The translations under genes and the position numbers were made by a program. DNA of 64,000 nucleotides, taken from Actinoplanes sp. L3-i22. Its GTDB lineage: Bacteria; Actinomycetota; Actinomycetes; Mycobacteriales; Micromonosporaceae. Shown here in pieces: positions 1 to 64,000 of the stretch. The notes beneath the pieces were generated by a model. The model was not told the origin of the DNA, did no database searches, and saw only the letters and a program-made list of their open reading frames with translations. Where the stretch lies: contig NZ_AP024745.1 of the NCBI RefSeq assembly GCF_019704555.1, forward strand, positions 814,501-878,500. Direction: 5' to 3'. How positions within the stretch are numbered: position 1 is the first letter of the stretch; each line of letters opens with the position of its first letter.

Positions 1-1
1 G

Positions 2-301
2 ACCGCGGTCACCGCGGTCGGTGCGGCCGGGCAGGTGGCCGCGGCGTACCAGGTCGAGCCGGAGAAGGAAACCACGTACCACGGCGAGACCGCCGAAGCC
101 GTCATCGAGCAGATGCGCCACGGCGTGAACCAGGCGATCAGCGAGATCCAGCAGGGTGAGCAACTGATCGCCGCCGCGCTGCGCAGTGTGAGTGGAACCG
201 TGCGGCAGAGCCGGCGGGCGTTCGTCGGGCCCCAGCCGAAGCTTCTCGACGCCACGTCGCGCACCGTGTTCGACGAGTGGTACCTGGGGCGTGCGCGATG
301 A
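2..301 (+). CDS. C-terminal part of an unidentified small protein (5' end outside window)
   Basis: The reading frame is open from base 2 and ends at TGA 299-301, so the gene probably begins before the window; an internal GTG at 35 would give 88 residues. The visible product is mostly helical and hydrophilic, with an Ala/Val/Gly-rich start (TAVTAVGAAG), which could be the end of a helix or signal segment. I recognise no catalytic motif or family. Its stop overlaps the ATG of the next gene by 4 bases, so the two are probably translated together. The size and arrangement resemble small helical proteins beside secretion-linked loci in actinobacteria, but that is only a guess. Confidence 0.5.
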   Translation, partial: TAVTAVGAAGQVAAAYQVEPEKETTYHGETAEAVIEQMRHGVNQAISEIQQGEQLIAAALRSVSGTVRQSRRAFVGPQPKLLDATSRTVFDEWYLGRAR

Positions 302-798
302 GGCTGCGGGACGCGCTGGAGCGCATGCGGGTGCGGGTGTCCGTCGCGGGTGGCGCGATCACCGGTGAGTTGTCCGACAACGACCGGGTCGAGCTCTCGT
401 TCGCTCCCGGCTACTACGACCGGGTCTCTGAGCCGGCTCTGGAGGAGCACCTGGTGGCGCTGGCCCGGGTGATGCACGCCGAGTACGTCCGGCAGTACTT
501 CCAGGCGGTCAGCGCGGCGTATGGACGGACGATCTCGAAGGATCCACCCGCCATCGGACGGCAGGACCGGGAGTACACCGCGCGGCGGGCGGAACTGGTC
601 GCCGAGGGCCGCTCTGCGGACGACCGGATCTCCGTCACCGTCCGTGGAATGCGGTCCTGGCGGGTGCGGATCGCTCCGGGCACGCAGCGAGCGCTCGACG
701 AACGGCAGTTCGCCGTGAGTTTCGGCGCGGCCGCCCACGCGCTGATCCGGGATCAGTTCGCCGGTGTTCGTGTCTTGAAGAACCATGTCTACGGCTGA
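298..798 (+). CDS. Unidentified 166-residue protein, possibly YbaB/EbfC-like fold
   Basis: I chose ATG 298 because it overlaps the previous stop in an ATGA arrangement; a GTG at 277 is in frame but lies inside the preceding gene. The first half alternates short beta segments (VRVSVAGGAITGELSD, then RVELSFAPGYY) with a long helix (LEEHLVALARVMHAEYVRQY). This layout resembles YbaB/EbfC-type small DNA-binding proteins, but no diagnostic residue confirms it. The second half is charged (RQDREYTARRAELVAEGRS) and ends in another mixed region. There is no signal peptide or membrane segment, so the protein is probably cytoplasmic. Function unknown. Confidence 0.6.
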   Translation: MRLRDALERMRVRVSVAGGAITGELSDNDRVELSFAPGYYDRVSEPALEEHLVALARVMHAEYVRQYFQAVSAAYGRTISKDPPAIGRQDREYTARRAELVAEGRSADDRISVTVRGMRSWRVRIAPGTQRALDERQFAVSFGAAAHALIRDQFAGVRVLKNHVYG

Positions 799-814
799 GA
801 CGACGAGAGGTGCC

Positions 815-1651
815 ATGACCCGGCTAGCTCGATGGGCCGCCGTGCTCGGCCTGACGTTGATGGCTTCGGTGAGCGGCTGCGATCGTGGATCGTCCGCCCA
901 GCCGCCCGGGTGCGCGATCCCGACGGCCCCGCCGGCCGGGGCCTACGCGCCGTCCGGGAGCGCGCCCGGTGGTGGCGGCCTCGTGGTGGTCGATCATGGG
1001 TTCACCGAGGTCGGCGGCAGGTTCAACGTGAGTCTGGGCGGCTTGGTGCGCAACACCAGCGAGAAGATCGCCTACCGCACCGAGGTCCGGCTGCGGATCA
1101 CCGACGGGCAGGGCCGGGACGCGGTCCACCCGTCGCAGGCCGCCTGGCTCCTCCAGGAGATTCCGGTGATCCGCCCCGGCGAGGTGGCGGCGATCGGAGT
1201 GACGCTCAATACCCGGACCGACGTGAGCCCGGATGAGACTCCGGACCGGGTGACCTCGTTCGCGGTGAAGCTCGGTTCGTCGACCTGGCTGCCGGTCGAG
1301 GACGGGGCGTGGTTCCCGGCTTTCCCGGTCACCGTTGAGCGGATCGAGCGGAACGGTGCGGCATCGGTCGACGGCGGAGTGCGGTACTCGGTCGCCTCGA
1401 CGGCCTGCCGCCAGATGATCGCTCGGGGGACGGGCGCGGTCTTCCTCGACAAGTCCGGTGCCGTGGTCGGCGGCCTGATCGATGTGGCGGGGGGCGCGAT
1501 CCATTGCGGAAAGTCCGGATTCACCGACAAGACCGTGGCCAGCGACATTCCGCTGGGCATCGACGAGGCGAAGACGGTGGTGACCGAGTACTGCGATGTC
1601 GCGAAGTCGCAGTGGGGGGTCTACCGGCCGTCCGGGGCGCCGATCAATTGA
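815..1651 (+). CDS. Predicted lipoprotein with a beta-sandwich-like domain
   Basis: ATG 815 follows a GAGAGG ribosome-binding site at 805-810 and gives a typical lipoprotein signal: RR-rich start, hydrophobic stretch and the lipobox VSGC at about residues 20-23. An ATG at 785 lacks such a site. The mature protein (278 residues in total) has a Pro/Gly-rich linker, then a region (GGLVRNTSEKIAYRTEVRL and following) that looks like the FxLYD/CARDB type of extracellular beta-sandwich. It has several Cys residues (STACRQM, IHCGKSG, TEYCDV). Its stop lies in the palindrome TCAATTGA shared with the convergent GH26 lipoprotein gene. No enzyme motif was seen; a surface-binding role is an inference. Confidence 0.75.
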   Translation: MTRLARWAAVLGLTLMASVSGCDRGSSAQPPGCAIPTAPPAGAYAPSGSAPGGGGLVVVDHGFTEVGGRFNVSLGGLVRNTSEKIAYRTEVRLRITDGQGRDAVHPSQAAWLLQEIPVIRPGEVAAIGVTLNTRTDVSPDETPDRVTSFAVKLGSSTWLPVEDGAWFPAFPVTVERIERNGAASVDGGVRYSVASTACRQMIARGTGAVFLDKSGAVVGGLIDVAGGAIHCGKSGFTDKTVASDIPLGIDEAKTVVTEYCDVAKSQWGVYRPSGAPIN

Positions 1652-2651
1652 GTTTGCGGGCGTTGAAGTACGGGTCCTTGACCAGCGAGTGGAACGCGCC
1701 GAACGCCGCCCGGTCCCCACTCAACCGGAACTGCTGATTGGGCCCGTTCCCCGCCGGATCCGACTCGAAGTACGCGACCGCCTTGATCTGCCGGTTCGCC
1801 TTGAACGTCCGCTCCGCGTCCCGGAGCCACGCCGCCCGATTGGCCGACCCCCACGCCTTCGCCACCCCGAACTCGCCGATGATGATCGGTTTCGGGCGCT
1901 GGCCCGCCCACTGCAGGAACGGCCCCATCAGCTCCCCGATCGGCTGGAACGAGGCGCCGGCGTACACGTCCACGCAGTTCCAGTCGACCTGGTCGTCGCC
2001 GGGGTAGAAGTCGGCGGCCTCGCCGCGCTGGAAGCCCTCGGCGGTCGGGCACCACACCCAGGACACGTTGTCGGCGCGCTCCCGCTTGAAGATCGCCCGC
2101 ACGTATTTCCAGGCCGCGATGTAGTCGGCGCCGGACCACATGGTCGCCCGCAGGTTGGGCCGGTCCATCTCCCAGCGCATCCGCAACAGCACCGGCTGCT
2201 TGATCCGCCGGATCGCCCGGGCCTGTTCCCGGATCAGCGCGTCGTGCTCGCCGTCCAGGATGGACCGGTTGTCGCCGGTCGCCCAGCTGATCATCAGGGA
2301 TTGCCCCTGGGACAGGAACTCCTGATCGGATTCGGTCCCGACCATCTGGTCGAAGCGGCGGTACGTGTTCAGGATGTCCAGCCGGCGCCCGAGGGAGCTC
2401 TCCAGCGAGCCGACCGCGGCCAGGCGCCCGACGTGGGTCAGCTCCTCGGGCTTGATCCACGCCCCGACGTACGCCCCCTTCGCCGGAGGCGCGAACGGCC
2501 CGGCGGCGAACGGACCACCCTGCACCGCGACGGCCTGCGGCCGGCCGGAAAGATCCGGCGAGGGCTCCGGCGCCGGCTCCTTCTTGTCGTCACTGCAGGC
2601 CGCTACCAGCAGAAGTACGGCGATCAGTACGCCCGTGACCGCCCTACGCAT
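1644..2651 (-). CDS. GH26-type glycoside hydrolase lipoprotein
   Basis: The 335-residue product starts at ATG 2651, overlapping the stop of the upstream methyltransferase gene by 8 bases. It has a lipoprotein signal ending in VAAC (Cys 19), then a Pro/Glu-rich linker, so it should be anchored outside the membrane. The catalytic domain follows the GH26 (beta-mannanase/endoglucanase) layout: a presumed acid/base Glu at about 161 in LLRMRWEMDRP and a nucleophile Glu at about 260 in PIIIGEFGVAKAW. The normal HEMNG around the acid/base is changed to WEMDR, so substrate preference is uncertain. As last gene of the surface-polysaccharide operon it may trim or release the glycan made by the other products. 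Confidence 0.75.
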   Translation of the reverse strand: MRRAVTGVLIAVLLLVAACSDDKKEPAPEPSPDLSGRPQAVAVQGGPFAAGPFAPPAKGAYVGAWIKPEELTHVGRLAAVGSLESSLGRRLDILNTYRRFDQMVGTESDQEFLSQGQSLMISWATGDNRSILDGEHDALIREQARAIRRIKQPVLLRMRWEMDRPNLRATMWSGADYIAAWKYVRAIFKRERADNVSWVWCPTAEGFQRGEAADFYPGDDQVDWNCVDVYAGASFQPIGELMGPFLQWAGQRPKPIIIGEFGVAKAWGSANRAAWLRDAERTFKANRQIKAVAYFESDPAGNGPNQQFRLSGDRAAFGAFHSLVKDPYFNARKLN

Positions 2652-3381
2652 GGACGCGCCGCGCCGTGTAGAGCACATTGACCGCGTACCCGTCGGTGCC
2701 GGGCAGGCGTTGCGCGGCCGCGTCGGCGAGCCGGGCCAGCCGGTTGTCGTGCAGCGACGGGGTGAGCATGGAGAAGCCGCGGCGTTCCACGATCTCGAAG
2801 CCGTGCCGGTCGAGCAGCGCCGCGACCTCCTCGTGGGACAGTTCGGCGAACCAGCGCCGGCCGCGGTGCCGCCGGGCCCGCAGGTGCCGGACCGAGCCGG
2901 CGTTGCCGTGGTTCTCCACGACCAGCAGCCCGGAGCCGCGGTGCGGCAGCGCCTTGGCGGCGAACGCGAGCGCCCGGTCCCGGATCGTCTCGTGCACGTT
3001 GAGCAGCAGCCGGAAGATCGTCACGATGGCCGGGAAGCCGGCCGCGACCGGGGTGGGCACCGGCCCGTCGGTGGGCACCTGGTGCCAGTAGGCGCGCGAC
3101 CCGACCTCGGCCGCCTTCGCCATCATCTCGGCCGACGTGTCGTAGCCGTGCGCCTCGCGGACCAGTCCGTGCAGGGTCCGGATGGCCCGCCCGGTGCCGC
3201 AGGCGAAGTCGTGCTGGACCGGCGGGTGCTGGCCCTCGAACTCGCGGCGGACCAGCGAGCGCAGGTAGTCGCGCTGCCGCTCGTTGATCCGGGTCGCGTA
3301 GCTGTCCGGCGCGTACGTCACCGACTCGTACTTCTCGACCGCCTCGGTGTCCTGGAACACCTCGGTGTAATCGCTGGTCAA
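2644..3381 (-). CDS. Class I SAM-dependent methyltransferase
   Basis: The start is TTG 3381, placed 7 bases after a strong AGGAGG site; this gives 245 residues beginning MTSDYTEVFQDTEAVEKYES. SAM-binding motif I is HDFACGTGRAIRTL at about residues 60-73, and the following acidic residue is in HGYDTSAEMM. It resembles the UbiE/class I small-molecule methyltransferases. There is no membrane segment, so it acts in the cytoplasm. It lies between the flippase and GH26 genes in one overlapping operon, so O-methylation of a sugar or lipid-linked oligosaccharide is the likely role, but the substrate cannot be read from the sequence. Confidence 0.82.
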   Translation of the reverse strand: MTSDYTEVFQDTEAVEKYESVTYAPDSYATRINERQRDYLRSLVRREFEGQHPPVQHDFACGTGRAIRTLHGLVREAHGYDTSAEMMAKAAEVGSRAYWHQVPTDGPVPTPVAAGFPAIVTIFRLLLNVHETIRDRALAFAAKALPHRGSGLLVVENHGNAGSVRHLRARRHRGRRWFAELSHEEVAALLDRHGFEIVERRGFSMLTPSLHDNRLARLADAAAQRLPGTDGYAVNVLYTARRVHA

Positions 3382-3389
3382 CTCGCCTC

Positions 3390-4943
3390 CTAGGGGTTTC
3401 GTCGGGTGAACGCGCCGAGTTCGAGCCGGCCACGCAGCAGCCATCCGCCGGCGGCGAAGGCCGGGACGGCCAGCGCGACGGCGAGCGCCAGGCCGGCCGG
3501 CCCGCTCCCGAACAGGGCGGTCACCGCCCGGGGCAGCAGGCCGAAACAGCCGATCGAGAGCAGCGCGGCGGCCCGGGTGCCCGGACCGAACGGGTGCAGT
3601 CGGGTGCCACGGAAAACCTGGATCAGCGGCAGCAGGTTGTTGGCGACCATCGCGCCGGCCAGTCCCACGGCCGCGCCCAGCGCGCCCCACCGGGGAATCA
3701 ACAGCACGTCCAGGCCGATCGTGACGGCCAGGGCGACCAGGACGTTGCCGAGGTTCAGCGAGGTGCGCCCGGCCATCGACAGAACCATGTCGACCATGCC
3801 GCAGCCGGTGGCGATCAGCATCGCGACGGCGAGCAGCCGGACCACCGGCGCCCCGGCGGTGTACTCGTCGCCGAAGAACCGCAGGTAGTACGGCGCGAAC
3901 AGGATCACCAGCAGGCTCACCGGCCAGGTGATCAGGACCAGCCAGCCGGTGGCGACCTGGTAGAGCCGGTTCGCGCCGGCCCGGTCGCCGGTGCTCAGCG
4001 CCTCGGCCAGCCGCGGCTGCACGGACTGGGAGATGCCCTGGTTGGCGAACTGGATCAGGATCACGAACCGGCCGGCGACCGCGTAGACGGCGGCCGGCCC
4101 GAGTCCGCCGAGCGCGGCCACCAGCAGCACGTCGACCCGCTGCAGCGCGAGCTGGGCCACCGCGGCGAGCGCGCGCGGGCCGGTGAACAGCCAGAAGTCG
4201 CGGCGCAACCGGCGGCGTTCGGCCCGTTCCGAGGCCGCGCTCCGGGGGCGTCCGGCGAGGTAGAGGCGGCGGGCCGCGTACGCGGAAAAGATCGTGACCG
4301 GAAGGTAGGGGGCGGCCCAGGCCAGCGCGAAGATCGGCAGCGAAGCTGCCGCGAAGAGACCGGCCGCACCGACCGCGAGCAGTTGCAGGCAGCTGCGCAG
4401 GATCCGGTCCAGCAGCACGGTCGGCCGCATCGAGCGGTACCCGCGGGTCACCGTGAGCAGCACGTCGGTCAGGGCCTGGAGCGGGACGAAGACGGCCAGC
4501 ACGCGCAGCCCGACGACGATCCCGGGCGCCTCGTGGGCGGTGAGCCGGGCGATCTCCGGCGCGGCCGTCCACACCACCGTCGCCAGGATCAGCGAGAACA
4601 CGAGAACCGGGACCAGGCCGGTCCGCAGGCAGGCGCCGAGCAGGTGACTGCGGCCGGTGGCCCGCAGCCGGGCCGGCCAGTAGACCAGCCCGGTGTTGGT
4701 GCCGAGCTTGGCCAGGCCGCCGGCCAGCACGAACGCGGCGGTGGCGGAGAAGAACGCGCCGGCCTCGGCCTGTCCGAGGCGGCGGGCGACGACCCAGGTG
4801 ACCAGCACGCCGGTGCCGCCGGCCAGCGCGGAGCCGGCCATGTTGGCCAGTCCGCCGCGGGCCGCGCCCCGGGTGCCGCGGCCGGGCGTGGCCGCCGGAT
4901 CGGCGCCGGGCGGGGCCGGGTCGGTGAGCGAGCCGGCCGTCAC
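3390..4943 (-). CDS. Wzx-type polysaccharide flippase (MOP superfamily)
   Basis: The 517-residue protein has a disordered Pro/Gly/Arg-rich start (about 1-30), followed by roughly 12-14 hydrophobic segments, for example LAGGTGVLVTWVVARRLG, LVPVLVFSLILATVVW and LVLITWPVSLLVILFAPYYL. This arrangement fits the MOP flippases (Wzx, MurJ, TagGH-like exporters) that move lipid-linked sugars across the membrane. Its ATG overlaps the sulfotransferase stop by 4 bases, and its TAG is 9 bases before the methyltransferase TTG. Context supports export of a modified polysaccharide repeat unit to the outer face, where the ligase/polymerase-like protein of the same operon would act. Confidence 0.85.
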   Translation of the reverse strand: MTAGSLTDPAPPGADPAATPGRGTRGAARGGLANMAGSALAGGTGVLVTWVVARRLGQAEAGAFFSATAAFVLAGGLAKLGTNTGLVYWPARLRATGRSHLLGACLRTGLVPVLVFSLILATVVWTAAPEIARLTAHEAPGIVVGLRVLAVFVPLQALTDVLLTVTRGYRSMRPTVLLDRILRSCLQLLAVGAAGLFAAASLPIFALAWAAPYLPVTIFSAYAARRLYLAGRPRSAASERAERRRLRRDFWLFTGPRALAAVAQLALQRVDVLLVAALGGLGPAAVYAVAGRFVILIQFANQGISQSVQPRLAEALSTGDRAGANRLYQVATGWLVLITWPVSLLVILFAPYYLRFFGDEYTAGAPVVRLLAVAMLIATGCGMVDMVLSMAGRTSLNLGNVLVALAVTIGLDVLLIPRWGALGAAVGLAGAMVANNLLPLIQVFRGTRLHPFGPGTRAAALLSIGCFGLLPRAVTALFGSGPAGLALAVALAVPAFAAGGWLLRGRLELGAFTRRNP

Positions 4944-5818
4944 CGGCGGCGCCAGATCGGCGTGTGCCCCAGCCAGCCGGCGAGCGCCTCGTCGTGTGAC
5001 TGGTAGTAGGCGCTCAGGTCGTGGCGCAGTCGCGGGTCCATGTCGGCCTGCCGGGGGCGGGCGTTGTGCTGCTCGAACGCCGGTCGTTCCAGGTCCGGCG
5101 GGAGCCCGAGGAACCGGCAGACCTCGTCGTAGACCGGCTCCGGGTCGGTGAAGAAGCGCTCGCTCTCCACCACGTGGATGCGTTCGCGGCCGACGTGCTG
5201 GGCCATCACGCTGAGGTAGCGGGCGTATTCGCCGCGGGCCCGGTAGGCGTGGTGCTGATGGGCGAAGCTGTAGTACTCCGGGTCGCTGGCCAGGCGTTCC
5301 TCCTGCCGGTGCAGCCGGGCCGGTTCCAGCGCGACCGCCGAGCCGAAGTCACGCTCCGTCTCGAAACCCCGCGCGACCTCGTGGTGGTGCTGTGAGTAGG
5401 CGCGCTCCACCGGATCCCGGACCAGAACCACGAGCTTTGCGTACGGCAGGTCGTGCGCGATCCGAGCCACCGCCTGCGGGTGGTACATGTAGTACGGACT
5501 GGACTCGAAGGTCTGGGCCGGTACGCCGTACTTCTCGGCGATCCGCTCGGCCGACCGCCGGGCCGGGAAGTGCGCCCGGTACCAGTCGATCCCGCGCTGG
5601 TACGACGTGTCGAAGTAGTGCACGCCCTTGTGCAGCACGGCCTTGAGCACCACCGGGTGCGCGGCCAGCGCGCGGTAGAGCGAGGTGGTCCCGCACCGCT
5701 GGCCGCCGCAGATCAGGAACGACGGCAGCATCCGGTGATCCGAGGTGAGCCGGCCGTACGAGCGGGAGCCCAGGTGCACCACCCGCTTCATCGGGGCGGG
5801 CAGTTTGCGGACGTTCAT
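4940..5818 (-). CDS. PAPS-dependent sulfotransferase
   Basis: The 292-residue protein carries the two PAPS-binding sites of the Sulfotransfer_1/3 families. The 5'-phosphosulfate loop is ICGGQRCGTTSLYRAL near residues 36-51, with Arg replacing the more usual Lys. The 3'-phosphate motif is KLVVLVRDPVERAYSQ near 128-143, with R134 and S142. The C-terminus has a SAYYQSHDEALAGWLG helix common in heparan/glycan-type enzymes. There is no signal or membrane segment. It should transfer sulfate from PAPS to a hydroxyl group, probably on the cluster's glycan or lipid-linked oligosaccharide. The same operon encodes an APS kinase. The start region sits in a 29-30 base duplication that creates a 10-codon upstream frame. 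Confidence 0.88.
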   Translation of the reverse strand: MNVRKLPAPMKRVVHLGSRSYGRLTSDHRMLPSFLICGGQRCGTTSLYRALAAHPVVLKAVLHKGVHYFDTSYQRGIDWYRAHFPARRSAERIAEKYGVPAQTFESSPYYMYHPQAVARIAHDLPYAKLVVLVRDPVERAYSQHHHEVARGFETERDFGSAVALEPARLHRQEERLASDPEYYSFAHQHHAYRARGEYARYLSVMAQHVGRERIHVVESERFFTDPEPVYDEVCRFLGLPPDLERPAFEQHNARPRQADMDPRLRHDLSAYYQSHDEALAGWLGHTPIWRRR

Positions 5819-5868
5819 TCCAGCTCCTCAACACGGCGGACGTTCATCTAGAGCTCCTCAACACGCCG
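5809..5868. repeat. Imperfect tandem duplication of 29-30 bases at a gene junction
   Basis: The block beginning ggacgttcat at 5809 is repeated at 5838. Within it, acgttcat recurs 29 bases later (5811 and 5840) and agctcctcaacacg recurs 30 bases later (5822 and 5852). Each copy carries, on the minus strand, a GTTGAGGAGCT element and an ATGAACGTCCG start. One copy is the end of the kinase gene and the other leads into the sulfotransferase gene. It looks like a slipped-strand duplication of the kinase stop, ribosome-binding site and start codon. Confidence 0.8.
5815..5847 (-). CDS. Possible 10-codon upstream frame (MNVRRVEELE) created by duplication
   Basis: ATG 5847 follows the kinase TAG (5850-5848) with no gap, and the TGA (5817-5815) overlaps the sulfotransferase ATG 5818 as ATGA. 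GAGGAGC upstream, at the kinase gene end, is a plausible ribosome-binding site. The peptide is composed of duplicated pieces: the sulfotransferase N-terminus (MNVR) and the kinase C-terminus (RRVEEL). It could couple translation of kinase and sulfotransferase; whether it is translated is unknown. Confidence 0.4.
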   Translation of the reverse strand: MNVRRVEELE

Positions 5869-7086
5869 GATGAGCACCGGCAGCAGCCAGGTGCCGAGCA
5901 CGCCGAGCCGGGCGCCGGCCTCGGCCTGCCGGTCGGTCAGATAGCGCACGGCCAGGTCGACCAGGTACAGCAGCGCGGTCGTCTCGCGGGCCACCGGCGC
6001 CACCCCGAACGGGGCCAGCAACTCGTCGGCCCGCTTGACCGTGGCCTCCACCGCGGCCCGCGCGTCGCCGCTGGTCTGAATACGTTTCTGCAGCTCGTGG
6101 TGCACGGCGTCGAAGCCGAGCGGCACCCCGGTGGCGAACCGCTCCCAGTCCCAGACGAGCAGCGCGTCGGCGAGGTTCGCCATGTTCCACGGTGCCCAGT
6201 CGCCGTGCCACGCCCCGTAGCGCAGCGTGGTCTCGCCGCCGTGCGTGGCGAGCAGGTCGACGGCGGCGGCGAGCGCGGCGCCCTCGGCGCGGTCGGCGAC
6301 CGCAGCCAGCCGGGCGCGCAACTCGTGCCAGTACGCGCTCTGGCTCAGCGGCCCGGTGGTGTATCCGCAGCACCCGGCGATGTCGAGCATCGCGGCGGTG
6401 AGCCGGCGCGGGGTCAGCGGCGCCCGGGGCAGCCACACCGGCAGCGCCGACTGGACCAGCACCTGCAGCCCACGCCACTGGCCGGCGTGCAGCACCCGGG
6501 GAATGGTCAGCTTGGTCAGCCCGCTGCTGCCGATCGCGTTCAGCGCGGCGGTCTCGGCGCGGACCAGGCGCTGGGTGAGCGGCCCGGTCCCGATCTTGCC
6601 GAAGGCGAACGTCTCGCCCTCGGGGGTGAGCAGCTGCAGCACCGGCTTGCGGTTGGCGCGCGCCGGACCGATGTGGACACTTACTGACAAATCGCGCCGG
6701 AGCGCGTCGCTCAGATATCCGTCGATGCTGGCCGAGACCGGGCCGGTGACCCGGATCCGGTCCCGGAACACCAGCCGGTCGGCGCGGGCGTGCACGGCGG
6801 CGACCACCGCGTTGCGCTTCAGCCGGGCCATCCGGGACTGCGGCTCGGCGTAGCGGCGGACGGCGGCCGCGGCGATCGCCGGGGACGCGTTCGGGACCAG
6901 CAGGCGGGGGCGGTGCGCGTTCGGCACCACCAGGTACTCCGCGATCAGGTTGCGCTCGCCGTCGTCGTCGCGCGAGGTCCGGCACGGCGGCGGATAGAGC
7001 AGCGACAGGACCTCGGTCAGATATTGGGTACGCAGTGCGGCGTCGCCCGCGGTCAATTCGGCGGGCGCGGTCTTTACCGGACTCAT
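5848..7086 (-). CDS. Aminoglycoside-phosphotransferase-fold kinase
   Basis: The 412-residue protein has the APH/choline-kinase catalytic pieces: HGDWAPWN (about 294-301, catalytic Asp and Asn) and the metal-binding VWDWERF (about 311-317). A candidate nucleotide-binding Lys is in TFAFGKIGTG (about 164). The N-terminal 100 residues have no family I recognise. Its ATG overlaps the stop of the ligase-like gene by 4 bases. An antibiotic-resistance role is unlikely in this operon; phosphorylation of a sugar, polyprenol or glycan intermediate is more plausible. No membrane segment is visible, so it is cytoplasmic. The substrate is unknown. Confidence 0.72.
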   Translation of the reverse strand: MSPVKTAPAELTAGDAALRTQYLTEVLSLLYPPPCRTSRDDDGERNLIAEYLVVPNAHRPRLLVPNASPAIAAAAVRRYAEPQSRMARLKRNAVVAAVHARADRLVFRDRIRVTGPVSASIDGYLSDALRRDLSVSVHIGPARANRKPVLQLLTPEGETFAFGKIGTGPLTQRLVRAETAALNAIGSSGLTKLTIPRVLHAGQWRGLQVLVQSALPVWLPRAPLTPRRLTAAMLDIAGCCGYTTGPLSQSAYWHELRARLAAVADRAEGAALAAAVDLLATHGGETTLRYGAWHGDWAPWNMANLADALLVWDWERFATGVPLGFDAVHHELQKRIQTSGDARAAVEATVKRADELLAPFGVAPVARETTALLYLVDLAVRYLTDRQAEAGARLGVLGTWLLPVLIRRVEEL

Positions 7087-8453
7087 TCGTTGTCAGTCCC
7101 CTCGATCCAGTTGCGCCAGAGCAGCGCGTACGCCAGAACCATGAAGGCAAGCGGGGTGACCAGGGAGTTGTACCAGAGCATCGCGGAGAACGAGCTGACC
7201 AGCGCGGCGCTGCCGGCCACCCCGATCGCGCTGCGGTCCCGGCGGAACCGCCACAGGCCGTACCCGAAGAAGCCCAGATAGCCCGCGGTGCCCACCGCGC
7301 CGTGCGAGAAGAGCAACTGCCAGAGCTGCCCGTTGCCGCCGATGGTGAAGTTGCCGCAGCGCTCGCACTCGGAGCTCTCGCCGACCGTGATCGAGTTGCG
7401 CCCGCCGAGGGTGTTGCGGGTGCCGCCGTAACCGATCACCGGGGAGTCGGCGAAGCCGGCCACCGCCCGCTCGGTCAGGAACGCGCGGACGCCGTTCGAC
7501 TTGCCGTTGTCCAGCCGGGCCTGCACGGTGTTGCCGAGCGGGGTGGCGGCCAGCGCCACCGCGATCGCCGCGGCGGTCACCGCCAGCGCGCCGAGGATCC
7601 AGAGCTGGCCGGCGAGCACGTAGCGGGCCGACACGTAGAGCAGGAGCACGCCGAGCCCGATCCACAGGCCCCGGTTCAGCGAGACCACCGCCGGCGCGAC
7701 CGAGACCAGCAGGCACAGCCAGGCGAATGTCCGCTTGCGGCGGCTCGCGGTCGCCGCGGCGGCCACCAGCAGCCAGCCGACCAGCAGGCAGAAGTTGTTG
7801 CCCCAGGTGTTGGTGTAGCCCCAGGGCGCGGCCGGGCGCGGCGCGGCGCCACCGACCAGGTCCATGATCTGGGCGGCGTACGGATGCACCAGCGACCGCA
7901 CGAACCCCTTGTCCCGGATCCCGTGCGGCAGCAGCCACTCCACCGGCGAGGTGAACTCGAAGTTCCCGGCCACCATCCCGAGCAGGCCGCCGAGCACGGT
8001 CAGCACGAACATGCCGGCCAGCAGCCGGACCAGGCGGCGTTGGGACAGCTCGCGCGCGGTCAGGTTCCCGGCGTAGAGCAGGAGCACGGTGAGCGACACG
8101 TACATCGCAAGTTTGTAGATGACCGCGGGCAGGCGGCCCGCCGCCCGCTCGACCACCGTGCCGCCGGGGTCCGCGCCGAGCGCGGCGATGCTCACCACCA
8201 CGGCCAGCAGGAACACCACCCACCAGGTGAAACCGGGTGGCACGCGGAGCGGGCGACCGGCGGCCCGGCGCCGGATCAGCAGGAACAGCATCGGCGCGGC
8301 CAGCACCGGGAAGATCAGCACGCCCAGGCCGAGCGCCCACCAGAGCGGGTAGAGCAGCAGGATCCCGGCGACCGGCCAGGCCGGCAGGGTGAGGTCCTTG
8401 GTGGCGCCGCGGTCCGCCGGGCGGGTGGGGGTCGCCGGGACGACCGTGGTCAC
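7083..8453 (-). CDS. O-antigen ligase/polymerase-like membrane protein (Wzy/WaaL type)
   Basis: GTG 8453 overlaps the upstream stop as GTGA and gives 456 residues. About ten hydrophobic helices are visible, including WPVAGILLLYPLWWALGLG near the start and TLPLAFMVLAYALL-like segments at the end. A large extracytoplasmic loop lies between helices (about residues 320-400, SITVGESSECERCGNFTIGG), as in O-antigen ligase and polymerase families. Arg/His residues in this loop would be candidates for substrate contact. In the cluster it most likely polymerises or ligates the exported repeat units. The frame remains open far upstream, but that part is the wrong frame of the next gene. Confidence 0.75.
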   Translation of the reverse strand: MTTVVPATPTRPADRGATKDLTLPAWPVAGILLLYPLWWALGLGVLIFPVLAAPMLFLLIRRRAAGRPLRVPPGFTWWVVFLLAVVVSIAALGADPGGTVVERAAGRLPAVIYKLAMYVSLTVLLLYAGNLTARELSQRRLVRLLAGMFVLTVLGGLLGMVAGNFEFTSPVEWLLPHGIRDKGFVRSLVHPYAAQIMDLVGGAAPRPAAPWGYTNTWGNNFCLLVGWLLVAAAATASRRKRTFAWLCLLVSVAPAVVSLNRGLWIGLGVLLLYVSARYVLAGQLWILGALAVTAAAIAVALAATPLGNTVQARLDNGKSNGVRAFLTERAVAGFADSPVIGYGGTRNTLGGRNSITVGESSECERCGNFTIGGNGQLWQLLFSHGAVGTAGYLGFFGYGLWRFRRDRSAIGVAGSAALVSSFSAMLWYNSLVTPLAFMVLAYALLWRNWIEGTDNE

Positions 8454-10165
8454 TTCTCGTCGCCGTCCGTGGCGCCCGTGCCGGACCGCTCGATGATCGT
8501 GGTCTGCTCGCCGGTCTCGTCGGCCGGGCGCTGCCGCACCGAGGTGGCCGCGACCGGCTCCTTCAGCGCGGAGATCTGCTGGGTGGCCTCGTCGATGATC
8601 GGCTCGTGGCCGGGCGACGGCAGGGCCACGGCCGGTTCGGCCAGGCTCCCGGTCCGCCGGGCGGTCAGCCGGGGCAGCACCACCGCGCCGAGCAGCCGGG
8701 TGCCGACCCGCTGCAGTTGCTCGGCCGCGTCGACCAGGGCCGGGCGGGCGGTCCGGCGCAGCTCGACCGCGAGGATCGCGGCGTCGGCGAAACTGGCCAG
8801 GCTCTGCGCGTCGGCGCTGCTGCTGGTGGACGGGGCCTCGATCACCACGTAGCCACCCTGCCGGCGCAGCGCGTCCAGGGTGTCCCGCAGCCGCTGCGAC
8901 TGCATCAGCCCGGCCGCGGTGGCCGCGCCGCCGGTGGTGATCACCCGCAGCGACGGGATGCGCGGCGTGCGCTGCAGCACCCGGTTCAGGGCGACCCGGC
9001 CGGCGAGCATCTCGGAGAGGCCGGGCACGGCCGCGACGCCGAGCATGCGGGCCAGGGGTGCCGCGTCGACCACACTGTCCGGGAGGTGTGCGCCGATCAG
9101 GACGACATCGCTTCCGGTACGGGCGAGCGCCGCCGCCAGATTCGCGGCCACCAGCGTGCTGGCCGAGCCACGGCTGGTCCCGGTCACCACGATCACCCGG
9201 TCGTCGGCGTTCAGACTGGCCAGGACCTCGTTGCGGAGCCGGTTGAAGACCCGGCCGCCGGGGCCGTAGGGCTGCAGCACGTCGTCGAAGTGCGGGGTGG
9301 TCCGGCCGTCCAGGGTGGCCAGGACCGGTACGCGGCCCCGGTCCCGGACGTCCACCGCGGTGACCAGCCGCCGGTCGAACCGCTCCCGCAGGTAGGCCAG
9401 CGCCAGCCCGAGCAGCAGCCCGATCATCCCGCCGGTCGCGATGTCCAGCAGCGTGTTCGGGCTGGACGGCTTGTCCGGCAGGCGGGCGTCGCTGATGATG
9501 CTGCCGTTGTTGATCGTGGTGGTGGTCACCTCGTTCAGCCGGCCGGTCAGGCTGTTCAGCTGGTTCTGCGAGTTGCTGCGCAGGCTCATCAGGTTGCTCT
9601 CGATGGAGCTGCCCCGGCGGGCCTGGGACAACTTCGCGTTGATCCCGGTGAGCGCGATGGTGAGCTGCTTGACCTTCAGGTTCAGCGAGGCGATCTGCCG
9701 GTCCAGCGCGGACCGGGCGGTCTCCTCGCGGTTGCGCAGGTACGCCTCGGCGAACGCGTGCGACCCGGCCTGCGCCTTCAGCGGGCTGTCCGCCTGGAAC
9801 GTGATCACCAGAACCGTGGTGTTCGCCGGGACCTGCACCGACACCGAGTGCGCCAGCTCCAGCGGCGACACGTCGGTGCGCAGCAGCGCGACGGCCTTCG
9901 CGGCGACCGCGCCGGAGCCGACCAGCTGGGCCTCGGTGTCCAGGTTGACCGAGCCCTTGGTCCGGCCGCCCTGGGCGTTGGTGTCCTGGTCGACCGCCTG
10001 CACCAGGACCGACGAGGAGGACTCGTAGACCCGGGGCAGGGAGTGCGTGACCGTGGCGCCGACGCCCAGTCCCGCGGCTGTCGCCACCAGGGCGATCCAC
10101 CAGTGCCGGCGAACCGCGCCCAGGTAGTGCGCGACATCGGAGGACGGTGGGCGAGACGCTTCCAT
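8450..10165 (-). CDS. Wzz/BY-kinase-like chain-length protein with degenerate P-loop
   Basis: The 571-residue protein begins with a Wzz-type chain-length domain: membrane helix 1 at about 23-40, an extracytoplasmic coiled region (about 45-235) and helix 2 at about 244-259 preceded by the Pro-rich DKPSSPNT. A ParA/BY-kinase-like cytoplasmic domain follows (about 300-500). Its P-loop equivalent is GTSRGSAST (about 329-337), which lacks the Walker A Lys, and no C-terminal tyrosine cluster is seen. ATP hydrolysis or tyrosine phosphorylation is therefore doubtful, so it may be a structural co-polymerase. It probably controls chain length together with the ligase/polymerase-like protein, whose gene overlaps it. 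Confidence 0.82.
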   Translation of the reverse strand: MEASRPPSSDVAHYLGAVRRHWWIALVATAAGLGVGATVTHSLPRVYESSSSVLVQAVDQDTNAQGGRTKGSVNLDTEAQLVGSGAVAAKAVALLRTDVSPLELAHSVSVQVPANTTVLVITFQADSPLKAQAGSHAFAEAYLRNREETARSALDRQIASLNLKVKQLTIALTGINAKLSQARRGSSIESNLMSLRSNSQNQLNSLTGRLNEVTTTTINNGSIISDARLPDKPSSPNTLLDIATGGMIGLLLGLALAYLRERFDRRLVTAVDVRDRGRVPVLATLDGRTTPHFDDVLQPYGPGGRVFNRLRNEVLASLNADDRVIVVTGTSRGSASTLVAANLAAALARTGSDVVLIGAHLPDSVVDAAPLARMLGVAAVPGLSEMLAGRVALNRVLQRTPRIPSLRVITTGGAATAAGLMQSQRLRDTLDALRRQGGYVVIEAPSTSSSADAQSLASFADAAILAVELRRTARPALVDAAEQLQRVGTRLLGAVVLPRLTARRTGSLAEPAVALPSPGHEPIIDEATQQISALKEPVAATSVRQRPADETGEQTTIIERSGTGATDGDEK

Positions 10166-10248
10166 CGGTCTACGCGGCCTTTCGAGGAGGAGTTTTGGGC
10201 GTTTCGCCCCAAGGGCTCCAACGCCCTACTCCCGCCGCGAGTGATGGG

Positions 10249-11769
10249 TCAGCTCAGTTTGGGCTCCACCCAGCCGTTCTCGACCAGGTAGCTGAGGATC
10301 GTCTCGACCGCCTCGGAGACCGACATCGTGGTGGTGTCGATGGTCAGCTCGGCGTCCAGCGGCTCCTCGTACGGATCATCGACGCCGGTCATCCCGCGCA
10401 GCTGACCGGCGCGGGCCCGGGCGTAGAGGCCCTTGCGGTCGCGCCGCTCGCAGACCTCGAGCGGGGTGGCCACGTGCACCAGCACGAACCCGGCGCCGGC
10501 CTCCACCGCCATCCGGCGCACCGAGGAGCGGGCCGCCTCGTACGGCGCGATCGGGCAGGCCACCGCCATGCCCCGGTGCCGGCCCACCTCGGCCGCCACC
10601 CAGCCGATCCGGCGGACGTTGCGGTCCCGGTCCGCCTTGCTGAAGCCCAGCCCGGCGGTCAGCTCCCGGCGCACCACGTCGCCGTCCAGCAGGGTGACCG
10701 TCCGCTCGCCGGTCTCCCGCAGCGTGTCGGCCAGGTTCCGGGCGATCGTCGACTTGCCGGAGCCGGACAGGCCGGTGAAGAAGAGCACCAGGCCCCGGTG
10801 CCGGCGCGGCGGCCGGACCCGGGACAGCTCCTTCGCGACCGCGGGCGGGGTGTGCCACTCGGGCAGCGGGAAGCCCCGGTCCAGCAGGTCCTCGATCTCG
10901 TCCGGGGGCATCGCCAGGCGGCGGTTGCGCGGCGGGATGTCGTCCCGCCACCGCCACTGGCCGTCCCGGTTGTCGTAGGCCAGCTCGCGCGGCACCAGCA
11001 CGCGCAGCCCGGCGCCGGACAGCGTGTCGCCGGTGGAGAGGACGTGGGTGACGCCGTACGACGCGGCGACCCGGGAGCGCAGCAGGGCGTCGCGCATCTC
11101 GTCGCCGTGCGGCGACACCGGCACCGCGACGATGGTCGCCGGGGGCATCCGGTCCCGGGCCGCGAAGATCGCCCGGACCAGCGCCTCGGGGGGCAACCCG
11201 TCCGGCCCGTGGCCACTGACCGGAATCAAGATCAAAAGATGAGCTGCCAGGGTACGGGCGGCGTGCGCGATCTGGGCGAGCTGCGGCCGGTGCAGCGGGC
11301 GGTCGGCGATCACGCCGAGCACCCGGCCGGGCGGCAGCAGCGACCGGACCTCCTCCGGCGTGCGGCGCAGGCGCTGGAACGGGCCGTGGCCGCCGTCGCC
11401 CATCTTGCGCACCGGGCCGCCGACGCCGTACCGGTTCTCGGCGACCTTCCAGACGTCCAGGGCCTCGATCGCGGCGATCGGGGCGCCCTCCAGGTCGGTG
11501 AGCACCACGGCGCGCCGCGCCGGATCGGCCGGGTCCAGTCGCTCGGCCAGCTCCTGCGGGACCTCCAGGGTGACCGGGACCGGCCAGGGCGTGCCGTCGG
11601 CGAGCCGGCCGGTGCGCGCCAGCGCCACCAGGTCGGCGCGCGCCAGGAATCCGGTCAGCGGCGCGTATGCCCCGGAGAGCAACAGTTCGAGATCTGCCAG
11701 CTCAAAGGGGCGCGGGGCGTACGACGGTGCGTCCCGTAGGACGTCTTCCGGCAAAACCGAGCCACTCAC
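10249..11769 (-). CDS. cysC: Adenylyl-sulfate (APS) kinase with degenerate ATP-sulfurylase-like N-terminal half
   Basis: GTG 11769 follows an AAGGGG site and gives 506 residues. The C-terminal half (about 325-500) is a complete APS kinase: P-loop GLSGSGKST (333-341), LDGDVVR (361-367), FSKADRDRNVRRIG (376-389) and KGLYARAR. The N-terminal half follows the ATP sulfurylase plan, but its active-site strings are changed. The QxRNPxHxxH region reads IADRPLHRPQ (154-163), and the GRDHAG region reads STGDTLSG (245-252). It probably cannot make APS, while it should phosphorylate APS to PAPS. As first gene of the operon it likely supplies PAPS to the sulfotransferase encoded downstream. Confidence 0.85.
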   Translation of the reverse strand: MSGSVLPEDVLRDAPSYAPRPFELADLELLLSGAYAPLTGFLARADLVALARTGRLADGTPWPVPVTLEVPQELAERLDPADPARRAVVLTDLEGAPIAAIEALDVWKVAENRYGVGGPVRKMGDGGHGPFQRLRRTPEEVRSLLPPGRVLGVIADRPLHRPQLAQIAHAARTLAAHLLILIPVSGHGPDGLPPEALVRAIFAARDRMPPATIVAVPVSPHGDEMRDALLRSRVAASYGVTHVLSTGDTLSGAGLRVLVPRELAYDNRDGQWRWRDDIPPRNRRLAMPPDEIEDLLDRGFPLPEWHTPPAVAKELSRVRPPRRHRGLVLFFTGLSGSGKSTIARNLADTLRETGERTVTLLDGDVVRRELTAGLGFSKADRDRNVRRIGWVAAEVGRHRGMAVACPIAPYEAARSSVRRMAVEAGAGFVLVHVATPLEVCERRDRKGLYARARAGQLRGMTGVDDPYEEPLDAELTIDTTTMSVSEAVETILSYLVENGWVEPKLS

Positions 11770-11907
11770 CTTGTATCCCCTTGCCGCGGCCGACTTGGGT
11801 GACAGTTTCGCAGCCCGGTTCCAGCCGGTCGAGGCGGGCTCGCGATCTCGCGCTCACGTCCACAAATTCGCCCGTTTGCCTGATCTCAGGTTAGTTTTCC
11901 GTCTTCC

Positions 11908-11935
11908 TGGACAAATCTGGGCAATCCTTTAATAT
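11908..11935 (+). promoter_or_regulatory. Predicted promoter, giving a leaderless transcript
   Basis: A TGGACA box (11908-11913; 5 of 6 match to TTGACA) is followed after 16 bases by TAATAT (11930-11935). Transcription would begin about 11942-11945, at or next to the GTG start at 11945. No ribosome-binding site precedes that GTG, so the mRNA may be leaderless. The surrounding DNA is unusually AT-rich for this window. Confidence 0.55.
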
Positions 11936-11944
11936 TGGGCGATT

Positions 11945-13045
11945 GTGAGACAGAACCCGCATGTCGCCTTCGTCGCCACGGCCTTCACGATGGCCGTGGC
12001 GGTCGTGCTCTCCTGGGCCTGGACCGGCGGCGTCCGACCACCCGCCGACGACCGGGTGCTGGCCGCCCACGCCCAGCCGGCCGCCGCCGCACCGGCCCGG
12101 GCCTGCCGCACCGGCTACAAACTCGTGCCCACCTGCGGCATCCTGTGGGGCGTGGCGCCCGGCGCGCGGACCGAGGACCACGGCTTCGACGCGCTCACCG
12201 ACTTCGAGCGCAAGACCGGCCGGCACCAGGCCGTCTACCACGCGTACCACCACGGGATCCGGCAGCTGTTCCCGACGCCGCAGGAGATCGCGATCGCCCG
12301 GCAGCCCGGCAAGAAGCGGGTCCTGCTGCTCAACTGGAAACCGGAGAGCACCACCTGGGCGCGGATCGCCCGCGGCGACCGGCGCACCGACGCGTTCCTG
12401 GACCGGCTCGCCGCGCACATCCACCGCGACTTCCGCGAGCCGTTCTTCTTCGCGATCCACCACGAGGCCGAGGACCAGGTGCGCGAGCGGCGCGGGTCCG
12501 GATACACCGCGCGGGACTATGCGGCGATGTACCGGCACGTGGTCACCCGGTTGCGGGCCCGCGGCGTGACGAACGTGGTCACCGTGCTCGTGCACATGGC
12601 GTACGTGCCGCACACCTCGAAGAGCTGGTTCAGCGACATGTACCCCGGCGACGACGTGGTCGACTGGATCGGGTTCGACACGTACTCCTACAGCGACCCC
12701 GGGTACGGCCACGGCGACTTCGCCGAGCTGCTCAACCGGCGGTCGGCGATGAAACCGCAGTGGCCCGGCTTCTACAACTGGGTACGCGCGCACCACCCCC
12801 GCAAACCGCTGATGGTGGCCGAGTGGGGCGTCTGGTTCAGCCGGCGCAACCCCGGGCACATGGCCGCGTTCTACCGCGAGGTGGGGCAGCAGATCGGGCG
12901 CTTCCCGGCGATCAAGGCGATGGTGCACTTCGAGACACCGGCCAACCGCAAGGGCCAGGACTCGTCGGTGGACAGCACCCCGGCCGCGCTCCGGGAGTAC
13001 CGTCGGCTGGGCCGGCTCCCGGTCTTCCAGGTCTCGCTGGGCTGA
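11945..13045 (+). CDS. Exported GH26-type glycoside hydrolase
   Basis: The 366-residue protein has an N-terminal hydrophobic segment (about 7-25, VAFVATAFTMAVAVVLSWAW) that acts as a signal or anchor, then an Ala/Pro linker. Its catalytic domain carries a presumed acid/base Glu at 174 in FFFAIHHEAEDQ and a nucleophile Glu at 293 in LMVAEWGVWFS, as in the GH26 (mannanase-like) fold. Another typical string is DWIGFDTYSYS. It is divergent from the polysaccharide operon and shares a 175-base intergenic region with it. It is a distant relative of the GH26 lipoprotein at 1644-2651. Likely acts outside the cell on the cluster's glycan; the substrate is unproven. Confidence 0.78.
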   Translation: MRQNPHVAFVATAFTMAVAVVLSWAWTGGVRPPADDRVLAAHAQPAAAAPARACRTGYKLVPTCGILWGVAPGARTEDHGFDALTDFERKTGRHQAVYHAYHHGIRQLFPTPQEIAIARQPGKKRVLLLNWKPESTTWARIARGDRRTDAFLDRLAAHIHRDFREPFFFAIHHEAEDQVRERRGSGYTARDYAAMYRHVVTRLRARGVTNVVTVLVHMAYVPHTSKSWFSDMYPGDDVVDWIGFDTYSYSDPGYGHGDFAELLNRRSAMKPQWPGFYNWVRAHHPRKPLMVAEWGVWFSRRNPGHMAAFYREVGQQIGRFPAIKAMVHFETPANRKGQDSSVDSTPAALREYRRLGRLPVFQVSLG

Positions 13046-13177
13046 GCGGGGCTGACGACGTACCGTCGCAGTGGTTTTGGGGGTTTTTGGAACCTGTGAA
13101 AACGCTGAGGAACCCTGAGAGCGGCTCAGGGTCCTTCCCCGATTCGCGAGCGTGCGGCGGCTTCCTAGGCTGAGGCC

Positions 13178-14092
13178 GTGAACATCATCGCTACTCAGGC
13201 GCTCACGAAGACGTACGGGGGCGGGGTGACCGCCCTTTCCGACCTGACCGTGCAGGTCGAGCCCGGCGTCATCGGTCTTGTCGGCGCGAACGGCGCCGGC
13301 AAGAGCACGTTCATCAAAATCATGCTCGGCCTGATCGCGCCCACCTCGGGGTCGGTCCGGGTCTTCGATCTCGATCCGGTGGTGGACACCGACAAGGTGC
13401 GGGCCCGGGTCGGCTACATGCCCGAGAACGACAGCCTGCCACCGGACGTGTCGGCCTCCGAGTTCGTCACGCACCTCGGCCGGATGAGCGGCCTGCCGCG
13501 CACCGCCGCCCGGGAGCGCGCCTCCGAGGCGCTGCGCCATGTCGGCCTCTACGAGGAGCGGTACCGGCAGATCGGCGGCTACTCGACCGGCATGAAACAG
13601 CGGGTCAAGCTCGCCCAGTCGCTGGTCCACGACCCCGACCTGCTGCTGCTCGACGAGCCGACCAACGGCCTCGACCCGGCCGGCCGCGACGCCATGCTGG
13701 CGCTGATCCACCGGATCGGCACCGAGTTCGGCATCTCCGTCGTGGTCTGCTCGCACCTGCTCGGCGAGGTCGAGCGGATCTGTGACTCGCTGATCGCGAT
13801 CCAGGGCGGCCGGCTGCTTCGCGCCGACCGGATCTCCTCGATGACCGAGGCCTCCGCCGTGCTCGCGGTCGAGGTCAGCGACGGTACGGACGAGCTCGCC
13901 GCCCGCCTCGCCGAGATCGGCCTGCCGGTCAGCCGGGACGGCCGGGTGCTGCTCGTGCCGCTCGCCACCGACGAGGCGTACGACCAGATCCTGCGCGCGG
14001 TCACCGATCTCGAACTCAACCTGCACCGCCTGGACCAGCGCCGGCACCGTGTCGCCGAGCTCTTCACCGCGAAGGAGACGGCCGATGTCTGA
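13178..14092 (+). CDS. ABC transporter ATP-binding protein (ABC-2 type), module 1
   Basis: GTG 13178 follows TGAGG and gives 304 residues. Walker A is GANGAGKST (36-44), the signature is YSTGMKQ (135-141) and Walker B is LLLLDEP (155-161). The H-loop is in VVCSHLLGEVE. The C-terminal 80 residues form the usual extra domain of ABC-2 export ATPases. Its stop overlaps the next permease gene by 8 bases. The four genes 13178-16619 form two ATPase/permease pairs that may make one heteromeric exporter. The substrate is not evident; proximity to the polysaccharide cluster does not establish a link. Confidence 0.9.
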   Translation: MNIIATQALTKTYGGGVTALSDLTVQVEPGVIGLVGANGAGKSTFIKIMLGLIAPTSGSVRVFDLDPVVDTDKVRARVGYMPENDSLPPDVSASEFVTHLGRMSGLPRTAARERASEALRHVGLYEERYRQIGGYSTGMKQRVKLAQSLVHDPDLLLLDEPTNGLDPAGRDAMLALIHRIGTEFGISVVVCSHLLGEVERICDSLIAIQGGRLLRADRISSMTEASAVLAVEVSDGTDELAARLAEIGLPVSRDGRVLLVPLATDEAYDQILRAVTDLELNLHRLDQRRHRVAELFTAKETADV

Positions 14093-14945
14093 GACCGGCG
14101 TCATCCATGACATCGGCTATCAGCGGTACACCGGGCCTCGCCTGGGCCGCGGTGCCGCGATCCTGGCCCTCTACGGGCACGGCCTGCGGGCCGCGTTCGG
14201 GCTGGGCCGATCGGCCAAGGCCAAGATCTTCCCCTGGCTGGTCGCCGGGATCGCGCTGCTGATCGCGGTGATCATCGCCGCGATCAAGTCGCAGATCCCG
14301 GACTTCGACTTCGGCTACGTCGACATCGACAACCAGCTCAGCTGGATGATCATTTTCTTCGTCGCGATCCTGGCCCCGGCCCTGGTCTCCCGGGACATCC
14401 GCTCGAACACGCTGCCGCTGTACTTCAGCCGGCCGCTGCGCGCCGCCGACTACGTGATCGCCAAGTTCCTGGCCATGGTCACCGCGGTCTGGCTGCTGCT
14501 CGGCGTCCCGCAGTTCATCATGTTCCTGGGCGCCGCCTTCACCACCGACAAGGGCCTGTCCGGGGTCTGGCACGAGATCAAGGACCTGGTGCCCGGCTGG
14601 GGCTACAGCCTGCTCTGGGCGCTGCTGTTCACCAGCATCGGCCTGCTGGTCGCGTCGCTGACCGGCAAGCAGGCGTTCGCCGCCGGCGGCATCGTGGCGA
14701 TCTTCCTGATGACCACCCCGGTGGTCGCCGTGCTCGCCCAGCTCCCGTCCAGCGCCGCCAACAAGATGGCCGGCCTGGCCAGCCCGAACACCCTGGTCCA
14801 GGGGTTCGGCACCTGGGCGCTCGGCGGCCAGACCGGCATCGACGTCGGCCGGTACGGCCCGATCTACGGCATCGAGGCCGTCTGCCTGATCGCCGCCAGC
14901 CTCCTGCTCCTGCTCGCCCGCTACCGGAAGGTGGCCGCGCTGTGA
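14085..14945 (+). CDS. ABC-2 type permease, module 1
   Basis: ATG 14085 overlaps the preceding ATPase stop by 8 bases; it gives 286 residues. Six hydrophobic segments are visible, including FPWLVAGIALLIAVIIAAI, LSWMIIFFVAILAPALV and IEAVCLIAASLLLLLARY. The string RDIRSNTLPLYFSRPLRAADYVIAKF is the typical coupling region of ABC-2 permeases of the bacitracin/Nod-export type. A GTG of the next ATPase gene overlaps its stop by 4 bases. It works with the ATPase encoded at 13178-14092. Confidence 0.87.
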   Translation: MSETGVIHDIGYQRYTGPRLGRGAAILALYGHGLRAAFGLGRSAKAKIFPWLVAGIALLIAVIIAAIKSQIPDFDFGYVDIDNQLSWMIIFFVAILAPALVSRDIRSNTLPLYFSRPLRAADYVIAKFLAMVTAVWLLLGVPQFIMFLGAAFTTDKGLSGVWHEIKDLVPGWGYSLLWALLFTSIGLLVASLTGKQAFAAGGIVAIFLMTTPVVAVLAQLPSSAANKMAGLASPNTLVQGFGTWALGGQTGIDVGRYGPIYGIEAVCLIAASLLLLLARYRKVAAL

Positions 14946-15907
14946 CCATCGAAACCCAGCCCACGGCGCCCGTCGTGTCGGACGTGGCCGCCACCCCCGG
15001 GGTGGTCGATCTCCAGAACGTGTCCCGCTGGTACGGCAACGTCGTCGCGGTCAACGACATCACCATGTCGCTGGGCTCCGGCGTGACCGGCCTGCTCGGC
15101 CCGAACGGCGCCGGCAAGACCACGATCCTGCACATGATGGCCGGCTTCCTCGCCCCGTCGAAGGGCACCGTCACCATCGACGGCCGGCCCAGCTGGCGCC
15201 ACCCCGAGGTCTACCGCGACCTCGGCCTGGTCACCGAGCGCGAGGCGGTGCACTCGTTCCTCACCGCCGAGCAGTTCGTGCTGGCCTGCGCGAAGATGCA
15301 GAAGCTGAAGGACCCGGCCGGGGCCGCCCGCCGCGCACTGCAGCTGGTCGAGATGACCGATGCGGCCGACCGCCGGATCGGCACGTTCTCCAAGGGCATG
15401 CGCCAGCGCACCCGGGTCGCCGCCGCGCTGGTCCACGAGCCGAAGGTGCTGCTGCTCGACGAGCCGTTCAACGGCATGGACCCGCGGCAGCGGATGCACA
15501 TGATGGAGCTGCTGCACGGCCTCGGCGACAACGGGCACACCATCCTGTTCAGCTCGCACATCCTGGAAGAGGTCGAGCAGGTCGCCGGCCTGGTCCAGGT
15601 GATCGTGGCCGGGCGCCTCGCCGCCTCCGGCGACTACCGCAAGATCCGCCGGCTGATGACGAACCGGCCGCACGTCTTCGCGGTCCGCAGCTCCGACGAC
15701 CGGCGGCTGGCGATCGCGCTGATCGCCGAGAAGTCGGTGAGCGGGATCGAGATCGAGAACACCGGTATGACCGTGCGGGCGGCCGACTACGGCGACTTCA
15801 CCCGCGCGCTGCCCCGTATCGCCCTCGACCAGGGAATTCGTCTGCACCAGCTGGTGCCGTCCGACGAGTCCCTGGAGAGCGTCTTCTCCTACCTGCTGGA
15901 GGCCTGA
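14942..15907 (+). CDS. ABC transporter ATP-binding protein (ABC-2 type), module 2
   Basis: GTG 14942 overlaps the permease stop as GTGA. The 321-residue protein has Walker A GPNGAGKTT (53-61), signature FSKGMRQR and Walker B VLLLDEPFNGMD, and the H-loop in LFSSHILEEVEQ. An N-terminal tail of about 20 residues precedes the nucleotide-binding fold. The gene is one base from the second permease gene. It resembles, but is not a recent copy of, the first ATPase. It probably powers the permease at 15909-16619, alone or together with module 1. Confidence 0.9.
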   Translation: MTIETQPTAPVVSDVAATPGVVDLQNVSRWYGNVVAVNDITMSLGSGVTGLLGPNGAGKTTILHMMAGFLAPSKGTVTIDGRPSWRHPEVYRDLGLVTEREAVHSFLTAEQFVLACAKMQKLKDPAGAARRALQLVEMTDAADRRIGTFSKGMRQRTRVAAALVHEPKVLLLDEPFNGMDPRQRMHMMELLHGLGDNGHTILFSSHILEEVEQVAGLVQVIVAGRLAASGDYRKIRRLMTNRPHVFAVRSSDDRRLAIALIAEKSVSGIEIENTGMTVRAADYGDFTRALPRIALDQGIRLHQLVPSDESLESVFSYLLEA

Positions 15908-15908
15908 G

Positions 15909-16619
15909 ATGTCGACCGTCGCCATGATCACGGCGCGCGGCCTCTTCGGCCGGCGCCGGGCGCTGCTGCTCCTGCCGCTGCCCCTGCTGCTCATCGGGCT
16001 GGCCCTGCTCTGCAAGGCGTACGACCTGGACCCCTCCCAGTGGGGCAAGGCGGTCATCGAGGAGCTCGGCTACGCCGTGGTGCTGCCGGTGATCGCGCTG
16101 ATCGTCGGCACCGGCGTCCTCGGCTCCGAGATCGACGACGGCACGCTGGTGCACATCCTGACCAAGCCGCTGGCCCGCCGGGACATCATCCTGGCGAAGT
16201 TCGTGGTCGCGGTCGCCGCCACCGCGGTCTCCACGGCCATCCCGCTGTTCGTCGTCGGCCTGCTGGCCGGCTCGGCCAAGCTGGGCGCCGCGCTGGCGGT
16301 CGCCGCGGTCGCCGGGTCGTTCGCCTACACCGCGCTGTTCCTGCTGCTCAGCCTGCTGACCAAGCGGCCGGTGCTGCTCGGCCTGGTCTACATCCTGATC
16401 TGGGAGAACCTGCTGGGTCGCTTCCTGAGCGGCACCCGGATCCTCTCCATCCGGCAGTACGCCATCTCGATCGCCGACAAGCTCGACCCGACCACGCTGC
16501 TCGACGCGAAGGTCGGCATCGCGACGGCGGTGGTGATGAGCGCGATCTTCGTGGTCGTCTGCACGGTGGTCGCGATCAACCGCCTGGGCTCCTTCAGCCT
16601 GGCCGGCGAGACCAGCTGA
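15909..16619 (+). CDS. ABC-2 type permease, module 2
   Basis: The 236-residue membrane protein has about six hydrophobic segments: LLLLPLPLLLIGLALLC, VVLPVIALIVGTGVLG, FVVAVAATAVSTAIPLFVV, AALAVAAVAGSFAYTALFLLL, PVLLGLVYILIWENLLG and VVMSAIFVVVCTVVAIN. The LTKPLARRDIILAKF string between helices 2 and 3 is typical of ABC-2 permeases. It is the last gene of the four-gene unit; a perfect hairpin follows 16 bases after its stop. Confidence 0.86.
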   Translation: MSTVAMITARGLFGRRRALLLLPLPLLLIGLALLCKAYDLDPSQWGKAVIEELGYAVVLPVIALIVGTGVLGSEIDDGTLVHILTKPLARRDIILAKFVVAVAATAVSTAIPLFVVGLLAGSAKLGAALAVAAVAGSFAYTALFLLLSLLTKRPVLLGLVYILIWENLLGRFLSGTRILSIRQYAISIADKLDPTTLLDAKVGIATAVVMSAIFVVVCTVVAINRLGSFSLAGETS

Positions 16620-16634
16620 CCGACCGCTCTCCGA

Positions 16635-16668
16635 CAGGCCCGCACGATCCCCGGATCCTGCGGGCCTG
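16635..16668 (+). terminator. Hairpin terminator after the ABC operon
   Basis: CAGGCCCGCA (16635-16644) pairs perfectly with TGCGGGCCTG (16659-16668). The loop can form a further GATCC/GGATC stem (16646-16650 with 16653-16657). CCCGTTT follows. It lies 16 bases after the permease stop. Confidence 0.75.
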
Positions 16669-16761
16669 CCCGTTTCCGGACTTCCATGGTTGGCATGGGA
16701 CAACTAGTCTGGTGCTGCGCCACATCGAGGGCGCAGCCGACGGGACGAGCGGGGGCCGAGG

Positions 16762-17271
16762 GTGCACAAGAACGTTCATCAGGGGCTCCATGGTGAGGGC
16801 TTCATCCGTGCGCTTGCGTGTGCGGGCGGGTTCACCACGGCCCGGGCGAATCTTGATGTGGACGGGGTGGATCTGCAGATCGCGAACCCGGGCCCTCGTG
16901 GCACCGTCCGATCACCCAAGATCGAGGTGCAGGTGAAGTCCGCGTCCAGCCCGTCGATCCGAGCCGGAGTCCTCCTTCAGCGGCTCTCGACGGTGCATCA
17001 CAACCAGCTGGCCGGCCCCGGTTTTCAGGTGCCGAGGTTCCTTGCTGTGGTGATCGTTCCTCCGGACGTCGTCGACTACGCCGTCGGTACCAATGAGCAC
17101 CTGCGGTTGTCCACGGCCGCATAGTGGCGGTCGCTGGCGGATCAGGATCTTCGCCCGGTCGGAGAAGGGCACGCGGAAAGCGTCACGGTCGAGGTGCCGC
17201 TGCGAAACCTGCTGACCGTGCAGGCGATCCGGTGCCTGCTGGACGGCGATTTGGAAGGGGCGGCGCGATGA
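16762..17271 (+). pseudogene. DUF4365 protein gene interrupted by an in-frame TAG
   Basis: GTG 16762 follows GGGGGCCGAGG. The frame codes 120 residues and stops at TAG 17122-17124, but the same frame stays open after it for 48 more codons to TGA 17269-17271. The after-stop part (WRSLADQDLRPVGEGHAE, then VTVEVPLRNLLTVQAI) reads as the normal end of a DUF4365 protein, which should be about 169 residues. The N-terminal part has the family motifs FIRALACAGGFTTARANLD, VDGVDLQI and IEVQVKS; the D...ExQxK pattern resembles the PD-(D/E)XK nuclease core. The TAG could come from one substitution in a Tyr codon. It may be a decayed gene, a read-through case or a sequencing error. It overlaps the next gene as ATGA. 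Confidence 0.75.
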
Positions 17272-18446
17272 TTCGGGCACAGGTCACCGACCGGGATGCC
17301 CTGGCCGCCCGGTCGCCAACTGAGCTGGCCATGTATTTGCGGGCGAACGGCTGGGTCACCCGGGACCGAGCCGGAAGCAGTGTGCACTGGGTGAAGCCGG
17401 TCGGCGACGAGGAATTCGAGGTTCACCAGCCGCAGGAGTCCACGCTCCGGGACTATCCGCTGCGCGTCCGGGATCTGCTCGCGGTGCTGGCGGCGGCCGA
17501 GGAGCGCTCCGAACTCGAGATCCTGGGCGACATCACCAGCGTTTCCATGGACGTGCACGCGGTGCGGGCGTTTCCTTCGGACAGCAGCCCGGGAATGATC
17601 GGGCTCGACGACGGCGTGCAGGCATACGAGAGTCTCCGGAATCTGGTTCTGGCCGCCGCCTACGTGGCCGCCACGGATCAACCGCGCGCCGTCCAACCGG
17701 CTCGCAAACCGGCCGATGTGCTCGGCTTTCTCCGCGAGGTGCGGATCGGTGTCCCGGCCGAGGGCAGCTTCATCTTCTCCGTGCACACCCCGGTTCCGCC
17801 CCGGCTGTCGTCGCCACAGGCGTCGTTCTTCGACGAGGACATGGCGGACGCGCTGGAACCGGCCGAACCGTTCGAACGACGGGTCTCCCTCGCCCTTTTC
17901 GACGCGGTGCGCGCTGCGTATTCGGCGGCCAATGACGCGCTGGCCTCCGTCCATGGGCTGGACGCGTTCACCGAGGCCGTTCCGCTCGGGGTGAGCGCGA
18001 ATCTCTGTGAGGCGCTGGTCGGCCTCGGCGGTGCGGCGGGACACCCGTTCGACTTCACCTCGCGCCTGGCCCCGTCGCGGCCGCTGCGGGCGCGGGTCTT
18101 CCCGCCGATCCGATTTCGCCGGGATCATCTGCCGGTGCTGGCCTCGGCGGCTCAGGAACTACGCGAGCTCGTCGCCGACGAGGGTGTGCTGCTCGTCGGC
18201 AACGTGGTCCGGTTGCACCGGGAGGGCACCGGGGCCGGCGAGATCAGCATCGCCGGAACCATCGAGGGCGACGATCGGCTGCGCCGGGTCTGGATGCGCC
18301 TGGACGAGGAGGACTACTCCCGGGCGACCGACGCCCACCAGCAGATGCGCTTGGTCTCGGTGCGCGGTGACCTGGTGCGGCGCGGGACCCGGCACTATCT
18401 GACCAATCCGTCAGGCTTCCATTTCGTACGGGATCCCGGGAACTGA
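17268..18446 (+). CDS. Unidentified 392-residue partner of the DUF4365 gene
   Basis: ATG 17268 overlaps the true end of the DUF4365 frame (TGA 17269-17271), which shows the two were built as one translational unit. The product begins MIRAQVTDRDALAARSPTEL and has no signal, membrane segment or known catalytic motif. A recurrent theme is acidic helices with short beta segments (VHWVKPVGDEEFEVHQP; ISIAGTIEGDDRLRRVWMRL). The C-terminal 90 residues look like an all-beta domain. Function unknown. With a nuclease-like DUF4365 protein it could form a two-gene defence or toxin-like cassette, but no proof exists in the sequence. The gene itself looks intact. Confidence 0.7.
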   Translation: MIRAQVTDRDALAARSPTELAMYLRANGWVTRDRAGSSVHWVKPVGDEEFEVHQPQESTLRDYPLRVRDLLAVLAAAEERSELEILGDITSVSMDVHAVRAFPSDSSPGMIGLDDGVQAYESLRNLVLAAAYVAATDQPRAVQPARKPADVLGFLREVRIGVPAEGSFIFSVHTPVPPRLSSPQASFFDEDMADALEPAEPFERRVSLALFDAVRAAYSAANDALASVHGLDAFTEAVPLGVSANLCEALVGLGGAAGHPFDFTSRLAPSRPLRARVFPPIRFRRDHLPVLASAAQELRELVADEGVLLVGNVVRLHREGTGAGEISIAGTIEGDDRLRRVWMRLDEEDYSRATDAHQQMRLVSVRGDLVRRGTRHYLTNPSGFHFVRDPGN

Positions 18447-18468
18447 ACCGGGTGGGTAGGGTGCGGCC

Positions 18469-19098
18469 GTGGACGAGATCGACTGGTCGGATGTTCCGGG
18501 GCGGGTCGCGGCGCTGGGCGGCCGTGACGCGCGGGTCTTCGGTGCCCTCGGGCACGGCTGGACGCTGGAGCCGCCACTGTCCGAGGTGGAGCTGACCGAG
18601 CTGGAGGCGCAGCTCGGCGTCGAGCTCCCGGCGGAGTACCGGTCGTTTCTGCGGCAGGTGAGCCGGGGCGGCGCGGGCCCGTTCTACGGTCTCTTCCCGG
18701 TGCGCCGGGTCGACGGCCGGTGGGAGTGGACGGGCGACTGCGCCGGCCTGGTCGACCCGGCGGCGCTGGCGACACCGTTTCCGCACACCGAGGAGTTCAA
18801 CCCGGCCGAGGCCCTGCCCGAGCAGCCGGAGGACGACGACGAGGCCGAGGAAGCCTGGTGGGAGCTGCACGACCGGGTCGTCTTCGCCCCGGCCAACCAT
18901 GCCGGGCTGCTCCACCTGGCCCACCGGGGTTGCGCCCTGCGGGAGGCGCTGGTGATCAGCGGCCCGGCCCGGGGCCAGATGTGGGCCGACGAGACCGCCG
19001 ACGACGAGGGCTTCTCGCCGCTGCTGGACGATTCCGGCGAGCGGATCGGCTTCGCCCGGTGGTACCGGAAGTGGCTCGACACCGCCGACCACCGCTGA
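18469..19098 (+). CDS. SMI1/KNR4 (SUKH) family protein
   Basis: GTG 18469 gives 209 residues. The region LSEVELTELEAQLGVELPAEYRSFLRQVSRGGAGPFYG is the SMI1/KNR4 hallmark (helix, LPxxYxxFL, then G-rich turn), at about residues 39-76. The middle is very acidic (EQPEDDDEAEEAWWEL). The family includes immunity proteins to contact-dependent or polymorphic toxins and also general regulatory proteins. It lies 22 bases after the previous gene and is closed by a strong bidirectional terminator. Its position next to a nuclease-like locus is suggestive but does not prove immunity function. Confidence 0.78.
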   Translation: MDEIDWSDVPGRVAALGGRDARVFGALGHGWTLEPPLSEVELTELEAQLGVELPAEYRSFLRQVSRGGAGPFYGLFPVRRVDGRWEWTGDCAGLVDPAALATPFPHTEEFNPAEALPEQPEDDDEAEEAWWELHDRVVFAPANHAGLLHLAHRGCALREALVISGPARGQMWADETADDEGFSPLLDDSGERIGFARWYRKWLDTADHR

Positions 19099-19103
19099 GC
19101 AGA

Positions 19104-19136
19104 AAACGCCCGGGAGCCGGCGGCTCCCGGGCGTTT
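19104..19136. terminator. Bidirectional terminator between convergent genes
   Basis: AAACGCCCGGGAGCC (19104-19118) pairs perfectly over 15 bases with GGCTCCCGGGCGTTT (19122-19136) around a 3-base loop. It has A and T tails on the respective sides, so it can serve both the SMI1/KNR4-like gene and ppc. Confidence 0.9.
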
Positions 19137-19153
19137 CGTGATCCGGTACGAGA

Positions 19154-21952
<2,799 letters not shown>

Positions 21953-22077
21953 CGGGGCGCTCCTTCGTTCGGATGGCTCCAGGACGGCGCTGTCCCGACT
22001 TCGCCGATCGTATCGGCGTACCCCGTCGCGGGGGTGAATTGAGTCAAGAGTCTCACGGTCGTTCAGGCGGCCGGCGT

Positions 22078-23100
22078 TCACCTGGCCAAAGCCAGTGCGT
22101 AAGACGGGTACCACTGGCCCGCCGGCGGCGCGTCACCCCCACAGGCCCCATCGGATTCGCCCGGGCGTTTGATCCACAGGTAGGCGTCGGCGAGCGGGTT
22201 CCCGGTGCGCAGCGTGGGCGGCACACCGAGGCGTCGGCCGGGCGGATTGCACCAGTGCTGGTCGCCCGCGCCGGGCCGGGCGGGACCGTTGCCGTTGCGG
22301 CTGGTGTCGATCACGAAGTGGGCGTTGCCGAGCAGACGGGACAGCTCCGTTCCGTACCGTAAATTGTCTTTTGTCGTTTCGAAGTTGGCGACGTTGAGCG
22401 CGAGGCCGCGGGCGTGCAGCGCGCCGGAGCGACGCAGCGCCGGCGCCATCGCGGCGACCGGGACCCAGGTCGGGTTGCCGGCGTCGAGGTAGACGCGGAC
22501 CCCGGGCAGCGCCCGCAGCGCGTCCACCGCCCCGGCCAGCAGGCGATAGCGTTCGGCGGCGCGTTTCCGCGACAGGCAGCCGGTGGCGGCGTGCGCGACC
22601 GCGTCCGGCTCCAGGATCACCAGCGCGCGGTGCCCGCGAAGAACCAAAGCAAGATCAAAAACCCATTTGCGGTACGTCGTAGCGTCCCGCGCCCCACCCG
22701 CCGACTGCCCGGAGCAGTCCCGCTGCGGAATGTTGTAGAGCACCAGCACCGGCACCCGCTCGGCCTCGGTCGCCGCGGTGACCAGCTGATCCAGGCTCTC
22801 GAGGGTGGCCGCCCGGGAGTCGGTGAGCCAGGTCGCGACCGGCTGCCCGGCGATCCGCCGCACCGCCTCGGCCTCGTCCGGCCGGCCCCGGCGCCGCAGG
22901 TCGCGCACCTCCCGGGCGGCCGCGCCCAGCGGATCGACGTAGAGCACCGGCCGCTCGGCCGGGGTGGCCGCGGGCACCTGCAGGACCGCCGGCGCCGGAT
23001 CGCGGGCGCGCAGCAGCAGGGCCGCCGAGGCCAGGGTCAGGACGGCGGTGAGCGCGATCCAGCGGCGCCAGCGGCCGCCGGTGTAGAGATGCCGGGCCAC
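22078..23100 (-). CDS. GH6 family glycoside hydrolase (cellulase-like), exported
   Basis: GTG 23100 gives 340 residues; an N-terminal hydrophobic segment (about 13-31) is a signal or anchor. The GH6 pattern is clear: VLYNIPQRDCSGQSAGG with Asp 128, LVILEPDAVAH with general-acid Asp 166, FVIDTSRNGNGP, DQHWCNPPGRRLG and the C-terminal LWIKRPGESDGAC. Family members cleave beta-1,4-glucans; no binding module is attached. Leu 247 is encoded by TTA (22362-22360), the rare codon read by bldA tRNA, so expression may be developmental. It begins 6 bases after the hypX stop, so both may be co-transcribed. Confidence 0.88.
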   Translation of the reverse strand: MARHLYTGGRWRRWIALTAVLTLASAALLLRARDPAPAVLQVPAATPAERPVLYVDPLGAAAREVRDLRRRGRPDEAEAVRRIAGQPVATWLTDSRAATLESLDQLVTAATEAERVPVLVLYNIPQRDCSGQSAGGARDATTYRKWVFDLALVLRGHRALVILEPDAVAHAATGCLSRKRAAERYRLLAGAVDALRALPGVRVYLDAGNPTWVPVAAMAPALRRSGALHARGLALNVANFETTKDNLRYGTELSRLLGNAHFVIDTSRNGNGPARPGAGDQHWCNPPGRRLGVPPTLRTGNPLADAYLWIKRPGESDGACGGDAPPAGQWYPSYALALAR

Positions 23101-23106
23101 GGCGGG

Positions 23107-24906
23107 TCAGGCGACCACCGGCACCGCGGGACGGACCGCGATCGGCGCCCGCCGCTCGGTGACCGGCCCGGCGTTGCCGGGGCGCTGCCGGCCGGGGACC
23201 GCCGGCCCCACGTTGCCGGCCAGGAGCAGCTGACGGGGCGTGGCGGCGGGCCGTTCCTTGCGGACGAACGCGCCCCGGGCCGCGGTGAACCCGGACCGGT
23301 CGGTGTAGATGTCCCGGCTCATCTCGGCCAGCTCGCGCGTCTCGTACACGTCCAGCGGGATCCGCTCGGCGGCGAGCCGGCGCGCCTTCGCGGCCCGTCG
23401 CTTCCGCGCGGCCCGGGCATCCGAGTGCCGCTCGGCGAGCAGGGTCAGCCACTGGCCGAAGGCCTCCGGGTGGCGCGGCCCGACCTCGTCGACCAGGCCG
23501 ATCCGGACCGCCTGAGCCGTGCTGACCGGCAGCTTCTCGTCGATCAGGCGCTGCGCCCGGTCCGCGCCGACCCGCCGCGGCAGGCTGTAGGTGTGCAGCT
23601 CGGAGCCGAACAGCCCGATGTCGTAGTACGGGTTGAGCACGATCCCGTCCCGGGCCGCCACCACGTCCGCGCCCAGCCCGAGCATCACCCCGCCGGCCCC
23701 GGCACTGCCCGCGTAGGCGGCCACCACCACCTGCCGGGTGCACGTGATGATCTCCCGGCACACCTGGTTGATCGCCCGGATGTTGGCCCACGCGGCCCCG
23801 GCCGGATCCGGCGCGGCCTCGATCACGTTCAGGTGGATGCCGTTGCTGAACGCCTCGGTCCCGCCGCGCAGCACCAGCACCCGGGTGTCCTGGGCGGCCG
23901 CGTGCCGCAGCCCGGCGAGCAGCCGGCGGCAGTGCCCGGGCGCCATCGCGCCGTTGTAGAAGTCGAAGTGCAGCCAGCCGATCGCCCCGGTGCGCCGGTA
24001 GCGGACCTGCCGGTACGCGTTCGGGAACTCCGGCTCGGCGTCCGCGGTCAGCGGCGAGTTCGGCACGCCGCGCAGCCGCACGCCGAGCGCGGTGGTGGCC
24101 GGCGTCTTGATCGTCCGGGTGCCGGGCTCGCCGGCCGGCCGCAGGTGGCCCAGCCACAGGCTGCTGTCACCGGCGGCGACCAGGATCGCGCCCTGGCGAC
24201 GGGCCAGGACCGTGCCGGGGCGGGCCTTGCGGGCCGGGCCGAGGTGCGCGTCATAGACGTACGCGGGCAGCCCGCCCACCTCGGTGAGCACGCCCGGCGA
24301 CCCGTCCGCGGCCCGGATCCGCCGCAGGATCGCCTCGGCCGGCTCGCTCCAGTCGAACGCCCGGTCGGCCTGCCGCATCATCGGTCGCGGACCGGCCCCG
24401 GGCGTCTGGGTGGGCGTGTTCTCCGCCGGGACCGGGCGGAACGCCGGGTCGGCGGCCTTGACCACCACCTCCAGCGCGCACTCCAGCGCGGCGTCCGCGA
24501 CCGGGCCGGTGTAGAGCGCCGACTTGCGCGGGGGAGTGGCCGGCACGGTGAACGTGCGGGTCGCCCAGATCGGGCCGGCGTCCAGTTCCTCGACCGCCTG
24601 CAGCGCGGTCACGCCCCAGGCCCGCGCGCCGTCCGCGATCGCCCAGTCCAATGACGAGGGCCCGCGGTCGCCGACCGGGCCGGGATGCAGGATCACCGTG
24701 CGGACGTGCTGCCAGATCACGGCCGGGACCCGGTCCTTGAGGAACGGGCAGAGGATCAGGTCGGGTGCGGCGGCGCGCACTCCCTCGATCATCTCCCGTT
24801 CCCCGGTCGCGAGCAGGACGCCGACCTCGTGCCCGGCGTCGCGCAGAGCGCACCAGACCCGCTGGGTCAAGCCGTTGAAAGCGCTGACGAGCAGCAGGAT
24901 GCGCAC
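23107..24906 (-). CDS. hypX: HypX-like protein: formyl-transferase/enoyl-CoA hydratase fusion
   Basis: GTG 24906 lies 7 bases after GGGGAGG and gives 599 residues. The N-terminal half (to about 270) is related to methionyl-tRNA formyltransferase; it opens MRILLLVSAFNGLTQRVW and carries LHPGPVGDRGPSSLDWAI (about 73-90). The C-terminal half is a crotonase-like domain (SNGIHLNVIEAAPD; YAGSAGAGGVMLGLGADVV). HypX/HoxX makes the CO ligand of [NiFe]-hydrogenase from formyl-tetrahydrofolate via formyl-CoA in aerobic organisms. No hydrogenase or other hyp gene is in the window, so either its partners lie elsewhere or it has another role. The C-terminal tail is Pro/Arg-rich. Confidence 0.87.
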   Translation of the reverse strand: MRILLLVSAFNGLTQRVWCALRDAGHEVGVLLATGEREMIEGVRAAAPDLILCPFLKDRVPAVIWQHVRTVILHPGPVGDRGPSSLDWAIADGARAWGVTALQAVEELDAGPIWATRTFTVPATPPRKSALYTGPVADAALECALEVVVKAADPAFRPVPAENTPTQTPGAGPRPMMRQADRAFDWSEPAEAILRRIRAADGSPGVLTEVGGLPAYVYDAHLGPARKARPGTVLARRQGAILVAAGDSSLWLGHLRPAGEPGTRTIKTPATTALGVRLRGVPNSPLTADAEPEFPNAYRQVRYRRTGAIGWLHFDFYNGAMAPGHCRRLLAGLRHAAAQDTRVLVLRGGTEAFSNGIHLNVIEAAPDPAGAAWANIRAINQVCREIITCTRQVVVAAYAGSAGAGGVMLGLGADVVAARDGIVLNPYYDIGLFGSELHTYSLPRRVGADRAQRLIDEKLPVSTAQAVRIGLVDEVGPRHPEAFGQWLTLLAERHSDARAARKRRAAKARRLAAERIPLDVYETRELAEMSRDIYTDRSGFTAARGAFVRKERPAATPRQLLLAGNVGPAVPGRQRPGNAGPVTERRAPIAVRPAVPVVA

Positions 24907-25091
24907 GGTTGCCTCCCCTAACCAGGTGCCCCGGGGAAGTTTGGTGGCGGCGTCGCCCGCAGGCCGGACATCTTGTGCGATAACACGCACGGTGCCGGGA
25001 GTGTCGGACGGCCGGACTAAGCTGTGAGACGCACCCCCGCCTGTCTGGGCGACCGGGGTCGTTCGTCGTGCCCTCAGGGGGTCTTCCGCCC

Positions 25092-28712
<3,621 letters not shown>

Positions 28713-28744
28713 CGGATCACATTGATCGTGAGAAGGTGTTGACC

Positions 28745-29455
28745 ATGCAGCGTAGCCGCCGACTCGCATCCATGGCCGTCGTCGCGTGTGTCGCGGTGAC
28801 CGGTCTGTCCGCCTGCCGCTCGGAATCGTCCGTGGCCGCCTACATCGGCGACACCCGGATCACCGAGACGCGGGTCCAGGCGGTCTGGGACGACGCCCAG
28901 ACCGCGCTGAACGGCGCCACCGCCATGCCGATCACCCGGACCGACGTCGTCAACGTGCTGGTCGGCGCGGACCTGATGAAGCGGGTCGCGGCCCGGCACC
29001 AGGCGGAGATGCCGCCGAACCTGCCGTTCGACGAGTTCGCCACCCGGCTCCGGCTGCCCGCCAAGGCCGAGTACGTGCGGCTCTACACGCAGTACTACGC
29101 GCTGCTCTACGCGGTCGAGCAGTCGATCACCGCGCCGGCCGCGCTCACCGACGCCGATCTCCAGGACGCCTTCCAGCGGCTCAACGCGAACAACGCGCTG
29201 CAGGAGGGCACCACCTTCGACGCGTTCAAGAGCACCCTGCCGGCCGCCGTGACGAAGGACCTGCAGTCCGCGGTCGCCGCGCGCAACGAGGTGCACGAGG
29301 TGGCCGGTCCGCTGGACGTCACCGTCAACCCCCGTTACCTGCCGCTGGAGCTGGGCTTCTACGGCCTGCAGAACCAGCGGACCAAGTCGGTCTACCAGAT
29401 CGTCGCGGCGCCGGTGGGCGACGACTCGGCCGTTCCGGTCTCCGACGTCTCTTGA
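28745..29455 (+). CDS. Lipoprotein with SurA N-terminal-like domain
   Basis: ATG 28745 follows GAGAAGG and gives 236 residues. The signal ends in LSAC (Cys 23), a lipobox. The next region, SSVAAYIGDTRITETRVQAVWDDAQ, resembles the N-terminal helical domain of SurA/PrsA-type chaperones, but no peptidyl-prolyl isomerase domain is present. The gene is 32 bases after mfd, and its TGA overlaps the TTG of mazG. Probably assists folding or acts as a scaffold on the outer face of the membrane; this is inferred from the domain only. Confidence 0.78.
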   Translation: MQRSRRLASMAVVACVAVTGLSACRSESSVAAYIGDTRITETRVQAVWDDAQTALNGATAMPITRTDVVNVLVGADLMKRVAARHQAEMPPNLPFDEFATRLRLPAKAEYVRLYTQYYALLYAVEQSITAPAALTDADLQDAFQRLNANNALQEGTTFDAFKSTLPAAVTKDLQSAVAARNEVHEVAGPLDVTVNPRYLPLELGFYGLQNQRTKSVYQIVAAPVGDDSAVPVSDVS

Positions 29456-30441
29456 GCGCCCGGATCGTTCTGCTGGTCACCTCGCCGCGGCTGCCGGCCG
29501 GGCTGCTGACCGCCGAGGCGTGGGACACCCTGCGCGCCGGCCCGGTCTTCGCGGCCGCCGAGTCCGAGCAGGCGATGGCGTTGCGGGTGGCCGGCGTGCC
29601 GGTGACCGTGCTGGACACCGACGCGCAGGGGCTGCTCGACGCGATCGGCGACGCGCCGCTCGCGGTCTGGCTGGCCGGGCCGCACGGCGATCAGCCGTTC
29701 GCCCGCCAGCTGGGGCTGCGGCTGGCCCGCGAGCCGGGGCTGGCCGAGCTGGAGCTGATGTACGGCAGCTGGGACCCGCCCGGCGCGCGCCTGCTGGACG
29801 CGGTCGCGGTGATGGATCGGCTGGTCTCGCCGGGTGGCGATCCGTGGAAACGGGCGCAGACCCACCGTACGCTCGCGCCTTATCTGTTAGAGGAAAGCTA
29901 TGAGGCGTACGACGCGATCGAGCGCGACGACCTCGACGAGCTCCGCGAGGAGCTGGGCGACGTGCTGCTGCAGATCGTGCTGCACGCCCGCCTGGCCGAG
30001 GAGCTGCCGGACGGCCGGGCGTGGAACGTCGACGACGTCGCCGGGATCCTGGTGGAGAAGATGATCCGCCGCAATCCGCACGTCTTCGCCGGTGAGCGCG
30101 TCGAGGACCTCGAGGAGATCACCGCGAACTGGGACCGGATCAAGCGCGAGGAGAAGTCGCGCGACTCCGTTCTGGACGGTGTCGCGCTGAGCCAGCCGGC
30201 GCTCGCGCTGGCCGCGAAGATCCTGCAGCGGACCGCGCGGGGCGGCCTGGACGTGCCGCTGCCGACCGGCGACGATCTCGGCGAGGCGCTGTTGCGGCTG
30301 GTCGCGGAGGCCCGCGAGGCGGGCCTCGACCCCGAGGGTCAACTGCGAAAAGCCACTTTGGCGTACGGCGAAGCCGTGCGCGCGGCGGAGGAAGCGGCGC
30401 CCGAGCCGGAAGCGACGGAAAAAGTCCGACCCTCCGAGTAG
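29452..30441 (+). CDS. mazG: MazG family nucleoside triphosphate pyrophosphohydrolase
   Basis: TTG 29452 overlaps the preceding stop and gives 329 residues, beginning MSARIVLLVTSPRLPAG. An N-terminal domain of about 120 residues is followed by the MazG core: LLEESYEAYDAIERDDLDELREELGDVLLQ, with the ExxE12-ExxD metal-binding acids. It hydrolyses (d)NTPs to monophosphates and pyrophosphate, a housecleaning role. Leu 146 is encoded by TTA (29887-29889), in the middle of the metal-binding region (PYLLEES), so translation may depend on the bldA tRNA at 44191. It forms one unit with the lipoprotein gene. Confidence 0.9.
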   Translation: MSARIVLLVTSPRLPAGLLTAEAWDTLRAGPVFAAAESEQAMALRVAGVPVTVLDTDAQGLLDAIGDAPLAVWLAGPHGDQPFARQLGLRLAREPGLAELELMYGSWDPPGARLLDAVAVMDRLVSPGGDPWKRAQTHRTLAPYLLEESYEAYDAIERDDLDELREELGDVLLQIVLHARLAEELPDGRAWNVDDVAGILVEKMIRRNPHVFAGERVEDLEEITANWDRIKREEKSRDSVLDGVALSQPALALAAKILQRTARGGLDVPLPTGDDLGEALLRLVAEAREAGLDPEGQLRKATLAYGEAVRAAEEAAPEPEATEKVRPSE

Positions 30442-30451
30442 TTTTCTCGGC

Positions 30452-32068
30452 ATGCCGGAGTTCGTACCGCTCGCCGAGCGCATCGCCGACGCTCTGCTGG
30501 AGAGCGACCCCGTGACGGCCCTCAACGCGGGGGACCATCGCTTCGACGACCGCCTGCCCGACTTCTCCGCCACCGCGGTCGAGGCCCGGGTCGCCATGCT
30601 GCGTGACGCCGCCGACGCGCTCAGCGGGGTCGACGCCGACGCCCTCGCCCCCGAGGAGCAGGTGGATCACGCCATCCTGAGCGCCCAGGTGGAACGGCGC
30701 CTGTTCGAGTTCACCGACGTGCGCGAGCACGAGTGGAACCCGTTGGAGCACAATCCCGGGCCGCTGCTGCACGGGTTGCTGTCCCGCCCGTTCGCGCCGC
30801 CCGCCGAGCGGCTGGCGAGCCTGCGCGGCCGGCTCGCCGCGCTGCCGGACGCGCTGGCCACCGCCCGGGCCGTGCTGCGGGACGTGCCGCGGGTCCACGC
30901 CGAGACCGCGGCCGGCCAGTTCACCGGCACGGCCGGGCTGATCCGCGACGAGGTGCCGGTGCTGCTGGCGCAGGAGCCGGGGCTGCGTGACGCGGTCGAG
31001 CCGGTCGCCGCGGCGGCGCTGGCGGCGCTCGGCGAGTTCGACGGCTGGCTGCGGCGGCAGCTGGAGACCGGCGAGCCCGGCCGTGACCCGCGGCTCGGCC
31101 GGCCCCTGTGGGAGGCCCGGCTCTGGCACACGCTGGACACCGAGCTCTCCGCCGCCGAGGTGCTCTCCCGCGCCCGGGCGAATCTGGACCGGGTCGGCGA
31201 GGAGCTGCGGGCCCTCGCTGCCGAGATGGTCGGTGGCCCGGCCGACGACGCGACCGTGCGCCGCGCGCTGGACTCGATCGCCGAGCGGCACCCGGACAAC
31301 ACCACGATCGTCGGCCTGGCCAAGGGCACGATGGACGAGGCGATCGAGTTCGTCCGGCGGCACGACATCGTGTCGCTGGTGGACGATCCGTGCGTGATCG
31401 AGGAGATGCCGGAGTTCGCCCGCGGCGTCGCGGTGGCCTATTGCGACCCGCCCGGGCCGCTGGAGACCGCGGACGTGCCGACGTTCTACTGCATCGCGCC
31501 GGCCCCGGCCGGCTGGCCGGCCGAGCGGGTCCGCAGCTTCTACCGGGAGTACAACGACGAGATGATCCGGAACCTCACGGTCCACGAGGCGATGCCGGGT
31601 CACTTCCTGCAGCTGGCGCACGCCCGGCGGTTCCGGGGGAGCAGCCCGGTGCGGGCGCTGGGCTGGTCCGGGCCGTTCGTCGAGGGCTGGGCGGTCTACG
31701 CCGAGGAGGTGATGGCCGGCCTCGGCTTCGGCGGGGCACCGGTCCGGCTGCAGCAGCTCAAGATGCAGCTGCGGATGAGCCTGAACGCGATCATCGACCA
31801 GTTGGTGCACTGCGACGGGCTGGCCGAGGCCGAGGCGATGGAGCTGATGACCGGGCGTGGCTTCCAGGAGGAGGGCGAGGCCGCCGGGAAGTGGCGTCGC
31901 GCGCTGCTCACCTCGACCCAGCTGTCGACGTACTTCGTGGGCTGGACCGAGATCGCGGCGATCGCGGCGGCCCGCCCGTTCGGCGCGACCCCGAAGGCCT
32001 GGCACGACGCGATGCTCGCGCACGGGTCGCCGCCGCCGCGTCACCTGCGGGGGCTGCTCGGGGTCTGA
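30452..32068 (+). CDS. DUF885 family protein, probable metallo-peptidase-like hydrolase
   Basis: The 538-residue protein has the DUF885 signature VHEAMPGHFLQLAHARRF (about 382-399), in which HExxH-like His and Glu residues would bind zinc as in gluzincin peptidases. A second string, WSGPFVEGWAVYAEEVM, gives a further Glu ligand. No signal peptide is seen, so it is cytoplasmic. It begins 11 bases after mazG and ends with a Gly/Arg-rich tail. Substrate unknown. Confidence 0.87.
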   Translation: MPEFVPLAERIADALLESDPVTALNAGDHRFDDRLPDFSATAVEARVAMLRDAADALSGVDADALAPEEQVDHAILSAQVERRLFEFTDVREHEWNPLEHNPGPLLHGLLSRPFAPPAERLASLRGRLAALPDALATARAVLRDVPRVHAETAAGQFTGTAGLIRDEVPVLLAQEPGLRDAVEPVAAAALAALGEFDGWLRRQLETGEPGRDPRLGRPLWEARLWHTLDTELSAAEVLSRARANLDRVGEELRALAAEMVGGPADDATVRRALDSIAERHPDNTTIVGLAKGTMDEAIEFVRRHDIVSLVDDPCVIEEMPEFARGVAVAYCDPPGPLETADVPTFYCIAPAPAGWPAERVRSFYREYNDEMIRNLTVHEAMPGHFLQLAHARRFRGSSPVRALGWSGPFVEGWAVYAEEVMAGLGFGGAPVRLQQLKMQLRMSLNAIIDQLVHCDGLAEAEAMELMTGRGFQEEGEAAGKWRRALLTSTQLSTYFVGWTEIAAIAAARPFGATPKAWHDAMLAHGSPPPRHLRGLLGV

Positions 32069-32138
32069 GCGGCGGCCGGGAAAGCATTCACGGAAAGCCG
32101 CCGGGCCGGGATAATGGAATTGTTCGTCTGCCGTTTGT

Positions 32139-32768
32139 TCAGGCCGACTCGGCGGTTTTGGTACGCATCAGCAGTTGATGCCGCATGACATAACGTCGAA
32201 TGATCTTCGCGTCCGACTCCGACGGGTCGTAGAGGGCCACCATCTCGACCGACAACGGCCCCCGGACCGGCACCTGCTGGCGCATCGCGCTGGCCTTGGT
32301 CACCGTGCCGGTCACCTCCACCACGTCCGGTCCGAGCTGGGCCCGGAGCGCCACCTCGTGACCCGGCCGCACCTCGACGTCGGTGAAGTGGGCGCGTACC
32401 GACCGCTCGCTGATGTCGTGGATCCAGCCGATGATGTCCGGGTGGCCGGACCGGGTCATCACGATCGGCTCACCGCCGCCGCCGCGCACGTAGAGCCGGT
32501 TCTGGGTGATCTCCGGATCGCCCACGAAACGCAGGTCGACCCGGTTCTCGTCGATCGCGGCCACCGCGGCGGCCACCTGGTAACGGCCGCGCGGCGCGGC
32601 CGACCAGCGCAGGGTCACCGTGGAGCCGATCAGCGGCACGTGGGCACGGGGAAGCGAGACGGTCACGGCCGCGGGGGTGGCGGTCACGACCCGGACGCCG
32701 GGGTGGATATCGCCACCGGCCTCCATCTCGACGCGTGAGCCGTCCTCGGGAAACAGGCTGCTGCTCAT
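32139..32768 (-). CDS. PilZ-like domain protein
   Basis: ATG 32768 gives 209 residues with an N-terminal YcgR-like beta domain and a C-terminal PilZ-like domain (about 110-190). The c-di-GMP contact motifs are only partly recognisable: the second motif DISERSVRAH resembles D/NxSxxG, while the first RxxxR appears as QNRLYVRG. It may therefore sense c-di-GMP weakly or be a non-binding variant. The gene is divergent from eno, with a 172-base gap. It could link motility, sporangium or polysaccharide output to c-di-GMP, but this is only inferred. Confidence 0.7.
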   Translation of the reverse strand: MSSSLFPEDGSRVEMEAGGDIHPGVRVVTATPAAVTVSLPRAHVPLIGSTVTLRWSAAPRGRYQVAAAVAAIDENRVDLRFVGDPEITQNRLYVRGGGGEPIVMTRSGHPDIIGWIHDISERSVRAHFTDVEVRPGHEVALRAQLGPDVVEVTGTVTKASAMRQQVPVRGPLSVEMVALYDPSESDAKIIRRYVMRHQLLMRTKTAESA

Positions 32769-32925
32769 AGTGCCCACTGTTTCGGCAGGCCGGGCGCGGT
32801 TGTGAGACATACCGGCCGGTGAAGTTGGGCGGGCGGCCGAACGCGCGGCCGGTCGGCTCGATACGCTCACAGGCGTGGTCGGCCCGCAGGGTCGCGGACC
32901 GAAACGGTATTCGTACAACGCTTAG

Positions 32926-34224
<1,299 letters not shown>

Positions 34225-34246
34225 GACCCGAGCGACAATCATGGTG

Positions 34247-34276
34247 TGTGGCACCCGACCCCGTTCGGGTGCCACA
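34247..34276 (+). terminator. Hairpin between eno and the ftsB-like gene
   Basis: TGTGGCACCCGA (34247-34258) pairs perfectly with TCGGGTGCCACA (34265-34276) around a 6-base loop. There is no T-run after it, so it may act as a weak terminator or as an mRNA-stabilising hairpin at the 3' end of eno. Confidence 0.6.
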
Positions 34277-34305
34277 ATCCGTGACGGTCGTGGGGAGGGG
34301 TGGAG

Positions 34306-34905
34306 ATGACACAGCGTCGCATGCCGAGCGGTCAGGGCCCGTCCCGTCGTTCGGGTGGCGCGAGTGGCCGCCCCGGCACGTCCCGCACGCGTGACACCGG
34401 TGCGATCCGGATCGAGGCCCGCCCGACCGTCCGGGTGCCGACGTCGCGCACCGCGCGGCCGACCGGCTCCCGCCGCACCTCGCAGTCCGGCGGCCCCAAC
34501 GCCAAGCGGACCGAGGCGCCCCGCCCCCGCGCGCTGACCGGCCGGGCCACCATCCTGCTCGCGGTCTTCGTGGTCCTGGCCCTGGCCTACACGTACCCCA
34601 TCCGGGTGTACCTGCAGCAGGAGTCGGAGATCGCCCAGCTGGAGCGGGCCCAGGCCGCGCAGCGCGCCGACATCGCGAAGACGGCCCAGGAGCTGGAGAA
34701 GTGGCGCGATCCGGAGTACATCCGGATCCAGGCCCGCAAGGAGCTCTACTACGTCCGTCGCGGCGAGGCGCCCCTGCTGGTCTTCGACGACCCGGGCGCC
34801 GCGGCCCGCGAATCCGACCAGAAAGCCCCGGCGGCCGTCCCGGACCGCTGGTACGACACGCTGTGGAACAGCGTCCGAGCCGCAGACGCGGAGCCCTCGA
34901 ACTGA
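34306..34905 (+). CDS. FtsB/DivIC-like septum formation initiator
   Basis: ATG 34306 follows GGGGAGGGGTGG; a GTG two codons earlier is possible. The 199-residue protein has a long basic cytoplasmic tail (about 1-78, Arg/Ser/Thr/Pro-rich), one membrane helix (about 79-97), a coiled coil (about 101-131) and the family string DPEYIRIQARKELYYV (about 135-150). It should take part in the FtsL-FtsB-FtsQ divisome subcomplex. The order eno, ftsB-like, DUF501, ppx is typical of actinobacteria. Its stop overlaps the next ATG by one base. Confidence 0.88.
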   Translation: MTQRRMPSGQGPSRRSGGASGRPGTSRTRDTGAIRIEARPTVRVPTSRTARPTGSRRTSQSGGPNAKRTEAPRPRALTGRATILLAVFVVLALAYTYPIRVYLQQESEIAQLERAQAAQRADIAKTAQELEKWRDPEYIRIQARKELYYVRRGEAPLLVFDDPGAAARESDQKAPAAVPDRWYDTLWNSVRAADAEPSN

Positions 34906-35408
34906 TGGATGCACCAGACCCCGCCGATCTCGACATCGTGGCGGCCCAGCTCGGCCGCCCACCCCGCGGCACCCGGGCGATCGCGCACCGCTGCCCGTGC
35001 GGCAACCCGGACGTGGTGGAGACCGCCCCCAGGTTGGCCGACGGCACCCCGTTCCCCACGATGTACTACCTGACCTGTCCACACGCCACAGCCGCGTGCA
35101 GCCGGCTGGAGTCGGCCGGCGTGATGCGGGACATGCAGGAGCGCCTGAGCACCGATCCGGAGCTGGCGGCGCACTACGCGAAGGCGCATCAGGACTACCT
35201 GGACCGTCGCCAGGCCATCGACGACGTGCCGGAGATCCGTAACGTCTCGGCCGGCGGGATGCCGGACCGGGTGAAGTGCCTGCATGTCCATCTCGGTCAC
35301 GCGCTCGCCGCGGGCCGCGGGGTGAACCCGTTCGGCGACGAGGTGCGGGACGCGGTCGAGCCGTGGTGGATCGACGGTCCCTGCGTCAAGCCGCAACCGG
35401 ACGAATGA
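34905..35408 (+). CDS. DUF501 family protein
   Basis: ATG 34905 overlaps the previous TGA. The 167-residue product has the conserved Cys-rich start IAHRCPCGNPDVVETAPRL, then PTMYYLTCPHATAACSRLES, and the late motif RVKCLHVHLGHALA. The Cys/His set could bind a metal. Function of the family is unknown, but it is regularly found between the ftsB-like gene and ppx. Overlaps the next gene by 4 bases. Confidence 0.88.
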   Translation: MDAPDPADLDIVAAQLGRPPRGTRAIAHRCPCGNPDVVETAPRLADGTPFPTMYYLTCPHATAACSRLESAGVMRDMQERLSTDPELAAHYAKAHQDYLDRRQAIDDVPEIRNVSAGGMPDRVKCLHVHLGHALAAGRGVNPFGDEVRDAVEPWWIDGPCVKPQPDE

Positions 35409-35902
35409 TGATCCGGCGGGCCCGGACCGGGGACGTGCGGGCGATCCGGTCGCTGGTCGACACGTACACCACCGATCGCCGGCTGCTCAGCAAGGCGACC
35501 GTGACGCTCTTCGAGTCCGTCCAGGAGTTCTGGGTGGCTACCGACGAGGCGGACGGCTCGGTGGTCGGCTGCGGCGCCCTGCACGTGATGTGGGAGGACC
35601 TGGCGGAGATCCGCACGGTCGCGGTGCACCCGAGCCGGCGTGGCCAGCGGCTCGGTCACCAGATCGTCGCCGCGCTCCTCGATCAGGCCCGTGAGCTGGG
35701 CGTGCGCCGGGTCTTCTGCCTGACGTTCGAGACCCGGTTCTTCGGCTCGTTCGGGTTCACCGAGATCGACGGGGCGCCGGTGCCGCACGCCGTCTACGAG
35801 CAGCTGCTGCGGTCGTACGACGAGGGCGTCGCCGAGTTCCTGGACCTGGAACGGGTCAAGCCGAACACCCTGGGGAACACGAGAATGCTGCTGCACCTAT
35901 GA
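35405..35902 (+). CDS. argA: N-acetylglutamate synthase-like GNAT (ArgA type)
   Basis: ATG 35405 overlaps the DUF501 stop; a second ATG at 35408 is equally possible. The 165-residue protein has the GNAT acetyl-CoA loop VAVHPSRRGQRLGHQIV (about 74-90) and the C-terminal string FGFTEIDGAPVPHAVYEQLLR, as in the short actinobacterial N-acetylglutamate synthases that start arginine synthesis. Its insertion between DUF501 and ppx is tight, with 4-base overlaps on both sides. Substrate is inferred from similarity. Confidence 0.75.
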   Translation: MMIRRARTGDVRAIRSLVDTYTTDRRLLSKATVTLFESVQEFWVATDEADGSVVGCGALHVMWEDLAEIRTVAVHPSRRGQRLGHQIVAALLDQARELGVRRVFCLTFETRFFGSFGFTEIDGAPVPHAVYEQLLRSYDEGVAEFLDLERVKPNTLGNTRMLLHL

Positions 35903-36810
35903 GGGTCGCCGCCATCGACTGCGGGACCAACGCCGTCCGCCTGCTGATCGCGGACGTCGACGGCGACCGGCTGACCGACGTCGTGCGCACCATGGAGATC
36001 GTCCGCCTGGGCGAGGGCGTCGACCGGACCGGCATGCTGGCCCCCGCCGCGATCGAGCGCACCCGGGTGGCGCTGGTCGGCTACGCCGCCGAAATTGCGA
36101 GATCAAAAGCGGTCGCCGTACGGATGTGTGCCACCTCCGCCTCGCGCGACGCGTCCAACGCGCAGGACTTCCGGGACATGGTCCGCGGCGTCCTCGGCGT
36201 CGACCCGGAGGTGATCACCGGCGAGGAGGAGGCCACGCTCTCCTTCCTCGGCGCGGTCAAGGGCCTGACCGCCCCGGGCCCGTTCCTGGTGTTCGACCTC
36301 GGCGGCGGCTCCACCGAGTTCGTCACCGGCACGGACACCGTCGAGCGGGCCCTCTCGGTCGACATCGGCTGTGTCCGGATGACCGAGCGGCACCTGCACT
36401 CCGACCCGCCCGGCGCCGAGGAACTGGCGGCCGCGACGAAGGACGTGACGGCGGCCGTCGACACGGCTCTCGCGGCCGTTTCCGGCCCGTCGGCGCGCAC
36501 CCTGGTCGGGCTGGCCGGGACGGTCACCACGGTCGCGGCGCTGGCGCACGACCTGCCGGAATACGACTCGGACCGGATCCACCACAGCGAGATCAGCCGC
36601 GCGGCGGTCGACCGGGTCACCGCCGAGCTGCTGGCGATGACCGTCGAGCAGCGGCTGGCCCTGCCGGTGATGCACCCGGGCCGGGCCGACGTGATCGGCG
36701 CGGGCGCGCTGATCATGCGGATCATCATGGAGCGCTCGGGCCACGACACCGTGATCGCCTCGGAGCACGACATCCTGGACGGCATCGCGTTCGGCTTGGC
36801 CGCGAGCTGA
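35899..36810 (+). CDS. ppx: Exopolyphosphatase/guanosine pentaphosphatase family (Ppx/GppA)
   Basis: The 303-residue protein begins with the ASKHA phosphate-1 motif VAAIDCGTNAVRLLIAD, continues with TGEEEATLSFLGAVKGL and has the phosphate-2 loop VFDLGGGSTEF. It is the short form found in actinobacteria, without the C-terminal HD domain. It removes terminal phosphates from polyphosphate or pppGpp. It overlaps the preceding gene by 4 bases and is closed by a hairpin. PPK2 and a CHAD protein at 56491-58884 act on the same polymer. Confidence 0.9.
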   Translation: MRVAAIDCGTNAVRLLIADVDGDRLTDVVRTMEIVRLGEGVDRTGMLAPAAIERTRVALVGYAAEIARSKAVAVRMCATSASRDASNAQDFRDMVRGVLGVDPEVITGEEEATLSFLGAVKGLTAPGPFLVFDLGGGSTEFVTGTDTVERALSVDIGCVRMTERHLHSDPPGAEELAAATKDVTAAVDTALAAVSGPSARTLVGLAGTVTTVAALAHDLPEYDSDRIHHSEISRAAVDRVTAELLAMTVEQRLALPVMHPGRADVIGAGALIMRIIMERSGHDTVIASEHDILDGIAFGLAAS

Positions 36811-36830
36811 GTCAAGCAACCCTGGTTGTG

Positions 36831-36870
36831 GCCTGAACGGGCAGCTCTTCGCCCCCGTTCGGCCAGTTTT
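36831..36870 (+). terminator. Terminator after ppx
   Basis: GAACGGG (36835-36841) pairs with CCCGTTC (36854-36860), extended by GCC/GGC with a one-base bulge, and is followed by CCAGTTTT. It lies 20 bases after the ppx stop. Confidence 0.65.
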
Positions 36871-37046
36871 CGCTGCCCGTGCGTGGCCCGCCCGCACACG
36901 CCGTGTGATTTTCCCAGCAAAGTCACAGCGCTTCCTGAGCATTTTCCGATAACCCCAGCTAGAACGGGGTCGCGCGACACTCCCACCGGTCGTTATTCTC
37001 GCCTGCCAAACGACCGGACGCAGTTCGTCCGCGAAAGGAATCATCG

Positions 37047-37631
37047 ATGTCTAACCCGGTTGAGCCGGTTCCCGGCGGCCAGGCCTTCCCCCCGCCGAAC
37101 GCGGGCGGCGCCGCATACCCGCCGCCGAACGCCGGCGCTCCGGGTGCGTACCCGCCGCCGAACGCCGGTGCCCCCGGCGCGTACCCGGCCCCCGGCGCCT
37201 ACCCGCCGCCCGGTGCCGCGGGCTTCCCGCCGCCGGCCCCGGTCGGCCCGCCGGCCAAGTCCGGTGGCGCCGGCAAGAAGGCCCTCAGCATCCTCGGCGT
37301 GATCGCGATCGCCGTGGTGTTCGGCGTGATCAAGTTCGGCGTGCTCTCGGCGTTCGGTGGGGGCGACCCGACCAAGGACGCCAAGGTCGGCGACTGCATC
37401 TCGGTCAGCGACAAGCTCTCCGACAAGGAGACCGAGACCGAGGCCGACATCGTCGACTGCGGCGACTCGAAGGCCAAGTTCGTGGTCGTCGGCCGGGTCG
37501 CCGGCATCAGCGACGTGAACAGCACCGCGTGTGACACCTACTTCACCGAGGCGGACAAGGACCCGGCGATCCTGTCGAGCCCGTCCGGCGCCAAGGACAA
37601 GTACCTGCTCTGCGTGAAGTCGCCGAAGTAA
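37047..37631 (+). CDS. Proline-rich membrane protein, LppU-like
   Basis: ATG 37047 follows AAAGGAATC. The 194-residue protein has a cytoplasmic repeat region (about 1-70) with units such as [12 protein letters not shown], one membrane helix (about 77-95, [19 protein letters not shown]) and an external domain. That domain has four Cys residues (GDCISV, VDCGDS, TACDTY, LLCVKS), probably two disulfides. This plan matches LppU/SCO3897-type envelope proteins of actinobacteria. No enzymatic motif; function unknown. Confidence 0.8.
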
Positions 37632-37643
37632 CAAGTGCTCGAT

Positions 37644-37679
37644 CGGGGGCGGCGTTCCGGGCCTGGGACGCCGCCCCCG
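37644..37679 (+). terminator. Terminator after the proline-rich protein gene
   Basis: CGGGGGCGGCGTTCC (37644-37658) pairs with GGGACGCCGCCCCCG (37665-37679), 15 bases with one G-U pair, around a 6-base loop. Poor T-run but a very stable stem. Confidence 0.75.
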
Positions 37680-37717
37680 GTTGCATCCCGGCGCGGCGGA
37701 GATGTTGTGCTGAGCGG

Positions 37718-38470
37718 GTGCAACCGTCCGAGTCCTCACCGCGTACCCCTCAGGGGGTTGTCGCACAGGCGGCCGAGGCCGCCTCGCTGAGCGTGCTCGA
37801 CGCCCGCATCGCGGATTGTTTTGCCTGTTCACGGCTGGTCGAGTGGCGCACCGAGGTGGCCCGGGTCAAGCGGGCGTCGTTCCGCGACCAGGACTATTGG
37901 GGCCGCCCGCTACCGGGCTTCGGCCCGGCCGGCGCCTCGATCGCGATCCTCGGCCTGGCCCCCGCCGCGCACGGCGGCAACCGCACCGGCCGGATGTTCA
38001 CCGGCGACCGCTCCGGCGACGTGCTGTTCGCCGCCCTGCACCGGGCCGGCCTGGCCAACCAGCCGACCAGCGTCGCCGCCGACGACGGCCTCGAGCTGCG
38101 GCACACCCGGATCTTCGCGGCGGTGCGGTGCGCGCCGCCGGACAACAAGCCCACGCCGGCCGAGCGCGACACCTGCGCCCCCTGGGTCCGCCGCGAGCTG
38201 GAACTGATCAAACCCACCCTGCGGGCGGTGGTCACCCTGGGTGCCTTCGCCTGGGCCGCCTGGTGGCCGGCGATGCGATCGGCGTACGGCGTGAAGCCCC
38301 CCGTCCCGCGTCCGAAATTCGGGCACGGCGCCGAGGTCCACCTGCCCGGCGTGCCCCCGGTGCTCGGCTGTTTCCACGTCAGTCAGCAGAACACCTTCAC
38401 CGGCCGGCTCACCCCCGACATGCTCGACGTGGTGTTCACACGTGCCAAGGCTCTGGCGGGCCTGGCATGA
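37718..38470 (+). CDS. udgB: Family 5 uracil-DNA glycosylase
   Basis: GTG 37718 gives 250 residues. The motif [23 protein letters not shown] (split here at positions about 77-99) and the late [13 protein letters not shown] match family 5 (UdgB) glycosylases, which remove uracil and hypoxanthine from DNA. Cys residues in [26 protein letters not shown] and LGCFHVS are in the places of the iron-sulfur cluster ligands. It stands alone between a hairpin and the MoxR operon. Confidence 0.88.
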
Positions 38471-38518
38471 TGCGCCTGTCCGAATCCCGCTTCGAGTCAC
38501 GGATCTGATCTAGCCCGC

Positions 38519-39214
38519 ATGGACCTCGCACAACTGCGCCGCTGGTGGCCGCTGGTCGCCGTCATCGGGCTGCTCTTCGTGACCTCGCTGGCCGCCACCC
38601 GCTCGGCGCCCCAGCTGGACCGGATCACCCCGACGTCGACCACGCCGACCACGCAGGCCCCCCTGCTGCCACCGACCCCGAACCCGTCCGCGATCCCGCC
38701 GACCGAGACCCCGGTCGAGGCCGCCCGTGGCCTGCCCGACTGGCTCGGCACGCTGACCACGGTCCTGCTCGCGTTCCTGGTGGTCGCGATGGTGATCGTG
38801 CTGGTCTTCGCGCTGCTGCGCGATGCCAACCGCCGCCGGAAGAACCGCACCGGCCGCCGGGGCCCGCGCCGCGCCGCGAACACCGCGGAGGACCTGGTCG
38901 CCGCGCTGGACGCGGGCCTGGAGGAGCTCTCCGACACCGACCGTGACCCGCGCCGCGCGGTGATCGCCTGCTGGGTGCGCCTGGAGCAGGCGGCCGCCGA
39001 GGCCGGCACCCCGCGGCACCCCGGCGACAGCCCGACCGACCTGATCAGCCGGCTGCTCGCCGAGCAGCGGGTGGACGCGGCCGTGCTGGCCGCGCTGATG
39101 GAGGTGTACCGGGAGGCCCGGTACGCCACGCACACCGTCGACGACCAGATGCGCCAGCAGGCCCGGTATGCCCTGGAGCGCCTGCGCGCCGACCTGGGAG
39201 CGGGGGTGTCATGA
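38519..39214 (+). CDS. DUF4129-type membrane protein of the MoxR operon
   Basis: The 231-residue protein has a first membrane helix (about 9-26), an external Pro/Thr-rich segment, a second helix (about 80-98) and a cytoplasmic helical domain resembling DUF4129 (DPRRAVIACWVRLEQAAAEAG ... RQQARYALERLRADL). Such proteins accompany MoxR ATPases and DUF58 proteins. The next gene overlaps it by 4 bases. Confidence 0.75.
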   Translation: MDLAQLRRWWPLVAVIGLLFVTSLAATRSAPQLDRITPTSTTPTTQAPLLPPTPNPSAIPPTETPVEAARGLPDWLGTLTTVLLAFLVVAMVIVLVFALLRDANRRRKNRTGRRGPRRAANTAEDLVAALDAGLEELSDTDRDPRRAVIACWVRLEQAAAEAGTPRHPGDSPTDLISRLLAEQRVDAAVLAALMEVYREARYATHTVDDQMRQQARYALERLRADLGAGVS

Positions 39215-39786
39215 GCGACGGCGGGTTGAGCGATCTCTTCGAGATGACCGCGGCGCCGGTCCCGGCGTCGGTCCCGAAACCGAAGCGGCGCCGCTCCCCG
39301 GCCCTCCGGATCGCCGGCAACGTGGCCCTGGTCGCCGCGGCCACGGTCGTGGTGGTCGCCGCGCTGCGGGCCGGCTCGATCCACGTCTCGTTGCTGCTGG
39401 TGATCGCCCTGCTGGTCGGGTTGCGCCTGATCACGATGGCGGCCGCGGCGGTCCGGCCGCCCCGGGCGGTGCGCGGCGGGATCGGCGGCGGCAAGACGTC
39501 GGCCCGGACCGCTGACACGTTGCGTGCCACAGTCCGCCGCTGGGAGCGAACTCTGGACACGGCACACTCCGACTCGGACACCTATGCGCGTAACGTCTTG
39601 CCGGTGCTCGGCGAACTCGCGGACGAGCGGCTGCGGCTGCGGCACGGCATCACCCGGGCCGGTGACCCGCGCCGCGCCCGGGAATTGCTCGGCGAACCGG
39701 CTTGGGCGGTACTCTCCGACCCCGGCCGGCACGGGCTGAAGACGCGGGACCTGGAGACGTACGTACAAGCGATGGAACGACTGTGA
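39211..39786 (+). CDS. Membrane protein of the MoxR operon
   Basis: ATG 39211 overlaps the previous stop. The 191-residue product has a basic N-terminus, two close hydrophobic helices (about 37-52 and 58-76) and a cytoplasmic helical tail (RRWERTLDTAHSDSD ... GHGLKTRDLETYVQAMERL). No family could be named. Conserved position before moxR suggests a part in the same membrane complex. Confidence 0.75.
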   Translation: MSDGGLSDLFEMTAAPVPASVPKPKRRRSPALRIAGNVALVAAATVVVVAALRAGSIHVSLLLVIALLVGLRLITMAAAAVRPPRAVRGGIGGGKTSARTADTLRATVRRWERTLDTAHSDSDTYARNVLPVLGELADERLRLRHGITRAGDPRRARELLGEPAWAVLSDPGRHGLKTRDLETYVQAMERL

Positions 39787-39799
39787 GAAAGGTGCGCCG

Positions 39800-40801
39800 G
39801 TGACGCAGACAGGCGTACAGGCCATTCCCCCGTACGAGGTCGGGCGCCTGGCCGAGGCGGTGCTCGACGCCGTGAACACCGTCCTGGTCGGCAAGCGGGA
39901 GTCGCTCGAGCTGGTGCTGGCCGGCATCCTGGCGGGCGGGCACGTCCTGCTCGAGGACCTGCCCGGGCTCGGCAAGACGCTGACCGCACGTTCCTTCGCC
40001 CAGGCGCTGGGGCTCGACTTCCGGCGCCTGCAGTTCACCCCCGACCTGCTGCCGGCCGACGTGACCGGCTCGTTCCTCTACGACCAGCGCAAGGGCGACT
40101 TCGCGTTCCGGGCCGGCCCGGTCTTCACCAACATGCTGCTGGCCGACGAGATCAACCGGACCCCGCCGAAGACCCAGTCCGCCCTGCTCGAGGCGATGCA
40201 GGAGAAGCAGGTCTCGGTCGAGGGCGTGACCTACCGGCTGGACCCGCCGTTCCACGTGCTGGCGACGGCCAACCCGATCGAGTACGAGGGCACGTACCCG
40301 CTGCCCGAGGCCCAGCTCGACCGGTTCCTGCTCCGGGTGTCGTTCGGTTACCCGACCGCCGACGAGGAGTGGGAGGTCATGCGCCGCCGGATGTCGCGCC
40401 GCCAGGAGGAGTCCCAGCTGGCCCCGGTGGTGAACGCGCAGACCCTGCAGATCATGCAGGCCGCGCTGGAGTCGGTCGCGGTCGAGGACTCGATCGGCCG
40501 CTACATCGTCTCGCTGGCCGCCGCCACCCGCGAGCACAACGCGGTGCTGGTCGGCTCGTCGCCGCGTGGCTCGCTGGCCCTGCTGCTGCTGGCCCGGGCG
40601 CGGGCCGCGATGGCCGGGCGGGACTACGTCGTCCCCGAGGACGTCAAGGACGTCGCGGTGCCGGCGCTGGCCCACCGGATCACGCTGCGCCCGGAGATGT
40701 GGCTGCGCCAGGTGAACCCGGCGTTCGTGGTGCAGGAGGTGCTCAGCGCGGTGCCGGCCCCGGCCAGCGGAGCGCTTCCGACGTACGCGCGGCATGACTG
40801 A
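39800..40801 (+). CDS. MoxR family AAA+ ATPase
   Basis: GTG 39800 gives 333 residues. The Walker A is EDLPGLGKT (52-60), Walker B is MLLADEINR (112-120), and sensor strings TANPIEYEGTYPLPEAQLDRF follow. MoxR proteins act as chaperones that help assemble or activate partner proteins, usually VWA-domain ones. The overlapping DUF58 gene is the usual partner. The operon continues to 42663. Confidence 0.94.
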   Translation: MTQTGVQAIPPYEVGRLAEAVLDAVNTVLVGKRESLELVLAGILAGGHVLLEDLPGLGKTLTARSFAQALGLDFRRLQFTPDLLPADVTGSFLYDQRKGDFAFRAGPVFTNMLLADEINRTPPKTQSALLEAMQEKQVSVEGVTYRLDPPFHVLATANPIEYEGTYPLPEAQLDRFLLRVSFGYPTADEEWEVMRRRMSRRQEESQLAPVVNAQTLQIMQAALESVAVEDSIGRYIVSLAAATREHNAVLVGSSPRGSLALLLLARARAAMAGRDYVVPEDVKDVAVPALAHRITLRPEMWLRQVNPAFVVQEVLSAVPAPASGALPTYARHD

Positions 40802-42098
40802 ACCGGCCGCTCCGAGCTGGGCGCCGACCCGTGCGCTCGGCCGCTCGGTGCTGCTCACCGGCCTGCTGATGCTGCTCGGTGTGGCGCTCGGCCGGGTCGA
40901 CCTGGTGCTGCTGGCCGCCCCGTTCGCGATCGGGGCGGCGCTGCACCTGCGCCGCCGGCCGGAGTCGGTGCCCGAGGTGACCATCACGGCCGACGAGACG
41001 CACCTGGTCGAGGGCGGGGCGGTGCAGGCCGGGCTGACCGTGGCCAACGCCGACGCGCTCGGGTACGACCTGGTCGTGGTCCGGACCCGGACGTCGCCGT
41101 GGCTGCGCCTGGAGCACGCCGACCGGCCGTTCGCGATCACCGTGCCGTCCGACGGCTGGGCCGCGATCGACCTGCCCGGCGAGGCGCTGCGCTGGGGCCG
41201 GCTGGACGTCGGCCCGGCCGCGGCCCGCGCCGCGGCCTGCGGCGGCCTGCTGGCCTGCCGCCCGGTGGTCACCCCGGCCCGTGGGGTCCGGGTCTACCCG
41301 GTCACCGAGCCGTTCAAGGCCACCGAGGCGATGCCGGCCGCGGCCGGTCTGGTCGGCGCGCACCGCTCGCGCCGGCTGGGCGAGGGCGGCGAGCTCGCCG
41401 GGGTGCGCCAGTTCGCCCCCGGTGACCGGCTGCGCCGGATCGACTGGCGGGTCTCGCTGCGCACCCGCGACCTGCACGTGGCGTCCACCCTCTCGGACCG
41501 GGACGCCGAGGTGCTGATCCTGCTCGACCTGCTCGGCGAGGTCGGCAAGTCCGGCGGGGTCGGCGGCAGCGCCTCGGTGCTGGACACCACGGTCCGCGCC
41601 GCCGCCGCGATCTCCGAGCACTACCTGCACCGCGGCGACCGGGTGTCGCTGCTGGAGTACGGCGCGACCGCCCGCCGCCTGCGCCCCGGCTCCGGCCGCC
41701 GGCAGTACCTGACGGTCCTGGAGTGGCTGCTCGACGTCCGGGCCGATCCGGTCGACGAGGAGTACGAGCCCGCCCTCGGCGCCCACCACATCTCGACGTC
41801 CGCGCTGGTCGCGGTGCTCACCCCGCTGCTCGACCCGCGCGCCGCGGACATGCTGGCCCAGCTCACCCAGGCCGGCCGGTTCGTGGTCGCGATCGACACG
41901 CTGCCCGAGGAGACCGCCCCGCCGGTCCGCAACCAGTGGACCCCGCTCGCCACCCGGCTGTGGCGGATCGAGCGGGAGAACGTGCTGGGCCGGCTCCGCG
42001 AGCACGGCGTTCCGGTGGTCACCTGGGCCGGCGCCGGCAGTCTCGACCTGGTGCTGCGCGACGTGGCCCGGATGGCCGCCGCGCCGAGGGGGCGCTGA
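40794..42098 (+). CDS. DUF58 protein (MoxR partner)
   Basis: ATG 40794 overlaps the moxR stop by 8 bases. The 434-residue protein has two N-terminal membrane helices (about 18-47), a beta-rich region, the DUF58 hallmark GVRQFAPGDRLRRIDWRVSLRTRDLHV (about 203-229, in two parts) and a VWA-like fold with EVLILLDL. It probably holds a membrane-linked metal-binding domain that MoxR remodels. Confidence 0.9.
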   Translation: MTEPAAPSWAPTRALGRSVLLTGLLMLLGVALGRVDLVLLAAPFAIGAALHLRRRPESVPEVTITADETHLVEGGAVQAGLTVANADALGYDLVVVRTRTSPWLRLEHADRPFAITVPSDGWAAIDLPGEALRWGRLDVGPAAARAAACGGLLACRPVVTPARGVRVYPVTEPFKATEAMPAAAGLVGAHRSRRLGEGGELAGVRQFAPGDRLRRIDWRVSLRTRDLHVASTLSDRDAEVLILLDLLGEVGKSGGVGGSASVLDTTVRAAAAISEHYLHRGDRVSLLEYGATARRLRPGSGRRQYLTVLEWLLDVRADPVDEEYEPALGAHHISTSALVAVLTPLLDPRAADMLAQLTQAGRFVVAIDTLPEETAPPVRNQWTPLATRLWRIERENVLGRLREHGVPVVTWAGAGSLDLVLRDVARMAAAPRGR

Positions 42099-42099
42099 C

Positions 42100-42663
42100 A
42101 TGCTGACCGGTCTGCTCCGGCGGCTCAGCCGGATCCCCACCGTGGTGCGCCGCGCCACCGTCGTGCCGGTGCTGGTGCGCTGCGGCATCGCGCTGGCCGG
42201 CCTGCTCGCCGTCGCGGTCGCCTGGCCGATCGGACTGGTGGCCAGCCAGTTCGTCGTGCCGCTGCTGGTGATCGCGGTCTGGCCGGCGCTCGCCCCGCGG
42301 GGCCGGGGCGCCACGTTCGCCGCGCTGGTCGTGGTGGCCGGCTGGTTGATCGACACGGCCGGTTACGACTCCCGGGTCGCGCTCTGGCGGGTCATCGCCA
42401 TCGCCACCCTGCTCTATCTCGGTCACACACTCACCGCGCTGGCCGCCGTCCTGCCGTACGACGCGGTCGTCAACCTCGACGTGCCGGGCCTCTGGCTGGG
42501 CCGGGCACTGGTCGTCGTCCTGATCTCCGCGGTGCTGACGGTGCTCGCACTGGGCCTCACCGCAGATCTTGATGGTGGTGCGTTCCAATTGGCCACATTG
42601 GTGGGATTGGCTGCTGCGACGGGTGTGACAGTTCTTTTGGTCCGCCTTACCAGGCGTACCTGA
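42100..42663 (+). CDS. Membrane protein at the end of the MoxR operon
   Basis: The 187-residue protein has about five hydrophobic helices, for example ALAGLLAVAVAWPIGLVASQFVVPLLVIAVW and LGRALVVVLISAVLTVLALGL, and a short basic tail. No family recognised. It follows the DUF58 gene by one base. Codons near 42561-42640 are unusually AT-rich (GAT CTT GAT, TTG, ACA TTG GTG GGA TTG). Confidence 0.72.
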   Translation: MLTGLLRRLSRIPTVVRRATVVPVLVRCGIALAGLLAVAVAWPIGLVASQFVVPLLVIAVWPALAPRGRGATFAALVVVAGWLIDTAGYDSRVALWRVIAIATLLYLGHTLTALAAVLPYDAVVNLDVPGLWLGRALVVVLISAVLTVLALGLTADLDGGAFQLATLVGLAAATGVTVLLVRLTRRT

Positions 42664-42753
42664 ATTTCGGGCAGTTTATGTGTCGTTGGACACTTGACTT
42701 TCAAGGTTGCGATGGTCACAGAACGACGCATGAACTGCCCTTAGCGAGCGACA

Positions 42754-44136
42754 ATGGGTGGCGTGAATCCGCCGCGCATAGTCGTCGTAGGAGCTGGCCA
42801 CGTCGGGCTGTACACGGCCCTTCGCCTCTCCAAGAAGCTGAACCGGAACCACGCCGAGGTCGTTGTCATCGACCCCGTGCCGCACATGACTTATCAGCCG
42901 TTCCTGCCCGAGGCAGCGGCCGGTAACATCTCGCCGCGCCACGCCGTTGTGCCGCTGCGCCGTGAGTTGAAGAAGTGCCGCATCGTTTCCGGTGAGGTCA
43001 CCAAGGTCGAGCACGCCAACAAGACCGTGACCATTCAGCCGATCGACGGCCCGTCGTACGAGATGGCCTACGACCACATCATCGTGGCGCCCGGCTCGGT
43101 CTCGCGGACTCTCCCGATCCCCGGCCTCAGCGAGATGGGAATCGGCCTCAAGACCATCGGTGAGGCCATCTACCTGCGCAACCACATCCTCGACCGGCTC
43201 GACGTCGCCGCCGTGACGCCGGACCCGGAGGTGCGCAAGGCCTCGCTGAACTTCGTCTTCGTCGGCGGTGGCTTCGCCGGCATCGAGGCGCTCGCCGAGA
43301 TGCAGGACGTGGTCGCCGACGCGCTGAAGTACTACCCGGAGCTGGACCCGAAGGAGGTCCACTTCATCCTGGTCGAGGCGACCAACCGGATCCTGCCCGA
43401 GGTCGGCCCGCAGATGGGTGCGTACGCCGCCCGTCAGCTCGCCGCCCGCGGCATCGACCTGCGGCTGGACACGTTCCTCAACTCCTGCGTCGACGGCCAG
43501 ATCGAGCTCTCCGACGGCGGCTCGTTCCGCGCCGAGACCCTGGTCTGGACGGCCGGCGTCAAGCCGTCGCCGATGCTGCAGCAGACCGACCTGCCGCTCG
43601 GCCCGCGCGGGCACGTCAACTGCCTGCCCACCCTGCAGGTCGCGACGCTGGAGGGCGAGGTGCTCGAGGGCGCCTGGTCGGCCGGCGACTGCGCGCAGGT
43701 CCCCGACCTGACCAACCCGGGCGGCTGGTGCTCGCCGAGCGCCCAGCACGCGGTCCGGCAGGCCAAGGTGCTCGCCGACAACATCGCGCAGGTCGTCCTG
43801 GGCGGTGCCCCGAAGGAGTACCGGCACAAGCACGTCGGCGGCGTCGCCGGCCTGGGTCTGAACAAGGGTGTCGCGCACGTCTACGGCATCAAGGTCAAGG
43901 GCTACCCGGCCTGGCTGATGCACCGCTTCTACCACGTGAGCCGGATCCCGTCGTTCAACCGCAAGGTCCGGGTGCTGGCCGACTGGGTGCTCGCCTTCTT
44001 CCTCAAGCGGGAGACCGTGGCCCTCGGCCAGCTGCACCGTCCGCGCGAGGAGTTCATCGAGGTGACCCCGCCGGTCGCGCCGAAGCCGAAGGCCGAGGAG
44101 AAGACCGGCGACAAGGTCGTCTCCGGCTCCCGGTAG
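42754..44136 (+). CDS. ndh: Type II NADH:quinone dehydrogenase (NDH-2)
   Basis: ATG 42754 gives 460 residues; GTG 42763 is an alternative start. The FAD-binding motif is IVVVGAGHVGLYTALRLSKK (about 8-27), the NADH-binding one is FVFVGGGFAGIEALAEM, and the ATG-box-like string LVWTAGVKPSPM precedes the second FAD motif GDCAQV. The C-terminal basic amphipathic part (YHVSRIPSFNRKVRVLADWVL) binds the membrane face. It moves electrons from NADH to menaquinone without pumping protons. Confidence 0.93.
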   Translation: MGGVNPPRIVVVGAGHVGLYTALRLSKKLNRNHAEVVVIDPVPHMTYQPFLPEAAAGNISPRHAVVPLRRELKKCRIVSGEVTKVEHANKTVTIQPIDGPSYEMAYDHIIVAPGSVSRTLPIPGLSEMGIGLKTIGEAIYLRNHILDRLDVAAVTPDPEVRKASLNFVFVGGGFAGIEALAEMQDVVADALKYYPELDPKEVHFILVEATNRILPEVGPQMGAYAARQLAARGIDLRLDTFLNSCVDGQIELSDGGSFRAETLVWTAGVKPSPMLQQTDLPLGPRGHVNCLPTLQVATLEGEVLEGAWSAGDCAQVPDLTNPGGWCSPSAQHAVRQAKVLADNIAQVVLGGAPKEYRHKHVGGVAGLGLNKGVAHVYGIKVKGYPAWLMHRFYHVSRIPSFNRKVRVLADWVLAFFLKRETVALGQLHRPREEFIEVTPPVAPKPKAEEKTGDKVVSGSR

Positions 44137-44190
44137 CCGTCAGGCCCTTCCCCGCTCCCGGGCGGCACCAGCTACGGTGTTCGCAGGCCC

Positions 44191-44273
44191 GCCCGGGTGG
44201 TGGAATGGCAGACACGGCCGCCTTAAAAGCGGCTGCCCTAACAGGCGTGCGGGTTCGAGACCCGCCCCGGGCA
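44191..44273 (+). tRNA. bldA: tRNA-Leu (anticodon UAA), bldA homologue
   Basis: The acceptor arms GCCCGGG (44191-44197) and CCCGGGC (44266-44272) pair fully, followed by discriminator A; the CCA end is not encoded. The anticodon stem GCCGC/GCGGC encloses the loop CTTAAAA, giving anticodon TAA. A variable arm (TGCCCTAACAGGCG) and the T-loop TTCGAGA are present, as in type II tRNA-Leu. In streptomycetes this tRNA (bldA) is the only reader of the rare UUA codon and controls development and secondary metabolism. Confidence 0.95.
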
Positions 44274-44280
44274 CACGTAA

Positions 44281-44320
44281 CGAAGCGGTCGCGACTCTCC
44301 GTCGCGGCCGCTCGTTTTTT
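44281..44320 (+). terminator. Rho-independent terminator after tRNA-Leu
   Basis: CGAAGCGGTCGCGAC (44281-44295) pairs with GTCGCGGCCGCTCG (44301-44314), with one bulge and one G-U, and a run of six T (44315-44320) follows. It ends the tRNA transcript 8 bases after the tRNA. Confidence 0.9.
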
Positions 44321-44367
44321 GGGGCGTTTGTTGCCGACCGATTACCACTGACCCTGGTCCGGCACCC

Positions 44368-44381
44368 ATGACAGTTGTCAT
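44368..44381. promoter_or_regulatory. Dyad operator-like site ATGACA-GT-TGTCAT
   Basis: A 14-base perfect dyad with 6-base arms sits about 100 bases before the BI-1/YccA-like gene, in an AT-rich patch. The size and symmetry suit a dimeric regulator, but no regulator gene is adjacent and no binding is proven. Confidence 0.35.
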
Positions 44382-44479
44382 TTTCAGCCTGCTCACAGCT
44401 TCCGGGAGCGGCAAGTCCGGCCAAGAGCGCTTACTCTGGAGCGACAGGCATTCTGACGTGCCAAGGGAGGCTGGACACA

Positions 44480-45313
44480 GTGAAGACTTCTAACCCGGTG
44501 CTCTCGCGCCTCGGCCAGGCGGCCGAGCGGGAGCGGACGGCCGGGTACGGGCCATACGGGCCGGCCGGCGCGGGTTACGGTCAGCCGGGCTACGGTCAGC
44601 CGTACCCGACCGCTGAGGGCTACCCCGCCGCCCCGCCCGCTGTGCAGCCGATGACGATCGACGACGTGGTCGTCAAGACCGTCACTCTGCTCGGCATCAC
44701 CGGCATCTCCGCGGTCGCCGCGTGGAACCTCGTGCCCTACGACCTGACCCTCGCCGCCTGGATCGGCGCGGCCATGGTCGGCTTCGTGCTCGGCCTGGTC
44801 ATCTCGTTCATGCGGATCGCGAACCCGGCACTCGTCATCGCCTACGCGGTGATCGAGGGCGTGTTCGTCGGCATGATCAGCAAGACCTACCAGAACATCC
44901 TGGGCTATGACGGCATCGTCCTACAGGCGGTGGTCGCCACCTTCGGCGTCTTCTTCCTGATGGCCGCGCTCTACAAGTCCCGCGTCATCCGCGCCACCCC
45001 GAAGTTCCAGCGCATCATGATCGGCGCCATCAGCGGCCTGGTCGCGATCATGCTGGTCAACTTCGTGCTGGCCCTGTTCGACGTCAACACCGGCCTGCGC
45101 GACAACGGCCCGCTCGGCTACATCTTCAGCCTGGTCTGCATCGTCGTCGCGTCGCTCAGCTTCATCCTGAGCTTCAACGAGATCGAGGAGGGCGTGCGCC
45201 AGGGCCTCCCGCGGAAATACTCGTGGACCGCGGCGTTCGGCATCCTGGTCGGCCTGGTGTGGCTCTACATCGAGATCCTGCGCCTGCTCAGCTATCTACA
45301 GGGCGACGACTGA
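44480..45313 (+). CDS. Bax inhibitor-1/YccA family membrane protein
   Basis: GTG 44480 follows AAGGGAGG and gives 277 residues. The N-terminal 60 residues are Gly/Tyr/Pro-rich with repeats (GYGQPGYGQPY). Seven membrane helices follow, including TVTLLGITGISAVAAWNLV and the last FGILVGLVWLYIEILRLL, with the family strings ISKTYQNILGYDGIVLQAVVATF and FNEIEEGVRQGLPRKY. The family includes pH-gated calcium leak channels and FtsH-interacting YccA. The gene follows tRNA-Leu. Confidence 0.9.
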   Translation: MKTSNPVLSRLGQAAERERTAGYGPYGPAGAGYGQPGYGQPYPTAEGYPAAPPAVQPMTIDDVVVKTVTLLGITGISAVAAWNLVPYDLTLAAWIGAAMVGFVLGLVISFMRIANPALVIAYAVIEGVFVGMISKTYQNILGYDGIVLQAVVATFGVFFLMAALYKSRVIRATPKFQRIMIGAISGLVAIMLVNFVLALFDVNTGLRDNGPLGYIFSLVCIVVASLSFILSFNEIEEGVRQGLPRKYSWTAAFGILVGLVWLYIEILRLLSYLQGDD

Positions 45314-45336
45314 CGGTTCGTCGGTCAACGCCACCC

Positions 45337-45461
45337 GCAACGCCCGGCCCGCCTCCCCGCGGACCGGGCGTTGCCCCCAGCCTCAACACCAGCACCAGTT
45401 CCACCAGCTCCACCAGCACCGGATCCATCAGCGCCCGGCCCGCCTCGCGGACCGGGCGCTG
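45337..45461 (+). terminator. Two near-identical hairpins after the YccA-like gene
   Basis: Hairpin 1 pairs GCAACGCCCGG (45337-45347) with CCGGGCGTTGC (45364-45374). Hairpin 2 pairs CAGCGCCCGG (45429-45438) with CCGGGCGCTG (45452-45461). Both have a similar loop (CCCGCCTC..GCGGA), so the second seems to be a copy. A CACCAG-rich stretch (45392-45420) lies between. The first is a good terminator for the upstream gene. Confidence 0.7.
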
Positions 45462-45550
45462 CCGTTGTCACCCTTCGCCGCCGGCCTGCGCCTTTGCCCG
45501 CCCGGCCTGCGCTTTGCCCGATCAATTTCGGCCGTGCGGGTCGCTCTCCT

Positions 45551-45696
45551 GAAGATCAAATTCTTCATTGCCTATGCTGCGGCCAATAACTGATCGTCGC
45601 TCCCGCGGGGACCCTTCCGGGCTTCGCAGGGCGCTGGCGCGCCCAGAACGCAAAGCCCTCCAGGGCGACGTCCGAGGGTGGTTGCGGTTTCAAAGG
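45551..45696 (+). repeat. Dispersed repeat, copy 1
   Basis: About 145 bases here match about 145 bases at 54121-54266, with roughly 80% identity by eye and a few small gaps. Shared strings include AAGATCAAATTCTTC, GATCGTCGCTCCCGCGGGGA, CGCTGGCGCG, CGCAAAGCCCTCCAGGGCGA and TGGTTGCGGT. The element begins in AT-rich DNA and has no inverted ends that I can see. Both copies are intergenic and in the same orientation. Confidence 0.85.
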
Positions 45697-45810
45697 ACCC
45701 ACGCCAGCCGGTTGCCGGGTCCGGGCCCATCCGCGGCTCGCGGTTTCGGCTGGCGATGAGGGCTGTTTCGGGGCTGGCAAGTGCCGTGACGATGATGGTT
45801 CAGAGGTGGG

Positions 45811-46308
45811 GTGGTGGGCGTGAGGATCGTGGGGGTTCGGGCGGGGGATTCCGGGTTCGGGCGGTTGGCGGAGCTCTTCGATGAGTACCGCGTTCACTAC
45901 GGCGAGCGGGCCGAGCCCGGGCGGACCGGGGCCTGGCTTTCGGAGCAGTTGGGCGCGGGGCGGCTGCGGGCGGCCCTGGCGGTCGAGGACGGCGACGGCG
46001 TCGGCGACGGCGTCGGGGGCGGCGGCGGCGTCGGGTTCGTCACCAGCGCGGTGCTGCCGGCTTCGTTGCGGTTGGCGACGTTCTGGCTGGTCCGGGACCT
46101 GTTCGTGCGGCCCGGCCGGCGTCGGGGCGGTGCCGGGCGGGCGCTTCTCGATCATGTCGTCGCGGAGGCGAGCGCGGCCGGCGCGCTGCGGATCTCGTTG
46201 CAGACCGAGCCGGAGAACGGTCCCGCGCTCACCCTCTACGCCGCGGCCGGCTTCCGCACGGTCGACGGCCTGACCAGTCTCAGCCTGCCCCTGTCCGGCC
46301 CGGCCTGA
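45811..46308 (+). CDS. GNAT family N-acetyltransferase
   Basis: GTG 45811 follows AGAGG; GTG codons at 45814 and 45820 are alternatives. The 165-residue protein has the acetyl-CoA-binding loop LFVRPGRRRGGAGRALLDHV (about 94-113) and the late strings ISLQTEPENGPALTLYAAAGF. A Gly/Asp/Val repeat (DGDGVGDGVGGGGGVG) sits in the central beta sheet, probably a loop expanded by slippage. Substrate unknown. Lies between the repeat element and convergent genes. Confidence 0.8.
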   Translation: MVGVRIVGVRAGDSGFGRLAELFDEYRVHYGERAEPGRTGAWLSEQLGAGRLRAALAVEDGDGVGDGVGGGGGVGFVTSAVLPASLRLATFWLVRDLFVRPGRRRGGAGRALLDHVVAEASAAGALRISLQTEPENGPALTLYAAAGFRTVDGLTSLSLPLSGPA

Positions 46309-46344
46309 CCACGGGAGACCGAAAGGCGGGGCTGGGGGTGTGGG

Positions 46345-46650
46345 TCAGATCGTGTAGCGGAGGTCGTCGGCGGCCTTGGTGGCGCGGGCGAGCACCTCGT
46401 CGGGCGGGGTGGCGGCCAGGAGGTCGTCGGCGACTACGCGCAGCTGGTCGGGGAGGACCAGGTCGTGGAGGCGGGGGACCTCGCGGGACGGACGGTGCTC
46501 CGCTTCGGCGGCCAGGTCGGCGAGGCGCTGGACCAGGCCGTACGCAAAATCGGCCTTGGTCTTGTCGTTGATCTTCGCGGTCCATCGGGTCTCTTCCCAG
46601 TGTCGGACCTGGGTGAGGAGGCGGTCGATCGCCGTCGCGAAGTCGGACAT
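46345..46650 (-). CDS. Small conserved-looking helical protein
   Basis: ATG 46650 gives 101 residues, almost all helical, beginning MSDFATAIDRLLTQVRHWEE and ending DEVLARATKAADDLRYTI. No signal or motif. Length and start context look like a real gene, but I cannot name the family. It stands alone behind a strong hairpin. Confidence 0.65.
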   Translation of the reverse strand: MSDFATAIDRLLTQVRHWEETRWTAKINDKTKADFAYGLVQRLADLAAEAEHRPSREVPRLHDLVLPDQLRVVADDLLAATPPDEVLARATKAADDLRYTI

Positions 46651-46674
46651 TCGCCGAGCCTACCCGGCACCGGA

Positions 46675-46708
46675 ACGGGCCCGGCGCCTGTGGGAGCGCC
46701 GGGCCCGT
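46675..46708 (-). terminator. Strong hairpin downstream of the thiolase gene
   Basis: ACGGGCCCGGCGC (46675-46687) pairs perfectly with GCGCCGGGCCCGT (46696-46708) around an 8-base loop. It lies about 150 bases after the thiolase stop on the minus strand. The space between contains two copies of GAAGAGCCGCA. Confidence 0.6.
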
Positions 46709-46856
46709 GGTGAAGGGTCGCGGGTGAAGAGCCGCACGTGTCACCAACCGCAGTTGAAGAGCCGCAGGTGGAGCGGAGCGGCCGACCAGCCCGCAGCGGC
46801 CAACCAACCGCGGCGTGGTGCCGCGGGGCCGGGCCGGAGTGAAGGGCTGCGGCCGG

Positions 46857-48101
46857 TCAGCTGAGGCGTTCGATGATCAGGGCCATGCCCTGGCCGCCGC
46901 CGACGCACATCGTCTCCAGGCCGATGCTCTTGTCGTGCCAGTCCAGGGAGTTGATCAGGGTGCCGGTGATGCGGGCGCCGGTCATGCCGAACGGGTGGCC
47001 GACCGCGATCGCGCCGCCGTTCACGTTCAGCTTGTCCAGCGGGATGCCCAGGTCCTGGTAGGACGGGATGACCTGGGCCGCGAACGCCTCGTTGATCTCG
47101 ACCAGGTCGACGTCGTCGATGGTCATGCCGGCGCGCTTGAGCGCCTGCTTGGACGCCTCGACCGGGCCGAGGCCCATGATCTCCGGGGAGAGCGCGGTGA
47201 CGCCGGTGGAGATGATCCGGGCGAGCGGGGTGATGCCCAGCTCCCGGGCCTTGGTGTCGCTCATGATCACGACCGCCGCGGCGCCGTCGTTGAGCGGGCA
47301 GCAGTTGCCGGCGGTGACCCGGCCGTCGGGGCGGAAGACCGGCTTGAGCCCGCCGACCGCGTCCATCGTGACACCGGCCCGGGGGCCGTCGTCCTTCGAC
47401 ACGACGGTGCCGTCGGGGAGGGTGACCGGGGTGATCTCGCGGGCCCAGAAGCCGTTCGCGATGGCCTTCTCGGCGAGGTTCTGCGACCGTACGCCGAATT
47501 CGTCCATCTCCTCCCGGGAGATGTTCTTGATCTGCGCCAGGTTCTCCGCGGTGTAGCCCATGCCGATGTAGATGTCCGGCGTCAGGTTGTCCGCGCGCGG
47601 GTCGTGCCAGGTGGTGCCACCCTTGGCGGTCTCGGCGGTGCGGGCCTGGGCGTCGGCGAAGTACGAGTTCTCCCAGCCGCCGCCGACCAGCGCCTGCGCG
47701 GCCGAGGGCAGGCCGTCGGAGCTGCCGCGGGCGAACCGGGACACGGTCTCCACGCCGGCCGAGACGAAGATGTCGCCCTCGCCCGCCTTGATCGCGTGGA
47801 ACGCCATCCGGGTGGTCTGCAGCGACGACGAGCAGTAGCGCGTGATGGTGGCGCCGGGCAGGCCGTCCAGGCCCAGCTTGGTGGCGACCACGCGGGCCAT
47901 GTTGAAGCCCTGCTCACCGCCGGGCAGGCCGCAACCGAGGTAGAGGTCCTCGATCAGCGTGCGGTCGAGCTGGGGCACCTTGTTGAGCGCGGCGTCGACG
48001 ATGGTGGCGGTGAGATCGTCGGGGCGCAGATCCTTCAGCGAGCCCTTGTGGGCGCGGCCGATCGGGGAGCGGGCAGTGGCAACGATGACAGCTTCCGGCA
48101 T
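46857..48101 (-). CDS. fadA: Acetyl-CoA C-acyltransferase (thiolase)
   Basis: ATG 48101 gives 414 residues. The nucleophile Cys 90 is in ITRYCSSSLQTTRMAF, and the C-terminal active-site strings are NVNGGAIAVGHPFGMTGAR and CVGGGQGMALIIERL. It cleaves 3-ketoacyl-CoA to acetyl-CoA and a shortened acyl-CoA in beta-oxidation, or works in reverse. No fadB-like partner is adjacent. A hairpin follows the gene. Confidence 0.94.
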   Translation of the reverse strand: MPEAVIVATARSPIGRAHKGSLKDLRPDDLTATIVDAALNKVPQLDRTLIEDLYLGCGLPGGEQGFNMARVVATKLGLDGLPGATITRYCSSSLQTTRMAFHAIKAGEGDIFVSAGVETVSRFARGSSDGLPSAAQALVGGGWENSYFADAQARTAETAKGGTTWHDPRADNLTPDIYIGMGYTAENLAQIKNISREEMDEFGVRSQNLAEKAIANGFWAREITPVTLPDGTVVSKDDGPRAGVTMDAVGGLKPVFRPDGRVTAGNCCPLNDGAAAVVIMSDTKARELGITPLARIISTGVTALSPEIMGLGPVEASKQALKRAGMTIDDVDLVEINEAFAAQVIPSYQDLGIPLDKLNVNGGAIAVGHPFGMTGARITGTLINSLDWHDKSIGLETMCVGGGQGMALIIERLS

Positions 48102-48146
48102 CCGCTCAGTTTACCCATCGGTAACATGGTCGGAAGTGTGTATTCG

Positions 48147-48935
48147 TCACACCCCGGTCATGGCCGCCTTGGCCACCGCTGGGTAGAGCGCATGCGCCCA
48201 GACCCGGTTCCCGTCCGCGGACGGGTGGAAGCCGTCGTAGCAGAGCGTCCCGGCGTCGGCGCGGAACACCGCACCGGTCTCCGCCGCGAGATCGACCACC
48301 ACGCCGCCGGCCTCGGCCACCGCCCGGGCCTGCGCCCGCGCGATCCGCCGGCCGAGCACCCCGGCGATCTGCCGCAGCGGCGGCGCCATCGAGCGCATCG
48401 CGCCCAGGTCGGGGCAGGTGCCGACGACCACCTGGACGCCGGCCGAGCGCAGCCGCCGGACCGCCTGGGCGAGGTGGCCGGCCGCCTCCTCCGGGGCGCG
48501 GGCGGTGGTGGCGTCCTGCGAGCCGATCAGGATCACCGCGACGTCCGGCCGGGTGCCGAGCATCGCCCGGGCCACCTGGGTGGCCAGGTCCGACGAGCGG
48601 GAGCCGGCCACGCCGACGCTGGAGAGCAGCACGTGCCGCTGGCCGGTCTCCGGAGTGCCGTCGGCGACGAGCCGGGCCAGCTGGCCGCCGACCGTGTCGG
48701 AGAGCCACTCGACGCCGACCCCGACCGCGGCCGAGTCGCCGAGCAGCACCAGCCGCAACGGTGGGGCACTGAGCGGGCCCATCGAGGTGCGCAGCGCGAG
48801 GCCCATGGTCGGCTTCGCGTAGCGGCGGGCCTTGGCGGCCAGCATCTCACCGGCGAGCAGGGCAGCTCCGCCCAGCGCACCGGCGAGCAGACTCGTGGCC
48901 GCGGCCTTGGTCAGACGTTCCGGCAGCCCAGCCAT
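48147..48935 (-). CDS. SGNH/GDSL-type hydrolase, paralogue 1
   Basis: ATG 48935 follows GGAGGCGGG and gives 262 residues. An N-terminal hydrophobic stretch (about 12-31) suggests export or anchoring. The block I Ser is in VLLGDSAAVG, the C-terminal Asp-x-x-His in YDGFHPSADG. In block III the usual GxND reads ILIGSQDAT, so the oxyanion Asn is missing. It is clearly related to the next gene (shared VVVGTCPD, RFHPSA-like strings), so the pair arose by tandem duplication. Substrate unknown. Confidence 0.82.
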   Translation of the reverse strand: MAGLPERLTKAAATSLLAGALGGAALLAGEMLAAKARRYAKPTMGLALRTSMGPLSAPPLRLVLLGDSAAVGVGVEWLSDTVGGQLARLVADGTPETGQRHVLLSSVGVAGSRSSDLATQVARAMLGTRPDVAVILIGSQDATTARAPEEAAGHLAQAVRRLRSAGVQVVVGTCPDLGAMRSMAPPLRQIAGVLGRRIARAQARAVAEAGGVVVDLAAETGAVFRADAGTLCYDGFHPSADGNRVWAHALYPAVAKAAMTGV

Positions 48936-48981
48936 GTCCCGCCTCCTCGCGTCCCGCCGACTTCGATGATCCTTCTCGGCA

Positions 48982-50022
48982 CTAGCCTACGGCCCGGACG
49001 GCATCTGGCGCGCTGCCCGGCTTTCCAGGGCCGAACCAGTGGCGGGACTCGCCGAACCAGGGATGCCGGCGCAACTGTGCCCACCGGCCGCCGGCCCGTG
49101 CCGGGCTGACCTCCGTCCCCGGCGCGCGGACCGCCTCGTCGGCGGCCTCGGGCAGGGAACGCATCCCCTCGGCGACCGGCACGGCGGGCCGGTCGTCGGC
49201 ACCGAGAGCGGCCATCACCGTCGGCATCATCACGGCCGCGGCTCGTGCGTACCCTTCCGCGGACGGATGAAAACGATCGGAGCCGAACATCCGCGCCGGG
49301 TCGGCCTCGAACATCGGGCCGAGCAGGTTGCCGAGCGAGACCGTGCGCCCGCCGGCACCGACCACCGCGACGGTCTGCGCGGCGGCGAGCTGACGGCTCC
49401 AGCGCCGGGCCAGCCAGCGCAGCGGCGGCTTGATCGGCTGGATGGCGCCGATGTCCGGGCAGGTGCCGACGACCACCTTGCAGCCGGCCTCGCGCAGCCG
49501 GCGGACCGCGTCGGCGAGGTGCCGGACCGCCTCGGCGCGGGCCGAGACGTGGGTGACGTCGTTGCCGCCGATCAGGATGATCGCCAGCTCCGGCTGGTGC
49601 TCCAGCGCGGCGTCGACCTGCCAGGGGAGGCCGGACGAGACGCTGCCGACCACGGCGAACCGGCGCACGCTGACCGGCCGGTGCAGCCGGCGCGAGATCC
49701 CGGTGGCGAAGAGCGCGCCCGGGGTCTCCCGGGGGCGGTGCACGCCGTAGCCGGCCGCCGACGAGTCGCCGAGAATGACCAGGTTGACCGGTTTGCCGTG
49801 GAACTTCGCGCCGTAGACGCCGTCGCCGCGGGGCGGGGGCGCCTCGGCCATCGGGATGATCCGGCGCGCGTCGGCGGCCTGCCGCAGCAGGAGACCGGCC
49901 GAGATCGCGGTCACGCCGGCGAGCGCTCCGGTGAGCGAGCCGGCGATCAGGCCGGCCGAACGGATCCGCTGTCGATCCTCCGCGGTGAGTCCACGAAAGT
50001 GGGTACTGACAATGCTGTTCAC
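48982..50022 (-). CDS. SGNH/GDSL-type hydrolase, paralogue 2
   Basis: GTG 50022 lies after GAGGGACACT and gives 346 residues; an in-frame extension to 50178 has no good start. A hydrophobic segment (about 21-42, AGLIAGSLTGALAGVTAISAG) precedes the SGNH domain, with Ser in LVILGDSSAAG, the intact Asn in ILIGGNDVTHV and DRFHPSAEGY. A C-terminal tail of about 70 residues is Ala/Pro-rich. Likely an extracellular esterase or lipase of the tesA/rhamnogalacturonan-esterase superfamily. It is 46 bases upstream of paralogue 1. Confidence 0.85.
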   Translation of the reverse strand: MNSIVSTHFRGLTAEDRQRIRSAGLIAGSLTGALAGVTAISAGLLLRQAADARRIIPMAEAPPPRGDGVYGAKFHGKPVNLVILGDSSAAGYGVHRPRETPGALFATGISRRLHRPVSVRRFAVVGSVSSGLPWQVDAALEHQPELAIILIGGNDVTHVSARAEAVRHLADAVRRLREAGCKVVVGTCPDIGAIQPIKPPLRWLARRWSRQLAAAQTVAVVGAGGRTVSLGNLLGPMFEADPARMFGSDRFHPSAEGYARAAAVMMPTVMAALGADDRPAVPVAEGMRSLPEAADEAVRAPGTEVSPARAGGRWAQLRRHPWFGESRHWFGPGKPGSAPDAVRAVG

Positions 50023-50205
50023 AGTGTCCCTCGCTGTCGTCCGAAGGGAACCATCCGGCCCGGCTGGCTCTTCCCGGGGTGGTGGGAAGTGGTCCGGCAG
50101 GGCCAACATCGGCACCTGGCGTCGGGATTCGAGGCTAACTCGCCGCCGCGAGGGGCAATCATGGCGGACCCAGGTCATGCTGGAGTAGCGGAAAGGGGAA
50201 CACAG

Positions 50206-50550
50206 ATGGCCAAAACTCTGAAACGTGCGGCGGCATTCACCGCACTCGGCAAGGCACTGATGTCCGGCGCCCGGGGTGGGCCGTCATTGAGCGCGCGGCT
50301 CTCGGCGCTCCCGAGAATGCTCAAGGCGACCGCCAAGGGGCAGTACGACGGCGGCATGCGGGTCGCGCTGATGGCGGCCGCCACGGCGTACGTGATCTCG
50401 CCGATCGACGTCGTACCGGAGATGTTTCTCTGGGTCTTCGGTTTGATCGACGACGCCGTCATGGTCACCTGGCTGGCCGGGACCGTGCTCAGCGAGACCG
50501 AGCGGTTCCTGGAGTGGGAGAAGATGGCGAAGCCCGCCGTCGTACGCTGA
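50206..50550 (+). CDS. YkvA/DUF1232 family small membrane protein
   Basis: ATG 50206 follows GAAAGGGG and gives 114 residues. The DUF1232 core is ALMAAATAYVISPIDVVPEM (about 53-72), followed by LWVFGLIDDAVMVTWLAG, typical of the family of short membrane proteins with an IDxxPE motif. Function is unknown. It is 3 bases before the cystathionine beta-synthase start, so both are probably one transcript. Confidence 0.85.
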   Translation: MAKTLKRAAAFTALGKALMSGARGGPSLSARLSALPRMLKATAKGQYDGGMRVALMAAATAYVISPIDVVPEMFLWVFGLIDDAVMVTWLAGTVLSETERFLEWEKMAKPAVVR

Positions 50551-50553
50551 AGC

Positions 50554-51915
50554 GTGCGCTATTACGACAACGTGGTCGAGATCATCGGCAACACCCCGCT
50601 GGTTCGACTGAACAGCGTGACCGACGGCATCAGTGCCACAGTGCTGGCCAAGGTCGAATACATGAATCCCGGCGGTTCGGTGAAAGACCGGATCGCCCTG
50701 CGAATGGTCGAGGACGCGGAGGCCGCGGGGCTGCTTAAACCCGGTGGCACGATCGTCGAGCCGACCAGCGGAAACACCGGGGTCGGCCTGGCTCTGGTGG
50801 CGCAGCGGCGGGGCTACAAGTGCGTCTTCGTCTGCCCGGACAAGGTCAGCGAGGACAAGCAGAACGTGCTTCGGGCGTACGGCGCCGAGGTCGTCGTCTG
50901 CCCGACCGCGGTCGCCCCCGAGGACCCGCGCTCCTACTACAACGTCTCCGCGCAGCTGACCCGGGACATCCCCGGCGCGTGGAAGCCCGATCAGTACAGC
51001 AACCCGGCGAACCCGCGCTCGCACTACGAGCAGACCGGTCCGGAGCTCTGGGAACAGACCGCAGGCAAGATCACCCACTTCGTGGCCGGGGTCGGCACCG
51101 GCGGGACGATCACCGGTGTCGGGCGCTACCTCAAGGAGCAGAACGGGTCGGTGCGCGTGATCGGCGCGGACCCGGAGGGCTCGGTCTACTCCGGGGGCAC
51201 CGGCCGGCCGTACCTGGTGGAGGGCGTCGGCGAGGACTTCTGGCCGACCGCGTACGACACCACGGTGACCGACGAGGTCATCGAGGTCAGCGACTCGGAC
51301 TCGTTCGAGATGACCCGCCGCCTGGCCCGCGAGGAGGGCCTGCTGGTCGGCGGCTCGTGCGGGATGGCCGTGGTCGCGGCGCTCGAGGTGGCCCGCAAGG
51401 CCGGCCCGGACGACGTAATCGTGGTGCTGCTGCCGGACGGTGGCCGCGGTTACCTCTCCAAGATCTTCAACGACAAGTGGATGGCCCGGTACGGCTTCCT
51501 GCGCACCCCCGGCGACGCGCCCACCGTCGCCGACGCGCTGGCCGCCAAGGGGGCCGAGATCCCGCCCCTGGTCCACCTGCACCCCACCGAGACCGTCCGC
51601 GACGCGATCGACTACATGCGGGAGTACGGCGTCAGCCAGCTCCCGGTCCTCAAGGCCGAGCCCCCCGTCGTCACCGGCGAGGTGGCCGGCTCCATCTCGG
51701 AGAAGGCGCTGCTGGACGCGCTCTTCACCGGCCAGGCCCACCTGCACGACACGATCGAGCGGCACATGGGCGAGTCCCTGCCGATGATCGGTGGCGGCGA
51801 GCCGGTCGCCGAGGCGGTGGCGCTGCTGGAGAAGGCGGACGCCGCGATGGTCCTGGTCGACGGCAAGCCGGCCGGGGTGCTCACCCGCCAGGACCTACTG
51901 GCCCACCTGAGCTGA
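50554..51915 (+). CDS. cbs: Cystathionine beta-synthase
   Basis: GTG 50554 gives 453 residues. The PLP Lys 44 is in NPGGSVKDRIALRM, the phosphate loop GVGTGGTITG, and TSGNTG at 71-76. Two CBS domains (about 335-453) end the protein, as in the full-length form. It joins serine and homocysteine to give cystathionine in transsulfuration. The N-terminal haem-binding part of the eukaryotic enzyme is absent. The cystathionine gamma-synthase gene lies at 61290-62441. Confidence 0.95.
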   Translation: MRYYDNVVEIIGNTPLVRLNSVTDGISATVLAKVEYMNPGGSVKDRIALRMVEDAEAAGLLKPGGTIVEPTSGNTGVGLALVAQRRGYKCVFVCPDKVSEDKQNVLRAYGAEVVVCPTAVAPEDPRSYYNVSAQLTRDIPGAWKPDQYSNPANPRSHYEQTGPELWEQTAGKITHFVAGVGTGGTITGVGRYLKEQNGSVRVIGADPEGSVYSGGTGRPYLVEGVGEDFWPTAYDTTVTDEVIEVSDSDSFEMTRRLAREEGLLVGGSCGMAVVAALEVARKAGPDDVIVVLLPDGGRGYLSKIFNDKWMARYGFLRTPGDAPTVADALAAKGAEIPPLVHLHPTETVRDAIDYMREYGVSQLPVLKAEPPVVTGEVAGSISEKALLDALFTGQAHLHDTIERHMGESLPMIGGGEPVAEAVALLEKADAAMVLVDGKPAGVLTRQDLLAHLS

Positions 51916-51916
51916 T

Positions 51917-51977
51917 CGTGATGCCCCTCCCTACCGCGGCTCGGTCTTACCGCAGCTCGGTGGGGAGGGCCATCACG
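51917..51977. terminator. Hairpin between convergent cbs and protease genes
   Basis: CGTGATGCCCCTCCC (51917-51931) pairs with GGGAGGGCCATCACG (51963-51977) with one C-C mismatch. The loop carries two copies of ACCGC-GCTCGG. The hairpin starts just after the cbs stop and includes the last codons of the protease gene. Confidence 0.65.
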
Positions 51978-52867
51978 TCCACCAGGGCGTTCCGGCGCAA
52001 CAGTGTGATCGGCAGGTCCACCCCGATCGCCGGGCCCAGCATCAGCCGCTGCAGCGCCTGCACCGACTGGATCGGGCGGCCGCCCGCGGTCAGCAGCAGG
52101 TCACCCAGGTAGATCCCGGCCAGCCCGGCCGGGCTGCCCGGCACCACCTCGACCACCCGCAGGCCCTGCTTCTGCCCCAGCCGGTCGGCCAGGTTCGGCG
52201 GGAGCGGGGCGGGCATCCCGGCGACCCCGAGCCAGGCCCGCCGGACCCGGCCGGTGGCGACCAGCTCGCCGATGATCGACCGGGTGGTCTCGTTGATCGG
52301 GACGGCGAGGCCCAGGCCGTACCCGGCGACCGCGGTGTTGATGCCGACGACGTGACCGGTCGAGTCGGCGAGCGCGCCACCGGAATTGCCGGGATTGAGC
52401 GCCGCGTCGGTCTGGATCACGTTGTCGATCACCCGGATCCGGCGGCCGTCCCGGGCCGGCAGTGAACGGCCCAGCCCGGACACCACGCCCGCGGTGACCG
52501 ACCCGGCCAGGCCCATCGGATTCCCCAGCGCCACCACGAGCTGCCCGATCCGCAGATCGTCGGCGTCGCCGAGCGGGGCGGCCGGTGCGCCCGGATGATG
52601 CACCCGGACCACGGCCAGGTCGGAGAGCGCGTCCGCGCCGACCACGTCGAACGGGGTGTCGACGCCGTCCGCGAACGCCGCCGAGCCGGTGGTCGCGCCG
52701 GCCACCACGTGCGCGTTCGTCAGCAGAAAACCGTCATCGGTGAAGGTGACCGCGGAGCCGGCGCCGCCCCGCATCGAGAGGGCCGCCACCGAGGGCAGCA
52801 GGCGACTGGCGACACCGGTCACGATGCGGCTGTAGGCATCGAGCGCCTCGGATTCATCGGTGTTCAT
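51947..52867 (-). CDS. Trypsin-like serine protease with PDZ domain (HtrA/DegP-like)
   Basis: ATG 52867 gives 306 residues. The catalytic triad is visible: His 53 (LLTNAHVV), Asp 83 (LSDLAVV) and Ser 162 (LNPGNSGGAL). A PDZ domain (about 210-300, RRAWLGVAGMPAPLPP ... AGIYLGDLLLTAGG) follows. No signal peptide or membrane helix is evident from this start, so it is either cytoplasmic or the start lies further upstream in the open frame. It should degrade or refold damaged proteins. The start lacks a good ribosome-binding site. Confidence 0.82.
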   Translation of the reverse strand: MNTDESEALDAYSRIVTGVASRLLPSVAALSMRGGAGSAVTFTDDGFLLTNAHVVAGATTGSAAFADGVDTPFDVVGADALSDLAVVRVHHPGAPAAPLGDADDLRIGQLVVALGNPMGLAGSVTAGVVSGLGRSLPARDGRRIRVIDNVIQTDAALNPGNSGGALADSTGHVVGINTAVAGYGLGLAVPINETTRSIIGELVATGRVRRAWLGVAGMPAPLPPNLADRLGQKQGLRVVEVVPGSPAGLAGIYLGDLLLTAGGRPIQSVQALQRLMLGPAIGVDLPITLLRRNALVDVMALPTELR

Positions 52868-53068
52868 GACCAGGTCAACAACCTGGGCGGCGAGGTTGAT
52901 GCCGGTTGATCGTCCGCCGACGGCGAACATCCCCCGGAGAGCACAGTGGACATCGGTGGTTACAGATAGTCGTCGCAATCGCACACTCAGTCCGACCAGG
53001 GAGGTGGTGGGTGCGGTTGTATGTCTCGTGACGGAGCTATGAGCCACTCCAGGACGAGGGGGTAGGGG

Positions 53069-53350
53069 ATGGTCGACGTCGAAGAGGCGCCGCCCAGCGA
53101 GATCGTGGATCGCCTGCTGTGGCGGGACGCGCAGGTGATGCTCGGCCGGCATGTGACCGCCGACCGGCACGGCAACTGCGTCTGGTGCGGATGGAACTAT
53201 CCGTGCTCGGCCCGCCGCCTCGCCGAACGCGCCGACGCGGTGTCCCGCCGCCCCTGGCGCGAGGCCTGGACCCTGCGCCACGACTTGAACAGCCTGCCCG
53301 CCGCGATGACCGACCGCGGCCGGACCCAGAACTATCGGAGGTACGACTGA
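53069..53350 (+). CDS. Small Cys-containing unidentified protein
   Basis: ATG 53069 follows GTAGGGG and gives 93 residues. It contains a possible metal knuckle: HVTADRHGNCVWCGWNYPCSA, with two Cys in CxxC and one more Cys, preceded by His. The C-terminus is basic (RTQNYRRYD). No known family. It lies 200 bases from the protease gene, transcribed away from it. Confidence 0.6.
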   Translation: MVDVEEAPPSEIVDRLLWRDAQVMLGRHVTADRHGNCVWCGWNYPCSARRLAERADAVSRRPWREAWTLRHDLNSLPAAMTDRGRTQNYRRYD

Positions 53351-53813
53351 CCCACGGACCCGGACGTCGTCGACGAGCTTGACCGTCCCCCGGCAAGCCC
53401 TGGACCCCGGCAAGCTCCGGCTTCCGGCCCGGCGAACGTCTCCCGGCGGTGACGCCGGGGCGCCCCGCCAGCGCTCCGGTATTCCCGCGCCCAAGCCCGC
53501 TTCAGAACCGGCCCACGGATCGGCACGCCTCCGCTGATCCGCGCCTCCGGCCAGGCGCACCGGTTCGAGCGGGGCGGTTGGCGGGAGTGCGTGACCACAG
53601 GTTCCCCCGCATTCACTCGGTCGCGCGCTCCCGCCCAACCAGCATCCCCGCACCCCGCCGCACGTCTGCCCCACACCTCGCCGCACGTCAGCCCCGCGCC
53701 GAGTGCACGTCTGCCGCCGCACCCCGCCGCACGCCAGCCCCCGCGCCCAGCGCAGGTATGCCGCCGCACGCCAGCCCCCACGCCCAGCGCAGGTATGCCG
53801 CCGCGCCCCGCCG

Positions 53814-54000
53814 CACGCCAGCCCTGCGCTCAGCGCACGCCAGCCCCGCGCTCAGCGCACGTCAGCCCCGCGCTCAGCGCACGTCAGCCGCAGCACCCCA
53901 CTGCGCGTCTGCAGCCTCCGTGGTCTACCCGCACGTCGGCCGCCGTGGTCGGCGCACGGCGGCCGCCGTGGTCGGCGCATGGCGGCCGCCGTGGTCGGCG
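53814..54000. repeat. Minisatellite with two unit types (22 and 23 bases)
   Basis: Unit A (22 bases, starting CACGCCAGCCC or CACGTCAGCCC and ending GCTCAGCG) occurs at 53814-53835, 53836-53857 and 53858-53879, with a broken copy after. Unit B (23 bases, starting CACGTCGGCC or CACGGCGGCC and ending GTGGTCGGCG) occurs at 53932-53954, 53955-53977 and 53978-54000. Related degenerate copies extend back to about 53690. Units differ by one or two bases, so recent expansion is likely. Confidence 0.85.
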
Positions 54001-54120
54001 CACGTCTGCCGCCTCCACAGGTCCGCCGCGCCCGGCAACTCCGAGCCGTCTTTCGCGCGCCCGGCAACCCCGCGCCGGTCGCCGCACCTCGGTCGCGCGC
54101 CGCTCGTGGTCTGTTCAGAT

Positions 54121-54266
54121 CAAGATCAAATTCTTCCTTCCTATGTCCGCCGTGGTCCAGATCGTCGCTCCCGCGGGGACCCTTCCGGTCTTTGCTGGCC
54201 GCTGGCGCGTCCAAAGCGCAAAGCCCTCCAGGGCGATGTCCGTGGCTGGTTGCGGTCACCCCCAAA
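54121..54266 (+). repeat. Dispersed repeat, copy 2
   Basis: It matches copy 1 at 45551-45696 over about 145 bases, same orientation, beginning CAAGATCAAATTCTTC and including GATCGTCGCTCCCGCGGGGA and CGCAAAGCCCTCCAGGGCGA. It lies right after the minisatellite and 60 bases before the 3' end of an acetyltransferase gene. Confidence 0.85.
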
Positions 54267-54329
54267 GCCTTCGACGGGTCGGCTGGGTCTACAAGCGACT
54301 GGTGTGGGCCGCTGCGATCGGCCTCGTCT

Positions 54330-54833
54330 CTACAAAGGATGGGCATAGCGAAGCTGAGGGACCGGGATGTCGTTGACCGGTTCGGTCCGGGTCTCGCCGT
54401 CGGGCTTCCAGCCGCCGCTCTCATAGAACGCCCGGGCCGTGTGATTCTCGGTCAGGACCCAGAGGACCGCGCGGTCGCCGCCGATCGCCGGAAGGTCGGC
54501 CAGAGCCCGGATCATCAGGTCACGACCCACCCCGGTGCCGAGCCGGGACGGCTCGACGTGGATCGCATAGAGCTCGGCCGCGCCCGGCGTCTCGCTCGGC
54601 CCGATGTAGCTGAAACCGACCAGCTCGTCCCCGTCCACCGCGACCGTCATCCGGTGGGTGTCCTGCTCCCATCGGAACCGCTCGGCCCACCAGTCGCCGA
54701 ACGCCTCCGCGCTGCGTGCCGCGAGGACGTCGGCGGGCAGAAACTCGGAATACGCCGCCAGCCGGGAACGCTGGTGCAGCGCACCGACATGGATCGGATC
54801 GGTCTCGTTCGCGGAGCGCAGCAGTACAACCAT
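54330..54833 (-). CDS. GNAT family N-acetyltransferase
   Basis: ATG 54833 gives 167 residues. The acetyl-CoA motif is IHVEPSRLGTGVGRDLMIRAL (about 91-111), followed by VLWVLTENHTARAFYESGGW, both typical GNAT parts. An upstream open stretch to 54863 has no better start. Substrate unknown. Its 3' end is next to repeat copy 2. Confidence 0.85.
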   Translation of the reverse strand: MVVLLRSANETDPIHVGALHQRSRLAAYSEFLPADVLAARSAEAFGDWWAERFRWEQDTHRMTVAVDGDELVGFSYIGPSETPGAAELYAIHVEPSRLGTGVGRDLMIRALADLPAIGGDRAVLWVLTENHTARAFYESGGWKPDGETRTEPVNDIPVPQLRYAHPL

Positions 54834-55322
54834 GCGCCCGAGGCTAGCTCCGCCCACCGACAAGATCCGGAGTTATCCACACCAGCGAGTTATCCACAGG
54901 CCGTCCCCCGGACCGCCCCGATTTTCGCGACAATGGCCGGCAACCGGGGCTCGCCCCGGACGACCGAAGGAGGCCTGCCCCCTTGGGTGGGCGGGGCCTG
55001 CGTAGACGGTGCGATGCCTGCGTGGCGCGGCACACGCGGCACACCCGTGACCAGCGTGGGGACGGCCGGGATCAGTGCTGGCAAGTCGGGCGCCCGGGGG
55101 ACGGCCTGCCCGCCGAGCATGCCGGTCATCAGGTCGACTCGGCAGCGGTTTCGGAGAACGCATGGGAATTGCCAGCCTCACCGTGAGCCCGCGCGGTGCC
55201 CGCCGACCGGCGGCGCCGTGCCCCAGGCCCCAGGACGAGGCGGTGAGCTGGCGGCGCGCCGGCGGCCGGCTGGTGGCGCGCTCCGGGGCGAGGTGGCCGC
55301 CCGGCAACATGCCCGGGGGTGA
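54834..55322. other. 489-base stretch without a convincing gene
   Basis: It begins with two DnaA-box sequences (54873-54898). The remainder is GC-rich with open frames on both strands, but I find no domain, start context or codon pattern that supports a gene. Confidence 0.55.
54873..54898 (+). promoter_or_regulatory. Pair of perfect TTATCCACA DnaA boxes
   Basis: TTATCCACA occurs at 54873-54881 and again at 54890-54898, same strand, centres 17 bases apart. Both match the 9-base DnaA box. They lie upstream of the leftward acetyltransferase gene. Only two are present, so this is not an origin; titration or DnaA-regulated transcription is possible. Confidence 0.6.
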
Positions 55323-56216
55323 TCAGTGCCGGCTGGGGAACGGGATTCGCTGGAGGTCTTCCGCGATGGTGATCGGCCCGTCGAACTCCTTGCGGGCCTC
55401 CTCCAGGAAGCGGGACGCGTCCGGATAGCGCTGCGAGAAGTGGGTCAGCACCAGGCTCCGCACCTTCGACTCCCGCGCGACCGCCCCCGCCTGCCCGGCG
55501 GTCAGATGCCCGACCTGGGCGGCCATCCCGGCGTCCTCGGCGAGGAAGGTCGACTCGATGACCAGCATGTCCACCCCGTGTGCCAGCGCGTACACGTTGT
55601 CGCACAGGCCGGTGTCCATGACGAAGGCCATGCTCTGGCCGGGGCGGGCGGCGCTGACCTGTTCGAGGGTGACCGGGCCGAAGTGGCCGGTGCGCTGGAG
55701 TTCGCCGACGGCGGGGCCGCTGATGCCGTGGGCGGTGAGGAGTTCGGGGAGCATCCGGCGGGTGTCGGGTTCGGTGAGGCGATACCCGTACGTCTCGATG
55801 GAATGCCGCAGTGGCAGGGCCGTGAGTCGCCCGGCGGAGGTCTCCGCGACGAAGTCCGCGGTGACCGGCGACGGCACGATGTCGGCGTTGTCCCAGTAGC
55901 TGGTGGCGTGCCGGAGGCGGTCGTAGAACTCCTGGCCACCGGCCGGGTAGTGGACCGAGACCGGGTGCGGCACACGGTCCAGCGAGATGCGCTGGAGGAT
56001 GCCGGGCAGGCCGAGGCTGTGGTCGCCGTGGAAGTGCGTGACGCAGATCCGTTTGATCGGGGTGACCGGCAGGCCGGCGAGCAGCAGCTGGCGCTGGGTC
56101 CCCTCGCCCGGGTCGAAGAGGATCACCTCGTCGTCGAAGCGGAGCAGGTAACCGTTGTGGTTGCGATGCCTGGTCGGCACCTGGCTGGCGGTGCCCAGCA
56201 CGACGAGCTCACGCAT
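55323..56216 (-). CDS. rnz: Ribonuclease Z
   Basis: ATG 56216 gives 297 residues. The beta-lactamase-fold zinc motif is [13 protein letters not shown] (H61, H63, D65, H66), with further ligands in the C-terminal [10 protein letters not shown] and VMDTGLCDN. It cuts the 3' trailer of tRNA precursors that lack an encoded CCA, such as the tRNA-Leu in this window. It is preceded by a 274-base structured leader. Confidence 0.93.
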
Positions 56217-56490
56217 CGAGAATCCCCGGAAATTAAGCGACCCCCGGGGACTTCCATGATTGAAAACCATGGTCCGGTCGGACAAGGCCGGATCCCCGGG
56301 GGTCGGGTGGCTGTCTGGTACTCGCCGGCCGCTGCCACACGGTCTCGACGTTCAAACGAAGCTGTCAAGGACAGCGGCTAGCGGACAGCCACCTCACGAG
56401 TCCCGATGCTATACAACTTCGGACCACCTCCTCTCACGTGTACGGCCACGTTAACCATCCGCCGCCGCCCGCGCCAACGGTTTTGAATCA
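56217..56490 (-). promoter_or_regulatory. Structured leader between PPK2 and rnz
   Basis: Several inverted repeats are packed here: CGACCCCCGGGGA (56238-56250) with TCCCCGGGGGTCG (56293-56305), perfect; CCATG/CATGG inside its loop (56254-56258, 56268-56272); GGTGGCTGTC (56306-56315) with GACAGCCACC (56384-56393); GCTGTC/GACAGC (56361-56375). On the minus strand a possible promoter TTGGCG-N18-TAACGT (56477-56448) and an AGGAGG site lie before a short open frame. It could be a regulatory leader for rnz plus a terminator for ppk2. Confidence 0.45.
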
Positions 56491-57453
56491 CTAGAGGCGC
56501 GGGAATACGTGCGGGCCGGATTCGGTGGTCTCGACCACGAGCGAGGCCGGGCCGACGATCAGCGGATCGGGCCGGCCGACCACTTCCTCGTCCTTGCCGG
56601 CGTAGTCGAACTGGTGCAGCACGTGCCGCATCGCCTCCAGGCGGGCGCGCTTCTTGTCGTTGCTCTTCACCACGGTCCACGGCGCGTCGGCGGTGTCGGT
56701 GTAGAAGAACATCGCCTCCTTCGCCTCGGTGTAGTCGCCCCACTTGTCCAGGGACTGGAGGTCCATGGGGGAGAGCTTCCACTGCCGGACCGGGTCGACC
56801 TGCCGGATCGCGAAGCGGGTGTGCTGTTCCTTCTGGGTCACCGAGAACCAGAACTTGATCAGGTTGATCCCGGAGAGGGTGAGCATCCGCTCCAGCTCGG
56901 GGGTCTGCCGGAGGAACTCCAGGTACTCCTGGCGGGTGCAGAAGCCCATCACCCGCTCGACGCCGGCCCGGTTGTACCAGGACCGGTCGAAGAGCACGAT
57001 CTCACCGGCGGACGGCAGGTGCTTGATGTACCGCTGGTAGTACCACTGGGTGCTCTCCCGCTGGTTCGGCTTCTCCAGGGCGACCACGGAGGCGCCGCGC
57101 GGGTTCAGGTGCTCCATGAAGCGTTTGATCGTGCCGCCCTTGCCGGCCGCGTCGCGCCCCTCGAAGAGGATCACGAGCCGCTCGCCGGTGTCCTTGCACC
57201 AGTTCTGCAGCTTCAGCAGCTCGATCTGGAGCAGCCGCTTGTGGTGGTCGTACTGCTGGCGGGAGAGCCGCTCGTCGTACGGATAGTCCTCCCGCCAGGT
57301 GTCCACCGGGCTGCCGTCGGCTTTCAGCAGCCGCGGATCGTCGTCCTCGTCGTCCACTACCCGATATCCGGTCAGTTCGGCGATCGGCCCCGCATAGGGG
57401 TGGGTGGCCGCCTCCGCGAACTCATCGAACTGCTGCTCGACCTCAGTGCTCAT
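56491..57453 (-). CDS. ppk2: Polyphosphate kinase 2 (PPK2) family
   Basis: The 320-residue protein has the PPK2 Walker A GRDAAGKGGTIKRF (99-112), the lid and Walker B region LFDRSWYNRAGVERVMGF, and the string KFWFSVTQKEQHTRF. It uses polyphosphate to phosphorylate nucleotides (class not clear from sequence alone). It starts 3 bases after the CYTH/CHAD gene stop, so both form an operon focused on polyphosphate. Confidence 0.94.
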   Translation of the reverse strand: MSTEVEQQFDEFAEAATHPYAGPIAELTGYRVVDDEDDDPRLLKADGSPVDTWREDYPYDERLSRQQYDHHKRLLQIELLKLQNWCKDTGERLVILFEGRDAAGKGGTIKRFMEHLNPRGASVVALEKPNQRESTQWYYQRYIKHLPSAGEIVLFDRSWYNRAGVERVMGFCTRQEYLEFLRQTPELERMLTLSGINLIKFWFSVTQKEQHTRFAIRQVDPVRQWKLSPMDLQSLDKWGDYTEAKEAMFFYTDTADAPWTVVKSNDKKRARLEAMRHVLHQFDYAGKDEEVVGRPDPLIVGPASLVVETTESGPHVFPRL

Positions 57454-57456
57454 GTC

Positions 57457-58884
57457 TCACGCCTTCACCAGCCAACGACGGACCTTCTTACGCCGGGACG
57501 CCCGCACCAGTGCGGGGACAGCGATGAGCGTCTCCTTACCCACTGCTTCCTGTCGACCGTAGAGAACGCCGAAGTGGAAACTGTCCGGCCCGATTTCACG
57601 CAGTGTTTCCCTGGCGATGCTGGAGTCCTGGTGGGCGCCGAGGCCGTCCTGCAGATTGGTGAGCGCCTTCACCAGCCGCTTGGCGGACTTGCCGGCGTCC
57701 GGCGCGAGTACCTCGACGGCGTACCGCGCCTGCTTGTACCGCTTGCGGGCGTCGTGCAGCTCCTCGTCGACGCCGTCGGCCAGCGCCGTGTCCAGCTGAC
57801 CGTCGGCCTTGTCGAGCACCTTGCGGGCCCGCTCGGCCGGGTCGCCGGCGTCCGGCAGCGGCTGGTCGACCAGCGTGTCGATCCGGTCCAGCAGGTCGAG
57901 GTAGCGGTCCGACTCGAGGGCGGCGGCCAGCTCCTCGCGGCCCTTCGCCGCCCGGTGGTCCAGCGCGGTCCGGATCCGCTGCGCGGTGGGGATGAACTCG
58001 GGGCCGGACTCCTCGACGCCGGACAGCAGCTTCCCCTCCAGCACCTGCGGGTCGCGGACCGCGCCGAGCATCGCGGCCAGCCAGCGCAGCTCGTCGCTGA
58101 GGGTGGCGGTCTGCTCGGCCGGGAACCAGCGGCGGAAGCTCTTCAGGGTGCTGCGCAGCCGCCGGGTGGCGACGCGCATCTTGTGCACCGACTCCTCCTC
58201 GCCGAGGCGCGCGGCGGGATCGTGCTCGATGATCGCGTCGCGCTGCTCACGGGCGTACCGGGAAACGGGGTTGATCTTGTCTTTGCCGGGTTTTTCCTTG
58301 AGGCGGTCGGCGAGCGCGCGGGCGACCTTGGAGGGGCCCTCGGCGGGTCGCGCGCCGGCCGCCAGCAGGATCTTCTCGACCGCGTCGAGGACCCGTTGAT
58401 CGCCGTCGACGAGCTCGACCTCGACCTCCTGCCAGGCGCTGCGTTCCTTGCCGGACTCGGCGCGGACCTGGTCCTGGGCGATCAGGGCCAGGGTGCGGCC
58501 CTTCTTGTCGCGCAGCGGGGTCTCGACCCGGTGGGTCCGCAACCGGGCGACCGGCTCCAGCGGACGGCGGCGGACGATCGTGCGGACCAGCGCCCGTAGC
58601 TCGTCGGGCACCTGGTCGCCCGCACCGGACATCCGGTGCTCCTTGCGGCCGTCGCCGTCGGCGGGGGTCTTCAGGTGCCAGCCGGCGTCGTGGCCACCGG
58701 ATCGCCGCCGAAGCGTCCGGCGGTTTTTCATCAACCGGAGGTCGTCGGTGTCGAAATACGTGGCGTCGAGATCGTGGATCTCGGCACCGTCGGCCTTGGC
58801 GATGCCCGCACAGCCGGCCAGATCCGGAAGCTCGAAGGTCTCGGGTACGTCGTATTTGCGTTCGGTCTCGGTCGCGGTCTCCAC
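57457..58884 (-). CDS. CYTH-CHAD domain protein (polyphosphate-binding)
   Basis: GTG 58884 gives 475 residues. The N-terminal CYTH tunnel-fold domain (about 1-190) has the EIERK-like ETERKYD start, and RRRSGG, WQEVEVEL. The C-terminal CHAD domain (about 200-470) is helical with conserved His/Arg: VHKMRVATRRLRSTLKSF and LHDARKRYKQARYAVEVL. CHAD proteins bind polyphosphate granules; CYTH proteins act on triphosphates. Adjacent ppk2 supports this role. Confidence 0.9.
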   Translation of the reverse strand: METATETERKYDVPETFELPDLAGCAGIAKADGAEIHDLDATYFDTDDLRLMKNRRTLRRRSGGHDAGWHLKTPADGDGRKEHRMSGAGDQVPDELRALVRTIVRRRPLEPVARLRTHRVETPLRDKKGRTLALIAQDQVRAESGKERSAWQEVEVELVDGDQRVLDAVEKILLAAGARPAEGPSKVARALADRLKEKPGKDKINPVSRYAREQRDAIIEHDPAARLGEEESVHKMRVATRRLRSTLKSFRRWFPAEQTATLSDELRWLAAMLGAVRDPQVLEGKLLSGVEESGPEFIPTAQRIRTALDHRAAKGREELAAALESDRYLDLLDRIDTLVDQPLPDAGDPAERARKVLDKADGQLDTALADGVDEELHDARKRYKQARYAVEVLAPDAGKSAKRLVKALTNLQDGLGAHQDSSIARETLREIGPDSFHFGVLYGRQEAVGKETLIAVPALVRASRRKKVRRWLVKA

Positions 58885-58978
58885 CCGATCAATGGTGCCT
58901 GCCCGGACCCCTTTGACACAGCGATCCCTCAGGTTGCCCTGGCATCGTGGTGTTCCGTCGCTGGTTAAGGAGTTGTTC

Positions 58979-59149
58979 ATGGAGAAGTCGGATCTTCGCC
59001 AGGTTTCGCTGGCGGGCCTCCGCCTGATCGGCGCCGGTGCGGTGCTGGGGCTGGCGCTCGCGGCACCGGCGAGCTCGGCGCAGGCCGCGCCCCCGCGGCC
59101 GCCCGCCTCGCCGGTCGCCGAGCACGACGTGCCCAACCCCGATCGCTAG
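58979..59149 (+). CDS. Small exported peptide precursor (56 residues)
   Basis: ATG 58979 follows a strong AAGGAG site with 7-base spacing. The product has a short charged start (MEKSDLRQ), a hydrophobic stretch (LAGLRLIGAGAVLGLALAAP) and a signal-peptidase-like site ASSAQA-AP (about residues 34-37). The mature tail would be about 20 residues: APPRPPASPVAEHDVPNPDR. No known family. It is divergent from the CYTH/CHAD gene. It could be a signalling or cell-wall-associated peptide. A TTGACA box lies at 58913-58918, but no matching -10 was found. Confidence 0.65.
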   Translation: MEKSDLRQVSLAGLRLIGAGAVLGLALAAPASSAQAAPPRPPASPVAEHDVPNPDR

Positions 59150-59228
59150 GTTTCGCGGTCCGCGCGGCTGCGGCCGCGCCTTCCGATTCGCTGCTTTTCT
59201 TGCCGGTACGTCGTTTTCCCCGCACCGC

Positions 59229-59603
59229 TCACCGATGCGTCGCGCCCCGGTTGCGCAGGTACAGCGCCCGTGCGTAATTCGCCGCCGCGGCCCCGTAATA
59301 CATGCTGGCCAGCGAGACGTAGAAATTGTTGTTGGTGATCGCGTTCTTCGCGGTCGTCGTCGCTGACCAGCGGATCTCCGCGTCGGTCTGGCTGATGCCC
59401 CGGCGCTCGCAGCGCAGCCGGTTCATCTCCTTGCCGGTCTTCCAGAGCTCGAGCGCGCTCTCGGCCTCGCGCATCATGGCCCGAGCTTGTTCCATCATGA
59501 CCTCGGCCGCCGCCCAGGCCTCGTGCTCGTCGGCATTGCGGAAGCGCTCGGAATCGTCGCGATAACCGGTATACCGCGCCTCGTTGGTAGAGCTCGCTGA
59601 CAT
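59229..59603 (-). CDS. Unidentified helical protein
   Basis: ATG 59603 follows GGGAGGTGG and gives 124 residues. The protein is long-helical with many Ala and Met (AEVMMEQARAMMREAESALELWK) and a second helix (YVSLASMYYGAAAANYARALYL). No signal or membrane segment, no motif. Upstream in-frame codons to 59714 have no start with a better site. Function unknown. Confidence 0.65.
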   Translation of the reverse strand: MSASSTNEARYTGYRDDSERFRNADEHEAWAAAEVMMEQARAMMREAESALELWKTGKEMNRLRCERRGISQTDAEIRWSATTTAKNAITNNNFYVSLASMYYGAAAANYARALYLRNRGATHR

Positions 59604-60120
59604 GATCCACCTCCCGCGTCGTAGCACTTTCGAGTGTGGGCGGGATTTCGGGACATGTCGATTTTTTACCCCCGTGGGCGTGAATGCGGCACCTGAACTT
59701 GCGGTTTCCCGCAAACCCTCCAGGCATGTGACCGATGCCCGTCAGCAGTGCCGAGATGCAGTGGTGAACCGGGCCGACGGCGGTGGCAGGCGTTCTTGGC
59801 CACGCCTACGGGGCACGTCAGGCCGTTGGGGACAGGGCGGCCTCCGCCAGGCGCAGGAGTTGATCGCCCGTAGCGCCCGTTGTCCAGGACGGCGTCGATC
59901 AGATCCACATCGCCGCTCGGCCGGTCGCCCTTGAATCGGCCTGCCTGAGTTCTGGAAAGCGTTCTTCCCATGATCGGCGGAGTTCCGGCGGCAGCCGGGG
60001 CGAGGGCCAGAGTCGGGCCAGGGTCGACGCCGCTGGTCCGGCCGTTCAGCATGGCGAGATCGTCCGCCACGACGGGCGGCCCGGCCGGAGCCGGGCCGCA
60101 CGTTCGGGAGAGGGTGCCCG
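59604..60120. other. 517-base stretch without a convincing gene
   Basis: On the minus strand one frame (about 60052-59690) contains [10 protein letters not shown], which resembles the C-terminal [10 protein letters not shown] of the adjacent MsrA, but the rest does not align. It may be a decayed partial copy or chance. No start context supports a gene. Confidence 0.5.
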
Positions 60121-60818
<698 letters not shown>

Positions 60819-60822
<4 letters not shown>

Positions 60823-61265
60823 TCCCTTCGTCCAGTGTCTGCAACACCGGGACGGAGGTATTCCTTACCGATGGCGGCGGCGGTCTCCGCGGCCTCGCCG
60901 TCGCTGTCGTACTTGCGGCGGGGCCAGAAGAATCCGCGCAGGCCGTCGCCCTTGGTGCGGGGGACGACGTGGGTGTGCAGATGCGGCACGGACTGCGAGA
61001 CGAGGTTGTTCATCGCCACGAAGGTGCCGGTCGCGCCGAGCGCCGCCGGAACGGCTGCGGCCACCCGTTGGACGAGTCCGAAATATCCCGCTAGCAAGCT
61101 GGAAGGCAGCTCGGTGAGCTGGACGATGTGCGGGCGCGGGACGACCAGGACGTGCCCTTTGAAGACCGGCCGCGTGTCGAGGAAGGCCAGGCCGTCCGGC
61201 GAATCGGCGACGACGAAAGCCGGGACCGTTCCCGCCACGATCGCACAGAACACGCAGTCCGCCAC
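60819..61265 (-). CDS. HIT family protein
   Basis: GTG 61265 gives 148 residues. The histidine triad is HLHTHV (95-100) and the N-terminal ADCVFCAI has the Cys-x-x-Cys zinc ligands. HIT proteins hydrolyse nucleotide conjugates such as AMP-lysine or dinucleoside polyphosphates. It is translationally coupled to msrA (4-base overlap). Divergent from the cystathionine gamma-synthase gene. Confidence 0.92.
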
Positions 61266-61289
61266 AAGGTGAGACTAGCCTTGCGCTAC

Positions 61290-62441
61290 ATGACGACCGA
61301 TGACTACGGGTTCGACACCCTGGCGATCCATGCCGGGCAGGACCCGGACCCCCGCACCGGCGCGGTGGTTCCGCCCATCTACCAGACCAGTACGTACGCG
61401 CAGGACGCGGTCGGCGCCCCGCGGCTCGGCTACGAGTACAGCCGATCCGGCAATCCGACCCGGGACGCGCTGCAGGAATGCCTTGCGGCGATCGAGGGCG
61501 GCCGGCGCGGCCTGGCCTTCGCGAGCGGCCTCGCGGCCGAGGACACCCTCCTGCGTACGGTCTGCCGGCCGGGCGACCACGTGGTCATCCCGAACGACGC
61601 GTACGGCGGCACGTACCGCCTCTTCTCGAAGGTCGCCGAGCGCTGGGGCCTGGACTGGACCGCCGCGCCGCTGGACGACCTGGACGCGGTGCGGGCCGCG
61701 TTCCGCCCCGGCCACACCCGGATGATCTGGGCCGAGACGCCGACCAACCCGCTGCTCAACATCGCCGACATCACCGCGCTGGGCGGCCTGGCCCACGAGT
61801 ACGACGCGCTGCTCGCGGTCGACAACACGTTCGCCTCGCCGTACCTGCAGCAGCCGCTCGCGCTCGGCGCCGACGTGGTGATCCACTCCACCACCAAGTA
61901 CCTGGGTGGGCACTCCGACGTGGTCGGCGGCGGCCTGGTGGTGGCGGACGCCGGCTTCGGCGACGAGCTGGCCTTCCACCAGAACGCGATGGGCGCGGTC
62001 AACGGGCCGTTCGACGCGTGGCTGACCCTGCGGGGGATCAAGACCTTGGGTGTACGGATGGACCGGCACTGTGACAACGCCGAGCGGATCGTCGGCTACC
62101 TGAGCGAGCACAAGAAGGTCGCGAGCGTGCTCTACCCGGGCCTGGACACCCACCCGGGTCACGAGACCGCCGCCAAGCAGATGAGCCGCTTCGGCGGGAT
62201 GGTCTCGTTCCGTGCGGCCGGTGGGCCGGAGCAGGCGATCGAGATCTGCAACCGGGCGAAGCTCTTCGTGCTGGCCGAGTCGCTGGGCGGAGTCGAATCG
62301 CTGATCGAGCACCCGGGCCAGATGACACATCTGTCGGCTGCGGGCTCAGCGCTTGAAGTTCCCGCCGATCTCGTGCGACTGTCTGTCGGCATCGAAACCG
62401 TTGACGATCTGCTCGCTGACCTGGAGCAGGCGCTCGGCTAG
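61290..62441 (+). CDS. metB: Cystathionine gamma-synthase
   Basis: ATG 61290 gives 383 residues. PLP-binding Lys 203 is in VVIHSTTKYLGGHSDV; other family strings are YEYSRSGNPTRDALQE and AVDNTFASPYLQQPLALGAD. It makes cystathionine from O-succinyl/acetylhomoserine and cysteine; gamma-lyase activity is a possible alternative, as these enzymes cannot be separated safely by sequence. Together with cbs at 50554 it can link cysteine and methionine. A very short leader suggests the message may be leaderless. Confidence 0.92.
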   Translation: MTTDDYGFDTLAIHAGQDPDPRTGAVVPPIYQTSTYAQDAVGAPRLGYEYSRSGNPTRDALQECLAAIEGGRRGLAFASGLAAEDTLLRTVCRPGDHVVIPNDAYGGTYRLFSKVAERWGLDWTAAPLDDLDAVRAAFRPGHTRMIWAETPTNPLLNIADITALGGLAHEYDALLAVDNTFASPYLQQPLALGADVVIHSTTKYLGGHSDVVGGGLVVADAGFGDELAFHQNAMGAVNGPFDAWLTLRGIKTLGVRMDRHCDNAERIVGYLSEHKKVASVLYPGLDTHPGHETAAKQMSRFGGMVSFRAAGGPEQAIEICNRAKLFVLAESLGGVESLIEHPGQMTHLSAAGSALEVPADLVRLSVGIETVDDLLADLEQALG

Positions 62442-62480
62442 GGTTCTTGCGCACACACCGGAGAACGCGGGAGATTCTCG

Positions 62481-63839
62481 ATGGAAAGCACGACCTGGGT
62501 GGGCGCCACCGCGAAGCAGATCGCCCGGGCGGTGCGGCGTGGTGACACCAACGCCACCCAGGTCGTGGCTGACCACCTCGAACAGATCGCCATCTCGGAC
62601 CCGGCGCTGGGCGCGTTCCGGCTGGTCCGCGGCGGTGAGGCGCTCACCGAGGCGGAGAAGGTCGACGAGCAGGACGACCTGGCGAACCTGCCGCTGGCCG
62701 GCGTGCCGGTGGCGGTCAAGGAGAACACCGCGGTCGCCGGCCTGCCCACCTGGCACGGCTCGGCGGCGGCCCGCACCCGCGAGGTGGCCGAGGTGGACCA
62801 CGAGGTGGTCCGCCGGCTGCGCGGGGCGGGCGCGGTGGTCGTCGGCGTCACCAAGATGCCGGAGATGGGTCTCTGGGCGACCACCGACGACGAGGACGGG
62901 CCGGCCCGCAACCCCTGGGACCTCGACCGTACGCCGGGCGGCTCCTCCGGTGGCTCGGCCGCCGCGGTCGCGGCCGGGCTGGTCCCGATCGCGCAGGGCA
63001 ACGACGGGCTGGGCTCGATCCGGATCCCGGCCGCCTGCTGCGGGCTGGTCGGGCTCAAGCCGGGCCGCGGCGTGGTGCCGGTCGACTTCGGCGACAAGGA
63101 CTGGTTCGGCCTGGTCGAGAACGGCGTGCTGACCACCACGGTGGCGGACGCCGCGCTCGGCTTCAGCGTGCTGTCCGGGCAGACCCCGGTGAAGCTGGTC
63201 GAGCCGGGCCGGCTGCGGGTCGGGGTGTCGCTGCGCTCGCCGGTGGCCGGGGTCAAGCCCGACGAGGCGAACGTCTCGGCGGTCACCCGGGCGTCGAAGC
63301 TGCTGGTCGACGCGGGGCATGACACCGTCGGGGCGGATCCGAAGTACCCGACCTCGGTGGCGCTCGGTGTGCTCGCCACGTGGTTCGCCGGGGCGTACAA
63401 GAACTCGGAAGGTCTTGATCTTCGGTCTTTGCAACCGCGCACCCAGCGGCACATCCGGCTGGGCCGGGCGGTCACCCGGGCCGGGCTGGTGCGCGAGTCG
63501 CAGCGGGCGGCCTGGCGCGAGCGGTCGATCCGGTTCTTCGCCGACCGTGGCGTCGACGTGCTGCTCACCCCGGCGCTGGCCACCGCACCGCCGCCGGCGC
63601 TCTCCTTCTCGTCGATGTCCTGGGTGCAGAACATGCAGGCCAACACGAAGTACGCGCCGTACCAGGCGCCGTGGAACTTCGCCGGTCTGCCGGCCATCGT
63701 GGTCCCGGTCGGCTTCCGGCCGGACGGTCTGCCGCTGGCCGTGCAGCTGGTCGGCCCGCCCGACTCGGAGCTGCTGCTGCTCTCCCTGGCCGGCCAGTTC
63801 GAGATGCAGAACCCCTGGCAGCGCCACGCCCTCGTCTGA
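62481..63839 (+). CDS. Amidase signature family protein
   Basis: The 452-residue protein has the Ser-Ser-Lys triad of the amidase signature family: Lys 80 in VAVKENTAVAG, the cis-Ser in TPGGSSGGSAAA (about 155-156) and the nucleophile Ser 179 in NDGLGSIRIPAACCG. It hydrolyses amides; substrate unknown. It follows metB by 39 bases, and the next gene, ilvA-like, begins 31 bases later. Confidence 0.93.
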   Translation: MESTTWVGATAKQIARAVRRGDTNATQVVADHLEQIAISDPALGAFRLVRGGEALTEAEKVDEQDDLANLPLAGVPVAVKENTAVAGLPTWHGSAAARTREVAEVDHEVVRRLRGAGAVVVGVTKMPEMGLWATTDDEDGPARNPWDLDRTPGGSSGGSAAAVAAGLVPIAQGNDGLGSIRIPAACCGLVGLKPGRGVVPVDFGDKDWFGLVENGVLTTTVADAALGFSVLSGQTPVKLVEPGRLRVGVSLRSPVAGVKPDEANVSAVTRASKLLVDAGHDTVGADPKYPTSVALGVLATWFAGAYKNSEGLDLRSLQPRTQRHIRLGRAVTRAGLVRESQRAAWRERSIRFFADRGVDVLLTPALATAPPPALSFSSMSWVQNMQANTKYAPYQAPWNFAGLPAIVVPVGFRPDGLPLAVQLVGPPDSELLLLSLAGQFEMQNPWQRHALV

Positions 63840-63870
63840 CCGTTTTTGATTGGTGGCACGATTGGTGCCC

Positions 63871-64000
63871 ATGACCGACCTGCTCTCCCTGGCCGACGTC
63901 GAAGCGGCGCGGGAACTGCTCGGCGGGGTCGTCAAGACCACGCCACTGGTGACCTCCCGGCCGCTCAGCGAGATCACCGGGGTGCCGGTCTGGCTCAAGT
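63871..64000 (+). CDS. ilvA: Threonine dehydratase, N-terminal part (gene runs off window)
   Basis: ATG 63871 starts 43 codons in the window: MTDLLSLADVEAARELLGG, then VVKTTPLVTSRPLSEITG and VPVWLK. This is the start of a PLP-dependent fold II threonine/serine dehydratase (IlvA or TdcB). The PLP Lys and C-terminal ACT part are outside the window, so biosynthetic and catabolic forms cannot be separated. Confidence 0.7.
   Translation, partial: MTDLLSLADVEAARELLGGVVKTTPLVTSRPLSEITGVPVWLK

Follow-up and report, generated by a model that had tools for sequence, protein, structure and literature searches.

A probable sulfated-polysaccharide gene cluster in Actinoplanes sp. L3-i22, a likely counterpart of wps-1 of Actinoplanes missouriensis, and its two-domain APS kinase

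The window analyzed here is a stretch of 64,000 nucleotides from Actinoplanes sp. L3-i22 (contig NZ_AP024745.1, positions 814,501 to 878,500). Eight genes are read leftward on its minus strand between 1644 and 11769 and a ninth, divergent gene lies on the plus strand. All nine are present where an earlier note had placed them and, as judged from Pfam matches and predicted structure, with the functions named there. The overlap ascribed to them is found at four of the seven junctions only, while the other three show gaps of 29–83 bases; one of the four overlaps depends on a GTG start of the flippase gene at 4943, where the gene caller favoured a start at 4841. Counterparts in the wps-1 cluster of Actinoplanes missouriensis are given below in brackets.

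The leftmost gene (1644..2651; wpsE) encodes a GH26-type glycoside hydrolase (PF02156, 21.4 bits, cut-off 20.2) with a lipoprotein-like signal, judged by eye. It is followed by a class I SAM methyltransferase (2644..3360; wpsF), whose PF13489 match of 26.9 bits lies just below the cut-off of 27, and by a flippase of the MatE family (3390..4943; wpsG), assigned to the Wzx type of the Wzx/Wzy pathway by a PF01554 match of 46.9 bits (cut-off 24.9). The sulfotransferase at 4940..5818 (wpsH) belongs to Sulfotransfer_1; the PAPS-dependent families PF00685 and PF13469 gave 58.4 and 53.9 bits, and the residues of GGQRCGxT and RxPVERAxS, presumably the PAPS-binding motifs, are invariant in 19 sequences. 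For the next protein (5848..7086; wpsI) Pfam gave no match and a profile search against PDB sequences returned none at E up to 1, and its AlphaFold model (pLDDT 84.9) has the fold of an aminoglycoside-phosphotransferase (APH)-like small-molecule kinase. Since the fold comparison gave many kinases of the APH, choline-kinase and fructosamine-kinase types, whose scores differ by no more than about 1.5 Z units, the fold does not tell the kinase substrate.

The gene at 7083..8453 (wpsJ) encodes a Wzy-like member of the O-antigen ligase/polymerase superfamily, whose Wzy_C match (PF04932, 24.3 bits) falls below the cut-off of 31.7 and does not separate polymerase from ligase. Its neighbour (8450..10165; wpsK) is a Wzz-type (PCP) chain-length regulator with Wzz (PF02706, 27.3 bits) and GNVR (PF13807, 28.1 bits) matches, both over cut-off, and a degenerate C-terminal BY-kinase-like domain (TIGR01007, 80.3 bits, below the cut-off of 108). 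A working Wzc-type tyrosine autokinase was considered and rejected for this protein: the Walker A motif GK[ST] with its lysine is absent in all 27 aligned sequences, own included, and the last 60 residues hold 0–1 tyrosine instead of a tyrosine-rich tail. The leftward series begins with a two-domain APS kinase (10249..11769; PF01583, 182 bits; AMIS_7390). On the plus strand the divergent gene (11945..13045) encodes a second GH26-type hydrolase (PF02156, 29.2 bits) with an N-terminal hydrophobic stretch. Two conserved glutamates, which we take to be the catalytic pair of GH26 proteins, are kept in 20 of 20 aligned sequences for the first hydrolase and in 27 of 27 for the second, own sequences included in both cases. 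A candidate promoter at 11908..11936 on the plus strand (two overlapping matches in a consensus scan against 0.3 expected, which is no proof of function) lies near enough to the GTG of the divergent gene for a leaderless transcript.

Within 1644..13045 no glycosyltransferase was found, and the expectation that the backbone enzymes lie elsewhere or further left was borne out: at window coordinates -5422 to -2423, 2.4–5.4 kb beyond the left edge, Pfam matches identify a GT2 and a WecG-type GT26 glycosyltransferase together with a second sulfotransferase. This second sulfotransferase belongs to Sulfotransfer_3, unlike the Sulfotransfer_1 enzyme at 4940..5818. The cluster thus holds two glycosyltransferases only; an initiating sugar-phosphate transferase is absent from it, and two PF00953 genes lie elsewhere in the genome. 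Several extra genes separate the DUF4262 gene from the GH26 gene in this genome.

The arrangement is conserved: each of the 27 same-family loci included has the genes for flippase, sulfotransferase, kinase, Wzy and Wzz co-located, which excludes chance; these loci were picked by a kinase match, so that presence of the kinase is by choice, and a 28th locus (L069) was left out. GT2, Sulfotransfer_3 and WecG genes occur in 25, 26 and 26 of the 27 loci, inside the 20 kb fetched. The same gene order and nearby glycosyltransferases, which the earlier note had proposed to look for in relatives, are therefore both found: the locus taken as that of A. missouriensis (L070) has an identical order including the DUF4262 gene, at 68–90% identity to the window genome. 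Of 75 named loci of full length, 67 have all eight core genes. Conservation of the cluster extends across Micromonosporaceae, and its sulfotransferase–kinase–Wzy core recurs in other actinobacterial families. This recurring core comprises sulfotransferase, APH-fold kinase, Wzy, flippase and Wzz, often with a second sulfotransferase, GT2 and GH26. Some of the genera that carry the cluster, Asanoa and Catellatospora among them, presumably do not form sporangia.

In A. missouriensis the cluster wps-1 (AMIS_7280–AMIS_7380) and the gene AMIS_7390 were described by Tezuka & Ohnishi (June 2026; PMC13390465). Both loci share the order GT2, sulfotransferase, WecG/GT26, DUF4262, GH26, methyltransferase, Wzx, sulfotransferase, kinase-like protein, Wzy, Wzz and sulfurylase/APS kinase, but the consecutive AMIS numbers leave no room for the extra genes found here between DUF4262 and GH26, and the window genome belongs to a different species. 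According to PMC13390465, all wps-1 genes except wpsD are needed for normal sporangia or spore release. Deletion of wpsA, C, G, H, I, J or K gives squashed sporangia, the wpsH mutant being like the flippase, Wzy and whole-cluster mutants, and deletion of AMIS_7390 causes a severe defect. The mutant of wpsB, the second sulfotransferase, forms normal-looking sporangia with spore release down only about tenfold. The core idea of a sulfated polysaccharide cluster is thus already published for A. missouriensis. A literature search, thin on subscription papers, revealed no other paper that covers the cluster; the accessible portion of a study on a sporangium-matrix hydrolase (PMC12691653) contains no word starting with “sulf”, and the text of PMC13390465 mentions neither AMIS_7400, homologs and conservation nor Micromonosporaceae. 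New here are the proposed role of the APS kinase, the Wzz kinase-like domain without Walker A lysine and the spread of the cluster beyond A. missouriensis.

The APS kinase is the single one in the whole genome. Its kinase domain has P-loop and DGD residues that are invariant in 19 aligned sequences. In contrast, the N-terminal ATP-sulfurylase-like domain has lost the HxxH and QxRN motifs, which we take to be catalytic, in 19 of 19: HRPQ stands (19/19) in place of HRAH of 1m8p, so that the second histidine is missing, and the residues aligned to QTRN of 1m8p miss Q and N. The sulfurylase half is therefore probably dead, and a working bifunctional sulfurylase/kinase was rejected. The nearest solved relative is 3cr8 from Thiobacillus denitrificans, an enzyme reportedly described, in the title of its study, by the absence of ATP sulfurylase activity. 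This enzyme and 23vk from Entamoeba histolytica (PMC13213808) likewise combine a sulfurylase-like N-terminal half without activity or motifs with an intact APS kinase; the enzyme of the window differs in adjoining a polysaccharide cluster, in an actinomycete.

APS itself would be provided by CysD/CysN, which are encoded elsewhere in the genome, with a CysN of 430 aa that lacks a kinase domain. (In one relative, locus L066 of genome G035, genes resembling cysD and cysN adjoin the GT2 gene of the cluster.) CysH carries CC and CxxC cysteine pairs as in 7lhr. Of 27 family genomes searched, 26 gave a CysH match, and all 26 matches have these pairs (the one in G090 has one in-frame stop). Such pairs presumably mark the APS reductase type; 7lhr is labelled PAPS reductase by its depositors, and the substrate assignment of CysH rests on the cysteine pairs. 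PAPS should then be unnecessary for cysteine. Taken together with the sole APS kinase, its degenerate sulfurylase and the separate CysD/CysN, this suggests that the enzyme should work for sulfation and not for cysteine synthesis; the latter role was rejected because of the CysH pairs and the separate CysD/CysN. The mycobacterial system of CysD, CysN/CysC and CysH follows the same logic, with APS reduced directly for cysteine and APS kinase in the sulfation branch only; there, however, the kinase is fused to CysN (PMC4373884), whereas here CysN is free and the kinase has a degenerate sulfurylase as its fusion partner.

An APS kinase private to the cluster had to be rejected as well. All 250 family genomes have a match over the cut-off (G074 at E 9e-4 only), including the 26 that lack a wpsI match, and about ten further sulfotransferase genes exist in the window genome. 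The cluster therefore does not possess “its own” PAPS-making enzyme, as had been claimed, but PAPS would be common to several users. Nor is a place of this gene in the same operon upheld: AMIS_7390 was not activated together with wps-1 on day 3 according to PMC13390465, and several relatives have the divergent GH26 gene inserted between the APS-kinase gene and wzz.

In our view the locus is, with high likelihood, the wps-1 cluster of this Actinoplanes. Its product would be a Wzx/Wzy-type polysaccharide that is sulfated and probably methylated and that enters the sporangium matrix in sporangium-forming species. The original proposal of a sulfated, methylated exopolysaccharide stands in so far as a sulfated and probably methylated Wzx/Wzy polymer is also the reading in PMC13390465, whose authors themselves regard the sulfate as chemically unproven. 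We infer the sulfate of the polymer, the order of steps and the roles of kinase and hydrolases as follows. CysD/CysN would make APS, which the two-domain kinase would convert to PAPS. A housekeeping transferase may initiate the repeat unit on undecaprenyl, with GT2 and the WecG-type GT26 completing it; the two sulfotransferases of different families and the methyltransferase would then modify this unit, and phosphorylation of a sugar is perhaps the task of the APH-fold kinase. The flippase would export the unit, Wzy polymerize it and the Wzz-like protein set the length, and the GH26 enzymes might trim or release the polymer.

Sulfated small glycolipids have precedents in rhizobial Nod factors and mycobacterial sulfolipids, and the sulfotransferases and APS kinase could act on such a glycolipid or on a lipid-linked oligosaccharide, with the Wzy-like protein as a ligase that attaches a short sulfated oligosaccharide to the wall. 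The weak Wzy_C match (24.3 bits) to a superfamily that includes ligases and polymerases points in this direction, as do the mere two glycosyltransferases, which may mean a short unit, and the fact that WecG/TagA-type GT26 enzymes act in wall polymers. We nevertheless consider it unlikely, since the Wzz-type protein in 27 of 27 family loci fits polymerization and deletion of wpsJ or wpsK gives the same squashed sporangia as deletion of the whole cluster (PMC13390465). Still less probable, indeed improbable altogether, is a cluster polymer without important sulfation, with the sulfotransferase-like proteins acting on another target and with sulfur metabolism or other sulfotransferases behind the APS-kinase phenotype. 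The chemically unproven sulfate, the roughly ten additional sulfotransferase genes and the connection of AMIS_7390 with sulfur amino acids that the authors draw in PMC13390465, where the mutant result is called ‘unexpected’, would agree with this, but the intact motifs of sulfotransferase and APS kinase and the resemblance of the wpsH mutant to flippase, Wzy and whole-cluster mutants speak against it. Moreover, cysteine should not depend on the APS kinase, given the CysH cysteine pairs and the separate CysDN. Under the preferred reading, a sulfated polymer served by a sulfation-only APS kinase, the AMIS_7390 mutant should not need cysteine, and its ‘unexpected’ defect would be recast as genetic support for sulfation.

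Sulfated polysaccharides are reported from marine bacteria too. In PMC13390465 and PMC8205485 they are said to be confined, among bacteria, to cyanobacteria. Sulfate was demonstrated in synechan of Synechocystis sp. PCC 6803, whose xss cluster, like the locus described here, has Wzx, Wzy and a polysaccharide co-polymerase alongside two sulfotransferases from different subfamilies; it differs by eight glycosyltransferases versus two and by its own regulators, and APS kinase, APH-fold kinase, methyltransferase and GH26, all present here, are not named for it in the passages of PMC8205485 consulted. Because the core is kept in genera that presumably lack sporangia and in other families, we tentatively suggest, as a possibility somewhat short of even, that surface glycans of the class Actinomycetes widely include a sulfated, possibly also phosphorylated Wzx/Wzy polymer that is older than the sporangium, with the two-domain APS kinase being sulfation-only and serving it. 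If true, the cluster would offer new sulfotransferases and a study system with few glycosyltransferases, and sulfated polysaccharides, perhaps produced by a good part of the Actinomycetes, would then be no cyanobacterial speciality.

The cluster at 1644–13045, for which an earlier note had named the gene products, is real, as was confirmed by gene calls based on codon composition and by domain assignment with Pfam and NCBIfam. In a genome that consists of a single contig of 12,014,766 bases it comprises, on the reverse strand, genes for a GH26 protein (1644–2651), a methyltransferase (2644–3360), a MatE flippase (3390–4943), a Sulfotransfer_1 protein (4940–5818), an APH-fold protein (5848–7086), a Wzy-like protein (7083–8453), a Wzz protein with a kinase-like tail (8450–10165) and a two-domain APS kinase (10249–11769), and on the forward strand a second GH26 gene (11945–13045). 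The eight leftward genes had been described as overlapping, which holds for four of their seven junctions but not for the other three, where gaps of 29–83 bases were called. Backbone glycosyltransferases had been supposed to lie elsewhere or further left; just left of the window the same methods detected a GT2 gene (−5422 to −4508), a Sulfotransfer_3 gene (−4467 to −3544), a divergent WecG/TagA/CpsF glycosyltransferase gene (−3472 to −2423) and, next after it, a DUF4262 gene, and these four make the cluster complete. Within 11908–11945 (+), promoter-like hexamers end about 9 bases upstream of the GTG at which the second, divergent GH26 gene starts, and would give a leaderless transcript. The Wzz protein carries a degenerate BY-kinase domain in 27/27 sequences and therefore this dead domain seems to be kept for some reason. 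Elsewhere the window contains a tRNA gene (44191–44273, +; Rfam tRNA, 54.6 bits) and a match to the actinobacterial sRNA Ms_IGR-5 (56232–56441, −; Rfam, 112 bits).

The cluster is the counterpart of wps-1 of Actinoplanes missouriensis. Its genes show 68–90% identity with those of a locus (L070) from genome G143, which we take to be A. missouriensis. In the publication on wps-1 (PMC13390465) AMIS_7280–7380 are named wpsA–wpsK and are followed by AMIS_7390, a sulfurylase/APS-kinase-family protein, in the same domain order as the window cluster with its left-hand genes. Mutants of wpsA, C, G, H, I, J and K are described there as having squashed sporangia like the whole-cluster mutant, that of wpsE as a mix of normal and abnormal sporangia and that of wpsF as distorted and joined; the wpsB mutant looked normal with roughly tenfold lower spore release, loss of wpsD had no effect and the AMIS_7390 mutant had an unexpected, severe defect. 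The same source proposes a sulfated polysaccharide as product, as the earlier note did, its authors stating that proof is lacking. An orthologue of the cluster, mutants of its genes and the proposal that its product is a sulfated polysaccharide have already been published.

Domain searches revealed one APS kinase and one ATP-sulfurylase-family domain (PF01747) in the whole genome, both in the gene at 10249–11769; G143 also has a single APS kinase match. Alignment to the structure 1m8p demonstrates that this PF01747 domain lacks the QxRN and HxxH motifs, QTRNPMHRAH of 1m8p standing opposite iadrplhrpq; the residues H160-R-P-Q163 do not vary among 19 sequences. The closest solved relative of the domain is the Thiobacillus denitrificans enzyme 3cr8, which lacks ATP sulfurylase activity according to the title of its paper (Gay et al. 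2009). In an Entamoeba enzyme with this two-domain composition, too, one half is non-functional (PMC13213808, PMC6715247).

Elsewhere in the genome CysD, CysN and CysQ-like genes (names from reading of translations) sit together, and CysN (430 residues) is devoid of a kinase domain. CysH, also encoded elsewhere, has both the CC and the CxxC pair, which are the mark of APS reductases. Both pairs align in its nearest structure, 7lhr, labeled a PAPS reductase by its depositors, whereas 7rge lacks them. Among 27 family genomes searched the pairs occur in all 26 with a CysH match; G030 has no match and that of G090 contains one in-frame stop. Because CysH carries APS-reductase-type pairs and CysD and CysN are separate, PAPS should, judging from these sequences, not be needed for cysteine in this genome, and therefore loss of the gene at 10249–11769 should affect sulfation and nothing else. 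This differs from the comment in PMC13390465, which links AMIS_7390 to sulfur amino acids. The cluster does contain a PAPS-making enzyme, as had been noted, but PAPS is shared and not the cluster's alone, since APS-kinase matches exist in 250/250 family genomes (G074 at E 9e-4 only), those of wpsI in 224/250 (many weak), and further Sulfotransfer_3 genes are present (13 matches in the genome, in 12 genes by our reading; 2 belong to the cluster). Five Sulfotransfer_3 genes of the same genome (L211, L212, L213, L215, L221) lie within 10 kb at G000:C1:5288958-5298650, apparently a separate sulfotransferase cluster.

Within Micromonosporaceae, 27 correct loci of 20 kb (of 28 fetched by position) all contain flippase, sulfotransferase, APH-fold kinase, Wzy and Wzz. 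The second sulfotransferase and WecG are found in 26/27 each, GT2 in 25/27, the methyltransferase in 23/27 and the APS kinase, inside the 20 kb, in 21/27; in two of the remaining six (G101, G035) it lies 13–17 kb from the kinase gene. Counts for the two GH26 genes vary with the rule because they weakly match each other (19/27 and 26/27 by our non-overlapping listing, 24/27 and 27/27 by another rule). At L066:456-2624 (genome G035) genes reading as cysD and cysN directly adjoin the wps GT2 gene. A named-genome survey covered 80 of 255 relatives, Micromonosporaceae genera or MAGs by our own placement, and all eight core genes occur in 67 of its 75 full-length loci. Phytohabitans suffuscus (L117) lacks only GT2 and methyltransferase matches. 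Among the named genomes with the cluster are those of Asanoa, Catellatospora, Hamadaea, Longispora and Rhizocola, genera that are not known to form sporangia. At four of five more distant family loci a sulfotransferase lies near the kinase; at L191 (G003) no sulfotransferase match was found near the kinase homologue, which is adjoined by GT2 and a weak Wzy match, and this locus may perhaps represent a non-sulfated relative of the cluster.

In the class Actinomycetes the kinase profile matched 69/394 genomes, 3 of them Micromonosporaceae. From the other 66 we took 15 loci, mainly better matches, so the following rates are no estimate for all 66; the loci read leave out 12 genomes in which the profile match is split into two short segments, with best E values of 1e-27 to 1e-32. 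By our own counts a WpsH-like sulfotransferase is present in the fetched stretch of all 15, accompanied by a Wzy-like protein in 14, a flippase in 13, Wzz in 12, a second sulfotransferase in 10, GT2 in 9 and an APS kinase in 3. Since WecG and the methyltransferase gave no match in 20 loci (these 15 and the five distant family loci), both would be, as far as tested, traits of the Micromonosporaceae form. What is added here to the published work is the reasoning on the sulfur pathway and the extension of the cluster across the class.
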